Positions 1-32,635 of a DNA stretch of 32,635 nt are shown piece after piece. The stretch lies in assembly GCA_947305865.1 (NCBI GenBank), contig CAMZEU010000006.1, positions 1 to 32,635 of the forward strand, given 5' to 3'. Origin of the DNA: an uncultured Clostridia bacterium (lineage in GTDB: Bacteria; Bacillota; Clostridia; Christensenellales; CAG-917). Positions within the stretch are counted from its first letter, which is position 1, and the number at the start of each line of letters is the position of its first letter. The translations under genes and the position numbers were made by a program. A model generated the notes under the pieces. It worked only from the letters and a program-made list of their open reading frames with translations, searched no databases and was not told where the DNA came from.

Positions 1-2
1 TT

Positions 3-437
3 TTACAAGGATTAGAGACTTTGTCTCTAAGATTAGAAAGACATGTATCCAATGCTCTTAAAGTTGTTGAATATTTAAAGAATCATCCACAAGTTGAGAG
101 AGTAAATCATCCATCTCAAGCAACAGGACATGAAAAAGAAATCTATGATAAATATTTCCCAAACGGTGCAGCATCCATTTTCACCTTTGATATTAAGGGA
201 GATAAAGAAAAAGCAAAGAAGTTTACAGAAAGTTTGAAGTTATTCTCACTTCTTGCAAACGTAGGAGATGTAAAGTCCCTAGTAATACATCCAGCATCTA
301 CAACACATAGTCAATCTACAGAAGAAGAATTACTTGAGGCTGGAATTAGACCAACAACAATAAGATTATCTATTGGCACAGAGCATATAGATGATATTAT
401 TGCAGACTTAGAACAAGCATTTGAAGCAGTAAAATAA
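3..437 (+). CDS. O-acetylhomoserine/O-acetylserine sulfhydrylase (Cys/Met metabolism PLP enzyme), C-terminal part; 5' end outside window
   Basis: The frame is open to the window edge (LQGLETLSLRLERHVSNALKVVEYLKNHP...). C-terminal motifs include FTFDIKGDKEKAKKFTESLKLFSLLANVGDVKSLVIHPASTTHSQ and IRPTTIRLSIGTEHIDDIIADLEQA, typical of MetY/CysD. The TTG at 21 in the ORF track is not a real start. Confidence 0.93.
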   Translation, partial: LQGLETLSLRLERHVSNALKVVEYLKNHPQVERVNHPSQATGHEKEIYDKYFPNGAASIFTFDIKGDKEKAKKFTESLKLFSLLANVGDVKSLVIHPASTTHSQSTEEELLEAGIRPTTIRLSIGTEHIDDIIADLEQAFEAVK

Positions 438-452
438 TTGGAGGACATATAA

Positions 453-1385
453 ATGAGCAAAGTATACACATCTGCAGATCAATTAATCGGTAAAACACCT
501 TTACTAGAATTAACACACATTGAAGCAAAATACGGATTAAAAGCAAAGATCTTAGCAAAACTAGAATATTTCAATCCAGCAGGTTCTGTAAAAGATAGAA
601 TTGCAAAAGCAATGATAGATGATGCAGAAAAGAAGGGTTTACTGAATAAAAATTCAGTAATTATTGAGCCAACATCAGGAAATACAGGTATTGGTCTCGC
701 ATCAGTTGCAGCTGCAAAGGGATACAAAATCATAATAGTTATGCCAGAGACTATGAGTGTTGAAAGAAGACAACTCATGAAAGCATACGGAGCAGAATTA
801 GTATTAACAGATGGAACAAAAGGAATGAAAGGAGCAATTGCTAAAGCAGCTGAACTCAAAGAACAAATTCCAAATAGTTTTATTCCAGGACAATTTGTTA
901 ATCCAGCAAACCCAGCAATCCATTTTGCTACAACAGGTCCAGAAATCTTTGAAGACACAGATGGCGCAGTAGACATTTTTGTAGCAGGTGTTGGTACTGG
1001 TGGAACAATTACAGGTGTTGGACAATACTTAAAAACAGTGAAAAAGAATGTAAAAGTAGTTGCAGTTGAACCAGCAACATCCGCAGTATTATCAACTGGT
1101 GTTCCAGGACCACACCAGATCCAAGGAATTGGTGCAGGATTCGTTCCAGATGTCCTTGATACAAAGGTTTATGATGAAATCATACCTATTGAAAATGAAG
1201 ATGCATTTGCAACAGGAAAAGAAATAGGAAGATTAGAAGGCGTATTAGTAGGTATTTCTTCTGGTGCAGCCTTAAAAGCAGCAATCAAATTAGCACAAAG
1301 AAAAGAAAACGAAGGCAAAACAATCGTAGTATTATTGCCAGATACAGGAGACAGATATTTATCAACACCTTTATTTGCAGATTAA
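453..1385 (+). CDS. cysK: Cysteine synthase A (O-acetylserine sulfhydrylase)
   Basis: [23 protein letters not shown] (PLP lysine), [38 protein letters not shown]-like ggagg upstream of the ATG. Confidence 0.97.
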
Positions 1386-1386
1386 T

Positions 1387-2577
1387 ATGAAGACAATTTA
1401 CGTAGACAATGCTGCGACAACGCAGACTAGTCAGAAAGTAATAGATGGGATGATTCCATATATGGGAGAAATATATGGGAACCCATCTAGTTTACATTCT
1501 GTAGGACAAAGAGCAAAAGAAGTGCTAGAAGAAGCACGAGAAAAAGTTGCACGATGTTTAAATGCAAATCCTAGTGAAATTTACTTCACATCTGGTGGTT
1601 CGGAATCAGACAACCAAGCGATTTTAAGTGCAGCCGAAATAGGCTTAAAAAAAGGTAAAAAACACATAATTTCTACTAAAGTAGAACACCATGCAGTTTT
1701 ACATACATTAAATAAACTTAAAAAGCAAGGTTTTGACATTCAATTATTAGATGTAGATTCTGAAGGATTTGTTACTCCAGAGCAAGTAAAAGAAGCTATA
1801 AGAGATGATACCTGTTTGGTTACTATAATGTATGCCAATAACGAAATTGGTACTATAATGCCAATTAAAGAGATTGGAAAGATCTGTAGAGAGAAAGGTG
1901 TTACATTCCATACAGATGCCGTACAAGCCGCTGGGCATTTAAAAATAGACGTAGTAGACCAAAATATAGATATGTTGTCCTTATCCGCACATAAGTTCCA
2001 TGGTCCAAAAGGAGTTGGAGCGTTATATGTGAAAAAGGGCATCTTTTTATCTAATTTAATTGAAGGTGGTGCTCAAGAAAGAAATCGTAGAGCTGGTACT
2101 GAGAATATTCCAGGAATAGTAGGACTCAGTATAGCACTTGAAGATGCGTGCAATAATTTAGAAGAAAATAATCATAAAATGATTATATTAAGAGATAAAT
2201 TAATAGATGGCTTATCCAAAATAGAACATTCTGCATTAAATGGACCAAGAGTAAATCGTTCAGCAAACAATGTAAATTTCTGTTTTGAAGGAATTGAAGG
2301 CGAAAGTTTATTATTACTCTTAGATGCAAAAGGAATTTGTGCAAGTTCTGGTAGTGCTTGTACATCTGGATCTTTAGATCCAAGTCATGTATTATTAGCT
2401 ATTGGAAGACCACATGAAGTTGCTCATGGCTCATTAAGACTCAGTTTAAGCGAAAATAACACTGAAGAAGAAATAGATTATATTATTGAGCAAGTAGAGC
2501 AAGTTGTATGTTATTTAAGAAGAATGTCTCCAGTTTGGAAGGAATTATTAACTGGAGAAAGAAAATTTATGTTATAA
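1387..2577 (+). CDS. Cysteine desulfurase (NifS/IscS family)
   Basis: YVDNAATT, SGGSESDNQA, HTDAVQAAGH, SAHKFHGPKGVGALY, and active-site loop ASSGSACTSGSLDPSHVL. Start placed at MKTIYVDNAATT just after the cysK stop, not the track's 1375. Confidence 0.96.
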   Translation: MKTIYVDNAATTQTSQKVIDGMIPYMGEIYGNPSSLHSVGQRAKEVLEEAREKVARCLNANPSEIYFTSGGSESDNQAILSAAEIGLKKGKKHIISTKVEHHAVLHTLNKLKKQGFDIQLLDVDSEGFVTPEQVKEAIRDDTCLVTIMYANNEIGTIMPIKEIGKICREKGVTFHTDAVQAAGHLKIDVVDQNIDMLSLSAHKFHGPKGVGALYVKKGIFLSNLIEGGAQERNRRAGTENIPGIVGLSIALEDACNNLEENNHKMIILRDKLIDGLSKIEHSALNGPRVNRSANNVNFCFEGIEGESLLLLLDAKGICASSGSACTSGSLDPSHVLLAIGRPHEVAHGSLRLSLSENNTEEEIDYIIEQVEQVVCYLRRMSPVWKELLTGERKFML

Positions 2578-2589
2578 GAGGTATTTATT

Positions 2590-3024
2590 ATGGCATTATA
2601 TACAGAAACAGTTATGGATCACTTTATGAACCCAAGAAATGTAGGTTCTATAGAAAATGCAGATGGAATTGGTGAAGTCGGCAATGCAAAATGTGGCGAT
2701 ATTATGAAAATATATCTAAAAATCGAAGATAATATCATAAAAGATATTAAATTTGAGACATTTGGATGTGGAAGTGCCATTGCATCGTCCTCAATGGCCA
2801 CAGAAATGATTAAAGGAAAGACTATTGAAGAAGCATTAAAAGTAACTAATCAACAAGTTGTAGAGGCTTTAGGAGGTCTTCCAGTACATAAACTCCATTG
2901 CTCAGTTCTTGCAGAGGAGGCTGTAAAGTCTGCAATTAAGGATTATTATGATAAAAATAATATACCTTATGATAAGTCAATCCTTCCAGATAACATAGGT
3001 TGCGAAGGTTGTCACATGGTATAA
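2590..3024 (+). CDS. Fe-S cluster assembly scaffold, NifU/IscU N-terminal family
   Basis: Three ligand cysteines in context: GNAKCGD, FGCGSAIASSS, LHCSVLAEEA. Extra C-terminal GCEGCHMV. Directly follows the cysteine desulfurase. Confidence 0.95.
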   Translation: MALYTETVMDHFMNPRNVGSIENADGIGEVGNAKCGDIMKIYLKIEDNIIKDIKFETFGCGSAIASSSMATEMIKGKTIEEALKVTNQQVVEALGGLPVHKLHCSVLAEEAVKSAIKDYYDKNNIPYDKSILPDNIGCEGCHMV

Positions 3025-3056
3025 ATTGAAATAAATATTCTTCTTTTTTAGATATT

Positions 3057-3094
3057 TGGGCGGTTATTTTAATATATTCGCCCATTTATTTTTT
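3057..3094 (+). terminator. Candidate intrinsic terminator after iscU-like gene
   Basis: TGGGCG (3057-3062) pairs with CGCCCA (3079-3084), a GC-rich stem unusual in this AT-rich region, followed by TTTATTTTTT (3085-3094). The loop is 16 nt. Confidence 0.65.
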
Positions 3095-3345
3095 ATGTCA
3101 AAAATTATATGATTTAGCGCACTTTGGATGTTCATTTTATATAAAACTATTCTAAAAAACATAAAAAATTAGAATAAAAACATTAAAAATAGGCATTTTA
3201 ACGTACATTTTACTAGTCTTTGTTTGGAAACTGAGAATTACAAAACATTACTTGTTTTGTTGACTATTTACTTGCTCTGTGTTAAAGTTGAACAGCATTT
3301 TTATATAAAATAAAAATTTACGCACATACACGTATGGAGAAAACA

Positions 3346-4368
3346 ATGAAAGAAAAATTAGAACAAATGAAAAACGAAGCTTTAGAAGCAATTACTAAGG
3401 CAAATGATTCTTCCTCATTGAATGACATCAGAGTACGTTATCTCGGAAAATCTGGAGAAATGACTCTATTGATGAGAGGTTTAGGATCTGTATCAAAAGA
3501 AGAAAGACCTGTTTTAGGTAAAATGTTCAATGATGTAAGAGCAGAGATTGAATCATCACTTGAAGCAAAGACATCTATTATTGTTGAACAAGAGAAGCAA
3601 GCAAGATTATTAGCTGAAGACATTGATGTAACACTTCCATCCTCATTTAAAGGCTTTGGAACTCTTCATCCTTTGTCAAAGACAAAGAAAGAGATAGTTG
3701 ATACATTCTTACAAATGGGATTTACAGTAGATGAAGGTCCAGAAATTGAGACTGATTTATTTAATTTCCAATTATTAAATGTACCAAAAGACCATCCAGC
3801 AAGAGAGATGCAAGATACATTCTATGTTGGAGAAGAAAAAGTATTACGTACACAAACTTCTTCAATGCAAGCAAGAATAATGACAACACAACAACCACCA
3901 ATCCGTGTTATTATACCTGGGAAGGTATATAGAAGTGATGATGACGTATCTCATAGTCCAATATTCCATCAAATTGAAGGACTTGCTGTGGATAAACACA
4001 TCACAATGGGTGATTTACAAGGATGTTTAGAAGCTTTTGCTGAGAAAGTTTTCTCACCAGAAACAAAAGTTCGTCTTCGTCCATCATATTTCCCATTCAC
4101 AGAACCATCTGTTGAAGTTGACGTTACATGTTCTGTATGTCATGGTAAAGGTTGTTCAGTATGTAAACATACTGGTTGGGTAGAAATTCTTGGTGCAGGT
4201 GTAGTTAATCCTGTAGTTCTCGATATGTGTGGTATAGATAGCAAAGAATATAGCGGTTTTGCATTCGGTCTCGGTGTAGAGCGTATTGCAATGATTAAAT
4301 ATGGAATTCCTAACATCAAACTTTTATATGAGAATGATGTACGTTTCCTGAATCAATTCGATAAATAG
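3346..4368 (+). CDS. pheS: Phenylalanyl-tRNA synthetase alpha subunit
   Basis: LHPLSKTKKEIVDTFLQMGF, GPEIETDLFNFQLLN, LRTQTSSMQAR, GKVYRSDDDVSHSPIFHQIEGL, GFAFGLGVERIAMIKYGI. Start placed at 3346 because GGAGA at 3336-3340 is well spaced for that ATG; the track's 3334 ATG overlaps this SD. Confidence 0.97.
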   Translation: MKEKLEQMKNEALEAITKANDSSSLNDIRVRYLGKSGEMTLLMRGLGSVSKEERPVLGKMFNDVRAEIESSLEAKTSIIVEQEKQARLLAEDIDVTLPSSFKGFGTLHPLSKTKKEIVDTFLQMGFTVDEGPEIETDLFNFQLLNVPKDHPAREMQDTFYVGEEKVLRTQTSSMQARIMTTQQPPIRVIIPGKVYRSDDDVSHSPIFHQIEGLAVDKHITMGDLQGCLEAFAEKVFSPETKVRLRPSYFPFTEPSVEVDVTCSVCHGKGCSVCKHTGWVEILGAGVVNPVVLDMCGIDSKEYSGFAFGLGVERIAMIKYGIPNIKLLYENDVRFLNQFDK

Positions 4369-4381
4369 GAGGTAGACGAAG

Positions 4382-6769
4382 ATGTTAGCACCTATTTCAT
4401 GGTTAAAAGAATATGTAGATATAGATTGTTCAGTAAATCAACTTGTTAAGAAATTAGTTGGAATTGGTTTCGAAGTTGAAGACATTATATATCAAGATAA
4501 GAAAGTCAACAACGTTGTTGTTGGTAAGATAGTAAAAGTTGAACAACATCCAAATGCAGACAGATTAAGAGTTACACAAATCGACATTGGAACAAAGACA
4601 ATACAGGTTATTACAAATGTTCCAGTAGTTGGTGGAGAAGTTGTTGCTGTTTCTTTAGATGGTGCAGTTCTCGCAAATGGACAAGTTATTAAGAGTGGAG
4701 AATTAAGAGGTGTTCTTTCAGAAGGTATGCTTTGTGGTCTTGAAGAAGTAGGACTCACAGAAGGCGATGTAGATGGCCAAAAGAAAGGAGACATTTTAAG
4801 ATTCGCAGAAGGTACAACACTTGGTATGAATGCTTTACAAGCATTAGGACAAGATGATGTAGTCTTAGATGTTGCAATTACAGCAAATAGACCAGATTGT
4901 AACAGTATTTACAAACTTGCAAGAGAAGTTGCTGTTTGTTTAAACAAAGAATGCAAGAATCCACATATTAATTATGAGATTTCCAAGGATGCAGGAGACA
5001 TTTCTTCTTTAGTATCTGTAGAAGTTAAAGCACCAGACCTTTGTCCAAGATATATGGCAGCTGGTGTAAAGAATGTAAAGATATTTGAATCTGATCCAGT
5101 TATCAAGCATAGACTTAGAGCAGTTGGTATTAGACCAATCAATAATATCGTAGATATTACAAACTATGTTTTAACAGAAATCGGACAACCAATGCACTCA
5201 TTTGATGAAAGAGAACTTGGTGGAAAGAAGATAGTTGTAAGAAAAGCAAATCAAGGTGAACATATCATTTCTTTAGATGGAAAAGACAATGCATTAACAG
5301 AAAATATGCTTGTTATTTGTGATGCAAATAAACCTGTTGCTGTTGCTGGCATCATGGGTGGTGAAGAAAGTGGAATCAAAGATGATACATCAGCTGTTGT
5401 ATTTGAATCTGCTAAATTTGCTAGAGACAGTGTAAGAAGAACATCCAGAGCATTGAACTTAAGATCAGATAGTTCAGCAAGATTTGAAAAAGGAATAGAC
5501 TTTGCTTCTCAAGAGTTAGGATTAAAGAGAGCTTTAACAATGATTTATGAGAGCAAGAGTGGAGATATCACATCTGGAATTATAGATGTTAAGGTAGATT
5601 ATAAGACAGTTAAAGATATTTCTTTCACAACAAAAGATATCAAAGATATCTTAGGATGCAATGTTCCAAAGAAATCTTTAATTAACATTCTTTCAAAACT
5701 TGGAATTGAAACAAGTGAAAATGGAAAAGTTATAACAGCACACATCAAGGAAGACAGAGAAGATATTTATGGTATAAATGATATCGCAGAAGAATTCATT
5801 AGAGTATATGGATACAAGCATATTCAACCTACATTATTTGCATATTCACCTTTAACTAAAGGTGGAAAGCTTGCAAAGATTTCCAATGTAGACCATGCAA
5901 AAGATATTTTAGTATCTATGGGATTAAGTGAAGCAATTACATATTCATTTACATCACCAAAATATGTTGAAAAACTTGGATTAGACCCAGATACAAAACT
6001 CATTAAGATTATCAACCCACTTGGAGAAGACTTATCCGTAATGAGAACAGTTCTTGCTCATAATATGCTTGAAACATTAGCATTCAACATTTCTCACTTC
6101 AATAAGAAGGCAAAGTTATTTGAGATTGCTAAAGTATACATTCCAAACGAGCTTCCATTGAAAGATCTTCCAAAGGAAGAAGAAAAATTAGTTATTGGTA
6201 TGTATGGTGAAGGCGACTTCTATGATTTGAAGGGATATTTAGATGGATTATGCCAAGCACTTGGTGTAGAACCAACATATGCAAAGAAACAAGTATCTTA
6301 CTTACACATTGGTAGATCCGCATCCATCTCTGTTTGTGGACAAGAAATTGGTGTATTAGGTGAGGTTCATCCAGATGTTGCAGAGAAATATGGAGTAGAC
6401 GAACAAAGATTATATATTGCTGAAATCTCACTCGAGGAATTATTTAAGTGTATTAATCCAACAACAAAATTCAAGGCATTTAGTAAGTTCCCACCAATTG
6501 ATAGAGACCTTGCTGTTGTAGTAGATAAGAAGGTTGTTGCTGGTGATATGCTTGCAGCAATTAAGAACGGTAAAATTGCAAATCTTGCTGATGCAAACAT
6601 CTTTGATGTTTATGAAGGAGACAAGATTGGTAAAGATAAGAAGAGTATAGCACTTTCATTCACATTCACATCTAATGAAAGAACACTCAAAGACGATGAA
6701 ATTCAAGAAGCTATGGATAAGATACTTACAATCTTAAGTAGAAAATTCAAAGCTAAGATTCGTGGATAA
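4382..6769 (+). CDS. pheT: Phenylalanyl-tRNA synthetase beta subunit
   Basis: MLAPISWLKEYVDI, tRNA-binding domain (VVVGKIVKVEQHPNADRLRVTQID), NRPDCNSIYKLAREVA, B5 and FDX-ACB regions (FSKFPPIDRDLAVVVDKKV); follows pheS with an AGGAGGT-like RBS (aggaggtagacgaagATG). Confidence 0.97.
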   Translation: MLAPISWLKEYVDIDCSVNQLVKKLVGIGFEVEDIIYQDKKVNNVVVGKIVKVEQHPNADRLRVTQIDIGTKTIQVITNVPVVGGEVVAVSLDGAVLANGQVIKSGELRGVLSEGMLCGLEEVGLTEGDVDGQKKGDILRFAEGTTLGMNALQALGQDDVVLDVAITANRPDCNSIYKLAREVAVCLNKECKNPHINYEISKDAGDISSLVSVEVKAPDLCPRYMAAGVKNVKIFESDPVIKHRLRAVGIRPINNIVDITNYVLTEIGQPMHSFDERELGGKKIVVRKANQGEHIISLDGKDNALTENMLVICDANKPVAVAGIMGGEESGIKDDTSAVVFESAKFARDSVRRTSRALNLRSDSSARFEKGIDFASQELGLKRALTMIYESKSGDITSGIIDVKVDYKTVKDISFTTKDIKDILGCNVPKKSLINILSKLGIETSENGKVITAHIKEDREDIYGINDIAEEFIRVYGYKHIQPTLFAYSPLTKGGKLAKISNVDHAKDILVSMGLSEAITYSFTSPKYVEKLGLDPDTKLIKIINPLGEDLSVMRTVLAHNMLETLAFNISHFNKKAKLFEIAKVYIPNELPLKDLPKEEEKLVIGMYGEGDFYDLKGYLDGLCQALGVEPTYAKKQVSYLHIGRSASISVCGQEIGVLGEVHPDVAEKYGVDEQRLYIAEISLEELFKCINPTTKFKAFSKFPPIDRDLAVVVDKKVVAGDMLAAIKNGKIANLADANIFDVYEGDKIGKDKKSIALSFTFTSNERTLKDDEIQEAMDKILTILSRKFKAKIRG

Positions 6770-6771
6770 TT

Positions 6772-8838
6772 ATGTTTGATGAAAAGTCATTAAAAACACT
6801 AGAGTATGATGTAATACTTGAACAGTTAGCATCATTCGCACAATCCAAAGGTGGAAAAGAGTTAGCATTAGCTCTTAGACCTGTTAATGATTTAACAGAA
6901 GCTACTAATTCGCTTGCTTTTACAACTGAGGCAGACCATGTGTTGTTTGATATCTCAGTTTCTCCATCTTTTGATGTAGTGGATATTAACGAAGCTGTTG
7001 GAAGAGTTATTAAGGGTGCGACATTATCTATTCCTGAGCTTATAGACATTGGAAGATGCTTAAGAGTTTCAAGAAAGATAATTGAAGCTATTACAAAAGT
7101 TCCAAATGTGCCTTTATTGATGTCTAAAGTGTCCTACCTTTATTCTAACAAGGAGCTTGAACAAATTATTTCAGATAGTTTTCTATCTGAAACAGAGGTC
7201 TCAGACAACGCCTCAAGTGAACTAAGATCTATCCGTATTAGAATTAGAAAGATAAACGAAAACATTAAGACAAAACTTCAAAGTTATATCAATTCAAGTA
7301 CATATTCCAAGATGCTCTCAGATGGAATTGTAACTGTAAGACAAGACAGATACGTAATTCCAGTAAAGAATGAGTATAGGGGACAAATCAACGGACTAGT
7401 TCATGACCAATCTGCATCCGGTTCAACAATTTATATTGAGCCAACAGTTGTAGTTGAGTTAAATAATGACTTACGTCAAGCACAATTCGACGAACAAAAA
7501 GAAATAGACAGAATCCTTAGAGGATTAACAGATAGAATTAGAAACTTTGCAGAACAACTCAAGTGGACATACGAAAATATTGTGGATTTAGACTTGGTAT
7601 TTGCTAAGGCACAACTTGCACATTCTCAGAAGGCAAATAAGCCAGAATTAAATGATAATGGATATATATCCATTAGAGAAGGAAGACATCCACTAATTCA
7701 AGCAAAGAAAGTTGTTCCAGTATCTTTAGAAGTTGGAAAGAATACAAATAGAATGCTCTTAATAACTGGACCAAACACAGGTGGTAAGACAGTTACACTA
7801 AAGATGGTTGGTTTATTTGTTTTAATGGCTGCATCTGGTTTATTTATTCCAGCAAAGACATCTTCAATTTCTATGTTTGATGGTGTTTTCTCAGATATTG
7901 GCGATGAGCAAAGTATAGAGCAATCCTTATCCACATTCTCAGCACACATGGTAAATACCTGTGATATATTCAAGAAGGTTACAAATAAATCTCTTGTATT
8001 GTTTGATGAATTGGGTTCAGGAACAGATCCATCCGAAGGTGCTGCTCTAGCTGTTTCTATAGTAAATTATCTTTTAAAGATAAATTGCGTATCTTTAGTT
8101 ACATCTCACTTTAATGATTTGAAGGAATTTGCTCTTATTACTCCTGGTGTAGTAACTGCATCTATGGAGTTTGATATAAAGACACTTTCTCCAACATTTA
8201 AGCTTGTTATGAATACTATTGGTTCATCCAATGCATTAGATATTGCATCCAAATTAGGATTAGATCCAGCAATTATAGAAGATGCAAGGTCTAGACTTTC
8301 TAAAGAAAAGAAGCAATTTGATTCAGTTATTATTGCAGCTGAGGCTACCAGAAAGAAAGCAGAACAATTAGTTCAAGATGCAATTGGAGATAGAGAACAA
8401 GCAGCTCTCTTAAGAGAGAATGCAGAGAAAGAGAAAAGAATTCTCCAAGAAAAGCAAGATAAGCTCAATGACAAGATTAGAAAAGAGACAAAGAAACTAA
8501 TTGAAAGGTCTGTAGATGAAGCAGATGAGATTATTGAGCAATTGAAAGAAATACTTTCAAAACCAGTAATTGAAACAAAAGATCTCTTTGAAGCAAGAGC
8601 ATTGAAGTCTAAACTTCAAAATATGGCTGCCGAATATGAAAGAGAGCCTGTAAATGAAGTAAAGACAGAAAGAGATGATTCACCATTAAAGGTTGGAGAT
8701 AACGTTTACGTTAAATCTTTAGACAAAGTTGGTGTATTAACAAGACTCACTCCAAAGGGAGATGGCGAAGTAACTCTTGGTAAGATTCATACAAAAGTTA
8801 AAGCAGGAGACTTCTACAAAGTAAAAGGAAAGAAATGA
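6772..8838 (+). CDS. mutS2: MutS2 family ATPase lacking a C-terminal Smr domain
   Basis: N-terminal MutS2 signature (LKTLEYDVILEQLASFAQSKGGKELA), Walker A GPNTGGKTVTLK, LVLFDELGSGTDPSEGAALA, KOW-like tail KVGDNVYVKSLDKVGVLTRLTPKGDGEVTLGKIHTKVKAGDFYKVKGKK, then stop. Confidence 0.93.
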   Translation: MFDEKSLKTLEYDVILEQLASFAQSKGGKELALALRPVNDLTEATNSLAFTTEADHVLFDISVSPSFDVVDINEAVGRVIKGATLSIPELIDIGRCLRVSRKIIEAITKVPNVPLLMSKVSYLYSNKELEQIISDSFLSETEVSDNASSELRSIRIRIRKINENIKTKLQSYINSSTYSKMLSDGIVTVRQDRYVIPVKNEYRGQINGLVHDQSASGSTIYIEPTVVVELNNDLRQAQFDEQKEIDRILRGLTDRIRNFAEQLKWTYENIVDLDLVFAKAQLAHSQKANKPELNDNGYISIREGRHPLIQAKKVVPVSLEVGKNTNRMLLITGPNTGGKTVTLKMVGLFVLMAASGLFIPAKTSSISMFDGVFSDIGDEQSIEQSLSTFSAHMVNTCDIFKKVTNKSLVLFDELGSGTDPSEGAALAVSIVNYLLKINCVSLVTSHFNDLKEFALITPGVVTASMEFDIKTLSPTFKLVMNTIGSSNALDIASKLGLDPAIIEDARSRLSKEKKQFDSVIIAAEATRKKAEQLVQDAIGDREQAALLRENAEKEKRILQEKQDKLNDKIRKETKKLIERSVDEADEIIEQLKEILSKPVIETKDLFEARALKSKLQNMAAEYEREPVNEVKTERDDSPLKVGDNVYVKSLDKVGVLTRLTPKGDGEVTLGKIHTKVKAGDFYKVKGKK

Positions 8839-9335
8839 GTATGGTAAATCCAAACTACATCCAAACAGAAAGAGTAGATCCATCTCGCAATTCTAATTCA
8901 TTGCGTATAATTGGAACTATTCTAGGGATTTTATCCCTAGGTTTCCTTATTTCAGCTTTCTATGTTTCATATTACATGTTCATAGGTTTTGGATTTTTAG
9001 CAGTTTCCGGATTCGTACTTATTGTTCTTCATAACAGAAGAGCTTTCTCATTTACATATGCAATAGACGATGTCTGCTTAGTAATAAGCAAGCAAGATAT
9101 GGTTAGAAAACAAAGCAGAATATTAATGCTAGAACTAAAGGATATAGAGGATTACTCAATATTCATGGATGTTGTAAACAAAGGAGACATTGTTGCATGT
9201 CCAGATACACAATCCACATTAGTAAAGCAAATAGTATTCAAAGAAATGAATGAGAATAAAAGATTATTATTCTCACCAGACACATATCTAGACTCGTTAA
9301 TAAAGATGTACATAGACCAAAGAAAATGGAAGTAA
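8835..9335 (+). CDS. Small membrane protein, two predicted TM segments followed by a soluble C-terminal domain
   Basis: ORF overlaps the mutS2 stop by 4 nt (ATGA). Hydrophobic stretches IIGTILGILSLGFLISAFYVSYYMFIGFGFLAVSGFVLIVL, then a beta-rich PH-like-looking tail. Family not confidently recognised. Confidence 0.75.
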   Translation: MSMVNPNYIQTERVDPSRNSNSLRIIGTILGILSLGFLISAFYVSYYMFIGFGFLAVSGFVLIVLHNRRAFSFTYAIDDVCLVISKQDMVRKQSRILMLELKDIEDYSIFMDVVNKGDIVACPDTQSTLVKQIVFKEMNENKRLLFSPDTYLDSLIKMYIDQRKWK

Positions 9336-9336
9336 A

Positions 9337-10476
9337 ATGGATTACATATATTTAGACAATGCAGCTACAACAAAGGCTTATCCAGAATGCTTGGATGAGA
9401 TTAAGAAGTTCAATGAATTGAATTATTTCAATCCATCTGCTTTATATAAGCCATCTGTAGATGTTTTTGTTGAATTAAATAATGCAAGAGAATATATCAA
9501 AAAGAGTCTTGGAGCACCTGATGGAGATTTAATTTTCTTATCTGGTGGTTCTGAAGCAGATAATACAGCACTTTTCTGCACAAAGAAAAAGAAAGGATGC
9601 AGAATAATAGTTGGTGGTGGAGAACATGATGCCATTAACAATTCTGCAAACCAATTAAAAGAGCAAGGTTATGATGTTGTATTTGCACCAATTAATGCAG
9701 ATGGTTCTATAAATATAGAAGAGTTTGAAAAATTAGTAACTCCACAAACAGAATTAGTATCCATTATGCATGTATCCAATGAAACTGGTGCTGTAAATGA
9801 TATTGCAAAACTTGTTCGTATTGTAAAGAGAGTAAATCCTAAAGCATTATTCCATTCAGATGGTGTACAAGCATTTGAAAAGATACCTGTAAACTTAAGA
9901 AGTTTAGGAGTAGACCTTTATTCCATTTCTGGGCATAAGATTCATGGACCAAAAGGAATTGGTGCTTTATATATAAAGAAAGGTGTAAGCGTAAAACCTC
10001 TTATATACGGTGGTGGTCAAGAGAAGGGTTATCGCTCAGGAACAGAGCCAACTGCGCTAATAATGGCATTTAAGAAGGCTGTGGAGATAAACAATGAGAG
10101 ATTTGATGCAAACATTGCAAAGACATCTGCATATGTAGAGCAATTAAGAAAATCATTATTGGAAAGAATAGATAATCTTAAGATTATAACTCCAGAAAAT
10201 GGATGTGGAAATATATTAACTGTGGCATTTGCAAAGGTTAGAGGTGAAGTACTTTTACACACATTAGAAAAATATGGAATTTTATGTGGTATTGGTTCAG
10301 CTTGTTCATCTCACCATGAAAGCAGATTCAAGAAATTATTAAAACTAGATGAAGACCACAGAGATGGAATTATTAGATTCAGTGTATCCGAATTCAATAA
10401 TCCAGAAGAAATAGAAAAAGTTGTGAATGCAGTCCAAAAAGAGTGGGAAGAACTTTGTAGGATTGGCAGAATATAG
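9337..10476 (+). CDS. Cysteine desulfurase, second paralogue, thiI-linked (NifZ/IscS2-like)
   Basis: YLDNAATTKAYPECL, SGGSEADNTAL, HSDGVQAFEKIPV, SGHKIHGPKGIGALY, ILCGIGSACSSHHES active-site region; immediately upstream of thiI. Confidence 0.95.
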   Translation: MDYIYLDNAATTKAYPECLDEIKKFNELNYFNPSALYKPSVDVFVELNNAREYIKKSLGAPDGDLIFLSGGSEADNTALFCTKKKKGCRIIVGGGEHDAINNSANQLKEQGYDVVFAPINADGSINIEEFEKLVTPQTELVSIMHVSNETGAVNDIAKLVRIVKRVNPKALFHSDGVQAFEKIPVNLRSLGVDLYSISGHKIHGPKGIGALYIKKGVSVKPLIYGGGQEKGYRSGTEPTALIMAFKKAVEINNERFDANIAKTSAYVEQLRKSLLERIDNLKIITPENGCGNILTVAFAKVRGEVLLHTLEKYGILCGIGSACSSHHESRFKKLLKLDEDHRDGIIRFSVSEFNNPEEIEKVVNAVQKEWEELCRIGRI

Positions 10477-10483
10477 GAGCAAA

Positions 10484-11668
10484 ATGGAAAGAGTAATTAT
10501 TATTAGATATGGAGAGATTTTCCTAAAAGGAAAAAACAGGGATTATTTTGAGAGTTTATTAATCCACAATATTAAAGATTCTTTGCAAGGATTAGAGTAT
10601 ACTTTCACAAAATCTCAAGGAAGATATTTCATTGAAAATTACGCACTAGATATAGAGGATGAACTTGTAGACAGAATTATTAAAGTATTTGGTGTCTATT
10701 CAATTTCAATTGGACAAAAGGTTCCAACAAATGAAGAAGGAAACTACGAAGAAATAAGAAAGGCACTTGTTCAACTTGCTATTGAAACAGTAGAGAGCAC
10801 ATACAAGAAAGATCCAACATTTAGAGTTACAGTAAAGAGAGCAGATAAGAAGTTGAAGATGAATTCAGCTGAGATTGCTGCTTTTGTTGCTGGAGACATA
10901 TTAAGAGCAATACCAGAATTTAAAGTAGACTTAGAAAGTCATGATTTTGAGTTCTTTGTAGATATTAGAGAAAACGGAAAAGCATTTGTATACTGTGGTG
11001 TTATTCCAGGACCTGGTGGATTACCAGTTGGTTGTTCAGATAAGGGATTAGTACTTATTTCTGGTGGAATAGACTCACCAGTTGCAACATATATGATGGC
11101 AAAGAGAGGTATGAAATTAGTTGCAATTCACTTTGCATCACCACCATACACATCTGAAAAAGCAAAAGAGAAAGTCGTAGAACTTAGAAACATAGTTTCT
11201 AAATATGCTACAAGTATTAAGATGTATGTTGTAAACTTCACAGATATTCAAGTTGCAATACACGAAAAATGTCCAGCTGAACTCATGATAACAATTATGA
11301 GAAGATTCATGATGAGAATTGCTACAGAAGTTGCAAAGAGAGAAAAGTGTGGTGCTATTATCACTGGTGAATCTCTAGGACAAGTTGCTTCTCAAACTGT
11401 ACAAAGTATTACTTGTACAAATGCAGTAACAACAACTCCTGTATTCAGACCTTTAATTGGTATGGACAAAGAAGAAATCATGGCAATTGCTAGAAAGATA
11501 GGAACATTTGAAACATCCATTCTTCCATATGAAGATTGTTGTACAATATTCCTTCCAAAGCAACCAGCAATTCGTCCAAAGTTAGATTACGTAGAAAAAG
11601 TAGAGAAGAATATAGACAATGCAGAAGAACTAATGCAAAAGGCATTAGATGAAATGGAAATATTATAA
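10484..11668 (+). CDS. thiI: tRNA 4-thiouridine synthetase ThiI (no rhodanese domain)
   Basis: RVIIIRYGEIFLKGKNRDYFE, THUMP region, PP-loop SGGIDSPVATYMMAKRG, ITGESLGQVASQTVQSI, ILPYEDCCTIFLPKQPAIRPKL. Start at 10484 (RBS ataggagcaaaATG), not the track's 10427. Confidence 0.96.
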   Translation: MERVIIIRYGEIFLKGKNRDYFESLLIHNIKDSLQGLEYTFTKSQGRYFIENYALDIEDELVDRIIKVFGVYSISIGQKVPTNEEGNYEEIRKALVQLAIETVESTYKKDPTFRVTVKRADKKLKMNSAEIAAFVAGDILRAIPEFKVDLESHDFEFFVDIRENGKAFVYCGVIPGPGGLPVGCSDKGLVLISGGIDSPVATYMMAKRGMKLVAIHFASPPYTSEKAKEKVVELRNIVSKYATSIKMYVVNFTDIQVAIHEKCPAELMITIMRRFMMRIATEVAKREKCGAIITGESLGQVASQTVQSITCTNAVTTTPVFRPLIGMDKEEIMAIARKIGTFETSILPYEDCCTIFLPKQPAIRPKLDYVEKVEKNIDNAEELMQKALDEMEIL

Positions 11669-13011
11669 TGGAAAAGTTGTACAAAGTAATGACTTATGGA
11701 TGTCAGATGAACGTCCATGAAAGTGAAAAGATAGCTGGTATTCTAGAAGAACTAGGATATAAAGATGCTGGAGAGAATATCCCAGATATTTATGTTTTCA
11801 ATACTTGCTGTATTAGAGATACTGCAGAGAAACATATCTTTGGAAATCTTGGAGTTGTAAAGACAGAAAAGAAAAACAAGAAGGATATGATAGTTGCTGT
11901 AGTAGGTTGTATGACTCAACAGGAAGGATATGACAAAATACTAAAAGAGAAATATCCATATGTGGATATTGTGCTTGGAACAAGGAATCTAGATCAACTC
12001 AAAGAAGCCATTTTGAATGTGTTAGAATCACGAAAAAAGGAAAAAGAGAAGAGATATAGATATATGTCTCAAGAGATGGTTCAAGATTATCTTGAAACGG
12101 ATGATGCAATACCAGTTACTCGTACATCTTATCCAAATGCATGGGTAAACATCATATATGGATGTAACAATTTCTGCACATATTGCATAGTTCCATATGT
12201 AAGAGGAAGAGAACTTTCTCGTCCTATGGATGCTATTGTAGATGAAGTTAGAAAGTGTTTGGATGAAGGATACAAAGAAATAACACTTTTAGGCCAAAAC
12301 GTTAACTCATATGGAAACGATATTAAAGATGGACACACTAATTTTGCAAATCTTCTAAAAGAAGTTGGTGCACTGGATTATGATTTCCGTCTTCGTTTCA
12401 TGACCAATCATCCAAAAGACTTAACTGAGGATGTAGTTGAGGCTATGGCTTCATCTAGCAAGATATGTAATAACATACACCTTCCAGTACAATCTGGTTC
12501 AAACAAGGTGTTAAAAGACATGAATAGGCATTACACAAGAGAGAAATATTTCTCACTTATAGAAATGCTTAGAAAAGCAATGCCAGATATTGGTATTACA
12601 TCTGATATTATGGTTGGTTTTCCTACGGAAACAGAGGAAGATTTTCAAGACACAATGGATTTAGTAGAGCAAGTAAGATATTCCAATGCTTTCACATTCA
12701 TTTATTCTCCAAGACAAGGAACACCAGCTGCAAGTATGGTTCAAATTCCATACGAGATTAAAAAGAGAAGAATTGGAGAGTTAATTAAGCTCCAAAACAA
12801 GATTACAAAAGAGTTGTCCAACGAATATGTTGGTAATGTATATAGAGTTCTTGCTGAAGATGTTGCTCCTAAATTAGAAGGAATGGTTTGTGGAAGAACA
12901 GAAAGTGGAAGACTTGTAAACTTTGCTGGAAGCAAAGAAGATGTAGGAACATTCTTCAATGTAAGAATTGAACAATCCAAGTCTGCATCATTATTTGGCA
13001 AGAAGGAGTGA
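11668..13011 (+). CDS. miaB: tRNA-2-methylthio-N6-dimethylallyladenosine synthase MiaB
   Basis: TYGCQMNVHESEKIAGILEELGY, radical SAM CX3CX2C (YGCNNFCTYCIVPYVRGRE), LGQNVNSYG, HLPVQSGSNKVLKDMNRHYT, and a TRAM-like C-terminus. Confidence 0.97.
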   Translation: MEKLYKVMTYGCQMNVHESEKIAGILEELGYKDAGENIPDIYVFNTCCIRDTAEKHIFGNLGVVKTEKKNKKDMIVAVVGCMTQQEGYDKILKEKYPYVDIVLGTRNLDQLKEAILNVLESRKKEKEKRYRYMSQEMVQDYLETDDAIPVTRTSYPNAWVNIIYGCNNFCTYCIVPYVRGRELSRPMDAIVDEVRKCLDEGYKEITLLGQNVNSYGNDIKDGHTNFANLLKEVGALDYDFRLRFMTNHPKDLTEDVVEAMASSSKICNNIHLPVQSGSNKVLKDMNRHYTREKYFSLIEMLRKAMPDIGITSDIMVGFPTETEEDFQDTMDLVEQVRYSNAFTFIYSPRQGTPAASMVQIPYEIKKRRIGELIKLQNKITKELSNEYVGNVYRVLAEDVAPKLEGMVCGRTESGRLVNFAGSKEDVGTFFNVRIEQSKSASLFGKKE

Positions 13012-13018
13012 GGTAGAA

Positions 13019-15649
13019 ATGAATATAGATATGTCTAAAATCTCTCCAATGATGAGAAAATACTTTGAAATGAAGGAACAATACCCAGATTGTATTATGT
13101 TCTTCAGAGTTGGAGACTTTTATGAGATGTTCTTTGAAGATGCAGAAACAGCTTCAAGAGTTCTAGACTTAGTCTTAACAGGAAAGGATTGTGGACTAGA
13201 ACAAAGAGCACCTATGTGTGGTGTTCCATTCCATGCTGTAGATGTATATATAAGAAAGCTTATAGAGAACGGATTCAGAGTTGCTATTTGTGAACAAATA
13301 GAAGACCCAGCAACAGCTAAAGGATTAGTTGAAAGAGATGTTATTCGTGTTGTAACTCCAGGAACCGTTATGGAAGAAGACATCTTAGATGAAAAATCAT
13401 CTAATTACCTCGCATCTGTATATACAAATGACACAACTTTTGGTATTGCTTGGACTGATATTTCTACTGGTGAGTTCAATTTATATGAATATGAAGGTGC
13501 CAACTATTTAGACAGACTTTCAGATATTTTAGGAACAATTAAGCCAGAAGAAGTTATTTCCAATGACCATTTTGCAAGAATTTATTATGAACTCAATTTC
13601 TTTAAAAACAATGGAATGAAGTGTAGATGCTATCATGAATTTGCATATGCATATGACTACGCTCTTAAGAAATTGACAGCTCTTTTAAATGTTGCAACAC
13701 TAGATGCCTTTGAGTGTAAGGATAAGAAGTGTGCAATTTCTGCCTCTGGTGGATTGATGGAATATTTATTCCAAACACAAAAGAGAGCAATGTCTCATAT
13801 TAATAAACTTACATACATTAAAGACAATTCCTTCATGATTCTAGACCAAGCAACAAGACGTAATCTTGAGTTAACATCTAGAGCAAAAGATGGAAAGAGA
13901 CAAGGTTCATTAATTAATGTCATAGACAAGACAGTTACTGCAGTTGGTGCAAGAACTATTAGAAGATGGATAGAACAACCACTTCAAGACTTAAATGAAA
14001 TCAATGCAAGATTAGATGCAGTTGGATTATTCATAGAAAACAAGCCTGTAAGAGAGAATTTAAGAGAATTATTATCTGGATTTAGAGACCTAGAAAGACT
14101 TGCTGGACGTATTGCATTTGGTAATGCAAATCCAAAGGATTTGTTAGCTATAGCAGATACTCTTACAATACTCCCAGATATTAAGGCAAGCTTAGTTGGA
14201 TCTGACTCTTCTTTAATTAAGAAAATCAATGCAAATATTCATATCTTAAAGAACGAATGCAAAGAACTCACAAAAGCATTAGATAGAGATATGCCAGCAA
14301 ACTTCAAACTCGGTGGATTCATTCAAAGAGGATATTCAAAGCAATTAGATGAATTAAGAGACATTAAGAATGTTGGAAAAGATTGGTTACTTAACTTAGA
14401 AAACACAGAAAAAGAGAAGACTGGTATTAAAACACTTAAAGTTGGATACAACAAAGTCTTTGGATATTACATTGAAGTAAGCAATTCATTCAAAGATAAA
14501 GTACCACTAGATTATATTAGAAAGCAAACACTCGTTGGTGGTGAAAGATTTATCACTCCAGAGCTCAAAGAAATAGAGGATAAGATACTCTCAGCCGATG
14601 AAAATGCTATGAAGATAGAAAATTCTATCTTTGAGTCACTCAAAGATATGCTTTACAAAGTCCTTAATGAGCTACAAACAACGGCAAGAGCAATTGGGAT
14701 ACTTGATTCAATCTTATCTCTAGCACAGGTTGCAGCGTCTAATAAATACTCTCGTCCAATAATGAACAAGAAGGTAAAGGGTATTAATATCGTTGGTGGA
14801 AGACATCCAGTTGTAGAGCAAATTTTAGAGAAAGGCCAATATGTTCCAAATGATACATCACTAGATTCAGATGAAAATAGAACTATGGTTATAACTGGTC
14901 CTAATATGGCTGGTAAGAGTACATACATGAGACAAGTTGCTCTAATAGTCTTAATGGCTCACATTGGAAGTTTTGTTCCTGCAGAGAGTGCAGAGATAGC
15001 TTTAACAGATAGAATATTTACAAGAATTGGAGCAAGTGATGACCTTTCTGGTGGACAATCTACCTTTATGGTAGAAATGATAGAAGTTGCAACAATTTTG
15101 AATTATGCAACAACAAATTCATTATTAATACTAGATGAGATTGGAAGAGGAACATCTACATTTGATGGACTATCCATTGCTTGGTCTGTTCTTGAATATA
15201 TAACAAAGAATTTAAGAGCAAAGACATTATTTGCAACACATTTCCATGAACTTACAGAACTTGAAGGATTGGAAGGTGTAAAGAATTACAGAGTACTTGT
15301 TAGAGAAACGTCAGACACAATTATATTCTTACACAAGATTGTTAGAGGTGGTGCTTCACGTAGTTTCGGTATTGAAGTTGCATCTTTAGCTGGTGTAAAG
15401 AAGGAAGTTGTAGATAATGCAAAGACTATAATGAAGAAGCTTGAAAGTGAATCTAAAGACAGAGATACAAACTCACTTTTAATTTCAGTTTCTGGCAAGA
15501 ATTCTAAGACTGAACAAATAAATTTGTTCGATACTCCAGAGCAAGACAAAATAAGAGATATATTAAAGGACTTAGATCTAAACAATATAACTCCATTACA
15601 AGCTCTCACAATATTACAAGATTTGAAGAGAGAAGTTGAGGATAAATAA
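13019..15649 (+). CDS. mutS: DNA mismatch repair protein MutS
   Basis: CIMFFRVGDFYEMFFEDA (mismatch-binding FXE-type region), GPNMAGKSTYMRQVALI Walker A, DDLSGGQSTFMVEM, DEIGRGTSTFDGLSIAW, ATHFHELTEL. Start at 13019 after an aaggagtgaggt RBS; the track's 12968 overlaps miaB. Confidence 0.97.
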   Translation: MNIDMSKISPMMRKYFEMKEQYPDCIMFFRVGDFYEMFFEDAETASRVLDLVLTGKDCGLEQRAPMCGVPFHAVDVYIRKLIENGFRVAICEQIEDPATAKGLVERDVIRVVTPGTVMEEDILDEKSSNYLASVYTNDTTFGIAWTDISTGEFNLYEYEGANYLDRLSDILGTIKPEEVISNDHFARIYYELNFFKNNGMKCRCYHEFAYAYDYALKKLTALLNVATLDAFECKDKKCAISASGGLMEYLFQTQKRAMSHINKLTYIKDNSFMILDQATRRNLELTSRAKDGKRQGSLINVIDKTVTAVGARTIRRWIEQPLQDLNEINARLDAVGLFIENKPVRENLRELLSGFRDLERLAGRIAFGNANPKDLLAIADTLTILPDIKASLVGSDSSLIKKINANIHILKNECKELTKALDRDMPANFKLGGFIQRGYSKQLDELRDIKNVGKDWLLNLENTEKEKTGIKTLKVGYNKVFGYYIEVSNSFKDKVPLDYIRKQTLVGGERFITPELKEIEDKILSADENAMKIENSIFESLKDMLYKVLNELQTTARAIGILDSILSLAQVAASNKYSRPIMNKKVKGINIVGGRHPVVEQILEKGQYVPNDTSLDSDENRTMVITGPNMAGKSTYMRQVALIVLMAHIGSFVPAESAEIALTDRIFTRIGASDDLSGGQSTFMVEMIEVATILNYATTNSLLILDEIGRGTSTFDGLSIAWSVLEYITKNLRAKTLFATHFHELTELEGLEGVKNYRVLVRETSDTIIFLHKIVRGGASRSFGIEVASLAGVKKEVVDNAKTIMKKLESESKDRDTNSLLISVSGKNSKTEQINLFDTPEQDKIRDILKDLDLNNITPLQALTILQDLKREVEDK

Positions 15650-17529
15650 TGGGAAAGATTAACCAATTAAAACCTGAAGTTTTTAACATGATAGCAGCTG
15701 GCGAGGTTGTAGAAAGACCTGCCTCAGTTGTTAAGGAATTAGTTGAAAACGCAATAGATGCTGGTTCCAGAAGTGTTGAGATTAGCATTGTTGAAGGTGG
15801 AATTAAGAAGATAACTGTATCAGATGATGGTTCTGGTATTTTACCAGATGATATGAGACTTGCATTTACGCCTCATGCAACAAGTAAAATCAAAGATTTT
15901 AATGATATAGATGTTTTATCCACACTAGGTTTTAGAGGTGAAGCTCTTGCATCCATTGCATCCGTTTCGGAAGTAACTTTAACAACAGCCACAAAGAGTG
16001 GAGAGTGTTCAACGATTTCACTTAAAGGTGGTGAAGTAATATCTGAAGGATTTGCATCTCGTTCACAAGGAACAACAATAGAAGTTCAAAACCTTTTCTA
16101 CAATACACCTGCAAGATTGAAGTTCTTAAAAAAGAGTTCATCTGAAGCCAATATGGTTATAGATATTGTAAGAAAATTGATGCTTGCAAACCCAGAAATC
16201 GCTATTAAATTGATAGTAGATGGAAAGGAAATTTTTGAGCAACAAAGTGGCACTTTAGAAGATTCCATATACTCTGTATATGACGCAAAGACAATGCAAG
16301 GTTTGATGCCTATTGATGAAGATTATAATGGAATAAGAATTAATGGCTTTATTTCAAAGATTGAATTCACAAAAGCAAATAGAACATACCAAACAATTAT
16401 AATCAACGGAAGATGTGTTGAGAGCCAAGTTGTACAAACAGCTGTTGAGCAAGGATATTCAGGATTCTTAATGAAGAGATGTTATCCGGTTTATGTTTTG
16501 AATATAATAATGCCATTTGATCAACTAGATGTAAACGTACATCCAAGAAAGGCAGAGGTAAGATTTTCTAACCAACAAGCAGTATTTAGTGCAGTTTATC
16601 ATGCAATTAATAATAACATTATTAAATATGCAAAAGATATTGCTGTAAACTTTGCAAATTCAACTCAAGGAATTCTTGAGCAAGAACAATATCGCAAAAA
16701 AGCCGAAGGCATTAAAACTGAACAAACAGCTTTTGATACATCGGTTTTGCATCAAGTTCAAATTAGACAAAAACCAGATTATTTGCCAAATTTAGCTAAG
16801 CAAAATCAATCCGAAAACGATCTAAATTCATTAGATTCTACTCTTCAAAATTCTTTTGATAACTTTTCGCAAAATCCTATTCAAAATGAAACACCAGAGT
16901 ATTCTAAATTTGAGTATTCTATTTCTAATGATTCTTTAGAATCAACTCCAATTTTTGATGGCGAAATTATTGGTCAACTATTTGATACATATATTTTAGT
17001 TGAACAAGGCGAAATTGCGTATTTAATTGATCAACATGCTGCACATGAAAGAATTTTATATGAAAAAATCAAAAAGAATCTTGACAAAATGGATTCTCAA
17101 CCTTTATTGGTACCATACACGATATATTTGAGTGGAACAGAGAGTGATTATTTTGTACAGATTATACCAAAACTCGAATCTATGGGTTTTGATGTACAAA
17201 AAGAAGGAGAAACTAGATTTACGTTTTATGCAGTTCCAGAAATATTGGTAGGAATAGATATCAAGAAATTTATGGGAAATTTATTTGAAGATATGATTTC
17301 AGATGAAGATCTCAATATGGAAGTCATAGTAAAAGATAAAATTTCACAACAAGCATGTAAAGCTGCTATTAAGGGTGGAAATGAATTCAGTCCAGCTCAA
17401 TTAAAGCAAGTTGTACAAGCTTTAATAGATGAACAAGGCAATTTACCGGGAAAATGTCCACATGGCAGACCAACGGTTGTTGCAATCTCTAAAAAGGATA
17501 TCGAGAAATTATTTAAGAGAATAGTATGA
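15649..17529 (+). CDS. mutL: DNA mismatch repair protein MutL with endonuclease-type C-terminus
   Basis: IAAGEVVERPASVVKELVENAIDAG, GFRGEALASIASVSE, and endonuclease motif DQHAAHERILYE (DQHA(X)2E(X)4E), ACKAAIKGG, CPHGRPTVV. Confidence 0.97.
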   Translation: MGKINQLKPEVFNMIAAGEVVERPASVVKELVENAIDAGSRSVEISIVEGGIKKITVSDDGSGILPDDMRLAFTPHATSKIKDFNDIDVLSTLGFRGEALASIASVSEVTLTTATKSGECSTISLKGGEVISEGFASRSQGTTIEVQNLFYNTPARLKFLKKSSSEANMVIDIVRKLMLANPEIAIKLIVDGKEIFEQQSGTLEDSIYSVYDAKTMQGLMPIDEDYNGIRINGFISKIEFTKANRTYQTIIINGRCVESQVVQTAVEQGYSGFLMKRCYPVYVLNIIMPFDQLDVNVHPRKAEVRFSNQQAVFSAVYHAINNNIIKYAKDIAVNFANSTQGILEQEQYRKKAEGIKTEQTAFDTSVLHQVQIRQKPDYLPNLAKQNQSENDLNSLDSTLQNSFDNFSQNPIQNETPEYSKFEYSISNDSLESTPIFDGEIIGQLFDTYILVEQGEIAYLIDQHAAHERILYEKIKKNLDKMDSQPLLVPYTIYLSGTESDYFVQIIPKLESMGFDVQKEGETRFTFYAVPEILVGIDIKKFMGNLFEDMISDEDLNMEVIVKDKISQQACKAAIKGGNEFSPAQLKQVVQALIDEQGNLPGKCPHGRPTVVAISKKDIEKLFKRIV

Positions 17530-18437
17530 AGATAGTTGTGCCAAGTCAAAATCTAGAACCAATCTTTGTTGCTGGACCTACTGCGTCTGGCAAATCTGAT
17601 TTTGCGTATTATCTTGCAGATTTATTCGAATCTCAAATTATTTCTTGTGATTCAATGCAAATTTACAAGGGTTTAGATGTTGGCACAGCAAAAGATCCAA
17701 AAGAAATTAGAGATAAATACAATGTTAAGATGGTAGATATTGTGCCACTTGATTATGACTATTCAGTTGCCGAATATGCTGAAAATGCAAAAAAAGAGAT
17801 AGAAATTGCCATTAAAAATGGCAAATTGCCAATAATTGTTGGTGGAACTGGACTTTATTTTGAATCTCTTTTATATCCAATGAGTTTTGGCGAAGCACCA
17901 AAGGATGCAACTGTACGTGCTAGATACGAGCAAGAGCTAAAAGAGAAAGGAAATGAGTATTTATATGACAAATTACTCAAAATGGACCCTGAGGCTGCTA
18001 CAGTAATTCATTTGGCAGATAACAAAAGAATTGTTCGAGCACTTGAAATAATGGAGCTTACAAACAAGAAATGGAGCGAAGTTAAGGATAAAAAGCCAGA
18101 AATCAATCCAATTATGGTTGCTTTTAACACTGAAAGAGCTTCATTATACGAAAGAATTAACCAAAGAGTAGATAAAATGATGTCTCTTGGGCTCTTGAAT
18201 GAGGTTAAAAAAGTAAATAATTTCACATATAATTCCATGAAAGCAATTGGATATCGTGAATTTATCGACTATACCGGAGATAATTTAGAGCAAATTGTAG
18301 ATAAAATTAAGCAAGACACTAGAAATTATGCAAAACGCCAACTTACCTGGTTTAGAAAATATCCATTCGTTCACTGGGTTGAAATTGGAGATTACGAAGA
18401 TGCTCTATCTTATATAAGATCAAGGCTCAAAATATGA
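17526..18437 (+). CDS. miaA: tRNA dimethylallyltransferase MiaA
   Basis: VAGPTASGKSDFAYYLA P-loop, IISCDSMQIYKGLDVGTAKD, IVGGTGLYFESLLY, AIGYREF, DTRNYAKRQLTWFRK. Confidence 0.96.
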   Translation: MKIVVPSQNLEPIFVAGPTASGKSDFAYYLADLFESQIISCDSMQIYKGLDVGTAKDPKEIRDKYNVKMVDIVPLDYDYSVAEYAENAKKEIEIAIKNGKLPIIVGGTGLYFESLLYPMSFGEAPKDATVRARYEQELKEKGNEYLYDKLLKMDPEAATVIHLADNKRIVRALEIMELTNKKWSEVKDKKPEINPIMVAFNTERASLYERINQRVDKMMSLGLLNEVKKVNNFTYNSMKAIGYREFIDYTGDNLEQIVDKIKQDTRNYAKRQLTWFRKYPFVHWVEIGDYEDALSYIRSRLKI

Positions 18438-18493
18438 TAACAATTTAAAAAACGCAAAAATATAGAATACTTTAATGGAGAAAATACAGAAAA

Positions 18494-19738
18494 ATGGCCG
18501 AAAATAAAGCAAAATTAATAATTAAAGAAAGTGAGCAAGAATTAAATAATCAGTTCGCAAGAATTGATGAAATAGCGCTTTTTAACCAAGAAAAAGTCTT
18601 AAATGCATTCAAAAAGAACCAAATTCAAGCCAGACATTTCAATGGATCTACTGGTTATGGATACGGAGATGACTCAAGAGACACGCTTGGAAAGGTATTT
18701 GCAGACATTTTTAAGGCCGAATCTGCATTAGTTTCTCCATTAATTTCGTCTGGAACACATGCTTTAACGTTAATGTTATTCGCAGTTTGCAAGGCTGGAG
18801 ACAAGATTTTATCTGTAACTGGCGAGCCTTATGACACATTAATGGACGTAATTCAAGGCGAAAACTGTGGTTCTTTAAAGGATTATGGCGTTTCTTTTGA
18901 AGCAATTGATTTGGATATTGATGAAAATGGCGATCCACATTTCAGATATAATGAAATTAAAGAAAAAATCCAAAAGGAGAACATTAAAGCCATATTTATG
19001 CAAAGAAGTCGTGGATATTGCTGGAAACAACCATTAACAATTGCAAATATCAAAGATATTTGTGAGTTCGTAAAATCCATTAAAAACGATATTATAATCA
19101 TTGTTGATAACTGTTATGGCGAATTTGTTAATGAAAAAGAACCAATTGAAGTTGGAGCAACGCTTTGTGCTGGATCTTTAATCAAAAATCCTGGTGGTGG
19201 CATCGCACCAACTGGTGGTTATGTTGTTGGAAGGTCCGATTTAGTTGAAAAAGCTGCTCAAAGATTGACTTGTCCTGGTGTTGGAAGCGAAATTGGCTCA
19301 GATTTAGCATCTTATTTACCATTTTATCAAGGCTTATTCTTAGCTCCAGTTACTGTAAAAAACGCACTAAAAGGCTCACTTTTGTTTGCCAGAGCTTATT
19401 CTAAACTCGGATTAGAGACACTTCCAAAGCAAGGATACGAACCTAACGATATCGTGACAAGCATAAAATTCAATAATAAAGACAATTTGATAGCTTTTTG
19501 CAGATCAATTCAAGAAATTTCGCCAATTGACTCAAATGTAACGCTAGAACCATGGGATATGCCTGGTTATCAAGACCAAGTAATTATGGCTGCTGGAACG
19601 TTTATTGGTGGCGCTTCGATAGAATTAAGTGCAGATTCGCCAATTCGTGAACCATTTATAGCATATGTTCAAGGTGGATTAACTTATGAACATGTTAAAT
19701 TAGCTGTCGAATATTCATTAAATAAAATTTTAAAGTAA
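18494..19738 (+). CDS. PLP-dependent 'aluminium resistance'/methionine gamma-lyase-like (YnbB) family protein
   Basis: HFNGSTGYGYGDDSRDTLGKVFADIF, ALVSPLISSGTHALTLMLFA, IFMQRSRGY, NCYGEF, GSLIKNPGGGIAPTGGYVVG. Common miaA-adjacent family in Bacillota. Confidence 0.88.
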   Translation: MAENKAKLIIKESEQELNNQFARIDEIALFNQEKVLNAFKKNQIQARHFNGSTGYGYGDDSRDTLGKVFADIFKAESALVSPLISSGTHALTLMLFAVCKAGDKILSVTGEPYDTLMDVIQGENCGSLKDYGVSFEAIDLDIDENGDPHFRYNEIKEKIQKENIKAIFMQRSRGYCWKQPLTIANIKDICEFVKSIKNDIIIIVDNCYGEFVNEKEPIEVGATLCAGSLIKNPGGGIAPTGGYVVGRSDLVEKAAQRLTCPGVGSEIGSDLASYLPFYQGLFLAPVTVKNALKGSLLFARAYSKLGLETLPKQGYEPNDIVTSIKFNNKDNLIAFCRSIQEISPIDSNVTLEPWDMPGYQDQVIMAAGTFIGGASIELSADSPIREPFIAYVQGGLTYEHVKLAVEYSLNKILK

Positions 19739-19955
19739 ATATTTGACAAATCAAAAAGTCAAGAAAAAGCGAAAAATAATTCAAAAACCGAAAACAATTG
19801 GTCGGATAAAGAATTTTAGCAAAAAATATAAAATACTCTAAAAAAGCAAAAATATTTTTATTTCATTTCGCAAAAGAAGTATTTTGCGAATAGTTATAAA
19901 TAGAGAATTTACTCCTATACTCTCACTATTTTTTCTTAAAATTTCTTGATGGAAA

Positions 19956-20804
19956 TTATAATGAATTGAAGATTCTCTTCATCTCAGCTGCATCTTCTGC
20001 TTGTGTTCCTGCTGATTCTGATAAGATATATGGTTCTAATTTATATTCTTTTAAAGCAACAGCTAATGGTTCGAATTCTGGACCATATTCTGTGTCTTCA
20101 AATGTTAAGTGCTTAATCTCACCTTTTGCACCATATTGAATTTTGGAAAAATGTACGTGCATGATTCTAGCTTTTTCGTAACCCAATTGGTCTATAATTG
20201 GATCTAAAACGATTCTCTTATAGTCATCAGTTGTCTTTAAAGCACCTTGTAATAAGGAATTTACATGGCCAAAATCTACACATGGTATAATATTTTTATG
20301 TATCTTACATAAATCTATAACTTCTTGGACTGTTCCGATTTGTCCTTGCTTGCCCATTGTTTCTGGACAAATATATACATCGTCATATCCAGCATCTAAT
20401 AATTTTTGCATTGTGTTTTCTACACCAGCTTTAACTTTGTTAAAAGCAAAATCTCTATCTTGTTTCATTTGTGCACCGGAATGGAAAACTACTCTGTTTC
20501 CACCAAAACATTTTTCAATTTTGACAGAATTTAAGATGTAATTATATGAATTTTCAATTTTCTCTTGTTCAAGAGCTGCAAAGTTAATAAAGTATGGCGC
20601 ATGCGCTGTGATTTCTATGTTGTTAGCTTTAGCTATCTTTCCAAGCTCTGTAGCGGTCTCTGCTGAAATTAAGATACCTCTACCGAATGAATACTCGAAT
20701 ATCTCTAAATTACGCTTAGAAAGCCACTCAGGCATTTCCTTTGTGTGCTTATATCCTTCTCTAGCAAATGATTCTGAATTTCCAGATGGACCAAACTTTA
20801 TCAT
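19956..20804 (-). CDS. nfo: Deoxyribonuclease IV (AP endonuclease family 2, TIM barrel)
   Basis: AHAPYFINFAA, VVFHSGAQ, ICPETMGKQGQIGTVQEVIDLC, PCVDFGHVNSL, MHVHFSKIQYG, ILSESAGTQAEDA: Nfo metal-site-like motifs. Confidence 0.88.
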   Translation of the reverse strand: MIKFGPSGNSESFAREGYKHTKEMPEWLSKRNLEIFEYSFGRGILISAETATELGKIAKANNIEITAHAPYFINFAALEQEKIENSYNYILNSVKIEKCFGGNRVVFHSGAQMKQDRDFAFNKVKAGVENTMQKLLDAGYDDVYICPETMGKQGQIGTVQEVIDLCKIHKNIIPCVDFGHVNSLLQGALKTTDDYKRIVLDPIIDQLGYEKARIMHVHFSKIQYGAKGEIKHLTFEDTEYGPEFEPLAVALKEYKLEPYILSESAGTQAEDAAEMKRIFNSL

Positions 20805-20813
20805 ATTAACCTC

Positions 20814-21722
20814 TTATAAATTGAAATAAGTTATAGCTTCTTGTCTGTCTTTCTCTATTTGTCTTTGGAGATCTGGGACATTTTTGAACTTTTTGATGTT
20901 CCTTATCTTCTTATAGAAGATTAATTTGATGTCTTTACCATATAAATCTCCACTGAAATTGAGTAAATTTGTTTCTATTGTGTAATTATTGTTTCCAAAT
21001 GTTGGCTTTTTGCCCACATTGGTTATGGAATAATATTTATTCTTATTAATGATTACAGATGTGAGATATACACCTTCACTTAACTTAAGTCTATCATTTT
21101 CAAATGGGAGATTTGCTGTTGGGAATCCTAAGAATCTTCCTCTACCTTCGTCATGGTTTACTTTTCCAACTATGAAATAGTTCTCTGTTAATAAACTATT
21201 AACTAGTTCCATCTCTCCATTCTTAATATATGTCTTAATCTTGGTTGCAGAAACTTTACCACCATTCTTGGATACAAATGGCATAACCTTAAAGGTTATG
21301 TGTTTCTCTTGTAAGTATTTTCTTATCTCTTCTATTCCAAATTCTGCATTTCTTCCACATCTATAATCCTTTCCTACAACGATACATCTAATATTGAATG
21401 TTCTTGCAAGTCTATCTAGGAAGATGTTTCCAGGTAAAGATGCAAACAAAGGATCCATAGTTGCTACTATCATATTGTCCATACCATAGTTTTGTGCAGC
21501 TTCTATTCTCTCTTTAATTGTGTAGATTTGTCTTTCTTTTGTTCCAAATGTGATGTTTATATCGTTGCCAAAGGTCAAAAGTGCTGTCTCATAGCCCTTT
21601 TCTTTTGCAATTGCTTTGCATTCGTCTAGTAAAGCTTTGTGTCCAATATGAAGACAATCGAAAAATCCTAGTGCTAATACTAGTGGTTTGTCATATTTAG
21701 TTTCAAATTTAAGAACGTTCAT
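20814..21722 (-). CDS. ribF: Bifunctional riboflavin kinase / FAD synthetase RibF
   Basis: LALGFFDCLHIGHKALL, VVGKDYRCGRNAEFG, VSATKIKTYIKNGEM, GRGRFLGFPTANL; riboflavin kinase tail KKPTFGNNNYTIETNLLNFSGDLYGK. Confidence 0.95.
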   Translation of the reverse strand: MNVLKFETKYDKPLVLALGFFDCLHIGHKALLDECKAIAKEKGYETALLTFGNDINITFGTKERQIYTIKERIEAAQNYGMDNMIVATMDPLFASLPGNIFLDRLARTFNIRCIVVGKDYRCGRNAEFGIEEIRKYLQEKHITFKVMPFVSKNGGKVSATKIKTYIKNGEMELVNSLLTENYFIVGKVNHDEGRGRFLGFPTANLPFENDRLKLSEGVYLTSVIINKNKYYSITNVGKKPTFGNNNYTIETNLLNFSGDLYGKDIKLIFYKKIRNIKKFKNVPDLQRQIEKDRQEAITYFNL

Positions 21723-22603
21723 CTTACTCTTTCCTTTAATACTAGTTTTCCATCTTCACTTTTATATCCTAAGGATATAAGGTAACCTTGATATCTTACT
21801 AAGAATAATCCATCTGGAAGATTATCGCATTTCTCTGGTATTCCATTTAAGCAATGAGTTGCTATTTCTTCTGGAAGTTCAACCTGAGGAATATCAAATC
21901 TCTTCATGGCATCATCTACACTTATAACATATTTGCCAGGCTCAGCATTAAGTTCATCAAAGGTTGCTGTTTCAGAAATATCAAACTCTCCTACTTTAGT
22001 TCTCTTTAAATCGGACATATATCCAATTGTTCCTAATGCCTTGGCGAAATCTCTTGCAAGTGATCTTATATAAGTTCCACCTGCACACTTGATTTCAAAT
22101 GAATATGTGTTTTCGTTTATTTGTTCAAGTAGTTTTATATATTCTATATAAACTTTTCTACTTGGTATGTCTGGTGTTTGTCCGTGTCTTACTAGCTTGT
22201 ATGCTTTAACACCATTTATGTTTATTGCAGAAAGTCCTGGTGGTACTTGGTCTATCTCACCTTCAAACTGAGGAATGGCTTTTAAGATTTCTTCTTTAGT
22301 TGGAATCTTTCCACCTTTTTCAGTTATCTCGCCTTCTGTATCTAGAGTTGCAGTTGTTTCACCAAAGGTGAACTGAGCAACATATATCTTTGTTTTTCCA
22401 CCAAGTATTTGGAATAATCTAGCTGCTTTCCCTATTGCAATTAGTAATACTCCATCTACGTTTGGATCTAGAGTTCCGCAATGTCCGACCTTGATATTCT
22501 TGTTTCCAGTATATCTTTTATATATCCCTCTTACCTTTACAACGGCATTATTTGAGGTCATACCTCTTGGTTTATATACATTTACGAACCCGTTTAATTC
22601 CAT
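21719..22603 (-). CDS. truB: tRNA pseudouridine-55 synthase TruB
   Basis: GFVNVYKPRGMTSNNAV, VGHCGTLDPNVDGVLLIAIGKAARL (catalytic Asp motif), CAGGTYIRSLARDFAKALG. Confidence 0.96.
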   Translation of the reverse strand: MELNGFVNVYKPRGMTSNNAVVKVRGIYKRYTGNKNIKVGHCGTLDPNVDGVLLIAIGKAARLFQILGGKTKIYVAQFTFGETTATLDTEGEITEKGGKIPTKEEILKAIPQFEGEIDQVPPGLSAININGVKAYKLVRHGQTPDIPSRKVYIEYIKLLEQINENTYSFEIKCAGGTYIRSLARDFAKALGTIGYMSDLKRTKVGEFDISETATFDELNAEPGKYVISVDDAMKRFDIPQVELPEEIATHCLNGIPEKCDNLPDGLFLVRYQGYLISLGYKSEDGKLVLKERVR

Positions 22604-23604
22604 TACATGTAATCTCTAACAACTTTTAGTATTCTTTCTAGGACATCTTCATAGTATCCAGAGATTCTGCATCCAGATGCTCCTTTGTGTCCACCACCAC
22701 CGAATACAGCTGCCATTGCAGATACGTCTATATCTCCAACACCTCTGAAACTAATCTTCCAAGAAAGGTTTTCTGTTTCGCAAATGGAAACTGCAACTTT
22801 AATTCCCATGATGTTTCTAACAGATGAGATAATTCCTTCTGTATGCATTTGGTTTGTTCCAGTTGCTTCAAAGTCTTCTTTTCTGTATGTTATAATACCT
22901 ATGGTATTATTGTCATAGAACTTAACTTTGTTTAATACTCTTTGCTTAAGATTAAATACATTCATACCTATGCTTGAGAAAGCATTGTAGATAATCTCTT
23001 GTGGATCAAGTTTGAATTTTCTTAACTCTTGTACAATAGAAAGAGTTTCATTTGTTGTGTTTGAGAATTGGAAGCAACCTGTATCTGTAATTATTGCTGT
23101 GAATAACATGGCTGCTATTTCATCATCTAATCCTCTAAGATATTGGACGAATTTGAAGATTATTTCTCCACAAGCAGCTGCATGAGCATCTATTAATGCT
23201 ATATCTGCAAACTTACCACGAGATACATGATGGTCTATCATGATTTGTTTCTTTGCAGACATATATGGAGATATTCCACCACCCATTCTATCCAAAGATG
23301 CGATATCTACAGAAATTGCCAAATCTGCCTTGCCTTGGTGTTCACTAGTTTTTTTAATGTAATCCAAGTAAGGAAGATAATTGAATTTGTCTGGAATTTC
23401 GTCATCACAATATACAAAAGAGGTCTTTCCCATCTTAACAAGTTGTCTGCATAATGCAAGACCACTACCTATACAATCTCCATCTGGATTGACATGGATA
23501 AAGATAGAAATGGTTTCAGCTTTGTCTATCTCTTTCTTGATGACAAACATTCTCTCTTTTTGATAGCTTTCTGCTGTCTTAAATATTGGTTGTTTCTTAT
23601 CCAT
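22603..23604 (-). CDS. nrnA: DHH/DHHA1 bifunctional oligoribonuclease / pAp phosphatase NrnA
   Basis: HVNPDGDCIGSGLAL, MIDHHVSRG (DHH), FGGGGHKGASGC (DHHA1); located between rbfA and truB. Confidence 0.94.
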   Translation of the reverse strand: MDKKQPIFKTAESYQKERMFVIKKEIDKAETISIFIHVNPDGDCIGSGLALCRQLVKMGKTSFVYCDDEIPDKFNYLPYLDYIKKTSEHQGKADLAISVDIASLDRMGGGISPYMSAKKQIMIDHHVSRGKFADIALIDAHAAACGEIIFKFVQYLRGLDDEIAAMLFTAIITDTGCFQFSNTTNETLSIVQELRKFKLDPQEIIYNAFSSIGMNVFNLKQRVLNKVKFYDNNTIGIITYRKEDFEATGTNQMHTEGIISSVRNIMGIKVAVSICETENLSWKISFRGVGDIDVSAMAAVFGGGGHKGASGCRISGYYEDVLERILKVVRDYM

Positions 23605-23981
23605 TATTTATTATCCTCATCCGCTGGAGGTATATTTAAACCTCTAAGTATCTCGTCTATTCTTGAACCTTCTTCCTCTACTGTATCTAGTACGAAATTG
23701 AGTTCTGGAATATTTCTAATCTTGACCCTAGTCTTTAATGCATTACGAATATACAATGCAGAACGAACAACTGTGTCAAAAGATTCTTTTTGTTGCTCCT
23801 TGTTATTGTCTTTTGTATAAACGCTAATGTATACCTTGGCATACTTCAAATCTGGAGTAGTCTTAACTTTGGTTACACTAATAATAGCAGTTCCAATTCT
23901 TGGATCTTTAATATCTTCAGATATTATTATAGAAATCTGTCTTTGTAATTCTGAATTAATTCTATCTACTTTTACGTTCAT
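23604..23981 (-). CDS. rbfA: 30S ribosome-binding factor RbfA
   Basis: VDRINSELQRQISIIISEDIKDPRIG...SVTKVKTTPDLKYAKVYISVY, plus position after infB. Confidence 0.95.
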   Translation of the reverse strand: MNVKVDRINSELQRQISIIISEDIKDPRIGTAIISVTKVKTTPDLKYAKVYISVYTKDNNKEQQKESFDTVVRSALYIRNALKTRVKIRNIPELNFVLDTVEEEGSRIDEILRGLNIPPADEDNK

Positions 23982-23982
23982 A

Positions 23983-26697
23983 TTAGTCTACTATTTCCTC
24001 TTCTGAGTATGATTCAATGATGTCTCCAACTAAGATGTCTTCAAAGTTATGTAATTGAATACCACAATCCCAACCTTCTTTAATTTCTTTAACATCATCT
24101 TTGTTATGCTTTAAGGAATCAATCTTTGTATTAACAATGACTTCATCACCTCTTAATACTCTTGCCTTGCTGCCTCTTGTGATAATACCGTTAATAACGT
24201 GAGAACCTGCAATAACACCAGCACCAGTGATGTTGAAGATTTGTCTAACTTCTGCTTGGCCGTTAACAACTTCTCTATACTTAGGTGCAACCATTCCTTT
24301 AACTGCGAACTTAACATCATTAATTGCATCATAAATAACGTTGTAACTCTTAATTTCAACACCAATCTTAGCTGCAGCATTCTTTTGTGCTTCGGTAATA
24401 CCGAGGTTGAATCCAATAATGATTGCCTTTGCTGTGAGAGCGAGATTGATATCATTATCTGTTACAGCACCAACTGCTTTATGGATAATTTCAACTTTAA
24501 CTTCTTCGTTTCCAAGAGGTTGTAATGAATTACATACTGCTTCTACAGAACCTTGTACGTCTGCTTTTACAATAAGTTTCAAGCTCTTTAACTCACCTGC
24601 TTTAATCTTTGCAAAGATATCTGCAAGAGATGTTGCGCCAGCATTTTGTGCTTCTTTGTTGAGCTTATTCTTTCTTTCTTCGATTAAGTCTTTAGCGAAT
24701 TTATCATTTTGAACAACTATGATTTGGTCTCCAGCTGCTGGAACTTCAACAAAACCTGATACAGATACTGGAATACTTGGTCCAGCTGTCTTAACAGCTT
24801 TGTTCTTGTCGTCTGTCATGGATCTAATCTTTCCATAACATGTTCCTGCTACAACTACATCTCCAACCTTAAGAGTTCCTTTTTGTACAAGAATTGTAGC
24901 GATAGGACCTTTACCTTTATCCAATCTAGATTCAATAATAGTACCACTTGCTTTTCTGTCTGGGTTTGCTTCAAGATTCATATCTTCTGCAACGAGTGTA
25001 ACTGTTTCAAGTAATTCATCAATACCAAAACCAGTCTTAGCTGATACTCTAACTACTGGAACTTCGCCACCCCATTCAGCTGGTTGTACTTCGTGTTGAG
25101 CAAGTTGTTGTAATACTCTATCTGGATTTGCACCTGGTCTATCCATCTTATTAAGAGCAACAATCATTCTTACACCTGCATTCTTTGCATGGTTAATAGA
25201 TTCTATTGTTTGAGGCATTATACCGTCGTCTGCAGCTACAACAAGAATTGCTATATCTGTTACTTGGCTACCTCTTGCTCTCATTGCTGTGAATGCTTCG
25301 TGACCTGGAGTATCAATAAATGTAACGAGTTTGTCGTCTACTTTTACTGTGTAAGCACCAATTGCTTGTGTAATACCACCTGCTTCCTTGCTTGCTACGT
25401 TAGCTTTTCTAATGTAGTCTAACAATGAAGTCTTACCATGGTCTACGTGACCCATTACAGTGATGATTGGAGGACGTGGTTGAAGCTTATCTAATTCTTC
25501 AATATCATCATTCTCTTGTTGTGATGAAAGCACAGATTCTGTTGTTATCTCTGGCTTATATTCAATATTAATATTGAATTCTGTTGCAATTAATTGTGCT
25601 GTTTCAATATCTATATTGTCATTAATTGTCTTAATAATACCAAGCATGAATAACTTCTTAATGATTTCTGTTGCAGGAATACCTGTCTTAGAACAAAGAG
25701 TCTTCATTGGAACGATTTCAGTTGTAATTACGCAGCTTTGAGGAGTATTGTCTGCTTTTTGTGCAACTGATTCGGATTGGTGTTTAACCTTTCTTTGTCT
25801 TACGTATCCGTTTTCATCTTCGTCGTCATAGCCATCGTAGTTTCCACGATGTTTTGTATCTACAACATAACCTTTTCTAAGTTTTTCTTTTTCGGATTTA
25901 ACTGTCTTTTCATCTCCACTGAACTTATTCTTCTTACCCTTCTTTGTTTCTTCTATCTTTGGAGGATAATTTACTGGAGCAGCTGCTTGGCCAGGTCTTT
26001 GTGGTTGTTGTGGTCTTGGACCCTTATCTGTACCTTGACCTCTTTGTTGTCTCTTTCCATCATCCTTTCCAAATACTTTAGTAATTGTGGTAGCTGGTTT
26101 GGATTTGTCTGGCTTTTCTGGCTTTGGCTCTGGCTTTGGAGAGATAAATACTCTCTTGATGTCGCCATTTGCTGTTCTAACTGTAGCAATATTTCCTTCA
26201 ATAGAAATAACTTCGTCTTTTGGTTCTTCTTTTTTAGGCTCTTGTTTAGGTTCAGCTTTTTGTTTTTTACTTGGTTTTTCTGGCTCTTGAGTTGGCTCAG
26301 TTGTTTCAACTGTTTCTTCCTTCTTTTCTTCTACAACAGGAGCAGGAGCTGGTTCTTCGACCTTGGCTTCTTCAGCTGCCTTTGCTGCAGCTTCTTCCTC
26401 TTTGGCCTTTTGTGCAGCTTCTTGTTCAGCCTTTAATCTTGCTTCTTCAGCTGCCTTTGCCTCTGCTTCTTGCTTAGCCTTAAATTCTTCAATAGCCTTT
26501 TGATAAGCTTCTGCTTCAGCAGCTTGTTCAGCCTCTTTCTTAGCTATTAATTCAGCTTCTTTGGCATCATACTTATCTTTGATAACCTTAAGTTTATCCT
26601 TAGCTAGGCTAATTCTATCCATTAACTCCTCTAACTTTGTTAGAGTGTTTTGAATATCATTTGGTGAAAATTTATTATTGTTATTATTTTCTGCCAT
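23983..26697 (-). CDS. infB: Translation initiation factor IF-2
   Basis: PPIITVMGHVDHGKTSLLDYIR, TFIDTPGHEAFTAMRARG, VALNKMDRPGA, complete IF-2 C-terminus; long low-complexity Ala/Glu/Lys/Pro N-terminal extension. Confidence 0.98.
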   Translation of the reverse strand: MAENNNNNKFSPNDIQNTLTKLEELMDRISLAKDKLKVIKDKYDAKEAELIAKKEAEQAAEAEAYQKAIEEFKAKQEAEAKAAEEARLKAEQEAAQKAKEEEAAAKAAEEAKVEEPAPAPVVEEKKEETVETTEPTQEPEKPSKKQKAEPKQEPKKEEPKDEVISIEGNIATVRTANGDIKRVFISPKPEPKPEKPDKSKPATTITKVFGKDDGKRQQRGQGTDKGPRPQQPQRPGQAAAPVNYPPKIEETKKGKKNKFSGDEKTVKSEKEKLRKGYVVDTKHRGNYDGYDDEDENGYVRQRKVKHQSESVAQKADNTPQSCVITTEIVPMKTLCSKTGIPATEIIKKLFMLGIIKTINDNIDIETAQLIATEFNINIEYKPEITTESVLSSQQENDDIEELDKLQPRPPIITVMGHVDHGKTSLLDYIRKANVASKEAGGITQAIGAYTVKVDDKLVTFIDTPGHEAFTAMRARGSQVTDIAILVVAADDGIMPQTIESINHAKNAGVRMIVALNKMDRPGANPDRVLQQLAQHEVQPAEWGGEVPVVRVSAKTGFGIDELLETVTLVAEDMNLEANPDRKASGTIIESRLDKGKGPIATILVQKGTLKVGDVVVAGTCYGKIRSMTDDKNKAVKTAGPSIPVSVSGFVEVPAAGDQIIVVQNDKFAKDLIEERKNKLNKEAQNAGATSLADIFAKIKAGELKSLKLIVKADVQGSVEAVCNSLQPLGNEEVKVEIIHKAVGAVTDNDINLALTAKAIIIGFNLGITEAQKNAAAKIGVEIKSYNVIYDAINDVKFAVKGMVAPKYREVVNGQAEVRQIFNITGAGVIAGSHVINGIITRGSKARVLRGDEVIVNTKIDSLKHNKDDVKEIKEGWDCGIQLHNFEDILVGDIIESYSEEEIVD
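26366..26460. repeat. Direct repeat of GCTTCTTCAGCTGCCTTTGC within the infB N-terminal low-complexity region
   Basis: Identical 20-mers at 26366-26385 and 26441-26460, a period of 75 bp (25 codons), encoding an AKAAEEA-type repeat in IF-2. Confidence 0.85.
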
Positions 26698-26709
26698 TTG
26701 TTTCTCCTA

Positions 26710-26991
26710 TTAATTCTGTAAGTCTTCTTTAATTCCCTTTGCAAGATTTACATCTAGTATTGCAAGCGAATGAACATTTGGTCTGTGAGTTAAAGATGGT
26801 AAATCTTCGATTTCTATTACATCATTTGATTTAGCAAATCTTCTTACTCTTTCTTTGTACTTGTCTGATGAAGAACTATCTATAATAACTAATGCTTCCT
26901 TAGTTAATGTTTTAATTTGGTCTTCGCCAAAAACTATTTTTCTAGATTTAATGGCAAATCCTATTAAAGTTTCGATTTTTCTTCTATTCAT
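26710..26991 (-). CDS. ylxQ: YlxQ-type ribosomal L7Ae-like protein
   Basis: RRKIETLIGFAIKSRKIVFGEDQIKTL...ALVIIDSSSSDKYKERV; position between ylxR and infB. Confidence 0.9.
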   Translation of the reverse strand: MNRRKIETLIGFAIKSRKIVFGEDQIKTLTKEALVIIDSSSSDKYKERVRRFAKSNDVIEIEDLPSLTHRPNVHSLAILDVNLAKGIKEDLQN

Positions 26992-27244
26992 TTGTTATCT
27001 CTTTTATGACTATGTCATAAATATCTAGATTATTGTTTATTTTAAGAGCTCTATTAATAATGTTCTTCTTCTTTGCAATCTTTACACAATTCAAATCTTT
27101 GCAAATGTATACGCCTCTACCTTCCATCTTGAATTCTCTGTCTATTACAACAATTTCATCTTGTATTGTAAGACGGATTAATTCATTTTTATTTTTGTGG
27201 CATCTGCATGCACAACATTGTCTTGTAAAGGCTTGGTTCCTCAT
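26984..27244 (-). CDS. ylxR: YlxR-type RNA-binding protein (DUF448)
   Basis: TRQCCACRCHKNKNELIRLTIQ, EGRGVYICKDLNCVKIAKKKNIINRALK; located after nusA. Confidence 0.92.
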   Translation of the reverse strand: MRNQAFTRQCCACRCHKNKNELIRLTIQDEIVVIDREFKMEGRGVYICKDLNCVKIAKKKNIINRALKINNNLDIYDIVIKEITNE

Positions 27245-27253
27245 TAATTAATA

Positions 27254-28393
27254 TTATTCTCCCTTGTCTTCCTCTTTGTTTTCTAATGTAGATGAGAATG
27301 GTTTAACATCAATCTTGTAACCTGTTAATTTAGCTGCAAGTCTTGCATTTTGTCCATTTCTACCAATAGCAAGAGAAAGTTTTTCATCTGCTACGATAAC
27401 TTTTGCTGTCTTTGCATCTGGATCAACAGAAACAACCAAAGGTTGAGCTGGTGATAGTGCTCTGAAAATATATTCGTTTGGATCTTCACTGTATTCGATG
27501 ATATCAACTTTTTCGCCACCGATATCGGAAACGATTTCGTTAATACGAACACCTTTTGGTCCAATACATGCTGAAACAGGATCGATATTAGGATCATCTG
27601 AAGAAACAGCTATCTTTGTTCTACCGCCACCTTCACGAACTATATTAACAATCTTTACTAATCCAACTCTGATTTCTGGAATTTCTGTCATCATTAATGC
27701 TCTAACATATCCAGCTGCTGATCTTGAAACGAAGATTTGTGAACCACGGTTATTGGATGTGGATTCCTTAATGTTCTTGATATAAACTTTGAGAACATCA
27801 CCAACATTGTATCTTTCGCTCTTGATTTGGTCTCCTGGTAATAAAATACCCTCAACTTGTTGTTCTGGGAAATCTACATAAACTGCTGGACCTTCTTTTC
27901 TTCTGATAACAGAATTCATGATAGTTCCTTTCTTATTAGACATCTCATTAAGAACATATTGATTTCTTGTTTCGAGAATCTTTGAGAGTATCAGTTGCTT
28001 TGCAACTGTAGAAGCACTTCTTGAGAATGTTTCTGGGTGGATTTCTTCTAATAATACATCACCAACTTTATATTCTTTTGGTGGATCCATTTTAGCACCC
28101 TTTTCATTTGCTTCTTCCAAAAGGATTTGCTTTTCCTCATCTTCAACGTTATCTACTACATCTCTGTAGGAATAAACTGAGAGAGTTTGTTTTGTTTCGT
28201 TCATAACGATTGCGATTTGTACAGATTCGCCTTTGTCTTTCTTGTATGCAGCTTGGAAACTGGATGCAAGGATTTCTTTCATCTTTTCTTGATCGATTCT
28301 GTAATCTCTTTCGATTTCGTTGATTGCTTCGAACATTGCTTTTACATCAAGCATTGGTTCTTGCTTTACTTCTGCTTTCTTTCTTCTTGCCAT
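27254..28393 (-). CDS. nusA: Transcription termination/antitermination factor NusA
   Basis: N-terminal RNAP-binding helix region, S1 domain, KH region (DPVSACIGPKGVRINEIVSDIGGEKVDIIEYSEDP, LAIGRNGQNARLAAKLTGYKIDV). Strong RBS gaggaggaaaacaATG. Confidence 0.97.
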   Translation of the reverse strand: MARRKKAEVKQEPMLDVKAMFEAINEIERDYRIDQEKMKEILASSFQAAYKKDKGESVQIAIVMNETKQTLSVYSYRDVVDNVEDEEKQILLEEANEKGAKMDPPKEYKVGDVLLEEIHPETFSRSASTVAKQLILSKILETRNQYVLNEMSNKKGTIMNSVIRRKEGPAVYVDFPEQQVEGILLPGDQIKSERYNVGDVLKVYIKNIKESTSNNRGSQIFVSRSAAGYVRALMMTEIPEIRVGLVKIVNIVREGGGRTKIAVSSDDPNIDPVSACIGPKGVRINEIVSDIGGEKVDIIEYSEDPNEYIFRALSPAQPLVVSVDPDAKTAKVIVADEKLSLAIGRNGQNARLAAKLTGYKIDVKPFSSTLENKEEDKGE

Positions 28394-28405
28394 TGTTTTC
28401 CTCCT

Positions 28406-28900
28406 CTAAAACTCAATGTACGGAAGTACCTTATTTATTTTTGTTTTATTTATTGTTATTTCTTTTTTATTTTTACCACCGATAATTGTTACATCATCAC
28501 TTGTATATGCTTTTAATTCTCCGTGGATTTTTTCTTTTTTGCCATTTTCTTCGTAGAAGATCTCAATTACTTCTCCAAGATTTCTTCTGTAGTCATCGTC
28601 ATCTACGATTGGTCTATCTAAACCTGGAGATGAGATATTGAGTTGATACTCTGATGGGAAGTCTGCCTCATACAAATCTAGTTCATCACTAACTGCATTA
28701 TGTAGTACTTCTAAGTCATCAATTTGTATTCCACCTTTCTTCCAAACAAAGATAGTTAATGATGGATGTTTGTATTCTTTGAAATATTTTATTTCAACTA
28801 CTTCATATCCGTTGGTTTCTGCTATTCTGCAAATAACCTCATTAACGCTTACTCTAACGTCTTCTCTAATTGGAAATTGTGTGCTATATGTTTCTTTCAT
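28406..28900 (-). CDS. rimP: Ribosome maturation factor RimP
   Basis: NEVICRIAETNGYEVVEIKYFKEYKHPSLTIFVWKKGGIQIDDLEVLHNAVSDELD, YQLNISSPGLDRPI; directly upstream of nusA. Start set at 28900 (aaaaaggacaaagaaaaATG) because the track's start at 28954 would translate through the leader hairpin. Confidence 0.94.
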   Translation of the reverse strand: MKETYSTQFPIREDVRVSVNEVICRIAETNGYEVVEIKYFKEYKHPSLTIFVWKKGGIQIDDLEVLHNAVSDELDLYEADFPSEYQLNISSPGLDRPIVDDDDYRRNLGEVIEIFYEENGKKEKIHGELKAYTSDDVTIIGGKNKKEITINKTKINKVLPYIEF

Positions 28901-28919
28901 TTTTCTTTGTCCTTTTTTT

Positions 28920-28952
28920 ATATAACAAGAGTGAGTCGTTTCCGGCTCACTC
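28920..28952 (-). promoter_or_regulatory. Leader hairpin with interrupted U-tract upstream of rimP-nusA operon (candidate NusA-dependent attenuator)
   Basis: On the - strand: GAGTGAGCCG-GAAA-CGACTCACTC, a 10-bp stem with one G-U pair and a GNRA loop, followed by TTGTTATAT. It ends about 20 nt before the rimP start codon. Confidence 0.6.
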
Positions 28953-28978
28953 AAGAATTACATATTCATGATGTGTGT

Positions 28979-29007
28979 ATTTTAATGTTTATTTTTAAAA
29001 TAAGCAA
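28979..29007 (-). promoter_or_regulatory. Candidate sigma-A promoter for rimP-nusA-infB operon
   Basis: - strand TTGCTT (29007-29002), 17-nt spacer, TAAAAT (28984-28979); followed by the hairpin leader. In AT-rich DNA such matches can occur by chance. Confidence 0.45.
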
Positions 29008-29036
29008 CTAAAATTATATAATATTATAATTATTAT

Positions 29037-30644
29037 TTATCTTTTATCCATTTCGACAGCCAAAATCTTTAATACTTCAGCTGTTGCAAGGACGTCTGCA
29101 AGTGCTCTATGTGCATCATTATGTGAGATGTGATAGTCTGCAGATAATTCAGTTAATCTATATCCCTTTCTGTTAGGAAGTAATTCTTTAGCTTTTACGA
29201 TGGTGTCAAATGTTTCGTTGTTAAACTTATATGAATACTTTCTAGCAATATTTTCTACAAATGGAAAATCGAAAGAACCAATATTATGGCCTACTAATGT
29301 ATAGTCTTTACAGAACAATAAGAAGTCTGGCAATATCTTTGATATTGGTGGACAATATTGAACCATATCATTTGTAATATGTGTGATTTCACTAATTTGT
29401 GGTGGGATAGGTTTTGATGGCTTTACAAGTGTTTGGAAAGTTTCTGTAACTAAACCATTAACCATCTTGCATGCACCAATTTCTATAATTTCGTCTTTAG
29501 TTGTGTCTAATCCTGTAGTTTCTAAGTCAAAAATAACATAAGTTTTATCTTTTAACAGGCTTGGAACTTCAACATCTTGGTCATCTAATAATGATAAAGA
29601 TGCAACTGTAAATACTGGATCGTTATATGGTTGTGGAGATACAGTTTGATATTCAAGTGGTAAATCTTTTGTCTTTTTATACTTGATGGAAGAATAATCT
29701 ATATCACATCTTCCAATTGCATCTACCATAGCCTTAACCTTTCCCTTATTCATCATGTCATCTTGAACTTGGCCTTTAACAAGAACTTCATCTCCATCAT
29801 GAATTAGTGAGAAACAAATAATATCTTTCTCTTCTGGGAATATTACACAATTAATTCTTCCTGTTGTATCATTGATGTTAAACGAGACGAGTTTTTTCAT
29901 CTCTGGACCTGATTTGGGGTTGTTAGAATCATACTTTTTGTTCTTATACTCTTTAATTAAGAACTCTGAAACCTTGCCACAAAGAACACAATTTTGACCT
30001 GCTCTTGAGCTTGCATTTACGATATAAGTTGGCATTTCAGCAATGCCTTTTATACCTCTTTTTCCATATACCATGCTAAAGTTATTTACTGTGATTAAAC
30101 CAACATCATCACTTTGTTGAATAAGTCTTGGAGTATACTCGGATACTTTCATTCCTTTCTTTTCTGTAATATTAATGATAATGTTTTGTATAAAGTTCAT
30201 ATCTAAATAATCTTTGAATGGATCTAAGAATTGAATGCTGCTTACCATTAAATAAATAGGTGTATCAAATGTGAAATCAATAATAATATTTTGTTCATCT
30301 ACACTTATTTTAAGGTTATCATCGGATATTTCTTTAAGTAAAATTGAGTTGTTTGAATTTAAAAATTCAATTATTTTATTTTTTACAACTTTTTCATCTG
30401 CGAAAGCCTTAACATAAGAAACATTTACTTTTAGTCCATTAGTAACAATTTTAGATACAATAGACTCCACTTCTTGCTTTTGGTCTTCTGTGAAGTTCTT
30501 TATATCAATTGGTGAAATCATGAACTTAATTTCTAGTTCAGTATCACCTTCAGTTTTTCTTATATAATCAGCTGATTGGAATTTAATCATTGGGAATTTC
30601 CCATTAGCTAATCTTTCAAATTCTTCTACAAACTTAATACTCAT
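29037..30644 (-). CDS. Truncated PolC-like protein: PolC N-terminal-like domain, OB-like segment and DEDDh 3'-5' exonuclease; no PHP or polymerase module
   Basis: Exo motifs YVIFDLETTGLDTTKDEIIEIGA (I), LVGHNIGSFDFPFVENIA (II), HNDAHRALADVLATAEVL (III). N-terminal ~350 aa resembles the PolC NI/OB layout. Occupies the ispG-rimP slot normally held by polC. Stop at 29037-29039. Confidence 0.85.
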   Translation of the reverse strand: MSIKFVEEFERLANGKFPMIKFQSADYIRKTEGDTELEIKFMISPIDIKNFTEDQKQEVESIVSKIVTNGLKVNVSYVKAFADEKVVKNKIIEFLNSNNSILLKEISDDNLKISVDEQNIIIDFTFDTPIYLMVSSIQFLDPFKDYLDMNFIQNIIINITEKKGMKVSEYTPRLIQQSDDVGLITVNNFSMVYGKRGIKGIAEMPTYIVNASSRAGQNCVLCGKVSEFLIKEYKNKKYDSNNPKSGPEMKKLVSFNINDTTGRINCVIFPEEKDIICFSLIHDGDEVLVKGQVQDDMMNKGKVKAMVDAIGRCDIDYSSIKYKKTKDLPLEYQTVSPQPYNDPVFTVASLSLLDDQDVEVPSLLKDKTYVIFDLETTGLDTTKDEIIEIGACKMVNGLVTETFQTLVKPSKPIPPQISEITHITNDMVQYCPPISKILPDFLLFCKDYTLVGHNIGSFDFPFVENIARKYSYKFNNETFDTIVKAKELLPNRKGYRLTELSADYHISHNDAHRALADVLATAEVLKILAVEMDKR

Positions 30645-31696
30645 TATTCTTCCTTAAGGTAGTTATTCACATATTTCATAAACTCTTCTACCAAATTTTC
30701 ATTACTAATTCTGGCAACTTGTTTGCCTTTCACAAATATTATAGACTCTTTTTCTCCACCAGCGATACCTAAATCTGCGCCTTTTCCTTCATCAATCCCA
30801 TTTATGGGACATCCCATGACCGCGATCTTTATATTTTTGTTGATTTTCGCTAATTCTTTCTCAATTTTCTCGGAAAGAAGTGGTACATTTATCTTTGTTC
30901 TGGCACAAGTTGGACAAGAAACAAGTTCTGGAACATCATTTCTAAGACCTAGGCTCTTTAATATCGTCTTAGCAGCAATTACTTCTTCAACTGGAGAATT
31001 AGACAAGGATACACGTACAGTGTCTCCTATGCCTTGTTCAAGCAGTCTAGAGATAGCAATACTGGACTTAACCAATCCTTCTCTTAATGGACCAGATTCT
31101 GTTAGGCCAATGTGCATAGGATAATCGCATATTTTAGCAATTTTTTCGTTGCATTCTATTGTCGTTTGGATGTTAGAAGATTTAAGCCCTAAAACTATAT
31201 CATGAAAACCAAGGTTTTCAAAGACAGATAAACAATCCATTGTAGAGTTAACAATTTTATCCACTTCACTTTGATTTTCATAGCTTTTATTTATAGATCC
31301 AGCATTGACACCAATTCTTATGCAAGCATGATTATTTTTGAGTTCTGAAACAAGCTTATCTATTTTAGAAAAGTCTGGCATATTGCCTGGATTCATTCTT
31401 ATTTTCTTTGCACCTGCTTCTAGAACTTTATATGCGAGTTCATAACTATAATGAATATCTGCAATTAGAGGTATATTAGTATTCTTTTGCAATGTTACGA
31501 ATGTTTCTAAACTCTTATCATCTGGAACTGAAACTCTAATTAAATCACAATGAACCTCTTCAAGTTCCTTGATTTGCGTTAAGCAAGCATCCACATCTGT
31601 GTTCTTTGTTTTTAACATAGATTGAATTGAAATAGGATAATTGCTTCCTATTCCTACGCTTCCTATATTGAAATTGCGAGTAATTCTTCTTCCCAT
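30644..31696 (-). CDS. ispG: 4-hydroxy-3-methylbut-2-en-1-yl diphosphate synthase (flavodoxin) IspG
   Basis: SIQSMLKTKNTDVDACLTQIKELEEVHCDLIRVSVPD, PLIADIHYSYELA, KIRMNPGN, SCPTCART, VMGCPINGIDEGKGADLGIAGG. Start at MGRRITRNF (RBS agaggtgttATG), not the track's 31750. Confidence 0.96.
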   Translation of the reverse strand: MGRRITRNFNIGSVGIGSNYPISIQSMLKTKNTDVDACLTQIKELEEVHCDLIRVSVPDDKSLETFVTLQKNTNIPLIADIHYSYELAYKVLEAGAKKIRMNPGNMPDFSKIDKLVSELKNNHACIRIGVNAGSINKSYENQSEVDKIVNSTMDCLSVFENLGFHDIVLGLKSSNIQTTIECNEKIAKICDYPMHIGLTESGPLREGLVKSSIAISRLLEQGIGDTVRVSLSNSPVEEVIAAKTILKSLGLRNDVPELVSCPTCARTKINVPLLSEKIEKELAKINKNIKIAVMGCPINGIDEGKGADLGIAGGEKESIIFVKGKQVARISNENLVEEFMKYVNNYLKEE

Positions 31697-31703
31697 AACA
31701 CCT

Positions 31704-32635
31704 CTAACCTGATACCAAGTGGAATATATCAAAGAAAACAGCCAAAGCAACTAATATAACTAGACCTACTGTATGTATTATTGCTTCTATTTTTCTCGGT
31801 ACTGGTTTTCTAAAAATCCACTCTATTGTTGTAAACACCATTCTAGATCCATCTAGTGCAGGAATTGGTAGTAAGTTAAATACTGCAAGGTTTGCAGATA
31901 TTATTGAAATAATATAAAGTAGATAACTAAATCCACCAAGTTGTGTGCCTTCAGCCATAATTTTAATGGTTGTAATTGTTCCACCTACAGCTGTTGCGCC
32001 AAGTTTTCCTGTAATTAATGCACCAAGTGTTGCCAATATCTTAAATACTACAAAGAAACAGAATCCAAATGCTCTACCAAGTGCTTTGTCATATGAAAGT
32101 TTTTGAGCAACTATTGTTCTTGTAATACCGAAACCATATGAATAGTAACCTGTGGTACTTACATTTCCAGTATCTGAACTTACCTTACTTACATATGCTG
32201 CAACAGGTATTCCATCTTCTTCACATACTACGATATGTTGGTCTGTATCTGTTATATGAGCATCTAATTCACCAAAGGTGAACTTTTCACTTTCTTCTAA
32301 TTCCTTGTCATCTAATTGGATTACTACATCTGTATCATTAAATGGTTTGTAATAACCTTTTGATGCTGTGATAGTTACATCTTTTCCATCTCTTAAGACT
32401 TTAAATGTTCCACTATCTTCAACCTTGTTAAATAAGTTGTTTATGTCATCTGCAAGTAAAATATTTACTTGTTTGTTATTAATTCTAAGTATTACATCTC
32501 CATCTTGGAATGTTGCTGGAGCACCTTCTAAATCATGAACATTTGTTACTTTTGGAAGGAATTGTCCGTATGTTGCAAAATATATTGAAATAACAATAAT
32601 TGCAAATAAGAAATTGAATCCAGCACCAGCGAATT
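31704..32635 (-). CDS. rseP: RseP/YluC-type site-2 membrane metalloprotease, C-terminal part (PDZ-containing), 5' end outside window
   Basis: Frame open to the window edge: ...FAGAGFNFLFAIIVISIYFATYGQFLPKVTNV...GAPATFQDGDVILRINNKQVN (PDZ-like)...LATLGALITGKLGATAVGG...SANLAVFNLLPIPALDGSRMVFTTIEWIFRKPVP (NLLPIPALDG zinc-site motif). Confidence 0.93.
   Translation of the reverse strand, partial: FAGAGFNFLFAIIVISIYFATYGQFLPKVTNVHDLEGAPATFQDGDVILRINNKQVNILLADDINNLFNKVEDSGTFKVLRDGKDVTITASKGYYKPFNDTDVVIQLDDKELEESEKFTFGELDAHITDTDQHIVVCEEDGIPVAAYVSKVSSDTGNVSTTGYYSYGFGITRTIVAQKLSYDKALGRAFGFCFFVVFKILATLGALITGKLGATAVGGTITTIKIMAEGTQLGGFSYLLYIISIISANLAVFNLLPIPALDGSRMVFTTIEWIFRKPVPRKIEAIIHTVGLVILVALAVFFDIFHLVSG

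Follow-up and report, generated by a model that had tools for sequence, protein, structure and literature searches.

The window, a stretch of 32,635 nucleotides from an uncultured Clostridia bacterium (GenBank assembly GCA_947305865.1, contig CAMZEU010000006.1, positions 1 to 32,635), carries between ispG and rimP an intact ORF of 535 amino acids encoding a PolC derivative (Table 1). The ATG start codon overlaps the ispG stop codon as TAATG. The protein consists of a PolC N-terminal domain (NTD), an OB fold, a linker of about 50 residues and a DEDDh exonuclease. The gap of 82 bp to the rimP ORF contains no remnant of a polymerase. The preliminary description had reported a PolC stub of this kind in the polC slot, without PHP or polymerase domains, and this observation is confirmed. 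The clamp-type motif that the linker carries in relatives had not been noticed at that stage.

Table 1. Features of the PolC-derived stub and its neighbours in the window.
Feature	Coordinates	Strand	Residues	Support
PolC-derived stub (stop codon included in the coordinates)	29037..30644	-	535 aa	ORF and profile searches; orthologues in relatives
PolC-type N-terminal domain	30159..30644	-	1-162	Profile-profile match to the PolC NTD, P 97.4%, E 1.5e-11; AlphaFold2 model
OB-fold domain	29700..30095	-	about 184-315	Pfam PF01336 (residues 249-304, E 8e-8); NTD+OB against PolC, P 99.7%, E 2e-25; AlphaFold2 model
Linker, where full PolC has the N-terminal part of PHP; low-confidence core at 344-355	29547..29699	-	316-366	Alignment with full PolC; AlphaFold2 model
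Position of the QxxLF-like clamp motif, here degenerate (SLSLL)	29586..29600	-	349-353	Strict pattern in 30 of 52 linkers against 0.4 in shuffles; the window's genus does not match
DEDDh 3'-5' exonuclease domain (D373, E375, D459, H512, D517)	29055..29549	-	366-530	Pfam PF00929, RNase_T (residues 370-525, E 7e-36); residues invariant over 52 rows
ispG, upstream neighbour of the polC slot	30644..31750	-		ORF; same neighbour in relatives
rimP, downstream neighbour of the polC slot (first start codon of the frame; a later ATG is possible)	28406..28954	-		ORF; same neighbour in relatives

Pfam searches of the protein detected no PHP and no polymerase family even at E<=1, and the PHP region is absent in the alignment with full PolC. 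The best NCBIfam match was PolC PRK00448, with its best stretch over the exonuclease and a score far below the cut-off (165.8 against 873 bits). The NTD is not recognized by Pfam, but profile-profile comparison (hhalign) with full PolCs from sister families established the homology of this region, both for the NTD plus OB fold and for the NTD alone. An AlphaFold2 model built from 52 orthologues has a mean pLDDT of 89.6, with confidence below 50 mainly at residues 166-179 and 344-355. Its best match in the PDB is the PolC structure 9qpc (E 3.6e-18 over 403 columns), an entry corresponding to E. faecium PolC (PMC12592400).

The polymerase half of PolC was then sought in the genome and in its relatives (genomes, loci, families and genera of the survey are designated here by G, L, f and g numbers, respectively). 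The window's assembly (1.32 Mb, 110 contigs, 76% complete) contains a single C-family polymerase core, a DnaE, and no second PolC or PHP-polymerase fragment was found in this draft genome. Across the order, TIGR01405 was searched in 198 genomes, 196 of them at least 90% complete and low in contamination. PolC above the cut-off is carried by 66 genomes, and three more (G077, G087 and G118) carry it in contig fragments. This leaves about 129 genomes without a PolC-sized match, although the slot was not inspected in all of them. A PF07733 search of 61 genomes gave one C-family gene in every stub genome tested and two in every PolC genome; in G089 and G102 one ORF matched in two pieces and was counted twice. 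In family f10, G068 has one C-family gene, and neither PolC nor a slot stub could be found in it. This genome groups with PolC-bearing relatives, and an IspG query also returned nothing, so that its slot was not read; either a second loss of PolC or an assembly gap could explain this case.

Orthologous stubs with polC-slot neighbours (rseP-ispG-[stub]-rimP-nusA) were read in 52 genomes besides the window, from 15 families of one order, probably Christensenellales. Their lengths run from 485 to 581 aa, some with uncertain starts or cut by contig ends, while sister families have a PolC of 1,329-1,458 aa in the same place. In family f26, with very small genomes, ispG is missing from the slot, but the stub remains between rseP and rimP (L055, L056, L076, L078, L081-L083). 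In the window's own family, 34 of 36 genomes match, and the two misses are 64% and 87% complete. Named records of this family include Candidatus Limadaptatus stercoravium and records labelled Christensenella sp. UBA1260/UBA1262. The name of the order is an inference, with family f26 fitting UBA1242 of the Christensenellales (PMC12306168).

In a DnaE tree of 40 rows, the stub genomes form one side of a branch with SH-aLRT 100, and two changes of PolC status suffice, one for the clade and one for G068. As the tree is midpoint-rooted, a single origin is the simplest reading and not a proof. A class-wide search listed full-length stub matches only in this order, among the matches shown. A phylum-wide search with the NTD plus OB fold alone found mostly ORFs of 1,200-1,500 aa outside the order. 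Several short ones lie near contig ends, and those in G792 (636 aa) and G763 (362 aa) were not examined further. The tree of the exonuclease domain did not settle whether the exonuclease of the stub is PolC's own or a replacement. Concerning selection, two congeners differ at dN 0.054 and dS 0.525, a ratio of 0.10, whereas most other pairs are near or at saturation at synonymous sites.

The five DEDDh residues are invariant in the 52-row alignment. This alignment left out L052, whose exonuclease is degenerate, and did not include the other degenerate stubs, which were found later. In families f16, f19 and genus g74 of f29, the domain has lost catalytic residues while the ORF, the slot, the NTD and the OB fold persist. 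The ten such sequences aligned (L166-L169, L171-L175 and L052) keep a glutamine at the motif position, and the model of one of them still shows a folded C-terminal domain (mean pLDDT 81.2). L170 is similar but runs off its contig, and in G050 the f16 stub is L166 and not the ORF on contig C13 (L059). G050 and G053 have further RNase_T nucleases, while G073 and G127 showed no second match to the stub model. A full-length PolC of family f10 (L071:4140-8366, in G184) has an internal exonuclease that appears to have lost its DEDDh motifs while the C-terminal QLSLF is kept. The stub is the only RNase_T match found in G001, G002, G009, G060, G142, G041 and G058, which include both congeners of the window. 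Two nucleases of about 300 aa (L181:2430-3335 and L183:1352-2260) have a Cas2-like N-terminus, judged by eye, joined to a DEDDh exonuclease; they are probably Cas2-DEDDh CRISPR adaptation fusions and not relocated PolC exonucleases.

PolCs of the order end in QLSLF-like clamp motifs, and QxxLF is the usual clamp-binding motif (PMC12309361). The stub lacks that end, but its linker carries a peptide of the same kind in most of the clade. The strict pattern Q.[SDTNEA][LMI][FL] occurs in 30 of 52 linkers, whereas residue shuffles give a mean of 0.4 and a maximum of 3 in 1000 rounds; elsewhere in the same proteins it occurs 2 times in 25,529 residues. The pattern was chosen after linkers of the same families had been seen, so the enrichment is descriptive, although the position and conservation of the peptide are plain in the alignment. 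The window's genus has SLSLL or ATTLL at this position. Clamp binding by the window's own protein is therefore uncertain, and with no binding measurement the clear motif of the relatives and its degenerate form here do not decide whether it is a beta-clamp client. As for the polymerase, the DnaE of stub genomes keeps the clamp motif in most rows and the PHP residues wherever the search patterns could read them; the unread positions are most likely failures of the patterns. The DnaE of the stub clade (L146-L158) also has a longer, more acidic segment between the clamp motif and the OB fold than the DnaE of PolC genomes. This feature follows the clade, so it is not independent evidence of contact with the stub.

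The preliminary description had offered two alternatives for this gene: reduction to a stand-alone proofreading or adaptor subunit with DnaE or a separate polymerase polypeptide replicating the chromosome, or a split polymerase with the catalytic half encoded elsewhere. Its interpretation is supported in the first form, with DnaE as the polymerase, and the second is rejected, no second PolC or PHP-polymerase fragment having been found in the window's draft genome or in near-complete stub genomes, which have exactly one C-family core each. Three conditions that would have counted against it had been set out in advance. A full-length polC elsewhere, which would have left a paralogous exonuclease, was not found in the window's draft genome. 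An assembly deletion and a decaying pseudogene are contradicted by the same architecture in the same slot of dozens of genomes and by purifying selection, with dN/dS about 0.10 between two congeners.

What the sequence analysis itself demonstrates is that, in a large clade of one clostridial order, polC has no PHP or polymerase domains, while its NTD, OB fold and DEDDh exonuclease persist as one conserved protein in the polC slot, with DnaE as the only C-family polymerase found. The role of the protein is inferred. It is proposed, with moderate confidence, that the stub is a stand-alone replisome subunit, a domesticated PolC front end whose exonuclease proofreads DnaE in trans, working like E. 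coli epsilon but of separate descent. In this view, the NTD and OB fold would bind DNA or replisome partners, and the linker motif would tether the protein to the beta clamp in most of the clade, weakly or not at all in the window's own genus. Exonuclease activity, essentiality and binding to DnaE, DnaN or tau have not been shown. Where the exonuclease has decayed, the adaptor role would remain, and proofreading would be left to the PHP of DnaE or to another nuclease. The PHP site of DnaE looks intact, so a second proofreader may not be needed, and the loss of catalytic residues in some stubs means that proofreading cannot be the role in every lineage. The most economical reading is that the trans-proofreading function described for B. 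subtilis PolC outlived the polymerase of PolC.

Other explanations appear less likely. The stub could be mainly a structural adaptor, with the NTD, OB fold and clamp-type motif organizing the DnaE replisome, as the front half of PolC may have done, and the exonuclease being secondary. The degenerate stubs that keep the ORF, the slot, the glutamine and a domain still modelled as folded are consistent with this, but most stubs keep all five DEDDh residues and several genomes have no other RNase_T nuclease that could be found; this reading is considered unlikely. Still less probable is a repair or RNA-processing nuclease that has left the replisome and kept only its address. The apparently intact PHP site of DnaE, which may proofread for itself, and the loss of the strict motif in the window's genus would fit, whereas the retention of the PolC NTD and OB fold and the conserved clamp-type motif in most of the clade speak against it. 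A split polymerase has in its favour only the incompleteness of the window's assembly, and is all but excluded by the single C-family core, a DnaE, of near-complete stub genomes and by the lack of a PolC-sized match in about 129 genomes of the order. Pseudogene decay or an assembly deletion is equally improbable; some families show decay of the exonuclease active site, but the reading is contradicted for the clade as a whole.

Two surveys of bacterial polymerases list DnaE1 alone, PolC+DnaE1 and PolC+DnaE3 (PMC3919608, PMC12926913). The 2013 survey required an intact polymerase core, and no mention of such a stub was found in either. Literature searches likewise found no description of it, which is weak evidence since only open-licence papers were covered. 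This clade shows how a two-polymerase system can become a DnaE-only one while keeping the proofreader of PolC as a separate protein, in effect a convergent epsilon. It offers a natural test of which parts of PolC matter when its polymerase is gone, and it can be inferred that PolC-directed antibiotics have no polymerase target in these gut bacteria. A further possibility, somewhat less likely than not, is that the polymerase-free remnant has become a dedicated clamp-bound replisome subunit whose scaffolding role can outlive its nuclease, giving a fourth bacterial replicase arrangement: DnaE1 plus a PolC-derived accessory protein.

Among known systems, the stub shares with PolC, the DNA polymerase III alpha of Bacillota (NF001688 / TIGR01405), the NTD, OB fold and DEDDh exonuclease in the same order and the same gene slot, but it has no PHP, no polymerase core and no C-terminal QLSLF, with about 500 aa instead of about 1,400. 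E. coli epsilon (DnaQ), the proofreading subunit of DNA polymerase III, is also a separate DEDDh exonuclease beside a DnaE-type polymerase, and has a clamp motif in a flexible segment, as do the stubs in most of the clade. However, the window's protein scores far below the DnaQ equivalog cut-off (TIGR01406; 75.5 against 222.7 bits) and carries a PolC NTD and OB fold; binding to the PHP domain of DnaE was not assayed. The precedent for the mechanism is B. subtilis PolC, whose exonuclease acts in trans on DnaE errors in a ternary complex (PMC5627055), although there PolC is a complete polymerase. Finally, the exonuclease-less PolC of Clostridia and Negativicutes (PMC3919608) is another case of domain loss within clostridial PolC, but in the opposite direction, since those proteins keep the polymerase and drop the exonuclease.
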